Below, one piece after another: positions 1 to 44,979 of a stretch of DNA of 44,979 nucleotides. The notes under the pieces were generated by a model, which was given only the letters and a program-made list of their open reading frames with translations, was not told the origin of the DNA and did not search any database. Origin of the DNA: a virus. The stretch covers positions 1 through 44,979 of the IMG/VR virus record IMGVR_UViG_3300046501_000670; one strand, 5' to 3'. The translations under genes and the position numbers were made by a program. Position 1 is the stretch's first letter; every line of letters starts with the position of its first letter.

Positions 1-1023
1 TCACTTCGTCGGGTCGACCTTGGCACCGCGCCTGGATCGGACGTACGCCTCTGTCATAACGACCGACGTGTGGCCCAGCTGACGCTGCGCCTGCCGGATA
101 TCGCCGCTCGAGTCCGCCTTGTCCGACGCTGCCTTCGCGCGCAGGTCGCGGAACTGGAACCGGAGCCCGGTATCCTCGCGGACCTTGTTGAACCGGCCCC
201 GCAGCTTCGCTGCCGTAAGGGGCCTCCCGTCCTCGTCCACAATCAGCCGCATCGCGCGCACCGCATGGTCCCGCTTGCGTTCAGCGATCCTGGCAAGCAG
301 GTCAGCCAGCTCGCCCGTCACCCCGATTCGCAGCTTCGCGCCAGTCTTCGCCTGCGTCAGCTCGAGCGATCCATCCCGGACATCCGTCTCCTGCATGCGC
401 AGGACATCGGCCGGCCGCTGGCCGGTCAGGTAGGCGAGATCCATGGCGTCGCGCAGCGGCCGGTCGGCCGCTTTCCAGAACGCCAGGTAGGTCGCGTCGT
501 CCACGTAAACGTCGCGGGCCTTCTCCTTGTTGCCCTTGATGCCGGCGCACGGGTTCGCCAGCGCGGTGTAGCCTGCATCTCGCGCGAAGTTCCAAAGGTG
601 GGACAGCAGTGCCTTCTCGCGATTGGCGCGCACGGGTGATCCGGCGCGGTGCGTCATGTACTGGCGGACGTGAACCGGGGTGATGGCGTCGAGCGGGCCT
701 GGCGGGTCGTCGAAGAAGTCGAGCAGCTGCTTCAGCTCGCGCGCGTTGCATGCCTGGGTCGCCGGCGACTTCGTCGGCATCACTACGGCACGGTAGCGGT
801 CGGCCACGTAGCGGAAGGTGATCACCTCGGCCAGCTTCTCGCGTGCGTAGCGGCTGCGCTCGTACTCAGCCCATTTCTGGACGGCGAGGCCGTAATCGGA
901 CCCGAGCGGCTCCTCGCGCCGTGGCTTGCCGCCGTGGTCGTAGTAGTAGTGAATCACGCCCGACGGCTTGCGGCGCGCCCGTAGGCGCGGCACGGCATCG
1001 GGTCTTGAGGGCCTTCGTCCCAT
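1..1023 (-). CDS. int: Tyrosine-recombinase integrase
   Basis: This 340-residue enzyme should integrate and excise the prophage by strand exchange at a tRNA-Leu site. An N-terminal arm/core-binding region (about 1-165) precedes the catalytic domain. Visible catalytic residues are R203 in TGQRPADVL, K226, R295 in RDLRAKAAS, H318 in QLGHTS and the nucleophile Y327 in TEAYVRS. The usual HxxR motif reads R292-D-L-R295, as it does in many phage integrases of this branch, to my knowledge. The gene ends exactly at the window edge and reads towards the presumed attL outside it. The ATG start lies one base beyond the stop of the DUF4224 gene, so the two are probably cotranscribed. The family assignment is firm; the target site is inferred from the tRNA fragment at the right end. 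Confidence 0.96.
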   Translation of the reverse strand: MGRRPSRPDAVPRLRARRKPSGVIHYYYDHGGKPRREEPLGSDYGLAVQKWAEYERSRYAREKLAEVITFRYVADRYRAVVMPTKSPATQACNARELKQLLDFFDDPPGPLDAITPVHVRQYMTHRAGSPVRANREKALLSHLWNFARDAGYTALANPCAGIKGNKEKARDVYVDDATYLAFWKAADRPLRDAMDLAYLTGQRPADVLRMQETDVRDGSLELTQAKTGAKLRIGVTGELADLLARIAERKRDHAVRAMRLIVDEDGRPLTAAKLRGRFNKVREDTGLRFQFRDLRAKAASDKADSSGDIRQAQRQLGHTSVVMTEAYVRSRRGAKVDPTK

Positions 1024-1024
1024 C

Positions 1025-1243
1025 CTATGCAGCCTTGTTCGGGGTCCAGATCGGGCGGGCCTGCGCGGCGCGCGCTGCCTCGCCGGCCACCGCCGCGTGG
1101 GTTACCACCGGCCACCCCTGGTTGTCGACATAGTGCCTGATCCCGTTCCGGCGGAGAAAGGCCAGCTGCGTCGCTCGGGTATGGGCGCGCGTCAGCTCGG
1201 CGATCTCCTCGCGGGACAGGCACAGCTTATCGTCAGCCGCCAT
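1025..1243 (-). CDS. DUF4224 small protein beside integrase
   Basis: This 72-residue protein contains the pattern LSREEIAELT...LRRNGIRHYVDNQGWPVV, typical of DUF4224 proteins, which often sit next to phage integrases. The ATG at 1243 is preceded by a strong AAGGAGGTG ribosome site, which decides the start over longer in-frame readings. It overlaps the end of the ASCH gene by 11 bases and ends one base before the integrase start. The position suggests a recombination directionality factor (excisionase). That is inference: the fold looks like a small helix-turn-helix and no function can be read directly. Confidence 0.85.
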   Translation of the reverse strand: MAADDKLCLSREEIAELTRAHTRATQLAFLRRNGIRHYVDNQGWPVVTHAAVAGEAARAAQARPIWTPNKAA

Positions 1244-1931
1244 GCGGCACCTCCTTCTCGATTCGTTTGAACTCCACGACCCAGACCCACGGGTTCGCGG
1301 CCCAGCTGCCGGCGCCGTTGATCGATTCCCACACGGCGGCGAACCCGTGCACGGACGCCGGCGCGACGACGCTCTTCCAGGGCGTCGGACCGCCCATGAA
1401 TTTCTGGACGCCCTCGTCCCATGCGCTCTGCTCGCTGACATCCTGCAACCGCTCCACGCGCACGGCGGTCACCTCCAGGGTGATCCGACTGGCCCAGCGG
1501 GGCATGTGGATGGGCGATCTGGTTCTGCCCACCCACTCCGCATCCCAGGGCGAATAGGCATCGTCGTTGACGAATCGGGCCGTGTCGTCGTGCGCGCGCG
1601 AGCCGCCGGCCGCGTAGGCGACCGTCAAACCGTTCTCGTGGGGTAGGGCCGACGATGGAGTCGCGTCCCAGCGGCGAGCCACCCGCCACGCCTCCTTCAC
1701 CCAGAGCCGGTCTCCGACCTGGCCGTAGGGGCAGCGAAAGCCCTTCGTCATCTCCAGGCTGCCGGCGATGTGGAACAGGCCACCATTGGAGAAGCTGCGT
1801 GCCTGGCTGAACCTCTCGTTGACCCCAGGCAGCCAGGGGATGTCTTTGACCACCCGCCGCGTCACCGTCTTGCGGCCCTCGAGGATGGCGCGCACCATCG
1901 TTGCACTGAATAGGATGGGGAGTTCACGCAT
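1233..1931 (-). CDS. ASCH/PUA-like phage protein
   Basis: A 232-residue protein beginning RELPILFSATMVRAILEGRKTVTRR, with CPYGQVGDRLWVKE and PIHMPRWASRITLEVT further on. This arrangement is common in a phage family related to ASCH domains, which are beta-barrel folds thought to bind RNA or modified nucleotides. The exact biochemical role is unknown. Its ATG at 1931 overlaps, on the opposite strand, the likely start codon of the membrane-protein gene at 1930, so both genes begin on the same GCATGG. The ribosome site is weak (GGAA). It belongs to the leftward operon, immediately upstream of DUF4224 and int. Confidence 0.8.
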   Translation of the reverse strand: MRELPILFSATMVRAILEGRKTVTRRVVKDIPWLPGVNERFSQARSFSNGGLFHIAGSLEMTKGFRCPYGQVGDRLWVKEAWRVARRWDATPSSALPHENGLTVAYAAGGSRAHDDTARFVNDDAYSPWDAEWVGRTRSPIHMPRWASRITLEVTAVRVERLQDVSEQSAWDEGVQKFMGGPTPWKSVVAPASVHGFAAVWESINGAGSWAANPWVWVVEFKRIEKEVPHGG

Positions 1932-2421
1932 GGGAAGTTCCGAATGGGCGGCTTGGGTGCAGGCCGTCGGCAGTGTTGTGGCGATCGTGGTCGCTACGTG
2001 GATCCCGGTCCATCAGGAGCGCCTGCAGCGCGCGTCGCGAAAAAAAAATCTCACGCACGCACTTAGGGCTTACGCACGAGTGGCGGAACGCGTGTCCGAG
2101 CGAGCCGTGAAGTCGCTCGACGGCTACGTGATTGGTTTCCGCGACACGGCGGCCGAACCGTTGACCGCGAGCGGTCCACTGGGCCTTGCTAACGACTTCC
2201 AGCTCTCCACTTTTCCTGTGCACGAACTCGGCGACTCCTACTTGATCGACTGCTACTTCGAGATAGCGGAGGCTTATCGGACTATCGACCGAGTGGCCGA
2301 CAGCGTCTTTGGCGACGTGCCGCTTGACGCCGACGAGCTGGAGGAGGCACGCGATGAACTTCGCGATTTGCACCATCGCCTCCTCATGACGAGGAGCACG
2401 CTGAGCATTGGTTTGGATTGA
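1930..2421 (+). CDS. Single-pass membrane protein, probable moron
   Basis: A 163-residue protein with an N-terminal hydrophobic segment (about 4-23, WAAWVQAVGSVVAIVVATWI) followed by a basic patch (RLQRASRKK) and a largely helical, acidic C-terminal domain. This gives a membrane-anchored protein with the bulk probably in the cytoplasm. Such W-VQAxGS anchors are frequent in small phage accessory proteins. The start at 1930 has GGATGGGGAG upstream. An in-frame start at 1768 would read through the ASCH gene and is less likely. It lies on the plus strand inside a leftward operon and has unusually A-rich stretches, such as a run of eight A at about 2041. That points to an independently expressed, acquired gene. 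Function is unknown; superinfection exclusion is a guess. Confidence 0.72.
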   Translation: MGSSEWAAWVQAVGSVVAIVVATWIPVHQERLQRASRKKNLTHALRAYARVAERVSERAVKSLDGYVIGFRDTAAEPLTASGPLGLANDFQLSTFPVHELGDSYLIDCYFEIAEAYRTIDRVADSVFGDVPLDADELEEARDELRDLHHRLLMTRSTLSIGLD

Positions 2422-2436
2422 CCTTGTCGGCACGGT

Positions 2437-3018
2437 CTAGAATTCCTTGTCCAGAGCGTTGCCCGGCAGCGGCGTGTCGAAGTGCAGGGCATTCTTCGCT
2501 TCCTGCTTGGCGCGGATCTTCGCCATGACCTCGGGCTGGTTGATGCGGTCCAGCTCGCGCTCGCCGTCGGCGTGCATGTCGAGGCCCGCGATCCAGCAAT
2601 ATCCGGCGAGGGTGACCATGACGCCGCCGACTTCCTGCGAAGGCTCGCCTGCAGGGCGACCGAAGACGTAGTCCACCAGCGTGGCCACGCGTACGCGGTC
2701 GTAACCCTTCGACTGGAGCAGTTCGAGCACTTCCTCGAGCAGGCGATCGCCGCGCTCGGTCATGTTGCTGTAGAGCGACGGCAGGAAGCACTGATCCATC
2801 CAGGTCGACACGCGAGCCTGGAAGGTCTCGGCCTGCTCCCGCTCCTCGGCCAGCGAGTAGAGCAGAGCGTCCATGAGTTCCTCGCGGTGGTGCTGGCGCC
2901 ACCGTGCCGGCGTCAGGTCGGTCCGATCGACGGTGGTGCCGTACTTGGCCAGGCCAAGCTGCTCGCGCTGGCGGAACAGGTCGAAGAGGGCGGTCAGGGT
3001 CGCGCTGTCGGTGCTCAT
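2437..3018 (-). CDS. MazG-like nucleotide pyrophosphohydrolase
   Basis: A 193-residue protein with two recognisable parts. The N-terminal stretch (about 5-75) has LGLAKYGTTVDRTDL followed by QHHREELMDALLY, as in phage DUF5664/dNTP-hydrolase-like helices. The C-terminal part (about 85-193) has LLEEVLELLQSKGYDRV and QEVGGVMVTLAGY, which match all-alpha NTP pyrophosphatases of the MazG group. Those enzymes cleave nucleoside triphosphates to monophosphates with Mg2+ bound by Glu/Asp residues. A role in adjusting nucleotide pools during infection is inferred. Its ATG overlaps the stop of the 336-residue gene upstream (ATGA), indicating translational coupling. Confidence 0.8.
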   Translation of the reverse strand: MSTDSATLTALFDLFRQREQLGLAKYGTTVDRTDLTPARWRQHHREELMDALLYSLAEEREQAETFQARVSTWMDQCFLPSLYSNMTERGDRLLEEVLELLQSKGYDRVRVATLVDYVFGRPAGEPSQEVGGVMVTLAGYCWIAGLDMHADGERELDRINQPEVMAKIRAKQEAKNALHFDTPLPGNALDKEF

Positions 3019-4025
3019 GCCTCACCCGCCTTCGCCGGAGCTGGCGCGGGCGCGGGCGCGGCGGCGAGCTTCACGTAGACGTCCTGCGGCTTGTAACCGC
3101 CGGGGGTGACGAACAACGTTTCCGATTGCTTGCCTCCCTCCATGAGCCGCGCGAGCGCGGGTAGCTCGATGAAGCCAATCTTGTGCCACCCATCCTGCAC
3201 GCCCACGGGGCGCGGCTGGTCACGGCAAATACCAAACCCCTTCGCGCCGAGCTGTTGAAGGAGAAAGATGCCGATCTCTGTGTATTTGGGATCACTCAGA
3301 CGAGGCACCGTGGCGGCTTCGAACGCGGCCTTGCCGAAGACCTTGGCAATGGCATCGACGGGAAAGTGGTGGCCGTTCCACGGGCCAGGCCACTTCGGCT
3401 CCACCGCCTCCCCAGCCTGCTCGACCGTGGGGGCGGCGTTCGATAGCGCGTGCAGTACGGCGGTGTATGCCATCGACATGATGACGCCCGGAGCCGAGCG
3501 GCGGTTCATGTGCTCCCACACCGCGCGCGCGACCTCGTGATGCTGGTCCGGCGCGGACGCGTGCAGATCAGAGTCGCGACGCTCGGGCGTCACTGGGGGG
3601 CGCGGATGGGCGAGAGCGGCAGACGGGCCCGCGCCGCAAGCCTTGATGAAAAGGATGCAGTCGGATTCGGTATCGAAGCCGACAGTCACGTAAGCCTGGT
3701 TCGGGTGCCGGCGATCAATGGAGGTCGGGGTCGGTACGCTCACCCTATCTACATGCTGCGCAGGCTCGGCGCTCGGCGGGGTTTCTTCGTCGAGCACCAG
3801 CTCGGCGTACTCGTGGAAGTGCTCTCGCAGGTCCTTGGTATGCGCCGCCTTGCCATGCATCCAGGGCTCGACATGCGCGACGGCATGCACCTTGATGTCG
3901 CGTTCGGCGCCGTAGCGGTCCCACACGGCGTTGAAGTTCCGCGCGACGGCCTCGGCGACCGCTTTCGACGGCATCGCGACGAGATCGTCGGGACCGGCGA
4001 TGTAAAGACTCCAGAGTTCATTCAT
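3015..4025 (-). CDS. Phage protein of unknown function, 336 aa
   Basis: I do not recognise this protein. The N-terminal segment (MNELWSLYIAGPDDLVAMPS..) looks like a short folded module found in other phage hypothetical proteins. The middle, around 100-135, is polar and proline-rich. The C-terminal part ends in an Ala-Pro repeat tract (APAPAPAPAKAGEA) that looks disordered. There are no transmembrane segments and no obvious catalytic motif. It is the first minus-strand gene left of the plus-strand insert at 4100-4327. The four-base overlap with the MazG-like gene suggests a shared message. The sequence resembles composite early phage proteins made of small modules. Confidence 0.7.
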   Translation of the reverse strand: MNELWSLYIAGPDDLVAMPSKAVAEAVARNFNAVWDRYGAERDIKVHAVAHVEPWMHGKAAHTKDLREHFHEYAELVLDEETPPSAEPAQHVDRVSVPTPTSIDRRHPNQAYVTVGFDTESDCILFIKACGAGPSAALAHPRPPVTPERRDSDLHASAPDQHHEVARAVWEHMNRRSAPGVIMSMAYTAVLHALSNAAPTVEQAGEAVEPKWPGPWNGHHFPVDAIAKVFGKAAFEAATVPRLSDPKYTEIGIFLLQQLGAKGFGICRDQPRPVGVQDGWHKIGFIELPALARLMEGGKQSETLFVTPGGYKPQDVYVKLAAAPAPAPAPAKAGEA

Positions 4026-4099
4026 GTTGAAACTTTCCCATCTTGTGATGCCCTACCGACGAGAGCTAGGCTCAACCCAGTCCAATCGAGGTTAAGGAA

Positions 4100-4327
4100 A
4101 TGGCCGAATCGAAAGTAGGTGGAACCACCGTCAGCACGGTCGAAGCTAGAACGCTGCCAGACATTCATGTGTGGCGCTCGCAGGCTTGGATAAGGTCGCC
4201 TGGCGCAACGTTTCCGTCCGCAGGGCCGATTTCGGATACGTGCGCGACAAGAGAGGAGGCTGCCGCGCAAGCACTCTCGCGCGGTGTTGCCGCCGTTGAA
4301 TCTCAGCAGGTGACGTCTCTCATCTGA
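4100..4327 (+). CDS. Small unknown protein, reverse-oriented insert
   Basis: A 75-residue protein that I do not recognise. It starts at ATG 4100 after GAGGTTAAGGAA, a convincing ribosome site, and it is the only well-supported reading frame in the 336-base space between the minus-strand genes ending at 4363 and starting at 4025. It has no transmembrane segment; the C-terminal half (TCATREEAAAQALSRGVAAVES) predicts a helix. A weak possible promoter lies upstream (TTGTGA, 18 bases, TAGGCT). Its orientation opposite to the surrounding operon suggests independent expression, possibly in the lysogen. Small isolated genes like this are often accessory proteins acting on host defence, but nothing in the sequence proves it. 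Confidence 0.5.
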   Translation: MAESKVGGTTVSTVEARTLPDIHVWRSQAWIRSPGATFPSAGPISDTCATREEAAAQALSRGVAAVESQQVTSLI

Positions 4328-4362
4328 AAGCCGCGCCTCGCGCTGGGTGATTCGCTTCGTGG

Positions 4363-4638
4363 TCATGCGGCGTACCCCAGGCGGCGTTGAGCATTCACCA
4401 CGCAGTCCATGTCGGGACACGGGCAGTCGGCGTAGAAATGGCGGCTGGCGTAGCCCGGGTGGTTGAGGCAGTCGCTCGCCTTGCCTGTCGAGACCTCGGC
4501 CTCGTCGGCCGGACGCTTCTTGCCGATGCCGCGTTCCCAGCGCGCCTTGTGCGCGCGCATCTCCTCGGCCTGCGCCTCGGTGCCCTCGAACAGGAAGGCG
4601 CCGTAACCTCTGACGTAAATGGTCCAGTGCGTGGTCAT
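4363..4638 (-). CDS. Small phage protein with Cys-rich C-terminus
   Basis: A 91-residue protein with the N-terminal module HWTIYVRGYGAFLFEGTEAQAEEMRAHKARWERG, a short beta-beta-helix seen in many early phage proteins, and a C-terminal segment with cysteines at DCLNHPG, DCPCPDMDC that could bind a metal. Function is unknown. The ATG overlaps the stop of the helicase-methyltransferase gene (ATGA at 4638-4635), so it is translated from the same message immediately after that protein. Confidence 0.72.
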   Translation of the reverse strand: MTTHWTIYVRGYGAFLFEGTEAQAEEMRAHKARWERGIGKKRPADEAEVSTGKASDCLNHPGYASRHFYADCPCPDMDCVVNAQRRLGYAA

Positions 4639-7145
4639 GCGGCCTCCTGCGCCGGCGGAAGGGTGTCGAACAGGGACGGCATGGAGATCTCGGCCTCAGC
4701 GGCCTGGAGGTGCTTGATGCCGTCGAAGAAATAGGGCGTGCTCAGTTCCACGGCGCGGCCGCGGCGTCCGGCGCGGATGGCGCGCAGCGGCACCGTGAAC
4801 AGCCCGCCGAACGGATCGAAGACCAGCTCACCGCGGTTGCTGAAGCGCTCGATCAAGCGATCGACGATGTCGAACTGCAGCGGGCAGATATGGTTTTCGA
4901 GGCCGCGGCGGGTCTGCTCACCGTTCAACGTCAGCATGCGGTTGACGTCGTGCCACACGTCCGGGTGGTGGCTGCCCGGAGCGAGGGACATGAAGGTCGA
5001 CGGCAGGGCGCCGCGCGCCTCCAGAGCCTCGCCGATGCGGACGTGGGACTCGTAGTCGTAGAGGTTCGCCAGGCTGTACTGGGTGAACAGCTTCGCCAGC
5101 TTGTCCGGGCCCAGGGCGGCCAGCTCGTCCACCGTCGGCATGCGCTGGCCAGACGACCGCCAGAAGGCGTGCGCGTCGACCTGCCAGTGGGCGCGCGTGT
5201 AGGAGGCCTTGTCCTTGCGCACAGGTTGGTCCGCGTACCCCTTCGTCCGGTCGGTCTGCGGCTTGTGCAGGAGCACGATGTACTCCGGGCTGCCGACGCC
5301 CATCTTTGTGCCGTCCTTGCACTGCTCCGACCAGCCGAGCCGGTAGGTCTGGTTGTTCTCGCGCACCACGTCCGTCACGACCGTGATCAGGCCCATGTAG
5401 TCGAAGCCATGGGACCGGTAGTGGAAGATCGCTTCGGCGTGGAAGGGGCTGACAGTGGGGACGCCGGCACCGGTGACGGCGCCAAACTCAATACGGTCCT
5501 TGACGTGGATCGCGGCGACGCGGCCAGGCTTCAGGATCCGCAGCAGCTCCTTGGACAGGAAGTCCATCTGCGCCCAGAAATGCGCGTTGTCGTCGGTGTG
5601 CCCGAAATCGTTGTAGCTCGGGCTGTACTCGTAGTGGTTGGCGAACGGGATCGACGTAACCACAAGGTCGACCGAGTTGTCGGCCATGGTGCGCGTCTCG
5701 GCGACGCAGTCGTTGTTCGCCACCACCCAATCGCGGCCGCTGACCTCGATGCGCTCGACGCCGATGGAGCGCGACAGCACGTCAGCCATCGCCGCGTGGC
5801 TCAGACCGTATTCCCGGATGATCTCGCTCATTTTCCCCACCATGATGTCGTGTCGGGTCCACTTCGCCTGCAGCGTGGCGAGCACTTCGCGCTCGCTCTC
5901 GGCGTAGACGATCCAGATCTCGACCGGGTGGCGCTGCTGGAACCGCTGGATGCGGTGAATGGACTGAATAAAGTCGTTGAACTTGAAGCCGATGCCGGCG
6001 TACACGGCCTTGTGGCAGTGCCGCTGGAAGTTGCAGCCGCTTCCCATCAGGACGGGCTTGCCGGACAACCGGGCGATCTCGCCCTCGCTGAAGCCGATGA
6101 CAGCGGCCTCTCGGTCGTCCAGATCTTGCTCGCCGTAAACGCTGACCACGCCGGGCACGGCCGAGGCGATCGCGTGGCGCTCCGCTTCGAGGTCGTGCCA
6201 GATCAGGAAGTGATCGTCGGCGTTGTCCGCGAGGATCCGGCTCACCGCCGCGACGCGGGCCGGCAGGGTGTCGCGCTTCTCCCGCGCCGCGTCGCGAAGA
6301 CCCATCGCCGCGTCACGGAAGAGGTTGCCCTGGCCATCCCGATCAGCCTCGGCGCTCCCGTGATCGACGGGCACCTCGACGTAGTGGATCGTCAGCGGCG
6401 GCAGGTCGTAGCCTTCGTCGCTGAAGCCCAGGTCCGATGGCCGCTGCAGGAACAACGCCCACGAGGCGACCCATAGCCAGAACTCACGCTCCTTATGCGG
6501 GTACAGCGTCAGGTTGTTCGCCTTCGTGCTGTCGCGCTTGAACCAGCGCGTCAGGGCCTGGCCCGTGTCCATCACGCCGAGGAAGCCGGCGTAGTGGATC
6601 AGCTCCTTGTAGCGGTTCGGCGAGGGCGTGGCTGTGGCGACGAAGCGGAAGCGCACGGCCTCGAACAGCGAGAGGAACGCCTGGTAGGTCTTCGAGCCGA
6701 AGCTGCGCAGCACGGAAGCCTCGTCCAGGCTGGCGACCGCGAACACGTTCGGGTCCAGCTTGCCGTCCCGCACGCTCTCGTAGTTGGTCAGGTGGACGCC
6801 GGTGAAGTCGAGGTCGACCTCGGCCGTGGTACGGATGAACCGCGTCTCGATGCCCAGCATGGCGGCGTCGCGACGGAACTCCTGGCGCACGCCAAGCGGC
6901 ACCACGATCAGCCCGGCGCCGCTGGCGTGGGCCATGGCCAGCCGGACGACCTCCAGCTGCTGCACGCTCTTGCCCAAGCCGAAGGCCTCGAACAGCGCGC
7001 GGCGGCCGCCGGCGCATGCCCAGCGCACGGCGGCGCGCTGGTGAGGCAGCAGGATCGGGTGCACGTCCTCGTCGGCGACGTCGAAGCCGGCCGAGGGCGC
7101 CATACGGACCTTGCGCTCGAGGAAATCGCGATATGGGTCGGTCAT
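4635..7145 (-). CDS. SF2 helicase-DNA methyltransferase fusion
   Basis: An 836-residue fusion. Residues 1-430 are a superfamily 2 (SNF2-like) helicase: LLPHQ at 32-36, Walker A GLGKS at 56-60, DEAS at 141-144, TATPSPN at 171-177, and motif VI SIHRIQRFQQ at 395-404. Residues 465-836 are an amino-methyltransferase. They carry the target-site motif TSIPFANHYEY at 497-507 and the SAM-binding motif FDPFGGLFTVP at 776-786, placed last, which is a permuted order. Motif IV reads SIPF rather than the classical (S/D/N)PP(Y/F/W), so base specificity or activity may be altered. The start at 7145 overlaps the previous stop (ATGA). The frame is open upstream to 7652, but that stretch is covered by two better genes. 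By analogy with P1 DarB, which also joins a helicase and a methylase, protection from restriction is plausible. A replication role is the alternative. Confidence 0.87.
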   Translation of the reverse strand: MTDPYRDFLERKVRMAPSAGFDVADEDVHPILLPHQRAAVRWACAGGRRALFEAFGLGKSVQQLEVVRLAMAHASGAGLIVVPLGVRQEFRRDAAMLGIETRFIRTTAEVDLDFTGVHLTNYESVRDGKLDPNVFAVASLDEASVLRSFGSKTYQAFLSLFEAVRFRFVATATPSPNRYKELIHYAGFLGVMDTGQALTRWFKRDSTKANNLTLYPHKEREFWLWVASWALFLQRPSDLGFSDEGYDLPPLTIHYVEVPVDHGSAEADRDGQGNLFRDAAMGLRDAAREKRDTLPARVAAVSRILADNADDHFLIWHDLEAERHAIASAVPGVVSVYGEQDLDDREAAVIGFSEGEIARLSGKPVLMGSGCNFQRHCHKAVYAGIGFKFNDFIQSIHRIQRFQQRHPVEIWIVYAESEREVLATLQAKWTRHDIMVGKMSEIIREYGLSHAAMADVLSRSIGVERIEVSGRDWVVANNDCVAETRTMADNSVDLVVTSIPFANHYEYSPSYNDFGHTDDNAHFWAQMDFLSKELLRILKPGRVAAIHVKDRIEFGAVTGAGVPTVSPFHAEAIFHYRSHGFDYMGLITVVTDVVRENNQTYRLGWSEQCKDGTKMGVGSPEYIVLLHKPQTDRTKGYADQPVRKDKASYTRAHWQVDAHAFWRSSGQRMPTVDELAALGPDKLAKLFTQYSLANLYDYESHVRIGEALEARGALPSTFMSLAPGSHHPDVWHDVNRMLTLNGEQTRRGLENHICPLQFDIVDRLIERFSNRGELVFDPFGGLFTVPLRAIRAGRRGRAVELSTPYFFDGIKHLQAAEAEISMPSLFDTLPPAQEAA

Positions 7146-7351
7146 GCTGCTTCCTTTGCGGCGCTCGCCGGCAAGTCCGGGTAATAGCCCCACTCGTGCT
7201 TCATCTCGCTGAAGCACGGGCTCGGGAGGCCAACGGTGTTTTTGCGGGCGTAGCGGCAGAGGCGGCCGTCGCGCCAGAACTCGCGGCGGCCGGTCTCGGC
7301 GACGTCGTACACGCCGTCGGGCCAGAAGTCGGTCTGCAGCTCGGCGGTCAT
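7142..7351 (-). CDS. Small early phage protein, 69 aa
   Basis: A 69-residue protein (starts MTAELQTDFWPDGVYDV) rich in aromatic and basic residues, including GRREFWRDGRLCRY. I do not recognise a family. The ATG at 7351 overlaps the stop of the zinc-finger gene and its own stop overlaps the helicase-methyltransferase start, so it sits inside a chain of three translationally coupled genes. A helper role for the methyltransferase is possible from position only. The longer in-frame reading to 7633 runs through the zinc-finger gene and has atypical composition. Confidence 0.65.
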   Translation of the reverse strand: MTAELQTDFWPDGVYDVAETGRREFWRDGRLCRYARKNTVGLPSPCFSEMKHEWGYYPDLPASAAKEAA

Positions 7352-7815
7352 GCCACCAGCTCTCGGCAGAGATCCCGGGCGCGCAGGCAGGTATCGACCT
7401 CGAACAGGCCCCAGTGGCAGGCCTCGACGTCGATGCCGAGCTGCTTCGCGAGCCAGGCGTAAGCCTTCGACCGGTCCATGCGTCCGGACTTCCAGAGGCG
7501 TTCGAACACTGGCTTGCAGCTGGTCCGGACCTTGCGCAGCTCGTCGTCGGCGATCGTGCCCAGCGGGATGGCGGTGAAGGGGTGCATGCCGCAGCGCGCC
7601 TCGCACTCGGTGCAGACGTACATCCACGGCCATTCACCGTAGACGCGGCCATACACCTCTACGTGGTGCAGGATCTCGACCGGCGCGCCGTCATAGCGGC
7701 ATACGGTCGGCGCCGGCAGATGGGGCTCCGGCACTCGAGCCGTGGCCTTGCGGCTCGGGTTCCAGGGCGACTTGCCGTTCTGCTCGGTCAGGTCGAACTC
7801 GGCGGAGCGGTCCAT
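7348..7815 (-). CDS. DUF3268-type zinc-finger protein
   Basis: A 155-residue protein matching the DUF3268 zinc-finger pattern: a first half-knuckle CRYDGAPVEI, then YGRVYG, CTECEARCGMH, PLGTIADDELR, and the C-terminal block KAYAWLAKQLGID..CHWGLFEVDTC. The family is common in phage and plasmid early regions and is presumed to bind nucleic acid through zinc; no activity is established that I know of. The first pair of metal ligands is imperfect here (C-R-Y-D instead of CxxC). ATG 7815 is chosen because it fits the family N-terminus and follows the YqaJ gene stop by two bases. Confidence 0.8.
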   Translation of the reverse strand: MDRSAEFDLTEQNGKSPWNPSRKATARVPEPHLPAPTVCRYDGAPVEILHHVEVYGRVYGEWPWMYVCTECEARCGMHPFTAIPLGTIADDELRKVRTSCKPVFERLWKSGRMDRSKAYAWLAKQLGIDVEACHWGLFEVDTCLRARDLCRELVA

Positions 7816-7817
7816 GG

Positions 7818-9605
7818 TCAGGCAGCCTGCTTCAGCTGGTTGGCCGCGTTCTCGATCACGCGCCACATGCCGCGGTAGATCGCGAGCAGGTCACTCTCGG
7901 CGTAGAGCTTCGCGGCGCGCTCGGTGCCGACCGGCTGGAAGCCGATGGAGGCCAGGCCCTCGGCCGTGATGGACAGAGGGGCGATGCGGGCATTGATCTC
8001 GCCCAGCTTCACCGTGCGGCGCGGTCCGCCGCTGGGCGCGGGCGAGGCGTCAAAGGGCAGGGTCGGCTCGGCGATCTGCTGCACCAGCTGCTGGACGGGT
8101 GACGGCGCCGCTGCGACCGGCTGGGGCACTGGCTGCTCCGCGCGCGCCCGCTCCGCTTCCTCGCGCTCGGCGGCGACACGGTCACGCTCGGCGGCAGCGG
8201 CGCGCTCCTGTTCCTCGGCGGCCCGCTCACGCTCGAGCTTCGCCACTTCCTCCTGGCGGATGCGCTCGCGCTGCGCAACCTCGCGGGCTTCCTGCTGCTC
8301 GCGGTGTTCGGCGATGCGGGCGACGGCCAGGTTGCGCAGGTCGGCGGGCTCCTTGGAGGCGCACAGCTGCACGCGGTCGGCGAAAAGGTGGGCGTGATCC
8401 GGGTACTCAGCCAGGATCGCGACGTTGCCGCGCACGCGCTCCGCCGTCTGGCTGGCGGCGATTTTCAGGTTGGCCGCCGCGCCGTTCGCCGCCTCGCGGA
8501 TGGTGGTGATCGTCTTCTTGCCCTTGATGGCCTCGCCAACGACGCTCTGAATGCTCGCCGGGACGTGCAGCGCGTGCTGGCCGAGCGTGGCGTTGATCGT
8601 CTCGTAGTGGGCGCGCACGTCGGCCACACCCTTGGAGACGATCTCGCTGCGGCGGCGCTCCTTCTCGGTCTTCACCAGGCGGTCGAGTTCCAGGCGGACG
8701 CGGCGCGTCTCCTCGGCCACTTCGTCCATGGTGCGGAAGACGGCCGCGATATCGGCGGTCTGGCCCAGCACCTGCTGCTTGGTCAGGTCCAGCTTCTCCT
8801 CGACGTCCTTGCACCACTTCACCGTCTTGTCGGCGTTGGCGAAGTCCTCGTCGGTCTGCAGGTCGCGGTTGATGGTGCCGAGCACGGCCATGGCATTGAC
8901 CTTGAACTCGGCCAGGTTGCTGGCCGTGACCATGCCGGTGACCTCGACGCGCAGGGCCGGGAGCTGCTCCGGAGCGCGGCCGGCGATGACCACAGGCGCG
9001 GCACCGTCTTCGGGCTGATACGCGGCGACGTCGACCTCGAACTGCTCCCAGCCGGCGACGACGCGGGCGCGGCGGTCGGCGTCCGCCGTGTACCAGCAGT
9101 GGCGCTCCTCGACCAGCTCGTCGCCGGCCCACTTCGAGGCCATGAACAGCACGCGCTCGGCGCCAGACACCATGCACTGGTGCTCCATCTGGACCAGGTA
9201 GAGTTCGGGCAGGAAGTCGTTGGCGTTGCCGCCCTGCTGGCGGATCGCGGCGCGCAGCTTGTCGTTGAGCGACTTGTGCTCGAAGGCGGTGTCGCCGAGC
9301 ATCGTGAGGCCGTCGAAGCTGGCCGAGAACTTGCCCAGCTCGCCGACGCAGGGGAACAGGTCTTCGCCGACGATGGCCTCGGCCAGCGGCCGGGCCAGGG
9401 CTTCGGCACGGTGTCCTTCATCGAAGCGCTGCTGCGTCGCGCTGTCGACCTCGGGCGTGATGCCCGTGGCCTTCTCGCGGATCAGTTGGTCGCGGGTCTT
9501 GTAGGACGACACGCCAAGCATGGCGGGCGAATCGCTGGCGTTGAGGTGGGTGGCGCGGTGCAGGTGCCACACCTCGGTTCCCTGGATCAGTTTGAGAATC
9601 TTCAC
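7818..9605 (-). CDS. YqaJ-type exonuclease with long C-terminal extension
   Basis: A 595-residue protein. Residues 1-210 are a YqaJ/lambda-Exo-type nuclease with NASDSPAMLG at 22-31, EGHRAEALARP, D98 in FSASFDGL and the E109-x-K111 pair in FEHKS. These should degrade one strand of duplex ends and load the neighbouring RecT. After it comes a long coiled-coil region (about 300-520) with DUF1351-like sequence, including KIAASQTAERVR, and a charged Glu/Arg/Ala helix. A short terminal module (about 545-595, GLASIGFQPVGTERAAKLY) is often found as a separate phage domain. The fused architecture is much longer than lambda Exo (226 residues). The start is GTG at 9605, overlapping the recT stop (GTGA). 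Confidence 0.88.
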   Translation of the reverse strand: MKILKLIQGTEVWHLHRATHLNASDSPAMLGVSSYKTRDQLIREKATGITPEVDSATQQRFDEGHRAEALARPLAEAIVGEDLFPCVGELGKFSASFDGLTMLGDTAFEHKSLNDKLRAAIRQQGGNANDFLPELYLVQMEHQCMVSGAERVLFMASKWAGDELVEERHCWYTADADRRARVVAGWEQFEVDVAAYQPEDGAAPVVIAGRAPEQLPALRVEVTGMVTASNLAEFKVNAMAVLGTINRDLQTDEDFANADKTVKWCKDVEEKLDLTKQQVLGQTADIAAVFRTMDEVAEETRRVRLELDRLVKTEKERRRSEIVSKGVADVRAHYETINATLGQHALHVPASIQSVVGEAIKGKKTITTIREAANGAAANLKIAASQTAERVRGNVAILAEYPDHAHLFADRVQLCASKEPADLRNLAVARIAEHREQQEAREVAQRERIRQEEVAKLERERAAEEQERAAAAERDRVAAEREEAERARAEQPVPQPVAAAPSPVQQLVQQIAEPTLPFDASPAPSGGPRRTVKLGEINARIAPLSITAEGLASIGFQPVGTERAAKLYAESDLLAIYRGMWRVIENAANQLKQAA

Positions 9606-10372
9606 TGTTCGGTCTCCTCGACTTCGTCGGCAACGGACTCGCCGCGGATCTTCGATTTCTGTTCGTCGGACAGACGGCCCTTCGTTTCGGCCATGGCGAT
9701 GATGTCGTCGGCGCTGCGGCGGCCGTCGGCGATCACGCCCAGCCATGTCGGCAGGTTCTTGTTGAAATCCTCAGCCGGATAGGGCGCGGGCTCAACGCGG
9801 ACCGTGACGGTCGTCTGCGCATCGCCGCTCTGGATGTCCATCATTTCCTCGGCGATGGCCATGCCCTTGATAACGTCGGCGAAGGCGTCGCGGAGGGCGA
9901 AGGCACGAGCGCGCATCTGCCGCATGCGCTTCGGGTACTGCGTCCAGGGCCCGGTCTTGCCGAACAAGCCGGCGACCTTGGCGTCATCCATGCTGAACGT
10001 AGCCACGATCTCGGGCTCGCCACGACGCTTTGCGCGGCAGGTAGCTTTGTTTCCGTCGTCCGTCTCGGTCACGTACTCGCACAGCGGCGAGCTGCGCACG
10101 AGGGCGAGCACTGCGTCGCCCCAAAGGGAAGGGCGACCGTTGATGATCGCGATGTTCTGGATGGCCTGGAGCGGCTTCAGCCCCAACTCCGCACCCCACT
10201 GGATCGCGATCAGGCAGTTGGCCGGCTTGCCCTTGAAGTCCTTGGGCACCAGGTCGCTTTCGGCGAGGTAGTCGCAGAACTGAATCGCCTGGTCGAAGGT
10301 CTGCGGGCTGAGGTCGAGCTGCTGGCGAGGCTGCGTTGCGATCGCGACCTGCTGCGTGGCGGAGGCGTTCAT
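9602..10372 (-). CDS. recT: RecT-family single-strand annealing protein
   Basis: A 256-residue RecT-like annealase that pairs complementary single strands made by the adjacent YqaJ exonuclease. The conserved core is clear: NCLIAIQWGAELGLKPLQAIQNIAIINGR, WGDAVLALVRSS, and PKRMRQMRARAFALRDAF (each shown only in part here). The C-terminal tail from about 215 is acidic and probably flexible. Start ATG 10372 is followed by a Gln-rich N-terminal leader. The 44-base gap to the upstream gene is the largest in this part of the operon apart from the region near 11035. Exonuclease and annealase side by side form a standard phage recombination pair. Confidence 0.92.
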   Translation of the reverse strand: MNASATQQVAIATQPRQQLDLSPQTFDQAIQFCDYLAESDLVPKDFKGKPANCLIAIQWGAELGLKPLQAIQNIAIINGRPSLWGDAVLALVRSSPLCEYVTETDDGNKATCRAKRRGEPEIVATFSMDDAKVAGLFGKTGPWTQYPKRMRQMRARAFALRDAFADVIKGMAIAEEMMDIQSGDAQTTVTVRVEPAPYPAEDFNKNLPTWLGVIADGRRSADDIIAMAETKGRLSDEQKSKIRGESVADEVEETEQ

Positions 10373-10416
10373 CGGAATCCTTTGCCGGTATCCGCCGGCG
10401 CGGTGTGGGAGATGGG

Positions 10417-11034
10417 TTAGGCGGCGAGTTCTTCGAACTCAAGTTCCGACGGCGAGTAGTCGGGGACGTCGAAGTCCACGATGCGGATGCCGATCTGGTC
10501 CTCCGGCGGCCACCCTTCCTCGCGGGCCAATTCGCGCTCCGCGACGAACGTCGGCCTTCCGATGACGAGTTCGCTGACGTAAACAGCGGCAGCGCGGCGA
10601 GCGGCGGCAACGACAACGTCGCCGTCCGACACGTCGAGCACTTCTTCGGCAGAGGACCAGAAGTTGTTGATCTCGGTTGCGACCGCGGGGGTCAGCACGT
10701 TGAGGTCGACCTCGACCGTCACGCTGATGTCCATACCAGCCGCGAAGCGGAAGACACGCTTACCGGCGTCCAATTGGCTCTCATCGACCTTCCGGAACGG
10801 GTACTTCTCGGTCGCGTTCTTGATGTGCTGGCCGAAGTGCCGGCCGATGGACTCGGCGCCCTGGAACGCGGCGAAGTCGGCGGTGGTGAAGTTGTCGTAG
10901 TGGTACAGGCTCCGGGCGTCGCCTTCGTAGTTCTTGAAGCGGATGGCCAGCGTGTTGGTCGCGGCGTCGTGGCCGATGCTGTGGATCTGCGAGGACTCCA
11001 CCGGGGTGAGGGCAATGCGGGTGTTCGTCGTCAT
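10417..11034 (-). CDS. KTSC-DUF2528 phage protein
   Basis: A 205-residue protein. The N-terminal part (about 8-75, TPVESSQIHSIGHDAATNTLAIRFKN, shown in part) is a KTSC domain, a small module of unknown function found in proteins linked to nucleic-acid metabolism. The C-terminal part (about 95-200, RVFRFAAGMDISVTVEVDLN onward) matches DUF2528. The start at 11034 follows AAGGAATTCGAC, a fair ribosome site; the frame is open further upstream but without a better start. The 166 bases between this gene and 11201 hold nothing else I can support. Confidence 0.8.
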   Translation of the reverse strand: MTTNTRIALTPVESSQIHSIGHDAATNTLAIRFKNYEGDARSLYHYDNFTTADFAAFQGAESIGRHFGQHIKNATEKYPFRKVDESQLDAGKRVFRFAAGMDISVTVEVDLNVLTPAVATEINNFWSSAEEVLDVSDGDVVVAAARRAAAVYVSELVIGRPTFVAERELAREEGWPPEDQIGIRIVDFDVPDYSPSELEFEELAA

Positions 11035-11200
11035 GTCGAATTCCTTGCCGGCGCCGCCGGCGTGTTGTGAGTGGTTGGCAGAGGCCGGGATCGATACCGG
11101 CTGCGGGGAGCTTTCTTCGCAGGATCCAGCCTGCTCACGCGCCATTCCCCGTCGCACTAGCGCTTCACGTGCGTGTCCTTCCACGCCGCTCTGCCGTAAA

Positions 11201-11347
11201 TCAGTGGCCGGTTGCCAGCGCGATAAGCGCGGCCGTGGCAACCAGGCCTAGGTAGACGCCCAGGAACTGCCACTCGGCACGGGTGATGGGCTTGCGCGCA
11301 TTGGCTGCCGCGCGGATGTGCGCCATGTAGTCGTCGAAGTCGTTCAT
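11201..11347 (-). CDS. Small single-pass membrane protein, 48 aa
   Basis: A 48-residue reading frame easily missed because of its size. It has a polar, basic N-terminus (MNDFDDYMAH..ARKPITRAEWQ) and one hydrophobic C-terminal segment (about 28-46, FLGVYLGLVATAALIALAT), giving a tail-anchored membrane protein. Its ATG overlaps the TGA of the upstream gene (11347-11344), the same coupling used throughout the operon, which supports it strongly. Function is unknown. Small early phage membrane proteins may affect host physiology or superinfection. Confidence 0.72.
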   Translation of the reverse strand: MNDFDDYMAHIRAAANARKPITRAEWQFLGVYLGLVATAALIALATGH

Positions 11348-11640
11348 GCGAAGCGCACCGTGATGCCATTGCGCAACTTCTCGTTGATCTGGTTGTAGAC
11401 CTGCGATTCGGCAGACTGGAGTGCGCGATTGATGATCTCGCTCTCCCGGTACTTCTCTTTCAGTTCCGTCGCGATCTTCGCTGCGGCCTGGCGAACGATT
11501 TCGTTTTTCACCTCGCCAGCCAGCTGTTTGACGTTGAAGGATGCGAAAACGTCAGCGAGCAGCTTCTCCTGCACCTGCCGGATCACGTCCTTCTGGATTT
11601 TCTCCAGCTGCGCTGGCGTCAAGTCGATGGAAAAGCTCAT
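11344..11640 (-). CDS. Coiled-coil early protein, 98 aa
   Basis: A 98-residue protein that is almost entirely helical and charged (SIDLTPAQLEKIQKDVIRQV, then repeated Lys/Glu-rich heptads), so a coiled-coil dimer is likely. I do not recognise a named family. Start ATG 11640 overlaps the stop of the gene before it and its stop overlaps the small membrane gene. Longer readings upstream to 11961 are shadows of two other genes. Confidence 0.7.
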   Translation of the reverse strand: MSFSIDLTPAQLEKIQKDVIRQVQEKLLADVFASFNVKQLAGEVKNEIVRQAAAKIATELKEKYRESEIINRALQSAESQVYNQINEKLRNGITVRFA

Positions 11641-11843
11641 GCCGCAGTGCTCCCGGTCGGGATCACACCCCGGAAGCGGCGGGCGTGCTCGTAGGAAACG
11701 GACTCCGGCGTGCGCTCGGTCAGCAGCGGCAGGCCGGCGCGGATCGCCGCGCGCATCTCGGCCTCGGTCACGCCGTTCTGGCGACCGTAGCGGCGGATGC
11801 GCCGGGCGTACTGCATGTGGGTGGTGGGAACGACGTTGCTCAC
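11637..11843 (-). CDS. Small basic early protein, 68 aa
   Basis: A 68-residue basic protein (MQYARRIRRYGRQNGVTEAEMRAAIRAGLPLLTERTPE). The N-terminal part could form a short helix-turn-helix-like unit with NGVTEAEM as the turn, but this is weak. Function is unknown. It is coupled by ATGA overlaps on both sides, in the middle of the early leftward chain. Confidence 0.65.
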   Translation of the reverse strand: MSNVVPTTHMQYARRIRRYGRQNGVTEAEMRAAIRAGLPLLTERTPESVSYEHARRFRGVIPTGSTAA

Positions 11844-12157
11844 GCGGCATCCTCCAGGCGGTTGGCTTCGTGGAAATCGAGGTAGCGGTCGACGCGGCTC
11901 CGGCGCTGGCCGAGCGGCGTTTCGTTGGCGTACGCGGTGAAGGCTTCGCGGAGGGCGTCACGCTGCGCGCCGTAAGCGTCGATCAGCGCGTCGTCGCGGC
12001 TGTCGCGGGTCTGCATCGGGAGGTCGCGGGACATGAGGAGAATCACGACCTCGGTCGGATCGGCCTCGCCCTGGAACAGGAAGTCCTCCACGTACCGGCG
12101 CTGGCCCATCATTTCCTCGATGGCGTCCTCGCGCTGCTGCTCGGTGTAGGCGCTCAT
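11840..12157 (-). CDS. Early phage protein, 105 aa
   Basis: A 105-residue acidic, helical protein (SAYTEQQREDAIEEMMGQRRYVEDFLFQ, shown in part). No family recognised, no membrane segment. The start at 12157 is fixed by the ATGA overlap with the gene upstream. The longer in-frame reading to 12268 has low-complexity Arg/Ser composition typical of an out-of-frame shadow. Confidence 0.68.
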   Translation of the reverse strand: MSAYTEQQREDAIEEMMGQRRYVEDFLFQGEADPTEVVILLMSRDLPMQTRDSRDDALIDAYGAQRDALREAFTAYANETPLGQRRSRVDRYLDFHEANRLEDAA

Positions 12158-12369
12158 GCGGCACCCGGGACGTCGAAGATCACGGTTCCGACCTGGCGAC
12201 CGCGCGAGGCGCCGTGCGGTCGAACCCAGACGTCGTACGCGGGACGATCGGTCTGACGACGACGGCAAGCCGGCGACTCCTTGACCTTGATGTCAACGGC
12301 GGCAAGGTCGAACCCAGCTGCACGCACGAAGGCTTGGGCGAAGTGGCGGACGAGAGATATTCCGCTCAT
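12154..12369 (-). CDS. Small early protein, 71 aa
   Basis: A 71-residue protein (SGISLVRHFAQAFVRAAGFD...) with a predicted N-terminal helix and a short beta-rich C-terminus. I do not recognise it. ATGA overlaps join it to both neighbours. It is the second gene of the leftward early operon. Confidence 0.62.
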   Translation of the reverse strand: MSGISLVRHFAQAFVRAAGFDLAAVDIKVKESPACRRRQTDRPAYDVWVRPHGASRGRQVGTVIFDVPGAA

Positions 12370-12647
12370 GCCGCACCGCCCGAAGCTTCGCGCCCGGCTT
12401 CGACTGCCATCGCGCTGTAGTGGGCAACCGCGCCGCTCGGGTCGTTGTCGCGGATCGCAACGCCCATCAGCGAGCAGGCGGCGCGGTTCAACGCGGCGTG
12501 GGCGATACGCAGATCGCCGAGCACTGCCTCGGGAAAGCCCAGGGCCTCGGCGCCCTTGGCCATCTTGTAGACCTTCCCAGCGGACTCGCCGACCTCAAGG
12601 CTGGCGGCCAGGTGCTTGTCGGTCATCGGGACGAAGGTGAGGGACAT
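12366..12647 (-). CDS. First gene of leftward early operon, 93 aa
   Basis: A 93-residue, mostly helical protein of unknown function. The start at 12647 is preferred because GGAG lies six bases upstream; in-frame starts at 12653 (ATG) and 12659 (TTG) are alternatives. It is the first gene after the operator-bearing promoter at 12685-12713, the place occupied by the antiterminator N in lambda. However, it lacks the arginine-rich N-terminus of N proteins, so I do not call it an antiterminator. Confidence 0.68.
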   Translation of the reverse strand: MSLTFVPMTDKHLAASLEVGESAGKVYKMAKGAEALGFPEAVLGDLRIAHAALNRAACSLMGVAIRDNDPSGAVAHYSAMAVEAGREASGGAA

Positions 12648-12684
12648 TGCCATCTCCAAGCCGGGGTGTCCGGCGTTGGAGACA

Positions 12685-12746
12685 AATCTAGCAAGCAGCT
12701 AGACTAATAGCAAGTAGCTAGACAGAAATATTTTCGGTCAGCTAGA
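12685..12746 (-). promoter_or_regulatory. Leftward early promoter with repressor operators (PL/OL)
   Basis: Reading on the minus strand there is a -35 box TTGCTA (12713-12708), a 17-base spacer and a -10 box TAGATT (12690-12685), giving a start near 12678, about 30 bases before the first gene. Two palindromes cover it: TCTAGCAAGCAGCTAGA at 12687-12703 over the -10 and spacer, and ATAGC-AAGTA-GCTAG at 12707-12721 over the -35. A half-site GCTAG lies at 12741-12745. The same consensus CTAGC-N5-GCTAG occurs three times upstream of cro, so these are very probably the binding sites of the repressor encoded at 13180-13899. Confidence 0.82.
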
Positions 12747-12790
12747 CGCCCCGGATCTGCGCTCGTGGGCGGGTCCGGCGATCGCGCCTC

Positions 12791-13165
12791 TCACTTACCG
12801 ATGTGTGCCGCAAGGGTCCGCTGGACCTCGAGGATGTCGGTTGCAGCGCTGAACATCTGCTGGAACGGTTCGTGCCTTCCGCTCACCCATATTTTCAGCT
12901 CGCCCTCGATGTCGAAGGTGCCGGCCGTTTCGACACTGAAATGCGTGATCGAGCGATAGGGGATGGTGTGGTACTCGACCTTCTTTCCTGTGATCCCCTG
13001 CTTGTTTACGAGCAGCAGGCGCCAGTTGGTGAAGACGAAGAAGTCGCGCACCAATTTGTACGCCTGCTCCACTGATTCGGCAGGCGAGAGGACTGCCTCC
13101 AGTTCTTTCGCGATATCCGCCACGGCTGTTTTCGTGCCGATGTTGAGCAGGTCGAGCAGGCCCAT
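12791..13165 (-). CDS. Bacterial PH-domain protein cotranscribed with repressor
   Basis: A 124-residue protein with the bacterial pleckstrin-homology pattern of the YvbH-like group: VRDFFVFTNWRLLLVNKQGI, a short basic strand KKVEYHTIPYRSITHFSVET (split for display) and a C-terminal helix TDILEVQRTLAAHI. Such domains form a seven-stranded barrel; their ligands in bacteria are largely unknown. A GAGGGA ribosome site precedes ATG 13165. The gene lies 14 bases after the repressor gene and before the PL operators, so it should be expressed from the repressor promoter in the lysogen. That position is typical of genes for superinfection immunity or exclusion; this role is inference. Confidence 0.82.
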   Translation of the reverse strand: MGLLDLLNIGTKTAVADIAKELEAVLSPAESVEQAYKLVRDFFVFTNWRLLLVNKQGITGKKVEYHTIPYRSITHFSVETAGTFDIEGELKIWVSGRHEPFQQMFSAATDILEVQRTLAAHIGK

Positions 13166-13179
13166 GTGTCGTCCCTCGG

Positions 13180-13899
13180 TCAGAACTCTCGGAGTGTCCA
13201 GGCAGCCAAAGCCCTGCCACCGATTTCTATCTCGTCCAACGGCGCGTCGATCGCCGGGTAGTCCGGGTTCTTGCTCAGGATACGAAGCATGCCTCGGCCC
13301 ACGAATTGAAGACGTTTGACCAGGACTCGGCCTTCCCATCGGAAACAGTACGCCGAGTCTTGGTCAAAGGTGCGAATCCGCGTGTCGATGAAAATGAGAT
13401 CGCCATCGTTGTACTGGCCCTTCATGCTGTCGCCGCGGCCAGTGATGACGCGGATTGCATCCGGCGGCACGCCTGGCAACTTGCGCTCAACCCACTCTCG
13501 CGAGACGCGCAGGCTCTCGACGACTTCCGGGTAATCCGCAACGTAGTCACCTTTTCCCATGCCCGCGAATCCCTCCATCAGAGGGAACCGAACGTAGCTC
13601 TCGTCCGTCTCAAATCTCGGTACTGACTGAGACGGCAGAGCCGAGTCTGCGATCGTCAGCGCATCCGCGACGGTCATATGCACGGTGTCGAGCCATCCCG
13701 AAGGGAGATTTAACGCCTCCTCGATCCTGCGGGCCATGGGATCGCCGATACCGCGCGCCGAAGGATGGCTCGGGTCCAGCAGCCACTGGTAGACCTGGTT
13801 CCGATCCCGCTTTATCGCAGCCGCAATAACGGACTGCCCGCCGTACTCCGACGCGAGGTTGGACAGGTTTTCCCTTCGTAAGTCTTTGATCGGTCGCAT
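13180..13899 (-). CDS. CI/LexA-type prophage repressor
   Basis: A 239-residue repressor that should maintain lysogeny by binding the CTAGC-N5-GCTAG operators on both sides. The N-terminal helix-turn-helix is about residues 10-65 (SVIAAAIKRDRNQVYQWL). The C-terminal half is an S24 peptidase/LexA-like domain with nucleophile S158 in GRGDSMKGQYNDGD and general base K195 in RVLVKRLQ. The spacing of 37 residues equals that in LexA. A possible self-cleavage site is A112-G113 (GFAGMG), which would make it RecA/SOS inducible. No ribosome site precedes the ATG and a -10-like box sits seven bases upstream, so the message may be leaderless, as for lambda cI. Confidence 0.93.
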   Translation of the reverse strand: MRPIKDLRRENLSNLASEYGGQSVIAAAIKRDRNQVYQWLLDPSHPSARGIGDPMARRIEEALNLPSGWLDTVHMTVADALTIADSALPSQSVPRFETDESYVRFPLMEGFAGMGKGDYVADYPEVVESLRVSREWVERKLPGVPPDAIRVITGRGDSMKGQYNDGDLIFIDTRIRTFDQDSAYCFRWEGRVLVKRLQFVGRGMLRILSKNPDYPAIDAPLDEIEIGGRALAAWTLREF

Positions 13900-13906
13900 G
13901 GGGTGA

Positions 13907-13977
13907 AGTCTAGCAACGCGCTAGAGTGACGCGGTCTAGCTTGTTGCTTGCTTCCGTGTCTAGCGTTGAGCTAGCAT
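13907..13977. promoter_or_regulatory. Operator cluster between cI and cro (OR) with divergent promoters
   Basis: Three sites with the same architecture lie between the divergent repressor and Cro genes: TCTAGCAACGCGCTAGA at 13909-13925, CTAGC-TTGTT-GCTTG at 13936-13950 (imperfect right half) and CTAGC-GTTGA-GCTAG at 13960-13974. Their centres are 26 and 24 bases apart. For the repressor, a -10-like TAGACT lies on the minus strand at 13912-13907 without a good -35, as expected of an activated maintenance promoter. For cro, TTGCTT at 13948-13953 and TAGCAT at 13972-13977 (18-base spacer) form a candidate promoter. The sites overlap both promoters. Operators are seen directly; promoter assignment is inferred. 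Confidence 0.82.
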
Positions 13978-13984
13978 CGCGCCC

Positions 13985-14194
13985 ATGGACCTTCTTACCT
14001 ACATAGCAGACACGGCCCGCCGCCGCGCACTCGCGACCGCGGTGAATTCGAGCCCGGACTATCTGTGGCAGGTCGCCACCGGCCGCCGGAAGGCCAGTAC
14101 CGACTTGGCTAAGGCCATCGATATTGCAACGGGCGGGGAGGTATCTCGCGCGTCCCTCCGATCCGACGTGTGGGACGAGCCCGCTGCGGCCTGA
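13985..14194 (+). CDS. Cro-like regulator, YdaS family
   Basis: A 69-residue helix-turn-helix protein of the YdaS/Cro-like type (LLTYIADTARRRALATAVNSS.. YLWQVATGRRKASTDLAKAID, shown in part). Its divergent position opposite the repressor, across shared operators, makes it the Cro equivalent that would turn down repressor synthesis during lytic growth. There is no visible ribosome site before ATG 13985, and the candidate promoter would start transcription at or next to the ATG. Confidence 0.87.
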   Translation: MDLLTYIADTARRRALATAVNSSPDYLWQVATGRRKASTDLAKAIDIATGGEVSRASLRSDVWDEPAAA

Positions 14195-14281
14195 CCTTCT
14201 CGTGTTTCCGTGCGCCCCTGTCTCCATGGCGCACACGTTACCGCCATCCCCCCGTCAATTCTTCATGTAAGTGAGCACGCC

Positions 14282-14743
14282 ATGCATGTCCTCGACGCCG
14301 CCGCACAGACCGTAGACCAGTACCAAGGCGGGGCGGAATCGCTCGCGCCGCGCATCGGCATCTCTGCAGGCATCCTGCGGAACAAGGTCAACGTCAACAA
14401 CAGCACCAACCACCTGACGCTTGCCGAGGCCAACCGCATGATGGCCGTCACCGGCGACCACGCAATCCTCCAGGCATTGGCGTCCGAGCACGGCTACGCA
14501 CTGGTGAAGATCGAGAATCCGGACCAGGCCACGGGTGTGCTCCACGGCATGCTCGACCTCGGCGTAGCGGAAGGCGAGTTCAACCGCGAGCTGCACGACG
14601 CGATGGCCGACGGCCGCATCACCCCGAACGAAATGAGCGCGCTGGGCAAGGCATCCCTTGCATACCAGGGCGCGTTGATTGGCCTCCTTCGCCGACTCCA
14701 TGACGAGCACGCTCGGCACGGTGGGACCGCGGTCGGGGGCTGA
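14282..14743 (+). CDS. CII-like phage regulatory protein
   Basis: A 153-residue protein matching the phage regulatory CII/CP76 family: DAAAQTVDQYQGGAESLAPRIG at the N-terminus, then LRNKVNVNNSTNHLTLAEANRM, with a helical C-terminal half (EFNRELHDAMADGRITPNEM). The conserved start of the family fixes ATG 14282, although the ribosome site is poor. Members act as regulators of the lysis-lysogeny choice or early transcription, which fits its place directly after cro. Which promoter it controls cannot be told. Confidence 0.82.
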   Translation: MHVLDAAAQTVDQYQGGAESLAPRIGISAGILRNKVNVNNSTNHLTLAEANRMMAVTGDHAILQALASEHGYALVKIENPDQATGVLHGMLDLGVAEGEFNRELHDAMADGRITPNEMSALGKASLAYQGALIGLLRRLHDEHARHGGTAVGG

Positions 14744-14744
14744 C

Positions 14745-15083
14745 GTGGGACAGACCATACGACAAGAGTCATTCTGGGACCGGCCGGCGCGCGTCATCGA
14801 CACGCCTGCGGCGCGCGCCACCGATCCAGAGACACCGCACATTGCGGCCGAACAGCACACCGCCAGCGGTCAGCGCGGCACGAACGTGGCCGCGGTTATC
14901 GACCTCGTGCGTGCGTCGCCAGGTCGTACGAGCGCCGAGTTGCCCCGCCATACGCGGCTCACTCGGCATGAAGTAGCGCGCCGCCTACCCGAGGCTGAGA
15001 CCGCCGGTGCCGTCTACAAGGGCGCAAAGCGCCGCTGCGAGGTCAACGGCTCCCTGGCGATGACGTGGTGGCCCGCCGAGTGA
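14745..15083 (+). CDS. Winged-helix DNA-binding protein
   Basis: A 112-residue protein with a GTG start at 14745, one base after the previous stop and preceded by GGGGG. The C-terminal half (about 45-112) reads VIDLVRASPGRTSAELPRHT, LTRHEVARRLPEAETAGAVYKG and RRCEVNGSLAMTWWP, a typical winged helix in which a helix-turn-helix is followed by a two-stranded wing. The N-terminal 40 residues look unstructured. Located immediately before the replication initiator, it may regulate or assist replication; this is inferred from position. Confidence 0.72.
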   Translation: MGQTIRQESFWDRPARVIDTPAARATDPETPHIAAEQHTASGQRGTNVAAVIDLVRASPGRTSAELPRHTRLTRHEVARRLPEAETAGAVYKGAKRRCEVNGSLAMTWWPAE

Positions 15084-15838
15084 GCACCATGCTTATGGGC
15101 CTCTGCTGGCCGCTACAGATGCCGCCGACGCCCAAGTCGGTCTTGATGTCGCTCGCGGACAATGCGAACGATCAGGGCTTCTGCTGGCCGTCTATCGCGA
15201 AGATCTGCGAGCGGACGTGTTTCAGCAAGCGGGCAGTGATCGATGCGATTGCGTGGCTCGAACAGGCTGGGATTGTCGCTGCTGATAGGGCGAATGGACG
15301 GCATACGACTTACGTCATCAACCCGGCTGATTTTATTGAACCGGTGCAGCAGGCGCACCAGTGCGGGAAAAGCACCGGTGCAGATGGCGCATCGGAACCG
15401 GTGCAGCAGGCGCACCAACCGGTGCATCTCCCGCACCGACCGGTGCAGCAGCCGCACACTAACCGTAAAGAACCATCACTAACCGTCAAGAAGAGCAACC
15501 GTCATAAGCCGGCGCCCGCGTTCGCGGTCGACCTGCCGGAGTGGCTGCCTGGCGAATCATGGGATCACTGGGTCCAGCATCGCCAGTCGATCCGAAAGCC
15601 CATGAGCCAGCGCGCTGCCGAACTCTCGATCGCCGCCGTTGGCGAACTTCGGACGAAGGGATACGACCCGGCCAAGGTCATCGACAACGCCATCGTCTGC
15701 GGATGGGTCGGAATCTACGAGCCCAAGGGCCAAGCCACGAACACCACCATTCCCGCCAAGTCGGGCGGCGGGAATCGCCAGCAGCAACTCGAACAGCGGA
15801 ACGAGCAGGTCGGTAACGACTGGCTCGCCGAAGGCTAG
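15080..15838 (+). CDS. Replication initiator, lambda O-like
   Basis: A 252-residue protein with an N-terminal winged helix-turn-helix (about 15-85: PPTPKSVLMSLADNANDQGF, FSKRAVIDAIAWLEQAG), typical of phage initiators that bind origin repeats. The middle (about 88-140) is low-complexity and encoded by iteron-like repeats. The C-terminal part (about 150-252) has LPEWLPGESWDHWVQHRQSI and NAIVCGWVGIYEPKG, commonly seen at the end of O-like proteins that contact the helicase loader. The GTG start at 15080 overlaps the stop of the gene before it (GTGA). An in-frame start at 15065 is less likely. Confidence 0.85.
   Translation: MSTMLMGLCWPLQMPPTPKSVLMSLADNANDQGFCWPSIAKICERTCFSKRAVIDAIAWLEQAGIVAADRANGRHTTYVINPADFIEPVQQAHQCGKSTGADGASEPVQQAHQPVHLPHRPVQQPHTNRKEPSLTVKKSNRHKPAPAFAVDLPEWLPGESWDHWVQHRQSIRKPMSQRAAELSIAAVGELRTKGYDPAKVIDNAIVCGWVGIYEPKGQATNTTIPAKSGGGNRQQQLEQRNEQVGNDWLAEG
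15339..15506 (+). repeat. Iteron-like repeats within the initiator gene, probable replication origin
   Basis: Five copies of a repeat with core CCGGTGCA begin at 15341, 15375, 15398, 15419 and 15440. Spacings are 34, 23, 21 and 21 bases, the last three close to two helical turns. Most copies are themselves imperfect palindromes of the form GGTGC-N7-GCACC (15343-15359, 15400-15416, 15421-15437). They are followed by a less GC-rich stretch with a directly repeated CACTAACCGT (15456 and 15477). This is the layout of the lambda origin, which lies inside gene O: palindromic iterons, then an easily melted region. The arrangement is seen directly; origin function is inferred. Confidence 0.75.
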
Positions 15839-15849
15839 GAGGATCGACG

Positions 15850-16533
15850 ATGCAAGACACCGAGAAGGCTGCATTCAAAACCCTCATGAACGACGCGATG
15901 GCGTACTACAGCAAGGACGTTTCCAAGTTCATGCTGCAGGTGTTCTGGGACGCGCTGAAGCGCTTCGACTTCGAGGACGTGTCGCGTGCCTTCAGCCTGC
16001 ACGCGCAGAACCCGGACAACGGGCAATGGGCACCGAAGGTCGCCGACATCGTGAAGCTGATCGAGGGCTCGACGGCGACGCAGGGTATGACGGCCTGGGC
16101 GAAGGTGACGAAGGCCATTGGCTCGGTCGGGCGCATGCGCTCCGTCGCCTTCGATGATCCCCTGATCCATGTGGTGCTGGACGAGATGGGCGGGTGGTAC
16201 GCCCTGTGCGGCGCGAAAGAGGACGAGCTGCCGTTCAAGGCCAGGGAGTTCGAGAAGCGATACCAGGGCTACCGGCTTCGCCGCGAGACGCCGGCCTTCT
16301 CGCCTTACCTGATCGGCGGCCACGAGGCCGACAACCGATCGAATGGGTATGCAACGCCGACGCCTCCCGCCCTGGTGGGCGATCCAGCGCGTGCCGCGCT
16401 CGTCATGGAGCGCGGCAGCCGCGAAGGCGCCATCCGCATCACGGACGGACGTGAAGCGTCCCGTTTCGTCGCCAAGCGCCTGGCAGCCATGAACTCCGTC
16501 AACGACGATCCCGAGCCGCCGAGGGCCGCCTGA
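15850..16533 (+). CDS. DUF6475 protein, probable replication accessory
   Basis: A 227-residue protein beginning after a strong AGGAGG site. The N-terminal domain (about 5-150: FKTLMNDAMAYYSKDVSKFML, WDALKRFDFEDVSRAF, GQWAPKVADIV, ..FEKRYQGYR) matches DUF6475, found in phages directly downstream of O-like initiators. The place corresponds to lambda P, the helicase loader, so a role in bringing the host helicase to the origin is a reasonable inference. The C-terminal 70 residues are less conserved. Confidence 0.8.
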   Translation: MQDTEKAAFKTLMNDAMAYYSKDVSKFMLQVFWDALKRFDFEDVSRAFSLHAQNPDNGQWAPKVADIVKLIEGSTATQGMTAWAKVTKAIGSVGRMRSVAFDDPLIHVVLDEMGGWYALCGAKEDELPFKAREFEKRYQGYRLRRETPAFSPYLIGGHEADNRSNGYATPTPPALVGDPARAALVMERGSREGAIRITDGREASRFVAKRLAAMNSVNDDPEPPRAA

Positions 16534-16889
16534 TGAACACCTTGCACGCCCAAGTCGTGAATCGCTTCCGCGCAGGAGAGCCTGCCGCCGCTATCGCGCA
16601 TGGCGTGGGCATCGCCCGCAATAGCGTGTACCGCATCCTGCGCCGTAGCGATACGCCTGCCGCCGCTGCGGCCGCTCGGCGGAACAAGTTCCAGAGCCGC
16701 CCTGATGGCGAGTACGTGGAGTGCAGAAGCTGCGTGCGCCGCGGCTATGGCGAAGATTCGTGGCATCCCGCCACGCGCGAGTTCTGGCGAGAGGTTGCGG
16801 GGCACGTGAACTTCACCCAGTGCAAGGCATGCATCAGCGAGACGGCCGAGCGTAAGCGCGGCATCGTGCCGGGGAGGATCGAAGCGTGA
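16533..16889 (+). CDS. Helix-turn-helix and zinc-ribbon protein
   Basis: A 118-residue protein. Residues 1-40 form a resolvase-type helix-turn-helix (VVNRFRAGEPAAAIAHGVGI, RNSVYRILRR). The rest holds two CxxC pairs (CRSC and CKAC) about 39 residues apart, which should bind zinc. A TGATG overlap joins it to the DUF6475 gene. Binding to DNA is likely from the fold; the specific role is unknown. Confidence 0.72.
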   Translation: MNTLHAQVVNRFRAGEPAAAIAHGVGIARNSVYRILRRSDTPAAAAAARRNKFQSRPDGEYVECRSCVRRGYGEDSWHPATREFWREVAGHVNFTQCKACISETAERKRGIVPGRIEA

Positions 16890-17332
16890 GCCAGAAATAC
16901 ACACTCAACGCCAACGGCCCCGAGCGCGGCGCGGTACTGGCGAACGTTCATGCCTTCGTCGATCGTCTTCCGGCGTCTAAGTCCTGGCGCATCGAGATCA
17001 AGGAAGCGCGGAAGGAGCGCACCTGCCCGCAGAACGCTGCCCTGTGGGGCGTGGCGTATCCGAAGCTGACCGAGGCCACCGGCTACACCGCCGAGGAACT
17101 GCACCACGAGTTCTGTGGGCGATTCTTCGGCTGGGAGGTCGTGACGATCTTCGGGCAGCAGCGCCGGCGGCCGCGCCGCACCACGACCACCGACGAGTTC
17201 GGCGAGCGCGATGTCATCGCGACGGCCGACTTCGCCCAGTTCTACGAGATGGTCCAGCAGGTCGGCGCCGAGGCCGGCATCGACGTGCCGTCGCCTGACC
17301 CGTTTCACGGTGACCAGCGGTGGGCAGCATGA
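16886..17332 (+). CDS. NinB-like recombination protein
   Basis: A 148-residue protein that resembles the NinB/Orf group. It has VHAFVDRLPASKSWRIEIKE, followed by the hallmark RTCPQNAALWGVAYP and FAQFYEMVQQVGAEAGIDVP. NinB proteins bind single-stranded DNA and help recombination without host RecFOR. A GTG start at 16886 overlaps the previous stop (GTGA), and its end overlaps the DUF1364 gene, as in the nin regions of lambdoid phages. Confidence 0.78.
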   Translation: MSQKYTLNANGPERGAVLANVHAFVDRLPASKSWRIEIKEARKERTCPQNAALWGVAYPKLTEATGYTAEELHHEFCGRFFGWEVVTIFGQQRRRPRRTTTTDEFGERDVIATADFAQFYEMVQQVGAEAGIDVPSPDPFHGDQRWAA

Positions 17333-17766
17333 GGCCCTCAAAAGGTCTCGTCCGTAAGACGCCGATGCCGCGCGGCAAGGCGCTCGGCCGCGTGCCGCCC
17401 ATGGGGCGCGCCGATGGCGCGGCGGAGGCGCTGAACGTCATCGCGTCCACGAAGCGGAGAGCGCTCGCGCGCAGGTCGCGCCCGAAGACGACGGCCGCGC
17501 GCAAGGCCGCAGCCGGCAAGCCGTGCATGATCCGCATCCCCGGCGTCTGCGGCTTCGACAGCAGCACGACGGTGCTCTGCCACTACCGGCTCGGCACCGG
17601 CGGTGGGATGAAACCACACGACGCGCAGGGCGCCTGGGGCTGCAACAAGTGCCACGACGCCGTCGACGGTCGCCTCAAGACCACGTACAGCACCAACGAA
17701 CTGCGCCTGATGCACGCCGAGGGCGTGTTTCGGACGCAGGAAGCCATTCGCCGGGAGGCAGCATGA
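17329..17766 (+). CDS. DUF1364 (YbcO-like) nuclease
   Basis: A 145-residue protein with a basic N-terminal tail and a C-terminal DUF1364 domain (about 60-145): KPCMIRIPGVCGFD, TTVLCHYRLGTGGGMKPHD, WGCNKCHDAVDGR, EGVFRTQEAI. The Cys and His residues match the metal site of this HNH-related nuclease family, known from prophage YbcO. It probably trims or nicks branched DNA during recombination together with the adjacent resolvase. ATG 17329 is chosen for its ATGA overlap; a GTG three codons upstream is possible. Confidence 0.83.
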   Translation: MRPSKGLVRKTPMPRGKALGRVPPMGRADGAAEALNVIASTKRRALARRSRPKTTAARKAAAGKPCMIRIPGVCGFDSSTTVLCHYRLGTGGGMKPHDAQGAWGCNKCHDAVDGRLKTTYSTNELRLMHAEGVFRTQEAIRREAA

Positions 17767-18200
17767 TCCTCGCCATTGATCCAGGCACAACCGAGTCTGG
17801 CTATGTCGTCTTCGAGGATGGCCGCGCGCGCGATGCAGGCGTGATCCCGAACCGTCAGATGATCGGATACATCAAGTGCTGGGACTATCCGGTCATCGCC
17901 ATCGAGATGATCGCCAGCTACGGCATGGCCGTCGGCGCGGAGGTCTTCGAGACCGTGCGCTGGATCGGCCGCTTCCAGCAGGCGTGCCACGACCCGGAAG
18001 CCGTCAGGCTGATCTACCGCAAGGACGTGAAGATGCACCTATGCGGAACGACGCGCGCGAAGGACCCGAACATCCGCCAGGCCCTGATCGACAAGCTCGG
18101 CGCGCCTGGCACGAAGAAGGCCCCGGGACCGACCTACGGCGTGAAGTCCCACGCGTGGGCCGCGCTCGCTGTCGCGGTGACCGCCTTGGAGACGGCATGA
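17763..18200 (+). CDS. RuvC-like Holliday-junction resolvase
   Basis: A 145-residue RNase-H-fold protein. D6 in LAIDPGTTESGYVVF and E48 in VIAIEMI correspond to the first two catalytic acids of RuvC. The C-terminal motif is KSHAWAALAVAVT: H130 takes the place of the third metal ligand (as in some RuvC proteins), but the fourth aspartate is Ala. This spelling is frequent among small phage RuvC-like proteins, so activity may persist. It would cut four-way junctions to resolve replicating DNA before packaging. Start at 17763 by ATGA overlap with the DUF1364 gene. Confidence 0.83.
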   Translation: MILAIDPGTTESGYVVFEDGRARDAGVIPNRQMIGYIKCWDYPVIAIEMIASYGMAVGAEVFETVRWIGRFQQACHDPEAVRLIYRKDVKMHLCGTTRAKDPNIRQALIDKLGAPGTKKAPGPTYGVKSHAWAALAVAVTALETA

Positions 18201-18421
18201 CCACCGTCGACACCACAACCCAGGGCGGCCGGATCCTCGCCGTGCTGGGCGACGGCCCGGCCGTCACCGGCGAGGTCGCCGCAGAGATCGGGATCTCCCC
18301 GCAGCACGCCTCGGCCCATCTGCGCCACCTGATGCGCATGGGCCGTGTCGCGCGCACCCGATTCCCGACCGGCGACCGCCGCGTCCGCTACCTGTGGTCG
18401 CTGACCGGGCAGGGCACATGA
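18197..18421 (+). CDS. Small winged-helix regulator
   Basis: A 74-residue protein with an ArsR/MarR-like winged helix: GGRILAVLGDGPAVTGEVAAEIG, SPQHASAHLRHLMRMGRVAR (each a fragment), then a wing RVRYLWSLT. Coupled to the resolvase gene by ATGA. It probably binds DNA and could modulate late transcription; no target is visible. Confidence 0.72.
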   Translation: MTTVDTTTQGGRILAVLGDGPAVTGEVAAEIGISPQHASAHLRHLMRMGRVARTRFPTGDRRVRYLWSLTGQGT

Positions 18422-18676
18422 ATGACCATCTACTACCACCTGGGCAAGGCGCTGGAGATCATCCGCAAGGAGCCGGACTTCATGAAATGGGGGCCGCTGA
18501 TCGATGCGCTGAAACCCGAGGAACAGGCCGAGTGCCGGCAGTGGCTCCGCATGCAGGCGCGCCTCGCCAAGCGGCGGCGCGAACAGGCTTCGAGGGAATC
18601 CCGACCGTCGTCCTTGGCCTCCAACTCGACCAGGCGAAGCTCGACCTCAAGGCCGCGCAAAGCAAGTCCGACCTAA
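18422..18676 (+). CDS. Small phage protein, likely frameshifted
   Basis: The 84-residue frame opens well (TIYYHLGKALEIIRKEPDFM, KWGPLIDALKPEEQAECRQW), but from about base 18592 it degenerates into Ser/Arg/Pro-rich sequence. From the same point the -1 frame reads a normal helical, charged sequence (GIPTVVLGLQLDQAKLDLKA, then SKSDLIRRELKRRKRHN) with host-like codons to a stop at 18720. A single-base change or a programmed shift near 18590-18600 would give a protein of about 99 residues covering 18422-18720. No classical slippery heptamer is obvious. Function is unknown. Confidence 0.6.
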   Translation: MTIYYHLGKALEIIRKEPDFMKWGPLIDALKPEEQAECRQWLRMQARLAKRRREQASRESRPSSLASNSTRRSSTSRPRKASPT

Positions 18677-18739
18677 TCCGCCGCGAACTGAAGCGGCGCA
18701 AGCGTCACAACCTCCGATAACCGAAGCAAAGGGGAACCC

Positions 18740-19273
18740 ATGAACAACGCACTCCAGAACGACCGCACGGGTTTCCTCGAGCGGATCATGCAGCTCGCCG
18801 GGTCGACATCCTGGCGAGAGCCGGGCAGGGTGGGCGGCGGCACGCCGTATGCCGCGCGCGGTATGACTACGGAGAACGCTACCGCGCTCGCCCTGGCCAT
18901 GGCCCGCAAGAACGACCGGGACGTCGGGCCATGGGTTGCCTATGCGATGGCGACGGGAGTCGAGGAACACCGCGGCGAGATCGTCACATGGCTGGCGGAC
19001 AAGCTGATCGCCGGGGCGGGTCACATCGGCGCGCGCAACGCAGACCGGATGCTGTTCGTCGCCGCGGCCTGCTATCGAAACGTCGTGCTCAACCAGCCTC
19101 GCTACGATGCGCCGAGGCGGGCGCCAAAGGATTTCGACCTGCTGGTCAACATCGGGGTCGGCTGGCTGTGGATGACGATGGAGGCGGCGGTGGAGCGCGC
19201 AGAGCGTGCGTTACGGGGACCGGCGGATGCCCGTTCGCGCGCGCCCGCGAAAATGTCCGCACAAGCCGCTTGA
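18740..19273 (+). CDS. Last gene of rightward early operon, unknown
   Basis: A 177-residue protein preceded by AAAGGGGAACCC and therefore well initiated at 18740. It is mostly helical, with a basic and polar C-terminus, and has no zinc motif or membrane segment that I trust. I do not recognise a family. It is the final gene before the strong terminator at 19330-19356 and precedes the lysis-late region across the protease insert. That is the position of the late antiterminator Q in lambdoid phages, so a late-gene activator is a possibility based on position only. Confidence 0.68.
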   Translation: MNNALQNDRTGFLERIMQLAGSTSWREPGRVGGGTPYAARGMTTENATALALAMARKNDRDVGPWVAYAMATGVEEHRGEIVTWLADKLIAGAGHIGARNADRMLFVAAACYRNVVLNQPRYDAPRRAPKDFDLLVNIGVGWLWMTMEAAVERAERALRGPADARSRAPAKMSAQAA

Positions 19274-19329
19274 CGTCAAGGGGGGAAATGCGTAGATTTC
19301 GCTACACATCGGAATCCCACCGAAGAAAA

Positions 19330-19356
19330 GCCCCGGATCGCCTCCGGGGCTTTTTT
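19330..19356. terminator. Rho-independent terminator, probably bidirectional
   Basis: GCCCCGGA (19330-19337), a five-base loop and TCCGGGGC (19343-19350) form an 8-bp GC stem followed by six T. On the minus strand the same stem is followed by TTTTCTT, so it can also end the protease transcript, whose stop codon begins at 19358. It closes the rightward early operon. Confidence 0.9.
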
Positions 19357-20255
19357 CATTTCACTTGGAACGATATGTTGTAGCCGCCGGGAAATTTCGG
19401 CGCGGCGAAAAACCGTTGCTGGATGACAGCCTCGATTTCTAAAATTGCCTGCGCCTGGATACATAGCCCGAGATTGTTTGGCATGTTGACGACGGGGACG
19501 AATGTCTCGCCGATCGGCGTCTGGACAATTTTCAGCTTTCCGTTGACCGTCTCGTGCTGGTAGACCGCGTGGACAACGCCAAGGAGCATCGTCCGGCTGC
19601 CACCGAAGCTATAGCCGCCATCGCCCGTCGGGATGACCCCGTCCTCATGCAAAAAGATCGGCGATCCGCTTGATCCTGGGAATACGGCAATATCCGCCAG
19701 GAAAAGACGCTGATTGTTGTACCCGAGCGCAGGATGAGTTGCTGTGGTGCCCTTTCGGAAGATGGCTTTGTTATTCGCTTGGTCCCACAAGGAATTTGGG
19801 TAGCCAACCATGACGATATCGTGCAGTGTTTCAAGGCTCTGCAGCGTGTCTTGGTTTGGAATAATCTTCCGGTCTAGCAGCGTTATTTGCAGTTGATGTC
19901 CTGCATCAGTTAGAGGCTGCGTGAATGCGGTAAGGGAAATCGCGCACAGATCCAGTCCATCGGGATGCGGAACCACAGCAAGCTCCGCAAGCGGTTTAGT
20001 GGCTTCAGCATGCAGCAGGCGGCCGGTGCCCTTTTCGCGATATGACAGCGTGAGTGTTAGCGTTTTGGCGTCGGCGATCACGTGTAGATTCGTGACAATC
20101 CCTGGGAAGATCTTGTCCACAGCAATGTCTTCCGGACGGAATGCAAACAAAAATCCGGTTCCTGTCGCGACGTCCGTCCGGAGATGAACCGTGCAGCGGT
20201 CCATCTGTTGTATGACCGAAAGCGGTCTCGGTTCCATTAGCGGCTGCTCTGGCAT
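19356..20255 (-). CDS. Trypsin-like serine protease, accessory gene
   Basis: A 299-residue chymotrypsin/trypsin-fold protease with the full triad: H58 in GIVTNLHVIAD, D102 in GLDLCAISL and S176 in FPGSSGSPIF. The oxyanion-hole context GSSGSP is intact, so it should be active. No signal peptide or membrane segment is visible, suggesting a cytoplasmic enzyme, unlike secreted trypsins. ATG 20255 has AAGGG eight bases upstream; an in-frame ATG at 20288 has no good ribosome site. The gene is less GC-rich than its neighbours, is oppositely oriented between the early and lysis operons and has its own promoter. It is therefore a likely moron expressed in the lysogen. Cytoplasmic trypsin-like proteases occur in bacterial defence modules, but a defence role here is inference. 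Confidence 0.87.
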   Translation of the reverse strand: MPEQPLMEPRPLSVIQQMDRCTVHLRTDVATGTGFLFAFRPEDIAVDKIFPGIVTNLHVIADAKTLTLTLSYREKGTGRLLHAEATKPLAELAVVPHPDGLDLCAISLTAFTQPLTDAGHQLQITLLDRKIIPNQDTLQSLETLHDIVMVGYPNSLWDQANNKAIFRKGTTATHPALGYNNQRLFLADIAVFPGSSGSPIFLHEDGVIPTGDGGYSFGGSRTMLLGVVHAVYQHETVNGKLKIVQTPIGETFVPVVNMPNNLGLCIQAQAILEIEAVIQQRFFAAPKFPGGYNISFQVK

Positions 20256-20296
20256 CGATTTTTTCCCTTCGTTGCTGGTTACGGACATGATTGCCG

Positions 20297-20309
20297 CGCG
20301 TCCATTTTA
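20297..20309 (-). promoter_or_regulatory. Candidate promoter of the serine protease
   Basis: On the minus strand a near-consensus -10 box TAAAAT (20309-20304) stands out in GC-rich surroundings; the -35 region around 20327-20332 is poor. Transcription would start near 20297, leaving about 40 bases before ATG 20255 but only about eight before ATG 20288, which favours the inner start. The 208 bases between 20289 and the transglycosylase gene otherwise hold no feature that I can support; a late promoter may lie there. Confidence 0.45.
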
Positions 20310-20496
20310 CCTCGGTCAGGCCCGCTACATGCACATCCACGCCCCGGTGTGAACCGCCGCGGTGCTGCCGTCTTGTGCGCTTTCCTCCCCTGGGGCGACT
20401 CCGGCGACCAGTCCGGACACGGCTAGCTGAGCCTGACCACCTTTACCAACGGGCCGCCGGCGCATGACGCGGGCCCATTTCTACTATGGATGCCCT

Positions 20497-20985
20497 ATGG
20501 CAAAGATCACCGCGAGCGAGGCGGGCGGCTCCAACGTAGTCGCGTTCCTCGATATGACCGCGTGGTCCGAGCTGGGCTCCGGCCTGATGACGGCGGCAAC
20601 GGATGACGGATATCGCGTCTGCGTCGGCTCGACGCCCGCGCGTCCGATCCTCTTCACCGATTACGCGAAGCACCCGTGCCTGCGCAGCAGCGCCCAGAAC
20701 TCGGACGCCGCAGGGCGTTACCAGTTCATGGGCCGCTACTGGGAGCACTACCGCGACCAGTTGCGCCTTCCGGACTTCGGTCCGGTTAGCCAGGACCGCT
20801 GGGCGATCCAGCTCATTCGCGAGTGCGGAGCGATGGCCGATGTCGCCGCCGGTCGCGTCGCCGCCGCTGTGGCGAAGTGCAAGAGCCGCTGGGCCAGTTT
20901 CCCCGGCGCGGGGTACGGCCAGCGCGAACACAGCCTGGCTGATCTCCAGCGGGCCTACATCGCCGCAGGCGGCAAGGTGACGTGA
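20497..20985 (+). CDS. Endolysin, lambda R-like transglycosylase (GH104)
   Basis: A 162-residue lysozyme-fold enzyme of the lambda R type. It cleaves peptidoglycan glycan strands to an anhydro product. The probable catalytic Glu is E25 in TAWSELGSG; SDAAGRYQFMGRYW and QDRWAIQLIRECGA are hallmark segments. The length is close to lambda R (158). There is no signal sequence, so release depends on the holin that follows. ATG 20497 is chosen from family length; ATG 20464, 11 codons earlier, is possible. A TGATG overlap joins it to the holin gene; having the lysin before the holin is a reversed order compared with lambda. Confidence 0.88.
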   Translation: MAKITASEAGGSNVVAFLDMTAWSELGSGLMTAATDDGYRVCVGSTPARPILFTDYAKHPCLRSSAQNSDAAGRYQFMGRYWEHYRDQLRLPDFGPVSQDRWAIQLIRECGAMADVAAGRVAAAVAKCKSRWASFPGAGYGQREHSLADLQRAYIAAGGKVT

Positions 20986-21323
20986 TGGTGCCGGAGGATC
21001 CGAACCACGGCTGGCTACAGACCGCCGCCTTTGCAGCGTTTGCGACGCTCGCCGGCGTGCTGGGCCGGGTGGTCCGGACGCTGGACGCTCACCAACCTGT
21101 TCAATTCTGGCCGACGTGCGTGCAGGGGCTCGCGTCCGGCTTCGTCGGGCTCCTCGTGATGTGGCTATGCCAGATCGCGGGACTCAGCCTGCAGTGGACG
21201 GCCGTTACGGTCGGCATCAGCGGATGGCTCGGCGCCGAGGCGTCGATTCAGGTCATCCAACGTGTCGTCTGGAAGCAGCTCGGCCTCAACCGGAACCGGG
21301 ATAATGACCAACCTCCTGCGTAG
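20985..21323 (+). CDS. Holin
   Basis: A 112-residue membrane protein with hydrophobic segments at about 13-32 (AAFAAFATLAGVLG), 45-68 (CVQGLASGFVGLLVMWLCQI) and 72-92 (AVTVGISGWLGAEA), and a charged C-terminus (KQLGLNRNRDN). It fits the LydA/small phage holin pattern that opens the inner membrane for endolysin. The ATG at 20985 overlaps the endolysin stop; a GTG three bases earlier is an alternative start. Confidence 0.8.
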   Translation: MVPEDPNHGWLQTAAFAAFATLAGVLGRVVRTLDAHQPVQFWPTCVQGLASGFVGLLVMWLCQIAGLSLQWTAVTVGISGWLGAEASIQVIQRVVWKQLGLNRNRDNDQPPA

Positions 21324-21798
21324 TGCCTGGGCCTTCGTGACTTCGAAGGCTCGCCTCATCATCGAGTACGCCCTGATCGCCGGGTTCGTGGCGCTGGCCG
21401 GCTGGTCGGTCGCCACCTGGTGGACCAACCGGGAGACGGTAAGCACGCTGACCAACAGCGTGACCGACCTCTCCGGACGCTTGGGTGGCGTCAGCCACGA
21501 CCTATCCGCGCAGGTCCAGGCCAACAAGGACCAGGACGACGCGATCGCCGAACTGAAGCGGCTCCGCGGTATCGACAGCAAGGCGCTGGGCGAGCTGCAG
21601 GGCGAGCTGGCCAAGGCCGACACCAAGGGCGACACCGTTCGCCGGAAGCTCGCTGAGCTGGAGAAGAGCAATGCGGATGCGAAAGCCCTACTGGACACTG
21701 CCGTGCCTGCTGCTCTTGGCTGCGTGCTCGACGGCACCCCGTGCCCCGGACCCGGTGGTCACGACCCGAACGGTGGTGGACACGGCCAAGCCCGGTGA
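21304..21798 (+). CDS. Inner-membrane spanin (Rz-like)
   Basis: A 164-residue protein with one N-terminal transmembrane segment (about 17-36, EYALIAGFVALAGWSVATWW) and a long periplasmic coiled coil (about 45-130) rich in Asp, Lys and Leu. This is the build of the i-spanin that fuses inner and outer membranes at the end of lysis. The Rz1-like gene is nested in another frame from 21671, confirming the pair. The start overlaps the holin C-terminus by 20 bases. Confidence 0.83.
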   Translation: MTNLLRSAWAFVTSKARLIIEYALIAGFVALAGWSVATWWTNRETVSTLTNSVTDLSGRLGGVSHDLSAQVQANKDQDDAIAELKRLRGIDSKALGELQGELAKADTKGDTVRRKLAELEKSNADAKALLDTAVPAALGCVLDGTPCPGPGGHDPNGGGHGQAR

Positions 21799-21985
21799 GG
21801 GCCTGCTGAAGCTGTGCGAGGCCCCGGTGTTCAAGCCCACCCTGGTGGTGGGGGACATCCAAGAGAACAAGACCCGGGCCGAGGTCGCCTACGACAAGTG
21901 CGCGGCGCGCCTGCGCTGCCTCGTCTGGTGGATCAGCACGGCGAGTAAGGACGCGCCACCCGGTGACTGCAAGCTGGCGAACTGA
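21671..21985 (+). CDS. Outer-membrane spanin lipoprotein (Rz1-like)
   Basis: A 104-residue lipoprotein with a basic N-terminus, hydrophobic h-region and lipobox LLAAC, giving lipidated C19, followed by a Pro-containing mature domain with several cysteines. GGAG eight bases before ATG 21671 supports the start. It begins inside the Rz-like gene in another frame and extends past its end, an embedded-then-overlapping spanin arrangement. It is longer than lambda Rz1 (60 residues). Confidence 0.83.
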   Translation: MRMRKPYWTLPCLLLLAACSTAPRAPDPVVTTRTVVDTAKPGEGLLKLCEAPVFKPTLVVGDIQENKTRAEVAYDKCAARLRCLVWWISTASKDAPPGDCKLAN

Positions 21986-22182
21986 TGGCGACGATCTGCG
22001 TAACCACCGCTGTTCGGCTCCGCTGGTGGGTGCGTCCGTACATGGTCGCCCTGACGTGGTTGGTCCAGGCGACTGGCATGGAGCCCGATTGGGACAAGGT
22101 GAACAAGGTGCTGCGCCGAGGCGTGGTTGTTAAGACTGGCGAGGCAACGGCTCATGGCAACGGAAGGCAGAAAGGCACCTGA
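21985..22182 (+). CDS. Small hydrophobic phage protein
   Basis: A 65-residue protein with a short aromatic, partly hydrophobic N-terminal half (TAVRLRWWVRPYMVALTWLV) and a polar C-terminus. Similar small RLRWWVRPY proteins occur between lysis and terminase genes in other phages; their role is unknown. The TGATG overlap with the Rz1-like gene fixes its start. Confidence 0.68.
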   Translation: MATICVTTAVRLRWWVRPYMVALTWLVQATGMEPDWDKVNKVLRRGVVVKTGEATAHGNGRQKGT

Positions 22183-22804
22183 CTGGGAGCGCATCGAAGC
22201 CGACTACAGGGCGGGGCTCCTCTCCGTCCGAGAGATAGCAGCCGCGCAGGGCGTGTCCCACGTCGCCATCGGCAAGCGTGCCAAGCGGGACGGATGGGAC
22301 CGGGACCTCAACGCGAGGATCAAGGCCAAGGCCGATGCGCTGGTTACCAGTCGCACGGTTACCAGTGAAGTTACCGCCGAGAGAGCGGTAACCGACCGGG
22401 TCATCGTGGAGGCCAATGCCGAGGTCATCGCCAACGTCAGGCTCCAGCATCGGCAGGACATTGGCCGGGCCCGGACACTGGCCATGGGCCTGCTGGCCGA
22501 GCTGGAGTTCCAGACGTCGAACCGGGAACTGCTCGACCAGTTGGGCGAAGTGCTAGATGGCACGGACGAGGAGCGCGGCCTGTCCGACAAGATGATGGCG
22601 CTGTATCACGCAGTGACCAGCCTGCCTGGCCGCACCAAGACGATGAAGGATCTGGGCGACACGCTGCACAAGCTCATCGGGCTGGAACGTGACGCCTACA
22701 ACATAGGCTCCGGGGGCGAAGGCCAGCCGGGTGGTGGTCAGGTGGTAGCAGTCGATGCGCAGCAAGTCGCAACCGCTCTCGCCAGGCTCCGAGCCGACTT
22801 CTGA
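22154..22804 (+). CDS. terS: Terminase small subunit
   Basis: A 216-residue protein with an N-terminal helix-turn-helix ([37 protein letters not shown]) for recognising the packaging site, a central helical oligomerisation region and a flexible C-terminus ([11 protein letters not shown]). It precedes and overlaps the large subunit gene by 50 bases, the normal arrangement. Start ATG 22154 is preferred over an upstream in-frame start at 22127. Confidence 0.85.
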
Positions 22805-24335
22805 CGATCCGGTCTACCGGGAAGTCCTGAAGCAGGAGTGTGAGCGGGACCACCTGATGTTCACCCGGGTGTTCTTCAAGCACCGGCAGGGCATCAAGTT
22901 CCGCGTCAACTGGCACCATGTGCTGCTATCCGAGGAGATCGAGAAGGTCATCTCGGGCGAAACGCTCAACTTGGTGATCAACGTGCCCCCGGGCTCGTCG
23001 AAGACGGAGATGGTGGCGATCAACCTGATGGCGCGCGGCCTCGCGCGGAACCATCGGGCGCGGTTCCTGCACATCTCCTACTCGGACGACCTGGCGCTGC
23101 TAAATTCCCAGACCGCCAAGGAGCTGGTTCAGTCCGACGAGTTCCAGGCGCTGTGGCCGCTGGCGATTGCCGACGACGCCAAGGCAAAGAAGCGCTGGAA
23201 CGTCGTGGTCGACGGGAGGAAGGCCGGCGGTGTCTACGCGGTCAGCCTGGGCGGCCAGATCACGGGCTTCCGTGCAGGCCACATGGATGACGGCTGGCAG
23301 GGCGCCATCGTCATCGATGACCCTCTGAAGCCGGAGGACGCCTACAGCAAGCCGAAGCGGTCGGCGGCCAATCGCCGCCTGCTCTCGACGGTGAAGAGCC
23401 GAAAGGCCAATCCGCGCACGCCGATCATCGTGATCATGCAGCGCCTGGCCGATCAGGACGTTTCCGGCTTCATCGCCGCAGGCAACCTGCCCGGCGAGTG
23501 GCGCCACGTGGTGATCCCCGCGCTCATCGACGACGCCTACGTCGCCAATCTGCCGGAGCACATCCGGGAGATGGTCGACAGCAGCGATCGAGACGAGAAG
23601 GGCCGCTTCAGCTACTGGCCCTACAAGGAGCCGCTGGACGACCTGCTGGCGATGGAGAAGGGCGCCGGGGCGGATCAGGACGGCGCGAAGGTCTCGCGCT
23701 TCGTGTTCAACGCGCAGTATCAGCAGCGGCCAACCGCGCTGGGTGGCGACATCATCAAGACCGCTGCCTTCGGGCGTTGGTCGGTCCTGCCCCGCATCGT
23801 CGCGCGGAAGATCTTCGCCGACACGGCCCAAAAGACGGCGGAGCGGAACGACTACAGCGTCTTCCTCTGCGTCGGCCTTGGCGACGACGGGAAGCTGTAC
23901 CTGCTGGACCTGTTGCGCGGGAAGTGGGAAGCGCCGGAGCTTCGGCGCCGAGCTTTCGACTTCTGGGCCAAGCACAAGCCGTACGACCACAAGGTCGGCG
24001 CGCCGTTGCGCAAACTGATGATCGAGGACAAGGCCAGCGGCACCGGCCTGATTCAGGACATCAAGAAGGGCGAGCCGGGCAAGGGGCCGATCCCCGTCGA
24101 GGGTATCCAGCGCACCACCGACAAGCTGACGCGCGTCATGGACGTGGTGTCCTACATCGAGTCGGGATACGTGCTGGTGCCCGCCGACGCGCCTTGGGTC
24201 AATGACTTCCTGGGCGAGTGCGAGGCCTTCACGGCCGACGACACGCACGAGCACGACGACCAGATCGACCCGATGGTCGACGCCATCAACGACATGCTCG
24301 CCAACGGCAGCAGTGACTGGAGTAGCTGGGTATGA
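22755..24335 (+). CDS. terL: Terminase large subunit
   Basis: A 526-residue packaging motor. The N-terminal ATPase has Walker [10 protein letters not shown] at 76-84 and Walker B AIVIDDP around residue 180. The C-terminal RNase-H-like nuclease includes acidic residues in [20 protein letters not shown] and [12 protein letters not shown]. It cuts concatemers and drives DNA into the prohead. Length and domain order are normal for the family. It is coupled to the portal gene by ATGA at 24332. Confidence 0.95.
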
Positions 24336-25786
24336 GCCGACGCAACCGCCGTGGCGGACAGAAGACCGCCGCGGCAACGTCGGACAAGGCCCGGACCTCA
24401 ACGTCCGACAGCCTTCAGAACCTCGTGGCCGGCCTGGGCGACGCCCGCGACAAGGCCAGCTATGGCCGCTACGTCATGGGCCGGGTGATCGACCAGTCCG
24501 AGCTGGAGACGCTGTACCGGACCAACTGGCTCGCCGGCAAGGTCGTGGACATCCCGGCGTCGGACATGACGCGTGCGTGGGTGACGCGCAAGACGGCGCT
24601 CAGCGATGAGCAGATGAAACCCTTCTACGCGCTGGAGAAGCGCCTTAAGCTGAAGGCGAAGGTACGTGACGCGATCGCATGGGGCCGCCTCTACGGTGGT
24701 GCCGCGATCTTCGTCCATATCAAGGGTCAGGATCCGAAAGAGCCTCTGGACCCTTCTACGATCCAGCAGGGCGCGCAGGTCTCCCTTCACGTGCTCGACC
24801 GTTACCGGGCGACCCGCGGCAGCGGTAGCGTCGTGCAGAACCCGCTCAGCGAGATGTTCGGCCAGCCGGACACGTTCCGCATCGCCGGGACCTCGCTTGA
24901 GGTGCACCACACCCGCATGATCCAGTTCCAGGGCGCGGAGCTGCCTTGGCAGCAGTTCGCGACCAACGGTTACTGGCACGATTCGGTCCTGCAGCGCCTG
25001 TACGACTCGCTGACGCGTTACGACACCGTGACGCAGGGCACGGCCTCGATGTTTTTCGAGGCAGTTGTGGACATCCTGAAGGTGTCCGGCCTCGGCGACA
25101 TGCTCTCGACCGACGAGGGCACGGACCTGGTGAAGAAGCGCTTCGGCCTTGCGGCCATGATGAAATCATTCAACCGCGTGCTGCTGATCGACGGCAACGA
25201 CGATCACAGCCAGAAGACCAACAGTTTCGCCGGCGTGAAGGACGTTATCCAGCAGTTCATGAGCGACATCGCCGGCGGCGCCGACATCCCCGCGACCCGA
25301 CTTTTCGGCAAGTCGCCGGACGGCATGAACGCCAGTGGCGACAGCGACACCCGCAACTACTACGACCGGATCAGCTCCGACCAGGAAGACAAGTTGCTGC
25401 CACCGCTGGAGCTGCTTGACGAGGTGATCTTCAGGGCCAGCCTGGGCATGTACCCAGACGACCTCGAAACCACCTTCAACCCGCTCTGGCAGATGTCGGA
25501 TACCGAGAAGGCCACGCTCGAGAAGACGCGAGCCGATCGAGACCAGGTGTACCTGACCGCTGGCGTTGTGTCGGAGGGCGTGGTGGCCGCCGAGCTGCTG
25601 GAGAACGGCACCTACTCGAAGATGACCCCGAAGGACGTGGAGCTGGCCAAGCAGTTGGCTGGCCCAGTGGACGACCCTGATGCTGACCCTTCCACAACTC
25701 CTCCGGCACCAGGGCCGCAAGGTCCGCCGGCGAAAGCTCCGGCCGACCCGACCCAGCCGGTCGGTGGAGGCCTCCTACCGGTCTGA
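24332..25786 (+). CDS. Portal protein (DUF1073)
   Basis: A 484-residue protein of the DUF1073 anti-CBASS/portal group, recognised by [33 protein letters not shown], and [20 protein letters not shown]. It forms the dodecameric ring at the head vertex through which DNA passes. The C-terminal 50 residues are Pro/Gly-rich and overlap the start of the next gene by 107 bases, a long overlap. Position directly after TerL is standard. Confidence 0.92.
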
Positions 25787-26525
25787 TCTACTCGGCCTGG
25801 TCGAGCAGATGCACGCCGCGGTCAAGGCGGAGTTGCTGCCGGTTTTGCGGTCGGAGCCGACGCTCACGCGAGATGCCCCGGCCGATGGCGGCGGGTCATT
25901 CGGTGTCAGCTTCGCGGAAGCGGTGGAGCGTTCGCTGTCGAACGCCTCAAAGCGTTTCGGTGGCCTTGACCAGTGGGCCTCCCGGGTTGCTTCGGCCGCC
26001 GCTGGCCGTGTCGACAAGCAGGCCACGGGCACCATCGTCAGCTCGGTTCGCAGCGCCTTCGGCCTGGACATCACGCCCCTGATGGCGATGTCCGACGTTC
26101 GCGCCACGATCAACCTGGCGAAGGCGGCGAACGTCCAGCTGATCAAGTCGGTGCACAGCACCTACTTCGACAAGATCGGCAACGCGGTGTTGTCTGGCGT
26201 CACGCAGGGTCGCCGTGCCTCCGACCTCGCCAAGGACATCGAGGCGATCACCGAGACGACGGAATCGCGCGCCAAGTTCATCGCGCGGGACCAGACCGCG
26301 AAGATGAATAGCGCGATCACCAAAGCGCGTCACACCGAACTCGGCCTGGATGAATACACCTGGCAGACGTCAGGCGACGAGCGCGTGCGCGACACGCACG
26401 CCGAGCACGACGGCAAGGTCTACCGGTGGGATGACCCGCCGGCGGACACGGGACACCCCGGCGAGGACTTCAACTGCCGGTGCGTGGCTATCCCCTACGT
26501 GAAGATCGAAGACGACGACGAATGA
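25680..26525 (+). CDS. Head morphogenesis protein (SPP1 gp7/Mu F-like)
   Basis: A 281-residue minor head protein with a basic N-terminal arm ([18 protein letters not shown]) and the conserved C-terminal block KFIARDQTAKMNSAITKARH, DERVRDTHAEHDGKVYRWDD, HPGEDFNCRCV. The Cys/His ending is characteristic of this family, which associates with the portal and assists head assembly or DNA ejection. Its start lies inside the portal gene. Confidence 0.9.
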   Translation: MLTLPQLLRHQGRKVRRRKLRPTRPSRSVEASYRSDLLGLVEQMHAAVKAELLPVLRSEPTLTRDAPADGGGSFGVSFAEAVERSLSNASKRFGGLDQWASRVASAAAGRVDKQATGTIVSSVRSAFGLDITPLMAMSDVRATINLAKAANVQLIKSVHSTYFDKIGNAVLSGVTQGRRASDLAKDIEAITETTESRAKFIARDQTAKMNSAITKARHTELGLDEYTWQTSGDERVRDTHAEHDGKVYRWDDPPADTGHPGEDFNCRCVAIPYVKIEDDDE

Positions 26526-27703
26526 AGCTGACCCTCGATCTTCTCAGTGCCCGCCGCATGACGGCCGAGGGCTACCTGATTGTGCCGGCGCGCATCGCGC
26601 GCGTGGGCACGCAGGAGTACCTCGCCGAAGAGATCGGCCTGGACGGCGATCCGAATCGGACCATCGTCGTCTACCGGCCAGAGTCGGAGGTCTTCGATCC
26701 CGAGGCCATGGCCTCGTTCGACGGGCTGCCGATCACCGATGACCACCCGGGCGAGGCGGTCACCGCCGACAACTGGGGGCAGTACGCCGTCGGCTTCGTG
26801 CGCAACCCGCGCCGAGAGGGCGACTACCTCGTCTGCGACCTCTGCATCACGAAGCGGAGCGCGATCGACAAGATCAAGTCGGGGAAGGTCGAGCTATCGG
26901 CCGGCTACGACGCCGCTTACATCGACAAGCCAGGCACGACGGCGGACGGGCAACCGTTCGACGCCATGCAGGCTCACATCCGCGGCAACCACGTCGCCAT
27001 CGTGGACGCCGGCCGCTGCGGCCCTGCTTGCCGGGTGTCGGACAGCAAACCACAACCCCGAACGGGAGAACCACCCATGGCCAAGCGCCGCATTACCGTG
27101 GACGGCATCAACCTCGAGCTCGAAGAGACCGAGGCCAGCGCCGTCGAAAGCATCGCCAGCAAGCTCCAGGCCGCCAACGCGCAGGTGGGCCAGCTGGAAT
27201 CCGACCTCGAGACGGCCACCGCGCCGACCGACGTCGGTGGCACGAACATGACCCCGCAGCAGATGGCTGCGGAGATCACTCGCCTGAAGGCCGAACTGGC
27301 CAAGGCCACCTCGACCGACGAGGATCCGTCGCTGCGCGACGCCGCGATCGCGACCGCGACCAAGGTCATCGGCGATGCCAAGCGCCTGATGCCGGCGGTC
27401 GTCACCGACGGCAAGCCGCTGGCCGCCATTCGCCGCGAGGTGGTGGTCGCCGCGTACGCGTCCCAGAAGCCGATGCTCGACGCGCTGCTCGGCGGCAAGG
27501 CCCCCGCCGAAGCCGACCAGGCGCACGTCGACACGGCGTTCAACGTCCTGTCCGCCGCGGCGCCGGCCGCGTCGCATACCGACGATGGCGTCGACGATGC
27601 GGTCGCCCGCGCCCTCGCCAGCCAGCGCCATGCCGTCGCCGACGCGGAAGACCCGCGCGCGGCCTACGCCAACCGCCTGACCACCGCCTACAAGGGCAAG
27701 TAA
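26522..27703 (+). CDS. Prohead protease with scaffold domain (DUF2213)
   Basis: A 393-residue protein. Residues 1-165 match DUF2213: GYLIVPARIAR, FDGLPITDDHPGE, DLCITKRSAIDKIKSGKVEL, SAGYDA. The H of DDHP and S of LSAGYDA fit a herpes-protease-like His/Ser catalytic set. Residues from about 186 form a coiled coil and then an Ala-rich C-terminal domain, as expected of an internal scaffold cleaved off during maturation. An internal start at 27077 could make the scaffold alone. ATGA overlap with the gene before it. Confidence 0.85.
   Translation: MKLTLDLLSARRMTAEGYLIVPARIARVGTQEYLAEEIGLDGDPNRTIVVYRPESEVFDPEAMASFDGLPITDDHPGEAVTADNWGQYAVGFVRNPRREGDYLVCDLCITKRSAIDKIKSGKVELSAGYDAAYIDKPGTTADGQPFDAMQAHIRGNHVAIVDAGRCGPACRVSDSKPQPRTGEPPMAKRRITVDGINLELEETEASAVESIASKLQAANAQVGQLESDLETATAPTDVGGTNMTPQQMAAEITRLKAELAKATSTDEDPSLRDAAIATATKVIGDAKRLMPAVVTDGKPLAAIRREVVVAAYASQKPMLDALLGGKAPAEADQAHVDTAFNVLSAAAPAASHTDDGVDDAVARALASQRHAVADAEDPRAAYANRLTTAYKGK
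27077..27703 (+). CDS. Nested scaffolding protein (internal start)
   Basis: Inside the protease gene, GGGAGA lies seven bases before an in-frame ATG at 27077 (AKRRITVDGINLELEETEAS..). Translation from there would yield a 208-residue coiled-coil protein equal to the C-terminal part of the full product. This is the arrangement of lambda C/Nu3, where the scaffold is made from an internal start in the protease gene. The coding and ribosome signals are seen; use of the start is inferred. Confidence 0.6.
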   Translation: MAKRRITVDGINLELEETEASAVESIASKLQAANAQVGQLESDLETATAPTDVGGTNMTPQQMAAEITRLKAELAKATSTDEDPSLRDAAIATATKVIGDAKRLMPAVVTDGKPLAAIRREVVVAAYASQKPMLDALLGGKAPAEADQAHVDTAFNVLSAAAPAASHTDDGVDDAVARALASQRHAVADAEDPRAAYANRLTTAYKGK

Positions 27704-27713
27704 GGAGCAACCC

Positions 27714-28196
27714 ATGTCCCGTCCCGATCTCAGCACCTACGGCGGTCGCCTCCTCGATGAGGGCTACGCCGGCCAGGTTCTCGACCTCAACACCCACAGC
27801 ATCTTCAACTACCGCAACGAGGGTGCCGCGGGCATCGACTTCGGTCTGTTCGTCGTTCGCGGTGCCGCTGCCGATACCTGCAAGCTGCCCGGCGCCGCCG
27901 GCGACAAGGTCGTGGGCGTCAGCGTTCGCCACTCGGTGGGCGTCGCCGACATCTCCGGCAACGTCCTGTACCTCCAGAACGCCATGGTCCCGGCCCTCGA
28001 AATCGGCCGCATTCGCGTCGTCTGCGAGAACGGCTGCAACCCCGACGACCCCGTCTTCGTCCGCTACGCCGGTGCCGGCGTCCTGGGCGCTGCGCGCTCG
28101 GTGACCGTCGCCAACGAAACCTTCGCTTTCCCGGCTGCCGTCTGGGTGAGCACCACCGCCGCCGGTGGCCTCGGCGTCATCCGCATCGTGAAGTAA
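27714..28196 (+). CDS. Head decoration/structural cement protein
   Basis: A 160-residue, beta-rich protein (SIFNYRNEGAAGIDFGLFVV, GDKVVGVSVRHSVGVADISG) of the type found between the DUF2213 protease and the DUF2184 capsid gene in related myoviruses, where it stabilises the capsid surface. AAGGAG five bases before the ATG predicts strong translation, in keeping with a structural protein. Confidence 0.78.
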   Translation: MSRPDLSTYGGRLLDEGYAGQVLDLNTHSIFNYRNEGAAGIDFGLFVVRGAAADTCKLPGAAGDKVVGVSVRHSVGVADISGNVLYLQNAMVPALEIGRIRVVCENGCNPDDPVFVRYAGAGVLGAARSVTVANETFAFPAAVWVSTTAAGGLGVIRIVK

Positions 28197-28209
28197 GGAA
28201 ATCCTGCCC

Positions 28210-29187
28210 ATGAATCACATCGAACTCCGCCGCCGGCAGGTGACCGACGCGGTCGCGCGTGCGCTCGCCGGCTCCCCCGGCCTGACCACCGACGCGCCGG
28301 AGGCCATGGCCTTCGTCGTCTCGCAGCTCGCGCATGTCGAGTCGACCGTCTACAAGCGCGAACACCAGCCGCTCCAGTACGAGGAGCTGGTGCCGATCGA
28401 CACGTCGGCCGGTGACTACGCGACCTCGGTCGTGTACGAGATGTACGACTACGCCGGTCGCGGCAAGCGCCACAGCGGCCGCGGCAAGGACATCCCGAAG
28501 GTCGACGTCGCCTACGCGCAGAAGACCCTGCCGGTCGTCCTGGGCGTCATCGGCTACGACTACTCGACCGAGGAGCTTCGCCAGTCGGCGTTCCTGCGCA
28601 AGCCGCTCGACACCGCCCGCGCTGAAGCCGCCATGGACGCGTACGAGCGCCACATCAACGACGTGGCGCTGTTCGGCGAGGCCGAGCTGACCGGTCTCTT
28701 CAACAACCCGTACGTCCCGGTCGTGGCGCCCAGCGTCACCGGCTGGATCGGCAAGGATCCGGACGTGGTCAACGCCGCGTTCAGCGCGCTGATCACGCAG
28801 ATCTGGACGAACAGCAAATACGTCGAGATGCCGACGACCGTCCTGCTGCCCGGTACGGTCATGGCGTGGATGGTGTCGACGCGCGTGCCGAACACGACGA
28901 TGAACCTTCTCCAGTACGTCAAGGCGAACAACATCGCCAAGTCGGAGAAGAACATCGACCTCGACATCCGCACGGGCTACGACCTCGACACCGCGGGCGC
29001 CGGCGGCACGAAGCGCGCGATGATCTACACGAAGAACCCGAGCAAGCTGAAGATGCACCTGCCGATGCCGATCAAGTTCCTGCCGCCGCAGGCCAATGGC
29101 CTGCTGTTCGAGGTGCCCGGCGAGTACAAGTACAGCGGCGTCGAGTTCATCTATCCGAAGTCGGCTCTCTACGTCGACGGCCTGTAA
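28210..29187 (+). CDS. Major capsid protein (DUF2184)
   Basis: A 325-residue protein of the DUF2184 family, the major capsid protein of contractile-tailed phages with DUF1073 portals. Recognisable parts are TSAGDYATSVVYEMYDYAGR, LPVVLGVIGYDYSTEELRQS and the C-terminal FLPPQANGLLFEVPGEYKYS. It is expected to adopt the HK97 fold. A hairpin at 29209-29230 follows the stop and may limit transcription into downstream genes. Confidence 0.9.
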   Translation: MNHIELRRRQVTDAVARALAGSPGLTTDAPEAMAFVVSQLAHVESTVYKREHQPLQYEELVPIDTSAGDYATSVVYEMYDYAGRGKRHSGRGKDIPKVDVAYAQKTLPVVLGVIGYDYSTEELRQSAFLRKPLDTARAEAAMDAYERHINDVALFGEAELTGLFNNPYVPVVAPSVTGWIGKDPDVVNAAFSALITQIWTNSKYVEMPTTVLLPGTVMAWMVSTRVPNTTMNLLQYVKANNIAKSEKNIDLDIRTGYDLDTAGAGGTKRAMIYTKNPSKLKMHLPMPIKFLPPQANGLLFEVPGEYKYSGVEFIYPKSALYVDGL

Positions 29188-29208
29188 ACCCACCACCACG
29201 ATGCGATG

Positions 29209-29230
29209 AAAGGCGGCTACGGCCGCCTTT
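29209..29230 (+). terminator. Hairpin after capsid gene, possible attenuator
   Basis: AAAGGCGGC (29209-29217), loop TACG, GCCGCCTTT (29222-29230): a perfect 9-bp stem capped by a tetraloop. Only a broken T-tract (GTCGTTT) follows, so it may act as a partial terminator or an mRNA-stabilising 3' end for the highly expressed capsid message. Confidence 0.65.
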
Positions 29231-29250
29231 GTCGTTTCCGGAGCATCGAA

Positions 29251-29547
29251 ATGGCGAAAGTCACCATGAAAAACAACCGTCTCGGCGATCTGATCGTCGG
29301 TGACGTGATCATCCCGCGCGACGGCGGCACGGCCGAGGTCGAAGCGGACGCGCTCAAGGAACACAAGAAGAACCCGGCGGTCGAAGCCTGGTTCGATGAC
29401 GGCTGGCTGGTCGAGGTCAAAGCGGCGAAGGCCGACAAGGCCGACAAGCCGGCTGGCGGCGCGGGTGGTTCCGGAAATGCCGGCAACACCGGTGGCGCCG
29501 GGTCCGGCTCGGGCGCTGGCGGTAACGGCGGCGGCTCGGGCACCTGA
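29251..29547 (+). CDS. Small head-neck region protein with Gly-rich tail
   Basis: A 98-residue protein: a compact N-terminal domain (RLGDLIVGDVIIPRDGGTAE) and a flexible tail of Gly, Ala, Ser and Asn from about residue 65. GGAG eight bases upstream supports ATG 29251; an in-frame start at 29206 would read through the hairpin. It lies in the head-tail junction cluster, but the function is unknown. The N-terminal fold resembles small beta modules seen in the same place in related phages. Confidence 0.72.
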   Translation: MAKVTMKNNRLGDLIVGDVIIPRDGGTAEVEADALKEHKKNPAVEAWFDDGWLVEVKAAKADKADKPAGGAGGSGNAGNTGGAGSGSGAGGNGGGSGT

Positions 29548-29549
29548 CC

Positions 29550-29924
29550 GTGGCGACGCTGACCGTGGAGGCGTTCCGGGTCCGATACCCTGAGTTCGTC
29601 GTCGCGTCGGCGTCGAACGCCCAGGTGCAGGTCGCGATCGATGATGCCGGGCCGTGGCTGTCCGAAGCGCGGTGGGGCCGGTTCTACACGCAGGGCCTCG
29701 CCGCGCTTGCCGCGCACTTCCTGAAGGGCTCGACCGCATCGGGCCGGGGCCAATCTGGCGCCGCCGGCGCGGTGACTTCGAAGAAGGCCGGCGACATCCA
29801 GTTGACCTACGCGGCCCCGGCGGCCGGGTCGGCCGAGGATGTCTGGCTTGCATCCAGCGTGTATGGCCAGCGCTTCCTCGCGTTGCGCAAGCTCGCTGGC
29901 ATGGGCGCCGTGGTGGCGCCATGA
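29550..29924 (+). CDS. Head completion protein (DUF4054)
   Basis: A 124-residue helical protein with TVEAFRVRYPEF, DDAGPWLSEARWG, GLAALAAHFL and SVYGQRFLALRKL, matching the DUF4054 head-tail connector group (adaptor that binds under the portal). GTG start at 29550, two bases after the previous stop. Coupled to the next gene by ATGA. Confidence 0.83.
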   Translation: MATLTVEAFRVRYPEFVVASASNAQVQVAIDDAGPWLSEARWGRFYTQGLAALAAHFLKGSTASGRGQSGAAGAVTSKKAGDIQLTYAAPAAGSAEDVWLASSVYGQRFLALRKLAGMGAVVAP

Positions 29925-30397
29925 AGCCCGTCACGGTGGTCAAGGACATCGACCCGAAGAAGTTCGCAGACCTCACGAGGCGCTTCGCCGAGCTGGCCGG
30001 CCACTCGGTGATGGTCGGCATCCCGGAGGCGAAGGACGGGCGCACGGACGACGACGAGATCGGCTCCGCCGGCATCCTCGCTGTGCATGAGTTCGGCGCT
30101 CCCGAGCTGGGCATTCCGGAGCGTTCGGTCGTCCGCCGCTCGATCCGCGAGAACCTCGCCAAGTACCGGAAGCTCAACGCGCAGAACCTCCGCAAGGTGG
30201 TCCGCAGCGAGATGTCCGTGGCGCAAGCCCTGGGCATTCTGGGCGCGGTCGCCGCCGGCGACGTGCAGATGACGATCCGAAAGGCCGACCTCGCACCCCT
30301 GAAGCCGGAAACGATCCGGCGGAAGGGGTCGAGCAAGCCGCTGATCGACACCGGCCAGGTCATCCAGTCCATCACCTTCGAGGTTCGCGATGATTGA
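29921..30397 (+). CDS. Neck/tail-completion protein (HK97 gp10-like)
   Basis: A 158-residue protein with SVMVGIPEAKDG, AVHEFGAPELGIPERSVVRR and PLIDTGQVIQSITFEV, the conserved elements of gp10/Mu gpG-like virion morphogenesis proteins that complete the neck or the end of the tail tube. The start is set by the ATGA overlap at 29921. Confidence 0.8.
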   Translation: MKPVTVVKDIDPKKFADLTRRFAELAGHSVMVGIPEAKDGRTDDDEIGSAGILAVHEFGAPELGIPERSVVRRSIRENLAKYRKLNAQNLRKVVRSEMSVAQALGILGAVAAGDVQMTIRKADLAPLKPETIRRKGSSKPLIDTGQVIQSITFEVRDD

Positions 30398-30758
30398 CGT
30401 CAGCGAGGTCTTCGCGGACCCGGAGTTCGCGCAGACCATCGCGGTTCAGCGGGGGCAGGGCGAATACCTGCCCGACGGCACCTGGTCGCAGGGGTACGCC
30501 GCCGGCACGGCCGTGGCCATCGTTCATCCGGTGAAGCCGGACGACCTGCAGCTGCTCGACGAGGGCGAACGGCACCTGCCATGCAAGAAGGTGATGAGCC
30601 TCGACCCTGTCGGGATCGGTGACCTCATCGAGTACCAGGGCCATACGTGGCGCCTGTCGCAGCTCTCGGACTGGTCGGAATATGGCTATTACAACGGCAT
30701 CGCGGTTCGACATGGTGGAACTGCGCAACCTGGTGCGACGTCTTTTATCGTTACCTGA
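30390..30758 (+). CDS. Head-closure/tail-joining protein
   Basis: A 122-residue, beta-rich protein (TIAVQRGQGEYLPDGTWSQG, VMSLDPVGIGDLIEYQGHTW). In related phages a protein of this size and position closes the head and docks the tail. No motif makes that specific, so the call rests on gene order between the gp10-like and terminator proteins. Confidence 0.7.
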   Translation: MIDVSEVFADPEFAQTIAVQRGQGEYLPDGTWSQGYAAGTAVAIVHPVKPDDLQLLDEGERHLPCKKVMSLDPVGIGDLIEYQGHTWRLSQLSDWSEYGYYNGIAVRHGGTAQPGATSFIVT

Positions 30759-31221
30759 CGGGACGGTCCGGCCTGCCAAGCAGGCAGGACCGGTGGGCGG
30801 AGAGCCATTCGTAACGGTCTACCGCACCCGCACCGAGCCGTTGGGAACCGAAACGCGGTCCTTCGATGGCGAGAGCGAATCGGAGACTGTGCGCAGCTCG
30901 TACCGCTCGTTCGTGAGCATCAACGCCTACGGAACCGAGGCGTACGAGCTGATGCTCAAGCTGAGATCCGTGCTCGCTACGTCGGCCGGCCTCGACGGCA
31001 TGAAAGCCATCGGCGGCGGAATTGTCGACACGGGCGATGTTCTCGACCTCAGCGCCATTGTCGGCGCCGGCTACGAGGAACGCGCCCGCGTTGAGCTTCA
31101 GATTTCCCACACGCACACCGTGGTCGCCGACCAGCCTCGCATCGCCGAGGCGCGTGTCGAGGCCCACACCGACACCGGGCTGACCCGCTCGGTGGACATC
31201 ATCCCCATGGAGAGCACGTAA
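30712..31221 (+). CDS. Tail terminator/neck protein
   Basis: A 169-residue protein with VELRNLVRRLLSLPDGTVRP, FVTVYRTRTEPLGTE and a C-terminal beta region (RVELQISHTHTVV), like the LIC12616/gp12-type neck proteins that cap the tail tube next to the sheath gene. ATG 30712 is used; it lies within the previous gene by 47 bases. A TAATG overlap links it to the sheath gene. Confidence 0.75.
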   Translation: MVELRNLVRRLLSLPDGTVRPAKQAGPVGGEPFVTVYRTRTEPLGTETRSFDGESESETVRSSYRSFVSINAYGTEAYELMLKLRSVLATSAGLDGMKAIGGGIVDTGDVLDLSAIVGAGYEERARVELQISHTHTVVADQPRIAEARVEAHTDTGLTRSVDIIPMEST

Positions 31222-32717
31222 TGTCGCTGCCCCTTTCCCAGATCGTCAACGTGCAGTTGAACGTGCCGCCGGTGTCCGCCGCGCGACGTGACTTCGGCCT
31301 GCTCGCCCTCTTCACGCCCGAGGCGGGCGAACCCTTCGCCGGCGCGACCGGTCGCTACGTCTACGCCGCCAGCCAGGCGGAAATCGAAGCCCTGTTCGAT
31401 ACGAACTCGCAGACCGCACAGGCGACCCAACGCTTCTGGGCGCAGACCCCGAAGCCCAAACAGATCCTCATCGCGCGGTGGAATAAGGCTCAGCGCAACA
31501 TCGCCGCCACCGCGTCGGTGCTGCGCGGCGGCGTCGTGGTGACGACGCTCGCGGCCTTCAAGGCGATCGTTGACGGTCGTTTCCGCATCACCGTAGGCGC
31601 CAATACCATCAACGCGACGGCGCTCGACTTCTCGGGCGCAGCGGATATGCCGGCGGTCGCCGCCCTCATCTCCGCGAAGGTGGCCGGCACCACGGTGACG
31701 TGGGATGCGGTCGGTAAGCGCTTCGTGGTCACTGCGACGGCCAGCGGAACGGCAAGTAACATCGGTTTCGTGACCGACCAGGGCGGAAACGGCACCTTCA
31801 TCGGCGCCCTGCTCATGCTGCAGGACGGGCAGGCCTCCGCGACGCCAGGCAGCGCCGCAGTGGTGATCCCTGCCGAGACGTTGCCCGAAGCGTTCGCGGC
31901 CCTTCAGGACGTCAACCCGGGCTGGTACGCCGCCGCGGTGGCCGATCCGGGCCTGACCGACGACGAGATCGAGGCTGCCTCGGACTGGATCCAGGCGGCT
32001 CCCGGCAAGGTCATTGGCTTCACGACCACCAACGCCGACCAGATCGAGGATGACCTCGATAACGTGTTCCGTGTCCTCTTCGACAAGAAGAACGACCGGA
32101 CGACGGCGCTCTACGATAAGACGGACTCCCACGGTGTCCTGTCGATGCTCGCCCGGGCTCTGTCCGTGAACTTCGCGGCGAACAACTCGACCATCACGCT
32201 GAAGTTCAAGCAGCTGCCCGGCGTGGCTGCTGACGATCTCACGCTGACGGAGGCGAACAAGTGCCGCGCGCTGGGTATCAACTTCTACGCCTACTTCGAT
32301 GACTCGCCGATGGTGGCCGAGGGCACCATGATCGGCGGTCGCTTCTTCGACGAGGTCCATATCCTCGATTGGTTCGTCGACGCCGCCCAAAAGGAGGTCT
32401 TCGCGGCGCTTTACGGCAGCCCGACCAAGATCCCGCTGACGGACGCGGGTACGCACAAGCTGATCGCGCGCGTGGAGAAGGTGGGGCGCGAGGGCGTGAA
32501 GAACGGGGCGTTTGCCCCGGGCGTCTGGAACGGCGACGGCTTCGGTTCGCTCGCTACCGGCGATCGCCTCGATGACGGCTTCTATGTCTGGGCCGACACC
32601 GTCGACAACCTCTCGACCGCCGACCGCGAAGCCCGCCACGCTCCGCCCATCCAGGCGGCCCTCAAACTGGCCAGCGCCACCCACTCCGTGGACGTGCTGG
32701 TGAACTTCGACCGCTAA
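31221..32717 (+). CDS. Tail sheath protein (DUF3383)
   Basis: A 498-residue contractile-sheath protein of the DUF3383 group, recognised by SLPLSQIVNVQLNVPP, RRDFGLLALFTPEAG, and the C-terminal DRLDDGFYVWADTVDNLS. Its presence shows that the virion has a contractile tail. Length is typical. It is directly followed by the tube gene, as always in contractile-tail operons. Confidence 0.92.
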   Translation: MSLPLSQIVNVQLNVPPVSAARRDFGLLALFTPEAGEPFAGATGRYVYAASQAEIEALFDTNSQTAQATQRFWAQTPKPKQILIARWNKAQRNIAATASVLRGGVVVTTLAAFKAIVDGRFRITVGANTINATALDFSGAADMPAVAALISAKVAGTTVTWDAVGKRFVVTATASGTASNIGFVTDQGGNGTFIGALLMLQDGQASATPGSAAVVIPAETLPEAFAALQDVNPGWYAAAVADPGLTDDEIEAASDWIQAAPGKVIGFTTTNADQIEDDLDNVFRVLFDKKNDRTTALYDKTDSHGVLSMLARALSVNFAANNSTITLKFKQLPGVAADDLTLTEANKCRALGINFYAYFDDSPMVAEGTMIGGRFFDEVHILDWFVDAAQKEVFAALYGSPTKIPLTDAGTHKLIARVEKVGREGVKNGAFAPGVWNGDGFGSLATGDRLDDGFYVWADTVDNLSTADREARHAPPIQAALKLASATHSVDVLVNFDR

Positions 32718-32727
32718 GGAGCGCCGC

Positions 32728-33162
32728 ATGTCTCGTTTTGACCCCAAGCAGGTCTCGGTGCTGATCAACGGCGTCCTGATCGACGATTGGTCCGATGGCT
32801 CGGACGTGATCGATGTGAAGTATTCGACCGACGCCGGCGCGCTCACCGTCGGCGCCAATGGCACCGGCGTCTTTGTCGCCAACCCCGACAAGTCCGGCAC
32901 GGCCGTGCTGAAGATCAAGCAGCACTCGGCCAACAACAAGTACCTGTCGGGCCTGATGGCCCAGCAGCGCAACTCGCTGAAGGCTTTCAGCCCCGTGGAA
33001 CTGGCGATCCGCGACCTCCTCAATGAGGACGTGGTGACCGGCGTCGAGGGCTACTTCACCACGCCGCCCGGTTTTACCCGCGGCAATGGCCACAACCCCG
33101 AGACGTGGACGCTCGTGTTCGTCCAGCTCGATATCAAGCTCGAAAGGGGGCTGGGTAACTGA
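32728..33162 (+). CDS. Tail tube protein (DUF3277)
   Basis: A 144-residue protein matching DUF3277 tube proteins: FDPKQVSVLINGVLIDDWSD, VGANGTGVFVANPDKSGTAV, ETWTLVFVQLDIKLERG. Hexamers stack into the inner tube of the tail. AAGGAG seven bases before ATG 32728 predicts high expression. Confidence 0.9.
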   Translation: MSRFDPKQVSVLINGVLIDDWSDGSDVIDVKYSTDAGALTVGANGTGVFVANPDKSGTAVLKIKQHSANNKYLSGLMAQQRNSLKAFSPVELAIRDLLNEDVVTGVEGYFTTPPGFTRGNGHNPETWTLVFVQLDIKLERGLGN

Positions 33163-33620
33163 TGGAATCCGAACTGCGTTTTACCCGTGACGGCGTCCAG
33201 TACGTCATGACCCCGGCCAACGCCATGGCGTCGTGGAAGGCGCTGAAGCGCGCCGCGTCGCTCCTCAAGGGCGTGGACGTCGAGGAAATCAAGGCCGGCG
33301 ACCACGAAGGGAAGACCTCGGTCGCGATCGGTACGCTTCTCGCGAACCTCGGCGAACCTGCCGTTGCCGAGATCGAATCGATCGTCTTCGCCTCGACCGC
33401 GGTGCAGCCTTCGGGCGGCGACAAACCCTACCGACTCGAGGACAGCCTGGACTCCCACTTCAACAAGCACCGCGCGCACCTGATTCCGGTGCTGGTGCAG
33501 GGGGTGAAGTACCAGTACACCGATTTTTTCGCTGGCGGCATGGCGATGCTGCAGGATCTGCTGCCCGCCAAGAAGAAGGCCCAGAGCACGGAACAGACTG
33601 GTTCATCTTCGCCCCAATAA
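33162..33620 (+). CDS. Tail assembly chaperone, short form
   Basis: A 152-residue protein lying between tube and tape-measure genes, the position of lambda gpG-type chaperones that coat the tape measure. It shows FTRDGVQYVMTPANAMASWK and SHFNKHRAHLIPVLVQGVKY. A second short frame follows immediately (33620-33760) and is probably expressed partly as a -1 frameshift extension. Candidate slip sites are T-TTT-TTC at 33522-33528 and the AAGAAGAAG run near 33572. Confidence 0.82.
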   Translation: MESELRFTRDGVQYVMTPANAMASWKALKRAASLLKGVDVEEIKAGDHEGKTSVAIGTLLANLGEPAVAEIESIVFASTAVQPSGGDKPYRLEDSLDSHFNKHRAHLIPVLVQGVKYQYTDFFAGGMAMLQDLLPAKKKAQSTEQTGSSSPQ

Positions 33621-33760
33621 TGCGCCGGCCGCAGCTGTGCACCCTGCACGAGCTGAAGACCGTGTACAGCCTTTCCGACCTCTGCGACTTCCACACGGCC
33701 ATCGCCGAGTGGGACGAGATGCAGCGCGCCGCCACCGAGAAACCACATGATCATCGATGA
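33620..33760 (+). CDS. Tail chaperone frameshift extension (gpT-like)
   Basis: A 46-residue segment (RRPQLCTLHELKTVYSLSDL..WDEMQRAA) that overlaps the stop of the chaperone gene (TAATG). The same frame is open upstream and reads well from TDWFIFAPIM, as in the T extensions of P2/Mu-like chaperones, so it is most likely the C-terminal part of a -1 frameshift product rather than a separate protein. Reinitiation at ATG 33620 is the alternative. Confidence 0.65.
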   Translation: MRRPQLCTLHELKTVYSLSDLCDFHTAIAEWDEMQRAATEKPHDHR

Positions 33761-35549
33761 GTTCCTCGTACGTCTCGGCGCCCTGGTCGACGACTCCGGC
33801 ATTGCCAAGTTTGCCGGCGGCCTGGCCGGACTCGGTGGCGTGGCCGCCGCGGCCAGCGCCGCTATCGGCGCGGCGCTGACGAAGATCAACGACTTCGTCG
33901 GCGAAGCTCTCGGCGCGCTGGACGAGATGAATGACCTGGCGGACCGCACCGGTACGAGCTTGGAATTCATTCAGGAGTTCGGCTACGCGGCGCAGATCAA
34001 CGGATCGTCGGTGGAAAAGGCCTCGGCATCGATCGAAGGCCTGTCGCAGGTCATCGGTGAGGCTGCCAACGGCCTCGGCCGGGGCGCGATGACGTTCCAG
34101 AAGCTGGGCATGTCGGCGAAGAACGCGGACGGCTCCGTGAAGACCGTGAGCCAGGTCATCGGCGAGGTGCAGGACAAGATCAAGGGTCTTTCGGCCCAGC
34201 AGCAGCAGTCGATCCTGGCGAAGCTGGGCATCGACGCGTCGATGATCCAGACCCTTCGGCTGAGCCGCGACGAGCTGGCCAAGTTCTATCAGGAGGCCCA
34301 CGACCTGGGCGTTATCACGGCCGATGGGGCGGACGCCGCTGGCGATTACAACGACGCCATGGACCGGCTGCGCATGGTCCAGAACGCCGTTCGGACCAAC
34401 ATCGCCGTCGGTCTCGCCCCGACCTTCATCAAGCTGATCAATACGCTCAAGAGCTTCCTGATCGCGAACAAGGAAGTGATCCGGGACGGGGTCGGAAAGT
34501 TGGTCGACATACTCGTGTCCGCCGGCGGCGCGCTGTGGAACTTCTTCCGCGGCATCGACCGGGTCATATCGAAGACCATCGGCTGGAAGGCGGTCCTGAC
34601 CGCGCTGGGAAGCACGTTGGCGCTGATCTTTGCCACAAACCCGTTCGTGCTGCTCGCGGCAGCCCTGGTCGGCGTCGTGGCGCTGGTCGACGACTTCATG
34701 ACCTACATGGACGGAGGCGATTCCGAGTTCGGTCCCTTCTGGCAGAAGCTGATCGACTACGCCAAGCAGGCGCAGGGCTTCATCGAGGGGAATGCAGACG
34801 CGTTCAAGGCCCTTGGGGTCGTGATCGCTGGCCTGGCGCTGGGCAAGGTAGTTGCCGGCTACCAGGCGATCATCCTGAACGTAGCGAAGCTGGTCGGGCT
34901 TGTCACTGGGCCGCTTTTCTCCGCGTTGCGGACGGCTACCATTTTGTTCCGAGCGGCGTTCGTGTCCAACCCCATCGGCCTGATCATCGCGCTGGTGGCG
35001 CTGCTCGCCTTCGTCATCTACGAGAATTTCGACCAGATCAAGGAATGGATCGGCGCGGCGTGGGACTGGATCTCGAAGCGGACCAGCGACGTTGTAGCCG
35101 AGATGCTGGGCTACTTCGAGCCAACGATTGACTTCTTCAAGACCCTGTTCGGGGCCATCGGCGATGTCGTCACGGGCAATTTCTCCGGCGCCTTCGAAAA
35201 GATCGAGGCCTTCTGGCAGCGGACCGTCGGCCGGATCATGGCTGGCGTGGAGAAGGTGAAAGGTTTCTTCCGCTCCATCGGGAAGACCCTGGGCGTAGTG
35301 AACGACGACGTCAACGGTGTGACCCAGTCAGTGGCCGACAAGGTCACCGCAGCTTCCGGCACGGCCGCGCAGGCCGCCGCCACAGGCGCGGTAGCCGCGA
35401 GCGGTGGCACGACTGTGACCGTCCAGCAGGACGTCAAGATGGATGTGCGCACGGACGACCCGACGATGGCGGGCAACACTGCCGCCAACAACCTGAAGAG
35501 GGAGGCGCAGTATGCCTCCCGCAACGCGCGCGGCGCGGTGGCGTACTGA
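33747..35549 (+). CDS. Tape measure protein
   Basis: A 600-residue protein with an N-terminal hydrophobic Ala/Gly-rich region (about 20-55), long helical stretches, several hydrophobic segments (for example 290-315, FATNPFVLLAAALVGVVALV, and 395-440, NPIGLIIALVALLAFVIY) and an Ala-rich C-terminal end. It sets tail length. At roughly 1.5 angstrom per residue it would give a tail of about 90 nm, an estimate only. No muralytic domain is evident. Confidence 0.9.
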   Translation: MIIDEFLVRLGALVDDSGIAKFAGGLAGLGGVAAAASAAIGAALTKINDFVGEALGALDEMNDLADRTGTSLEFIQEFGYAAQINGSSVEKASASIEGLSQVIGEAANGLGRGAMTFQKLGMSAKNADGSVKTVSQVIGEVQDKIKGLSAQQQQSILAKLGIDASMIQTLRLSRDELAKFYQEAHDLGVITADGADAAGDYNDAMDRLRMVQNAVRTNIAVGLAPTFIKLINTLKSFLIANKEVIRDGVGKLVDILVSAGGALWNFFRGIDRVISKTIGWKAVLTALGSTLALIFATNPFVLLAAALVGVVALVDDFMTYMDGGDSEFGPFWQKLIDYAKQAQGFIEGNADAFKALGVVIAGLALGKVVAGYQAIILNVAKLVGLVTGPLFSALRTATILFRAAFVSNPIGLIIALVALLAFVIYENFDQIKEWIGAAWDWISKRTSDVVAEMLGYFEPTIDFFKTLFGAIGDVVTGNFSGAFEKIEAFWQRTVGRIMAGVEKVKGFFRSIGKTLGVVNDDVNGVTQSVADKVTAASGTAAQAAATGAVAASGGTTVTVQQDVKMDVRTDDPTMAGNTAANNLKREAQYASRNARGAVAY

Positions 35550-35550
35550 C

Positions 35551-36321
35551 ATGGCGACGACGACGATCACCGGCCGACGGATCGGCACCATCACACTCGA
35601 CGCGGTGACCGAGGAAACCCACCAGTCGGACCTGGCCGTCACGGAGAACCCCGTGGAGTCGGGGGCCCTGGTGGCAGACCACGCTGTGATCGACCCGCAG
35701 CAGGTGACCGTCGTTGGCATTGTGGTCGACTATGAGCCGCCGGCGATCACCGCGCCGACGGCCGACGACTCGCTGATCGGCCAGGCGGATGCGCTCATCG
35801 ATCGTGCCGATCTGCCGGGCCCGGTCGCGGCCTTCACCCCGCAGACGCTGGTCCGCGCGCAGCGTGAGCTGAGTTCGTACGTCGACCAGGCACGGATCCT
35901 TCAGTACAAGGCGCAGAGCGCCACTCGAGCTATTGCCGAATGGCTGCCGGGCGGTGACGCGACCGGCACGGACCTGTCCGCGAGCGAAGATCGCGTCAAC
36001 CGTATCTACAGCCAACTGAAGGCGTTGCAGAAGAGCGGCGGGACCATCGACGTTCAGACGGGGCTGCAGCTTTACACCAGCATGCTCATCACCTCCTTGG
36101 CCGCCAGGCAGACCATGGACGGATCCGCCGAATTCGTCATCACGGCGCGCGAGCTGTTCGTGGTGGAGACGAAGACAGTGAAGGGCGTCTCTCTACCGGC
36201 GAAGAAGAAGGGCCGTACGTCGGCCCAGGGCGATGCGAAGTCCCAGAAAGGCAAGACCTCGCCTGACGACGCCGGCGACAAGCGCCAGTCGCTACTGAAG
36301 AAGGTCGGAGGGCTGTTCTGA
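35551..36321 (+). CDS. Tail initiator/Dit-like baseplate protein
   Basis: A 256-residue protein. The N-terminal 65 residues (GRRIGTITLDAVTEETHQSD, SGALVADHAVIDPQQV) match the Dit-like N-terminal domain of small contractile baseplates such as Pam3. A helical middle and a basic, probably disordered end (KKKGRTSAQGDAKSQKG) follow. It should form the ring joining tube and baseplate. ATG 35551 is two bases after the tape-measure stop. Confidence 0.82.
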   Translation: MATTTITGRRIGTITLDAVTEETHQSDLAVTENPVESGALVADHAVIDPQQVTVVGIVVDYEPPAITAPTADDSLIGQADALIDRADLPGPVAAFTPQTLVRAQRELSSYVDQARILQYKAQSATRAIAEWLPGGDATGTDLSASEDRVNRIYSQLKALQKSGGTIDVQTGLQLYTSMLITSLAARQTMDGSAEFVITARELFVVETKTVKGVSLPAKKKGRTSAQGDAKSQKGKTSPDDAGDKRQSLLKKVGGLF

Positions 36322-36638
36322 TGTGGCTGATCCCTACCGATCTCGATGCACTGCAGGAACAAACCTTCGATGTCGGCGACCAGACCATTCGGCTGACGCT
36401 TCGATGGAACTCGGTCGGGCAGCACTGGGCGGCCGACGTCTACAGCGTCACCGATGACGCATGGGTGGCTCAGGGCGTCGCGCTTTGTGTGGGCGTTCCG
36501 ATTCTGTGGCGCTCACCGGTCCCGTACTTCCTCTGGCTCACCGACGAGAGCGGGGTGGGGCTGGACCCCATGGTGCAAACCGACCTCGGCACGCGGTGCC
36601 TGCTCTACGTCGCGCTGAAGTCCGAGGTGTCTCCATGA
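36321..36638 (+). CDS. Baseplate plug protein (Pam3 gp18-like)
   Basis: A 105-residue, beta-rich protein (LIPTDLDALQEQTFDVGDQT, IRLTLRWNSVGQHWAADVYS, VGVPILW) with the features of the short plug proteins located between initiator and hub genes in Pam3-like baseplates. It would close the tube lumen at its lower end. Confidence 0.8.
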   Translation: MWLIPTDLDALQEQTFDVGDQTIRLTLRWNSVGQHWAADVYSVTDDAWVAQGVALCVGVPILWRSPVPYFLWLTDESGVGLDPMVQTDLGTRCLLYVALKSEVSP

Positions 36639-37468
36639 AACAGTTCGGGCGGCAATTCCGGCTCGAGCTGGGATCTGGAACGGCCGGGATCGCGATCGAC
36701 AACCTGCGGGTGGCGTGGAAGATCAAGAAAACCGGCGATCCCAAGCCCAACCCGGCGAAGATCCGCGTATGGAACCTCTCTCGGCAGCACATGAACCTGC
36801 TGGTGAGCAAGCAGTACACCCGGGCGCGTCTGTTCGCCGGTTACAGCGAGCTGAGGCAGATCTTCGTCGGGGACATCATCCGACCGTCCGCCGTGCGGGA
36901 CAACCTCGATTTCATCATGGAGTTGGAGTGCGGCGACGGAGATGCGGCCTATAAGGGTTCCCATGTTTCCCTTTCGCTCGCAGCCGGTGCGACGGATCAG
37001 CAGGTGTTCGCGGAACTCGCCAAGACCATGCCAGGCATCTCGGCCGGTCCAGCCGGCTTCAGCACGAAGCGCAAGCTGCCGCGCGGCAAAGTCTTGTCCG
37101 GGAACACTCGCGATCACCTGACCGCGTTGGCGAATAACCACGGCGCCGACTGGTCCATTCAGGACGGTGAACTGGTGATGCTGCCGGCGAAGCAGGTTCT
37201 TGCCGACGAGGCGGTGCTCCTATCAGAAGCCACCGGGATGATCGGATCGCCAGAGGTCACCGACGCCGGCTTGGAGATCACCTCCCTGGTGAATCCCGAC
37301 CTCCGTGTGGGCGGCCTGGTGAAGGTCGATTCGGTCGTGTCCGCTTACAACGGGGTGTTCAAGGTGACGACCATCGATTACGACGGTGACGCCATGGGCA
37401 ACGAGTGGTTCAGCAAGGTGACCTGCGTGGGCGGCGTCTTTCAGAAGGTGAAGCACAGTGGCGAATAG
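36635..37468 (+). CDS. Baseplate hub protein
   Basis: A 277-residue protein with FGRQFRLELGSG, PNPAKIRVWNLSRQHMNLL, GYSELRQIFVGDII and LVNPDLRVGGLVKVDSVVSA, the signature of phage baseplate hub proteins. They build the ring that carries the central spike encoded by the next gene. ATGA overlap at 36635. Confidence 0.83.
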   Translation: MKQFGRQFRLELGSGTAGIAIDNLRVAWKIKKTGDPKPNPAKIRVWNLSRQHMNLLVSKQYTRARLFAGYSELRQIFVGDIIRPSAVRDNLDFIMELECGDGDAAYKGSHVSLSLAAGATDQQVFAELAKTMPGISAGPAGFSTKRKLPRGKVLSGNTRDHLTALANNHGADWSIQDGELVMLPAKQVLADEAVLLSEATGMIGSPEVTDAGLEITSLVNPDLRVGGLVKVDSVVSAYNGVFKVTTIDYDGDAMGNEWFSKVTCVGGVFQKVKHSGE

Positions 37469-38102
37469 CGAGTGGGACAACGCGGACATGGGCGCCGCTG
37501 CCGCAGCGTTCGCCGACGAGTCGGCGAAGCGCATCCGCGTGGCGCTGCCTGGTGTGATCGTCAGCTTCGACGGCGACGCCCAGACGGCCAGCGTGCAGCC
37601 GCTGATCAAACAGATCATGGTCGACGGCACGACCCAGATGTTGCCGGTCCTTCAGGACGTACCGGTGAGCTTCCCGCGCGGCGGCGGCTTCGTGCTGACG
37701 TTTCCCGTGGGGCCTGGCGACGAGTGCGAGCTAACCTTCCACGACCGGTGTATCGATGGGTGGTGGGCGTCGGGCAACCCCTCGGAACCTCTGGACTACC
37801 GGATTCACGACCTCTCCGACGCCACGGCCAGGGTAGGTATTTCTTCGCTTCCCAACGTGGTCAAAGGCTTCGACGCCGGGGCGGTAGCGCTGCGAAAACT
37901 CGACGGGTCGGCATTCGTGAAGATCGACGCCGCCGGCGTCGTCCATATCGCCGGAACCAAGCTGGTCGTCGACTGCCCCATCGAGTACGCCGGCGGGATC
38001 ACGGGAACGGGCGACATCGTCGCCGACGGCGTCAGCCTTGAGCATCACCTGACCACTGGCGTCCAAGCCGGTACGACGCTATCCGGGGAGCCGAAGAAAT
38101 GA
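37458..38102 (+). CDS. Baseplate spike protein (gpV/Gp138-like)
   Basis: A 214-residue spike protein. The N-terminal OB-fold part has RVALPGVIVSFDGDAQTASV, VPVSFPRGGGFVLTFPVGPG and CELTFHDRCIDGWWASG, typical of the Gp138/gpV group. The C-terminal 60 residues (VKIDAAGVVHIAGTKLVVD, then IEYAGGITGTGDIVADGVS) form repeating short strands, as in the membrane-piercing beta-helix. GTG start at 37458. Confidence 0.88.
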   Translation: MANSEWDNADMGAAAAAFADESAKRIRVALPGVIVSFDGDAQTASVQPLIKQIMVDGTTQMLPVLQDVPVSFPRGGGFVLTFPVGPGDECELTFHDRCIDGWWASGNPSEPLDYRIHDLSDATARVGISSLPNVVKGFDAGAVALRKLDGSAFVKIDAAGVVHIAGTKLVVDCPIEYAGGITGTGDIVADGVSLEHHLTTGVQAGTTLSGEPKK

Positions 38103-38452
38103 GGGTTCGACGCATCGACGGGAAGGGCGACTGGACCTTCGGCGCCGGCCGAGCCAGTTACGCCGACCGCTCCGAATCGGTAGGCCAGCGGGTGAAGACC
38201 CGGCTGCTGTCGTTCAGGGGCGACTGGTTCCTCGACCTCGCCCACGGGCTTCCCTGGTTCCAGCTCATTGAGCGTCCGGCGGACCTCGCTCGCATCGAGC
38301 GAGAGGTCAAGGGACAGATCCTGCGCACCGATGGTGTCAGCCAGATCATAGCTTTCTCGATGGCTCCCAACGTTACGACGCGGCAGCTCAACATCACCAC
38401 CACGATCGTCGACATCTACGGTGTCGAGTCCACGATCAGCACCGGAGCCTGA
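38099..38452 (+). CDS. Baseplate wedge protein (gp25/gpW-like)
   Basis: A 117-residue protein with VGQRVKTRLLSFRGDWFLDL, HGLPWFQLI and REVKGQILRTDGVSQI, matching the gp25-like lysozyme-fold wedge subunit that links sheath initiation to the baseplate. Next to gpJ-like, as expected. ATGA overlap at 38099. Confidence 0.85.
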   Translation: MRVRRIDGKGDWTFGAGRASYADRSESVGQRVKTRLLSFRGDWFLDLAHGLPWFQLIERPADLARIEREVKGQILRTDGVSQIIAFSMAPNVTTRQLNITTTIVDIYGVESTISTGA

Positions 38453-38454
38453 CC

Positions 38455-39600
38455 ATGGGACAAGTAACGGCGGCAGGGTATGTCGCCGAGCGGCTCGACG
38501 CCATCGTGGCGCAGCTGGAGGCGGGCTTCCGCACGATCTACGGCAACGACATCAATCTGGATCCGGATAGTCCGGACGGGCAGATGGTGGGCCTGATCGG
38601 GCAAATGCGGACCGACATCGAGGAGCTTGGCGAGCAGATCTACCGCGCCTTGGATCCCGACTATGCCGCGGGGGCATGGCTCGAGCAGCGCGCCGCCTAC
38701 GCCGGCCTTATCCGGAGGCTGGCCAGCTACAGTTACCTGCGCGACGTGGTCTTGAGCGGTCGTCCGCAGTCCATCATCCCCGCCGGGTCCGTCGTGAGCG
38801 ACGGGAACAACATTCGCTGGCGGTCGGTCTCCAGCGTCACGCTGAACGTTGACGGGTCCGCCCGCGCTGACTTCCGCAGTGAAGATCTGGGGGCGTTCGC
38901 CTTGTCGGCGGGTACGGTTCTGGCGATCCAAACGGTTGTGCTTGGCTGGCAGACGGCCACGACGCTTTCGGATGCTGAAGTGGGGACGGAAGAGGAAGCC
39001 GACCCGGAACTGCGTGCGCGGTTCTTCCGAAGCCGCGCGCGGCCGGCTTCGAATAGCGCGGAGGCCATCGAGGCGAAGATCGCTGAGCTGCCCGATGTCC
39101 GCCAAGTGGTTTGCCTAGAGAACGAGACCAGCGTTGTCGACGCCGACGGCGTGCCAGCACACGGGATCAACGTGGTGGTCGATGGTGGGGACGACGCTGC
39201 GATTGCGATGGTTATTCGTCAGAACAAGACGGCCGGCACCAGCATGCGCGGGAATGAAATCGTCGCCGTCCCTGTGGGAGCCGGCACGCGTCCCGTCCGC
39301 TTCGACAGGCCGACGGTCGTCGCGTGCCAGGCGAAGATCACCGTGAAGAGGCTCGCCAACTTCACGGCTATCGATGAAGCGGGCATCGCGTCAGCCGTCG
39401 CTTCGCTGGAATTCAGTATCGGCGAAGACGTGTTCCTCAGCAGGCTCTACACGCCGATCAATACGGTGCCTGGTTTCTGGGTTGCGGAGCTGCTCATCGG
39501 TCGCGCCGACGGGGCCTTGGGCACGGCAAACATCGCAATCGACGCACGCAGCCTCGCCCGCTTCGCCGTTGCCGACATCGACGTTGTGGTGGCGCCATGA
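38455..39600 (+). CDS. Baseplate J-like protein
   Basis: A 381-residue protein of the baseplate J family (P2 gpJ, Mu gp47): AERLDAIVAQLEAGFRTIYG-like N-terminus, AAGAWLEQRAAYAGLIRR, EADPELRARFFRS and HGINVVVDGGDDAAIAMVI. It forms the outer wedge triangles of the baseplate and, with the gp25-like protein, triggers sheath contraction. Confidence 0.9.
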   Translation: MGQVTAAGYVAERLDAIVAQLEAGFRTIYGNDINLDPDSPDGQMVGLIGQMRTDIEELGEQIYRALDPDYAAGAWLEQRAAYAGLIRRLASYSYLRDVVLSGRPQSIIPAGSVVSDGNNIRWRSVSSVTLNVDGSARADFRSEDLGAFALSAGTVLAIQTVVLGWQTATTLSDAEVGTEEEADPELRARFFRSRARPASNSAEAIEAKIAELPDVRQVVCLENETSVVDADGVPAHGINVVVDGGDDAAIAMVIRQNKTAGTSMRGNEIVAVPVGAGTRPVRFDRPTVVACQAKITVKRLANFTAIDEAGIASAVASLEFSIGEDVFLSRLYTPINTVPGFWVAELLIGRADGALGTANIAIDARSLARFAVADIDVVVAP

Positions 39601-40250
39601 GCTACCGCGATCTGCTGATATGGCAGTACCAGGGGAAGCCTCGCGCGGAGGCGACGGCCAACCTACTCTCGGTTACGTTCGGGGATGCGTGGTCGGGACT
39701 TTCCGCGCTTCGCAGCGTGCTAGACATCGATACGGCCGTCGGCCTGAACCTTGACCTCGTTGGCAAGCACGTCGGCCAGTCGCGGGTGTTGCCCACGGTG
39801 ACACCGCGAGGACTATTCGGCTTCGAAGGCGCGTCGGGAGGCAAGGGGTTTCGGGTCAGTGGCGAGGGCGGCGGTAAGTGGTATCGCTACGGCGACCCGA
39901 TCGCGGACTCCGTCGTCCTCAATGACGACGACTATCGCTTCTTGATCCGCTGCCGGGTTACGCGGAATTACATGACCGGCACCATGCCGGACATCGAGGC
40001 AGCGCTGGCCTTCATCTTCGGTAGCGGTGCCAGGGCGTACGACCAGTTCGATATGTCGCTCACCGTGGTTGTGCCAGAGAGCGGCGTGTCCGACTTCACG
40101 CGCTACGCGATAACCAAGCTCGACATTCTCCCTCGCCCCGTGGGCGTCAGAATCAAATTCATTCTCGCCGTCGCTGAGGGAGCTTTCGGCTTCTACGGCG
40201 TGCCCGGCGCGAAACCCTTCAACGGTGGAAAGTTCGCGAGGTTCCTATGA
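39597..40250 (+). CDS. DUF2612 baseplate/tail protein
   Basis: A 217-residue protein matching DUF2612: YRDLLIWQYQGKPRAEATAN, TAVGLNLDLVGKHVGQSR, DYRFLIRCRVTRNYMTGTMP. Family members follow gpJ and occupy the place of P2 gpI, linking wedges to tail fibres. ATGA overlaps on both sides. Confidence 0.87.
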   Translation: MSYRDLLIWQYQGKPRAEATANLLSVTFGDAWSGLSALRSVLDIDTAVGLNLDLVGKHVGQSRVLPTVTPRGLFGFEGASGGKGFRVSGEGGGKWYRYGDPIADSVVLNDDDYRFLIRCRVTRNYMTGTMPDIEAALAFIFGSGARAYDQFDMSLTVVVPESGVSDFTRYAITKLDILPRPVGVRIKFILAVAEGAFGFYGVPGAKPFNGGKFARFL

Positions 40251-41284
40251 CGATTTATGACCGCCCCGACGAAAAAGTCATGGCGGAAGCCGCTCTTGCG
40301 GGCGAGGTGCAGGCTTTCCCCGACATCCTTCGCGGCTGGGGCGTTACGTTCGACCAGACTGGCGGCTTCCCTCCCATGGAGTGGTTCAATGCGCTCGCCA
40401 AGCGAGGCGATCAGGCCGTTCGATACTTCATGCAGCGCGGATTGCCCGAGTGGTCGGGGACCGAGGACTACCCGCAGGGGGCTTACATCCAGTACGCCGG
40501 AAACGCTTATGTTTCCAAGCGCGCGAACGTCAACAAGCCGCCGGCGGCGAGTCCTAACGACTGGGCGGCTTGGGCTATGACGTTCGATCAAGCATATGCC
40601 TTGATGGGTAACCGATTGCAGCGCTTCACTGCATCGGGATCGTTCGTTGTGCCGGCCGGTGTTACCACGTTGTACGTATCCGGATGCGGCGGCGGTGGCG
40701 GTGGTGGCGGTGCGGGAAGCAACAACACCGGCGGAGCAGCTTCTGCCGGTGGTGGTGGCGGTGGGGCAGGTCAGCCCGCGTTGCGTACGCCGGTGGCGGT
40801 TACTCCTGGACAGGTGCTACCGATCACCGTTGGCGCGGCAGGAGCCGGCGCTCCGGGGGCAGCGCAGGGCGTTGCGACCACGAGCGCGCAGATCGGTGGG
40901 AACGGCGGGGTCAGCTCCGTCGGCAGCTTGCTGACTCTCGCGGGCGGTGGCGGCGGTGGTGGTGGAACGCAAGGGGCTGCTTCCGGTGCGATCGCAGGCG
41001 CAGTGGGTGGAAATGGGTATCCGAATGGCGGCTACTCCTCGGACGGACTTAATTCGAGCGGCGACAATGGTTTTTCGGGGATGTCGGGCGCAGGCGGATC
41101 GTCGCCGTTCGGCGGTGGCGCAGCATGCACGCGAGGCGCCAAATCGGCGGGCGGCGGTTTGCCCGGACTGAGCGCTGGTGGCTATGGCGCCGGTGGTGGA
41201 GGCGGGGGGCCTGTTTACAGCACGGGCGGACCTGGCGGGCCCGGCGGATCCGGAAGCCCCGGCGTTCTTCTTTTGGAGTGGTGA
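40247..41284 (+). CDS. Tail fibre with polyglycine-rich receptor-binding domain
   Basis: A 345-residue fibre. The N-terminal about 130 residues (PDILRGWGVTFDQTGGFPPM, EWSGTEDYPQGAYIQYAGNA) are the usual fibre attachment region. From about 145 the protein is dominated by glycine runs (up to eight in a row at about 151-158, 234-241 and 321-326) separated by Ala/Ser/Asn loops, ending in LLLEW. Such patterns form polyglycine-II helix sandwiches, known from the T-even-type adhesin gp38, with variable loops that bind surface receptors. It probably decides host range. Confidence 0.85.
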   Translation: MTIYDRPDEKVMAEAALAGEVQAFPDILRGWGVTFDQTGGFPPMEWFNALAKRGDQAVRYFMQRGLPEWSGTEDYPQGAYIQYAGNAYVSKRANVNKPPAASPNDWAAWAMTFDQAYALMGNRLQRFTASGSFVVPAGVTTLYVSGCGGGGGGGGAGSNNTGGAASAGGGGGGAGQPALRTPVAVTPGQVLPITVGAAGAGAPGAAQGVATTSAQIGGNGGVSSVGSLLTLAGGGGGGGGTQGAASGAIAGAVGGNGYPNGGYSSDGLNSSGDNGFSGMSGAGGSSPFGGGAACTRGAKSAGGGLPGLSAGGYGAGGGGGGPVYSTGGPGGPGGSGSPGVLLLEW

Positions 41285-41289
41285 TTCTT

Positions 41290-41748
41290 ATGACGGCATC
41301 CACGTACGCGCTCGTTCAAAACGGCACGGTTGTTAACCTGATCCTGTGGGATGGAGACGCTGACACTTGGCAGGCACCCGAGGAGCAAATCGCGGTCCTT
41401 GTCCCGCCGGACGTACCTGCGGCCATCGGTTGGGTTTATGCGGACGGCGTTCTGTCGGCACCGGCTGTTGCTCCACCGCCACCGCCCACACAGGCAGAGA
41501 TCGAGGCGGAAAACGTAGCTACGCGCAACCGGCTGCTCGACGGGGCGGCGAAGGCTATTGCGCCGCTGCAGGACGCCGTCGACCTTGATATTGCGACGGC
41601 CGCGGAGAAAGCCCTGCTCACGGCCTGGAAGCAATTTCGCGTGGCGGTGAACCGAGTCGACGTAAAGCAGGCATCGATCAACTGGCCAATAGCTCCGGCG
41701 CCACTTTCGTATGTGACGCTCGGGTCTGAGGGACAGTCTGACGCTTAG
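41290..41748 (+). CDS. Tail fibre assembly protein
   Basis: A 152-residue protein with ALVQNGTVVNLILWDGD, AIGWVYADGVLSAP, a proline-rich linker and a helical C-terminal part (LTAWKQFRVAVNRVD), the Caudo_TAP pattern of fibre chaperones. It acts on the fibre encoded immediately upstream. ATG 41290 is five bases after the fibre stop; longer in-frame readings lie within the fibre gene. Confidence 0.87.
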   Translation: MTASTYALVQNGTVVNLILWDGDADTWQAPEEQIAVLVPPDVPAAIGWVYADGVLSAPAVAPPPPPTQAEIEAENVATRNRLLDGAAKAIAPLQDAVDLDIATAAEKALLTAWKQFRVAVNRVDVKQASINWPIAPAPLSYVTLGSEGQSDA

Positions 41749-41972
41749 GCGTTGGCCATACGGGTCTGTGACACGACGACTGTCCAGCGGTGGGTCTTAG
41801 GCGCAAACACGAGGCCCTCTGACCCGGCGCTCCAATACCGCGCGTCATGGTGGGCGCCGAGGGCCTCGATGAGCGAAACCGCTTCGCTCATCGCTTCCTC
41901 TCGGCTACGGAATCGCCTCTCCGATCGATGCGATCCGTTCCGAAATGTGAGCTTGAAGTTACCCTTATCCAT
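41745..41972 (-). CDS. Small accessory protein, 75 aa
   Basis: A 75-residue basic protein (KGNFKLTFRNGSHRSERRFR, SREEAMSEAVSLIEALGAHH) with a beta-alpha look. No family recognised. It is the second gene of a short minus-strand unit after the FkbM gene (8-base gap) and ends convergently with the fibre-assembly gene, with stop codons overlapping. Probably expressed with the methyltransferase. Confidence 0.6.
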   Translation of the reverse strand: MDKGNFKLTFRNGSHRSERRFRSREEAMSEAVSLIEALGAHHDARYWSAGSEGLVFAPKTHRWTVVVSQTRMANA

Positions 41973-41980
41973 CGTAAGTC

Positions 41981-42772
41981 TTACGTCACAGGCTCATGGC
42001 GGAACTTGCTTTTGAACGTCTGCATTTGATGCGGATGAAAAGCGCCAACGATCGTCGGGTATTTCATCATTACGATGTGCCGGTGCATGACGGTGTAGCT
42101 CTCGTCGGGATCGTGGAGGTTCTGATAAGTGTCGTCGTGCACGGCATACAGGATCGGAAAAGCAGCGCGCATGACATCAAGGAAGTCGGGGACCGAAGTA
42201 CGCTGGAAAGCGTTTAGGCACCAGTGGTTCAGTTCCATGGCGACGACCGGCTTGAACTTCTTCAACATCTTCGCCGCTCCCTTGATAACGCTCGCCTCGA
42301 AACCCTCCACGTCGATTTTCACGAAGTCAACGGAGCGAAGGCTGAGGGAACGCAACATCCTGTCGAGCTTCTTCACAACGATCCGTTCGACGGTGTGACC
42401 CTCACTGGCCTTCATTCGGTCGGATACATAGCCGCCCGAGCGGTTGTTCGGCGCGAATGTCAGTTCGAAGGAACCGTTCTTCGCGCCCAAGCCGTAGTTG
42501 TGCGGAATGACGTTGGGCGCTACGGCTGTGTTCGAGACGAGCAGGGCGAACGTGCTCGGCGAAGGCTCGAAAGCATGCACGGTTTCAGCCATCGACGAGA
42601 ATGCCAAGGCTGTGCAACCGATGTTGGCGCCAATATCTAGGATCGTGCCCTTGGCGAAACACCTGAACAGGTCGACCATCTCCGGCTCGAATACGGCCCC
42701 AACTGCTTCCAGATAGGTGTCGTCCGATTGCAGGACATAAGGGGTGCCGGCGATTTCTACCGTTGCTTCCAT
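41981..42772 (-). CDS. FkbM-family methyltransferase
   Basis: A 263-residue SAM-dependent methyltransferase: motif I LDIGANIGCTALAFSS (D46-G-A-N-x-G), acidic post-II residue E69 in HAFEPS, and the family hallmark VDFVKIDVEGFEASVIKGA. FkbM enzymes usually add methyl groups to hydroxyls of sugars or small metabolites. GGAG seven bases before ATG 42772 fixes the start; the frame is open to 43369 but that part is the shadow of the SRAP gene. It lies beside the fibre genes but in the opposite orientation, so it is a moron. Changing the host's surface glycans to block superinfection is an attractive inference. Confidence 0.87.
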   Translation of the reverse strand: MEATVEIAGTPYVLQSDDTYLEAVGAVFEPEMVDLFRCFAKGTILDIGANIGCTALAFSSMAETVHAFEPSPSTFALLVSNTAVAPNVIPHNYGLGAKNGSFELTFAPNNRSGGYVSDRMKASEGHTVERIVVKKLDRMLRSLSLRSVDFVKIDVEGFEASVIKGAAKMLKKFKPVVAMELNHWCLNAFQRTSVPDFLDVMRAAFPILYAVHDDTYQNLHDPDESYTVMHRHIVMMKYPTIVGAFHPHQMQTFKSKFRHEPVT

Positions 42773-42815
42773 GACGAACTCCGTGTGTGAATCGTGGATG
42801 ATGCCACCGCGCACC

Positions 42816-42850
42816 CGTTCGTTCCAGCGAACGAAGCTTGGGGGTATCCT
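42816..42850 (+). promoter_or_regulatory. Palindrome and -10 box between FkbM and SRAP genes
   Basis: The 84 bases between the divergent genes hold an inverted repeat, CGTTCG at 42816-42821 and CGAACG at 42828-42833, which can also be paired as TTCGTT/AACGAA. A -10-like TATCCT follows at 42845-42850, seven bases before the SRAP ATG. The palindrome lies where the -35 would be, so a regulator could act there. No ribosome site precedes the ATG. Confidence 0.4.
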
Positions 42851-42856
42851 CGTGCC

Positions 42857-43552
42857 ATGTGCGGACGCTACGCCACCTTCGGACCTGTCTCCCTGAGCCG
42901 CGAGGCCAAGGACGTGCTCGGCCAGCTCGAGCTGGACATCGTCAGCGAGATCCACCAGCGGGACGACCAGTTCAACATCGCGCCGACCCAGAAGGCGCTG
43001 GTCATGGCCAGCGGCGAGCACGGGTATGCCATCAAGCCCTATCGGTGGGGTCTTATCCCATCCTGGGCGAAAGACCCGAAGATCGGCTCGCGGATGATCA
43101 ACGCCCGGGCCGAGGGGCTGATCGAGGGGACGACGAAGGCTTACGCGGGCGCGTTCAAGAAGCGCCGGTGCCTGGTGCCTGCGTCCGGCTACTTCGAATG
43201 GAAGGGCGAGGCCGGCGCCAAGCAGCCGTATTTCATCCACGACCCGGCTGGGCACCTCCTCATGTTCGCTGGCCTCTGGGAAGCCTGGCGGCCCTCGCCG
43301 GACGAGGAGTGGGTGCGCACCTTCACTATCGTCACCGGCGAGCCCGGCAAGGTCTCCGGCGACATCCACGACCGGCAGCCGGTCATCGTGCCGCCCGACC
43401 TATGGGCGGTCTGGTGCGACGGCATGCCCGAGGAGGCCGTGGCGGCCCTGGGCGTCATCCCGGAAGCTGACCTGGTGTACCACCCCGTGCCAAAGGCCGT
43501 TGGCTCCCCGAAGAACAAAGGGCCCGAACTGGTCGAGCCCATCCCGGCGTGA
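42857..43552 (+). CDS. yedK: SRAP/HMCES-type DNA-crosslink peptidase
   Basis: A 231-residue SRAP-domain protein. Key residues are C2 (after Met removal the N-terminal cysteine that crosslinks to abasic sites), N40 in DDQFNIAPTQ, N82/R84/E86 in INARAEG, E114 in GYFEWKG and H171 in DIHDRQP. It shields abasic sites in single-stranded DNA by forming a thiazolidine link. The usual HDRMP motif is HDRQP here. Start ATG 42857 is required to place Cys at position 2; the frame is open to 42794. A phage copy may protect replicating or entering DNA. Confidence 0.92.
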   Translation: MCGRYATFGPVSLSREAKDVLGQLELDIVSEIHQRDDQFNIAPTQKALVMASGEHGYAIKPYRWGLIPSWAKDPKIGSRMINARAEGLIEGTTKAYAGAFKKRRCLVPASGYFEWKGEAGAKQPYFIHDPAGHLLMFAGLWEAWRPSPDEEWVRTFTIVTGEPGKVSGDIHDRQPVIVPPDLWAVWCDGMPEEAVAALGVIPEADLVYHPVPKAVGSPKNKGPELVEPIPA

Positions 43553-43569
43553 CCCAGGCCTACGAGGTC

Positions 43570-43866
43570 TTAAGATCCACGCCATTTGGAGCGGAAGCCG
43601 ATCTTGGTGAGCTCGGCGGCTACAGCAATGATTCCGAGTCCGTACTTCTGTTTCGGCTCGCCGCCCTGTGGGCCCAGCCGGTCCAAGGCGTCCGCCGCAG
43701 CCAACGCCAAATCGGAAAGGCCGGCCGCGCCCGCCTTGGACACGATGATCTGTGCCTGGAGCCTTGCCTCTTCAAAATCGCCGGCCAGGGCTGCGTCGCA
43801 CATAGCGCCCGAATGGAGCGCGATGTCAGCGACCGTATCGTCAAGTTTGTCGTCGATGGGGTCCAT
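43570..43866 (-). CDS. Small helical accessory protein, 98 aa
   Basis: A 98-residue acidic, Ala-rich helical protein (LDDTVADIALHSGAMCDAAL, FEEARLQAQIIVSKAGAAGL). No family is recognised; a four-helix bundle is likely. It is convergent with the SRAP gene, with 17 bases between the stops. The ribosome site is weak, so confidence is moderate. Confidence 0.6.
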   Translation of the reverse strand: MDPIDDKLDDTVADIALHSGAMCDAALAGDFEEARLQAQIIVSKAGAAGLSDLALAAADALDRLGPQGGEPKQKYGLGIIAVAAELTKIGFRSKWRGS

Positions 43867-43965
43867 AAGGCAATTCTAACTGCGCCGAGGCCTTATCGCT
43901 GGAACCTCTCGCACCGCCGCAGCGCCGTCCACAAATCTGAGATTCGGCCAGCGTACTGTGCGCCG

Positions 43966-44316
43966 ATGATCCTCTGGAACACCCTCAACGGCCGCCGCCT
44001 CGCCAAGTCCGCCTACCAGGGCGGCACGATCGCGTCGGTCGAACGGGACGGGGCCGCCTGGGTGGTGAGGTGGTGGGTCGGCCCAAAGGGGGCATTCCCT
44101 GCGCCGTCAGAGGCCAAGGCGGTCGCCTGGGTCGAGCGGTTCGCGGCCACCCGCATCACGCGGCTCGGTCGGATCGCCGCGACGCCTGGGCTATGCCCAT
44201 ACGACGGAAGGGGATCGGCTGAGCCGGTGCTGACGCCGGAGGAGAAGGCTCGCTACGACGCCTTCTCGGCTTCCTACGATCCGCGCACGGCGAAGAAGCG
44301 GCGGCGCTCCCGGTGA
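43966..44316 (+). CDS. Small accessory protein near attR, 116 aa
   Basis: A 116-residue basic protein (LWNTLNGRRLAKSAYQGGTI, AAWVVRWWVGPKGAFPAPSE, AKAVAWVERF) with a C-terminal Lys/Arg tail. I do not recognise it. It is the last phage gene before the attachment site. ATG 43966 is used because upstream in-frame sequence is a shadow of the minus-strand gene; no strong ribosome site is visible. Confidence 0.55.
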   Translation: MILWNTLNGRRLAKSAYQGGTIASVERDGAAWVVRWWVGPKGAFPAPSEAKAVAWVERFAATRITRLGRIAATPGLCPYDGRGSAEPVLTPEEKARYDAFSASYDPRTAKKRRRSR

Positions 44317-44594
44317 CTCAGCCGGCGGTCGGGTAGCAGCGCGGGCAGCCGTTGGCCACGACCACGCCGCGCCGGCAGCGGGTTCGACGGACCGCGCCGG
44401 GCGAGGGCGGAGCAGGGCGTGTCGTTGCATGGGATGATCATCCCGCAGGGACGTCTCAGGGCCCGCGACCGCGATTATCCCGGTCCGCAATCACCGAAAC
44501 CCATTTAGGAAATCCCGTAAAAAGTGACCTCGGTTCCAGCCTTAATCGGACCGGAAATCATCGGGAAGTGGCGTTCTTATGCGGAATCTGCCGA
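44317..44594. other. Non-coding right end of prophage
   Basis: These 278 bases hold no gene I can support. A minus-strand stretch near 44317-44400 encodes a zinc-ribbon-like tail (CRRGVVVANGCPRCYP) but has no in-frame start codon, so it may be a remnant. The last 90 bases are less GC-rich and probably carry integrase arm-binding sites next to the crossover point. Confidence 0.5.
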
Positions 44595-44651
44595 GACTTA
44601 AAATCCCTCATCCGCAAGGGTATGTGGGTTCGAGTCCCACTCCGGGCACCA
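44595..44651 (+). other. attR: attR: 3' part of tRNA-Leu(UAA)
   Basis: The 57 bases run from the anticodon loop (CTTAAAA, anticodon TAA) through the anticodon-stem 3' strand TCCCTC, a variable-arm stem (ATCC/GGGT), the T-arm GTGGG-TTCGAGT-CCCAC and the acceptor 3' strand TCCGGGCACCA. The matching 5' half of the tRNA is absent: upstream bases do not pair with the anticodon or acceptor strands. This is the duplicated core left by integration into a tRNA gene. The intact tRNA should lie at attL, left of the window. Confidence 0.88.
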
Positions 44652-44748
44652 GGGCGGCTTCTCCGATCACGGCGTTGCCATGTGCAATGACCGGTCGCCG
44701 TCGATGAGACGACGATCAGGCACTATGCATGGCTACCGAGGAGACAGC

Positions 44749-44979
44749 ATGGAAACCCAGTACATCGTTCAAGGCTTCGTGACCGGCAAACGGGGCAGGG
44801 TCGAAGCGCTGCCGCCTGCGTCGTACAAGTCCGAGGATGAAGCCAGGCGCCGCGCGGCGAAGCTTGGCGAGACATGTCTGGGTGTCATCGCCTTCGCCCA
44901 GTCGGCTGACGCCGAGGCGGGCGAGTATGCCGACCCCATCATTCTTGAAAAGATCGGCGAAGTTCCGGATCTCGGGTAG
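44749..44979 (+). CDS. Small host protein beyond the prophage
   Basis: A 76-residue protein (ETQYIVQGFVTGKRGRVEAL, SEDEARRRAAKLGETCLGVI) that looks like a complete small cytoplasmic beta-alpha protein of unknown function. A GAGGAGACAGC ribosome site precedes ATG 44749. It lies outside attR and should belong to the chromosome. Its stop codon is at the very end of the window. Confidence 0.75.
   Translation: METQYIVQGFVTGKRGRVEALPPASYKSEDEARRRAAKLGETCLGVIAFAQSADAEAGEYADPIILEKIGEVPDLG

Follow-up and report, generated by a model that had tools for sequence, protein, structure and literature searches.

An early phage fusion of an SNF2-type motor and a beta-class amino-methyltransferase with a clade-wide SIPF variant of motif IV

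The locus described here raises the question of whether a phage methyltransferase that carries SIPF in its catalytic motif IV, and that is joined in one polypeptide to a DNA motor, can still work and what it would do for the phage. The window, by which we mean the whole stretch of DNA analysed, is a virus record of 44,979 bases. The question reaches beyond this record, since the family is widespread and a phage methyltransferase on a duplex-DNA motor would represent a testable case of translocation-coupled modification. The fusion gene and its parts are as follows:

4635..7145, minus strand: SNF2-type translocase/beta-class DNA amino-methyltransferase fusion, 836 aa, phrog_16 family, SIPF clade
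5817..7085, minus strand: SNF2-like two-lobe motor, residues 21-443 (motifs and AlphaFold2 match to INO80/ISWI ATPases)
4683..5750, minus strand: permuted beta-class amino-methyltransferase domain, residues 466-821 (Pfam, profile alignment, AlphaFold2 match to TTHA0409)
5643..5657, minus strand: motif IV TSIPF, residues 497-501 (alignment of relatives)
4959..5183, minus strand: insert of about 75 residues (655-729) at the position of a beta-class target recognition domain (low model confidence)
4875..4892, minus strand: motif X HICPLQ, residues 752-757, the intein insertion point in five relatives
4797..4817, minus strand: motif I DPFGGLF, residues 777-783

Architecture and predicted fold

The 836-aa reading frame is real and reads as the preliminary description had it, as a helicase-methyltransferase fusion with the main motifs. 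A single profile, phrog_16, covers its full length (residues 26-834, E 1.9e-125). The motor contains Walker A (GLGKS, 56-60), DExx (LDEAS, 140-144), TAT (TATPSPN, 171-177) and motif VI (HRIQRFQQ, 397-404) and has an SNF2-like fold, as an SNF2-type SF2 translocase should; the Pfam match to SNF2-rel_dom (E 2.5e-4) lies below the cut-off of that family. The match to N6_N4_Mtase (PF01555, residues 492-796, E 3.9e-10) lies above its cut-off, and no nuclease domain was detected in the fusion with Pfam.

The methyltransferase motifs follow the permuted beta-class order, with TSIPF (497-501) preceding HICPLQ (752-757) and DPFGG (777-781), and the fold agrees with this class, so both the permutation and the unusual motif IV had been recognised correctly. 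The claim that motif I is intact needs to be narrowed: D, F and the first G are kept in FDPFGGLF, while the last G of FxGxG is replaced by F, and across the family this position is F, M or G. Motif IV departs from the canonical (S/D/N)PP(Y/F/W), its second-position proline being replaced throughout the clade. The domain is thus a beta-class homologue with a variant motif, for which we infer catalysis.

In the full-length AlphaFold2 model (mean pLDDT 77, pTM 0.68), residues 24-443 match SNF2 ATPases, the best being INO80 (Z 29.3, rmsd 3.5, 380 residues), with INO80/ISWI matches at Z 26-29. The full-length fold search returned motor matches only, and therefore the methyltransferase domain was modelled separately (mean pLDDT 69, core blocks above 90). 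Its nearest structure is TTHA0409 (2zie; Z 23.6, rmsd 2.8, 223 residues), followed by M.MboII, M.BceJIV, CcrM and M.PvuII, and in the profile alignment TSIPF falls on TSPPY of TTHA0409. The insert may, from its position, represent the recognition domain. Since SNF2 enzymes translocate along duplex DNA without unwinding it (PMC5512222), "motor" is preferable to "helicase" for this protein.

TTHA0409, CcrM, M.MboII and M.PvuII share the fold and the permuted motif order with the fusion, but they are single-domain enzymes with (S/D/N)PPY and without a motor. The Mod subunits of Type III systems (EcoP15I, Mbo45V) have a related fold with a lower match (Z 17-18); unlike the fusion, Mod has no fused motor, the motor residing in the separate Res subunit together with a nuclease. 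A screen for linked nucleases of the kind expected in Type I/III/ISP restriction-modification, run on the neighbours of relatives, revealed just scattered HNH genes and ResIII-type helicases, none of them a conserved partner. Membership in DISARM (DrmD/DrmMI) was rejected, as the NCBIfam DrmD profile scored 16 bits against a cut-off of 610 and the PADLOC DrmD/DrmA matches were weak and partial; other defence families were likewise set aside, giving weak partial matches only. The phage m4C enzyme reported in PMC4936722 is a 354-aa protein unrelated to the fusion.

The SIPF clade and its SPPF sister branch

Relatives of the fusion occur in at least 600 viral contigs, in 309 phage records and in at least 274 genome-contig stretches, and since many of them are closely related, counts of loci are not independent. 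In related loci the fusion is 57-90% identical over its full length. The top genomic matches are from Xanthomonas, Stenotrophomonas and Dyella, which is why the host of the window is probably a member of Xanthomonadaceae (Lysobacteraceae); others are from Alpha- and Betaproteobacteria, Actinobacteria, Firmicutes and Bacteroidetes.

The closest among the known systems are the mycobacteriophage "DNA helicase/methylase" proteins (phrog_16, POG0053, DNMT-1 of PMC5050341), which share the full-length architecture and TSIPF, are about 66% identical to the fusion in cluster F phages and differ only in host range and neighbours. Girr gp64 (839 aa, TSIPF) is 65.7% identical, and its overexpression causes mild inhibition of M. 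smegmatis (PMC11075535).

Motif IV proved to be conserved across the clade. Among 156 full-length relatives, viral and genomic and including the window, it reads TSIPF in 145, TSVPF in eight and SSIPF in three, and PPY or PPF was found in none of these proteins from viruses and bacteria of several phyla; of 80 viral relatives, 79 have SIPF and one SVPF. D777 is present in all 156. It had been proposed that homologues with PPY would reveal the present copy as a decayed mutant. This did not turn out to be the case: the fusion's own clade never has PPY, and the SPPF proteins form an old, separate sister branch. Pairwise dN/dS is 0.11-0.29 in the motor and methyltransferase domains alike, indicating purifying selection, and together with the clade-wide conservation this rules out decay of motif IV. 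On these alignments SIPF is a fixed signature of a whole family branch, far from chance, rather than a broken copy, and hence the gene probably works. No description of SIPF in a methyltransferase was found in the literature searched, and it is apparently an undescribed variant of the motif. Apparent frameshifts or in-frame stops are seen, over the range read, in single loci (L285, L301, L333 and L066/L067).

The sister branch includes Synechococcus phage S-CBS3 (gp40), Flavobacterium phage FCV-16, Mycobacterium phage Yorick (gp65 and gp66), Gordonia phage Squiddly, plasmid P2 of D. gobiensis and a Rhodoplanes plasmid. Its motor and methyltransferase are homologous to those of the fusion, but they are only about 30% identical to it, have SPPF, lack the 75-residue insert (655-729), which is restricted to the SIPF branch, and are often encoded by two genes. 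Even when split, the two parts are inherited together: of 80 loci where the SPPF methyltransferase is a gene of its own, 79 encode a homologous motor on the same strand. In 91 non-redundant domains residue 499 is I or V in 46 and P in 45, and the branches are unmixed. They also differ at residues 777 (D in the SIPF branch, S/T in the SPPF branch), 516 (H versus N) and 616 (G versus R). In a tree of 48 domains a single branch with support 100, and a single change, separates SIPF from SPPF; this tree is rooted at the midpoint and so does not give the direction of the change.

The two versions replace each other in the same locus in two phage genera (Pacc40/Yorick and FCOV-F45/FCV-16). Genes flanking this locus in Pacc40 and Yorick are 91.7, 94.7, 98.8 and 99.2% identical, with some others lower, and in the Flavobacterium pair the identity of the flanks is 97.6-99.1% directly upstream and 88-98% on the downstream side. 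The fusion, by contrast, is only 25-39% identical across the pairs. Exchange between near-identical flanks makes the versions look interchangeable and suggests that they share one job. Such pairs (Girr/Pacc40-like and Yorick-like phages, all propagated on M. smegmatis mc2 155) represent a natural experiment on the need for the first proline of motif IV.

Five relatives carry inteins at motif X, just before or at the conserved Cys (HVC/PLQ): mycobacteriophages Dante, Minnie and Pacc40, a [Pseudomonas] boreopolis contig and Micromonospora. Inteins of cluster F phages were reported in this helicase/methylase family, and inteins are said to prefer active centres (PMC5050341). The inteins at this motif X site resemble each other in sequence whether the phage or prophage comes from Actinobacteria or from a gammaproteobacterium (L262:6001-9591, L305:6001-9468, L082, L090, L093), and a transfer between phyla is possible judging from this similarity. 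In Pacc40 (L082) there is another insert in the motor part, at residues ~250-415 directly after RPSD, which looks like a second intein.

Could SIPF nevertheless abolish methyl transfer, leaving a dead or retuned domain that merely recognises or flips bases and thereby guides the motor? To our knowledge, proline at the second position is otherwise nearly universal in beta-class enzymes, and its loss, fixed over a deep clade together with the motif I difference (S/T777 versus D777), is in line with this explanation. However, motif IV keeps its S, P and F and motif I its D, F and G, the core from motif IV to VIII has the highest mean pairwise identity of all regions (77%, against 60-70% for the motor and 63% for the insert), and SIPF swaps with canonical SPPF at one locus. 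As known from M.TaqI, amino-methyltransferases bind the target amino group with motif IV, through its first residue and the backbone carbonyl of its second, and stack its fourth residue on the base. I or V at the second position preserves these contacts, and the N6-adenine enzyme DIMT1 catalyses with a motif IV, NLPY, that has a non-proline second residue and is required for activity (PMC8463865). SIPF is therefore compatible with catalysis, and we regard a dead or retuned domain as unlikely.

The same comparison bears on the substrate. N6-adenine RNA enzymes, DIMT1 among them, have a motif IV of the pattern [N/S]-hydrophobic-P-aromatic, and annealing proteins are among the genomic neighbours of the fusion, as would fit a protein acting on RNA or on single-stranded or branched DNA. 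The methyltransferase fold, however, is nearest to beta-class enzymes of duplex DNA and the motor to duplex-DNA SNF2 ATPases, which makes such substrates very unlikely.

Genome context and a possible modification slot

The fusion gene belongs to an early operon on the minus strand that also encodes RecE and RecT, with the late genes on the opposite strand. The features that define this context are:

1-1023: integrase
4363..4638, minus strand: 91-aa protein of no family, a neighbour only (Pfam/PHROG search, related loci)
7142..7351, minus strand: 69-aa protein of no known family, a neighbour and not a conserved partner
7348..7815, minus strand: DUF3268 zinc-finger protein (E 5.3e-32), a common phage gene and not a conserved partner
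7818..9614, minus strand: RecE-like exonuclease of the early recombination operon (phrog_7655, E 3.9e-195)
9602..10372, minus strand: RecT-like single-strand annealing protein (Pfam/PHROG)
13180-13899: S24 repressor
22755-24335: terminase

The fusion and its small neighbours had been proposed to form a multi-gene module (4363-7815). The 4-base overlaps behind this proposal are there (4635-4638, 7142-7145 and 7348-7351) and the zinc-finger assignment is right, while "Cys-rich" for the 91-aa protein amounts to four Cys residues. The module itself is not conserved: of 92 related loci, none had the 91-aa protein, one had the 69-aa protein and two had DUF3268, a count in which homologues of such very small neighbours may escape detection. 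DUF3268 occurs in 561 phage records. The 69-aa protein resembles the C-terminus of a 341-aa protein in the nearest relative and follows recE in some relatives without the fusion.

The commonest neighbour of the fusion is a C5 methyltransferase gene (13 of 149 neighbours), which is present in 58 of 160 SIPF loci and, in the nearest relative (L002, 89% identical), lies directly upstream of the fusion; the window contains none. It was rejected as a specific partner, since in a control set of RecT loci it is equally frequent in phages without the fusion (17/33) and with it (6/11), and it thus belongs to the region and not to the fusion gene. After RecE, 51 informative loci of RecT-type phages (L335-L414) have the C5 methyltransferase alone in 17, the fusion alone in five, both in seven and neither in 22, that is, one or both in 29. 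This region looks like a modification slot, in which the fusion is optional (12 of the 51 loci of phages with related RecT). Girr and RR1-A have PAPS-reductase-like genes close to the fusion (L334:6011-6925; L089:11076-12287), and such genes are also found among three of 149 viral neighbours; they are possibly linked to sulfur-based DNA modification. A protein of unknown function (phrog_874, E 7e-70; window 1233-1931, minus strand) is found close to the fusion again in 11 related loci.

This context also raises the question of whether the enzyme is linked to replication or recombination, the motor acting on replication or recombination intermediates that RecE/RecT or other annealing proteins produce, and methylation serving to mark or regulate new phage DNA and not to guard it against restriction. 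The fusion shares its operon with RecE and RecT, in other phages it is found near annealing proteins, RecA-like ATPases, SSB, RusA, RdgC or replication initiators, and the insert at the recognition position is conserved across phyla, as a fixed regulatory target predicts. On the other hand, neighbours say little in densely packed early phage regions; the fusion gene is often missing from RecET phages, many of which have a C5 methyltransferase, a typical modification gene, in this region. We suppose that a role in replication or recombination has a limited chance of being the right one.

A likeness to DarB of phage P1 had been suggested as well, implying that the fusion counters restriction in cis, travelling inside the virion and entering the cell together with the DNA that it shields. 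Both are single phage proteins that join an SF2/SNF2 motor to an amino-methyltransferase, but domain order, methyltransferase class, size and genome place all differ: in DarB, a very large virion protein, an EcoKI/TaqI-like methyltransferase is N-terminal to the motor (PMC5512222), whereas in the 836-aa fusion the motor comes first and the methyltransferase is of the beta class. The early recET operon to which the gene belongs diverges from the late genes, and this position argues against virion packaging; a DarB-like role appears highly improbable.

A putative motor-coupled methyltransferase

We suggest, with somewhat better than even confidence, that the fusion is an intact early DNA methyltransferase on a duplex-DNA motor that modifies phage DNA, most simply against host restriction. 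The gene would be expressed as part of the recombination operon, at an early stage of infection or induction, and the SNF2-type motor would travel on duplex DNA, bringing the methyltransferase to its targets or removing proteins there. SIPF would represent an old, fixed and still catalytic form of motif IV, which retains the S, P and F holding the target base and differs just at the second position, where the sister branch has P and the SIPF clade I or V. The methyltransferase would modify an exocyclic amino group, N4 of cytosine more probably than N6 of adenine: m4C enzymes more often have S at the start of motif IV, which weakly favours m4C. The outcome would be modified phage DNA, most simply shielded from host restriction. 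Among the three options of the preliminary description (DarB-like enzyme, translocating modifier, retuned enzyme), the translocating modifier is the best supported, with motor action and catalysis as its presumed parts.

Several observations fit this explanation less well. The literature searched yielded no enzymatic data and no methylation measurement for any family member, and many members, the fusion included, lack the final G of motif I. The insert is well conserved across host phyla, as one would sooner expect of a fixed or broad target than of targets diversified for classical evasion of restriction, and the gene is optional in phages with related RecT; the toxicity of the Girr protein could stem from the motor alone. 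Tentatively, and with less confidence than in the modification of phage DNA as such, one can suggest that [TS]S[IV]PF proteins comprise a large undescribed clade of active, SNF2-driven enzymes, with a non-proline second position, D777 and a fixed recognition insert, which would modify one conserved target processively, and not site by site, across phages of many phyla.

Other genes of the window deserve mention in their own right. A trypsin-like peptidase gene (Trypsin_2, E 1.3e-9; 19356-20288, minus strand) lies between plus-strand late genes and is possibly a moron. At the right end there are a SRAP-family protein of the type that forms DNA-protein crosslinks at abasic sites (E 5.8e-60; 42794-43552, plus strand) and an FkbM-type methyltransferase (E 5.8e-18; 41981-43369, minus strand). 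The SRAP gene overlaps the long FkbM frame; the real start of the FkbM gene is probably well within this frame.
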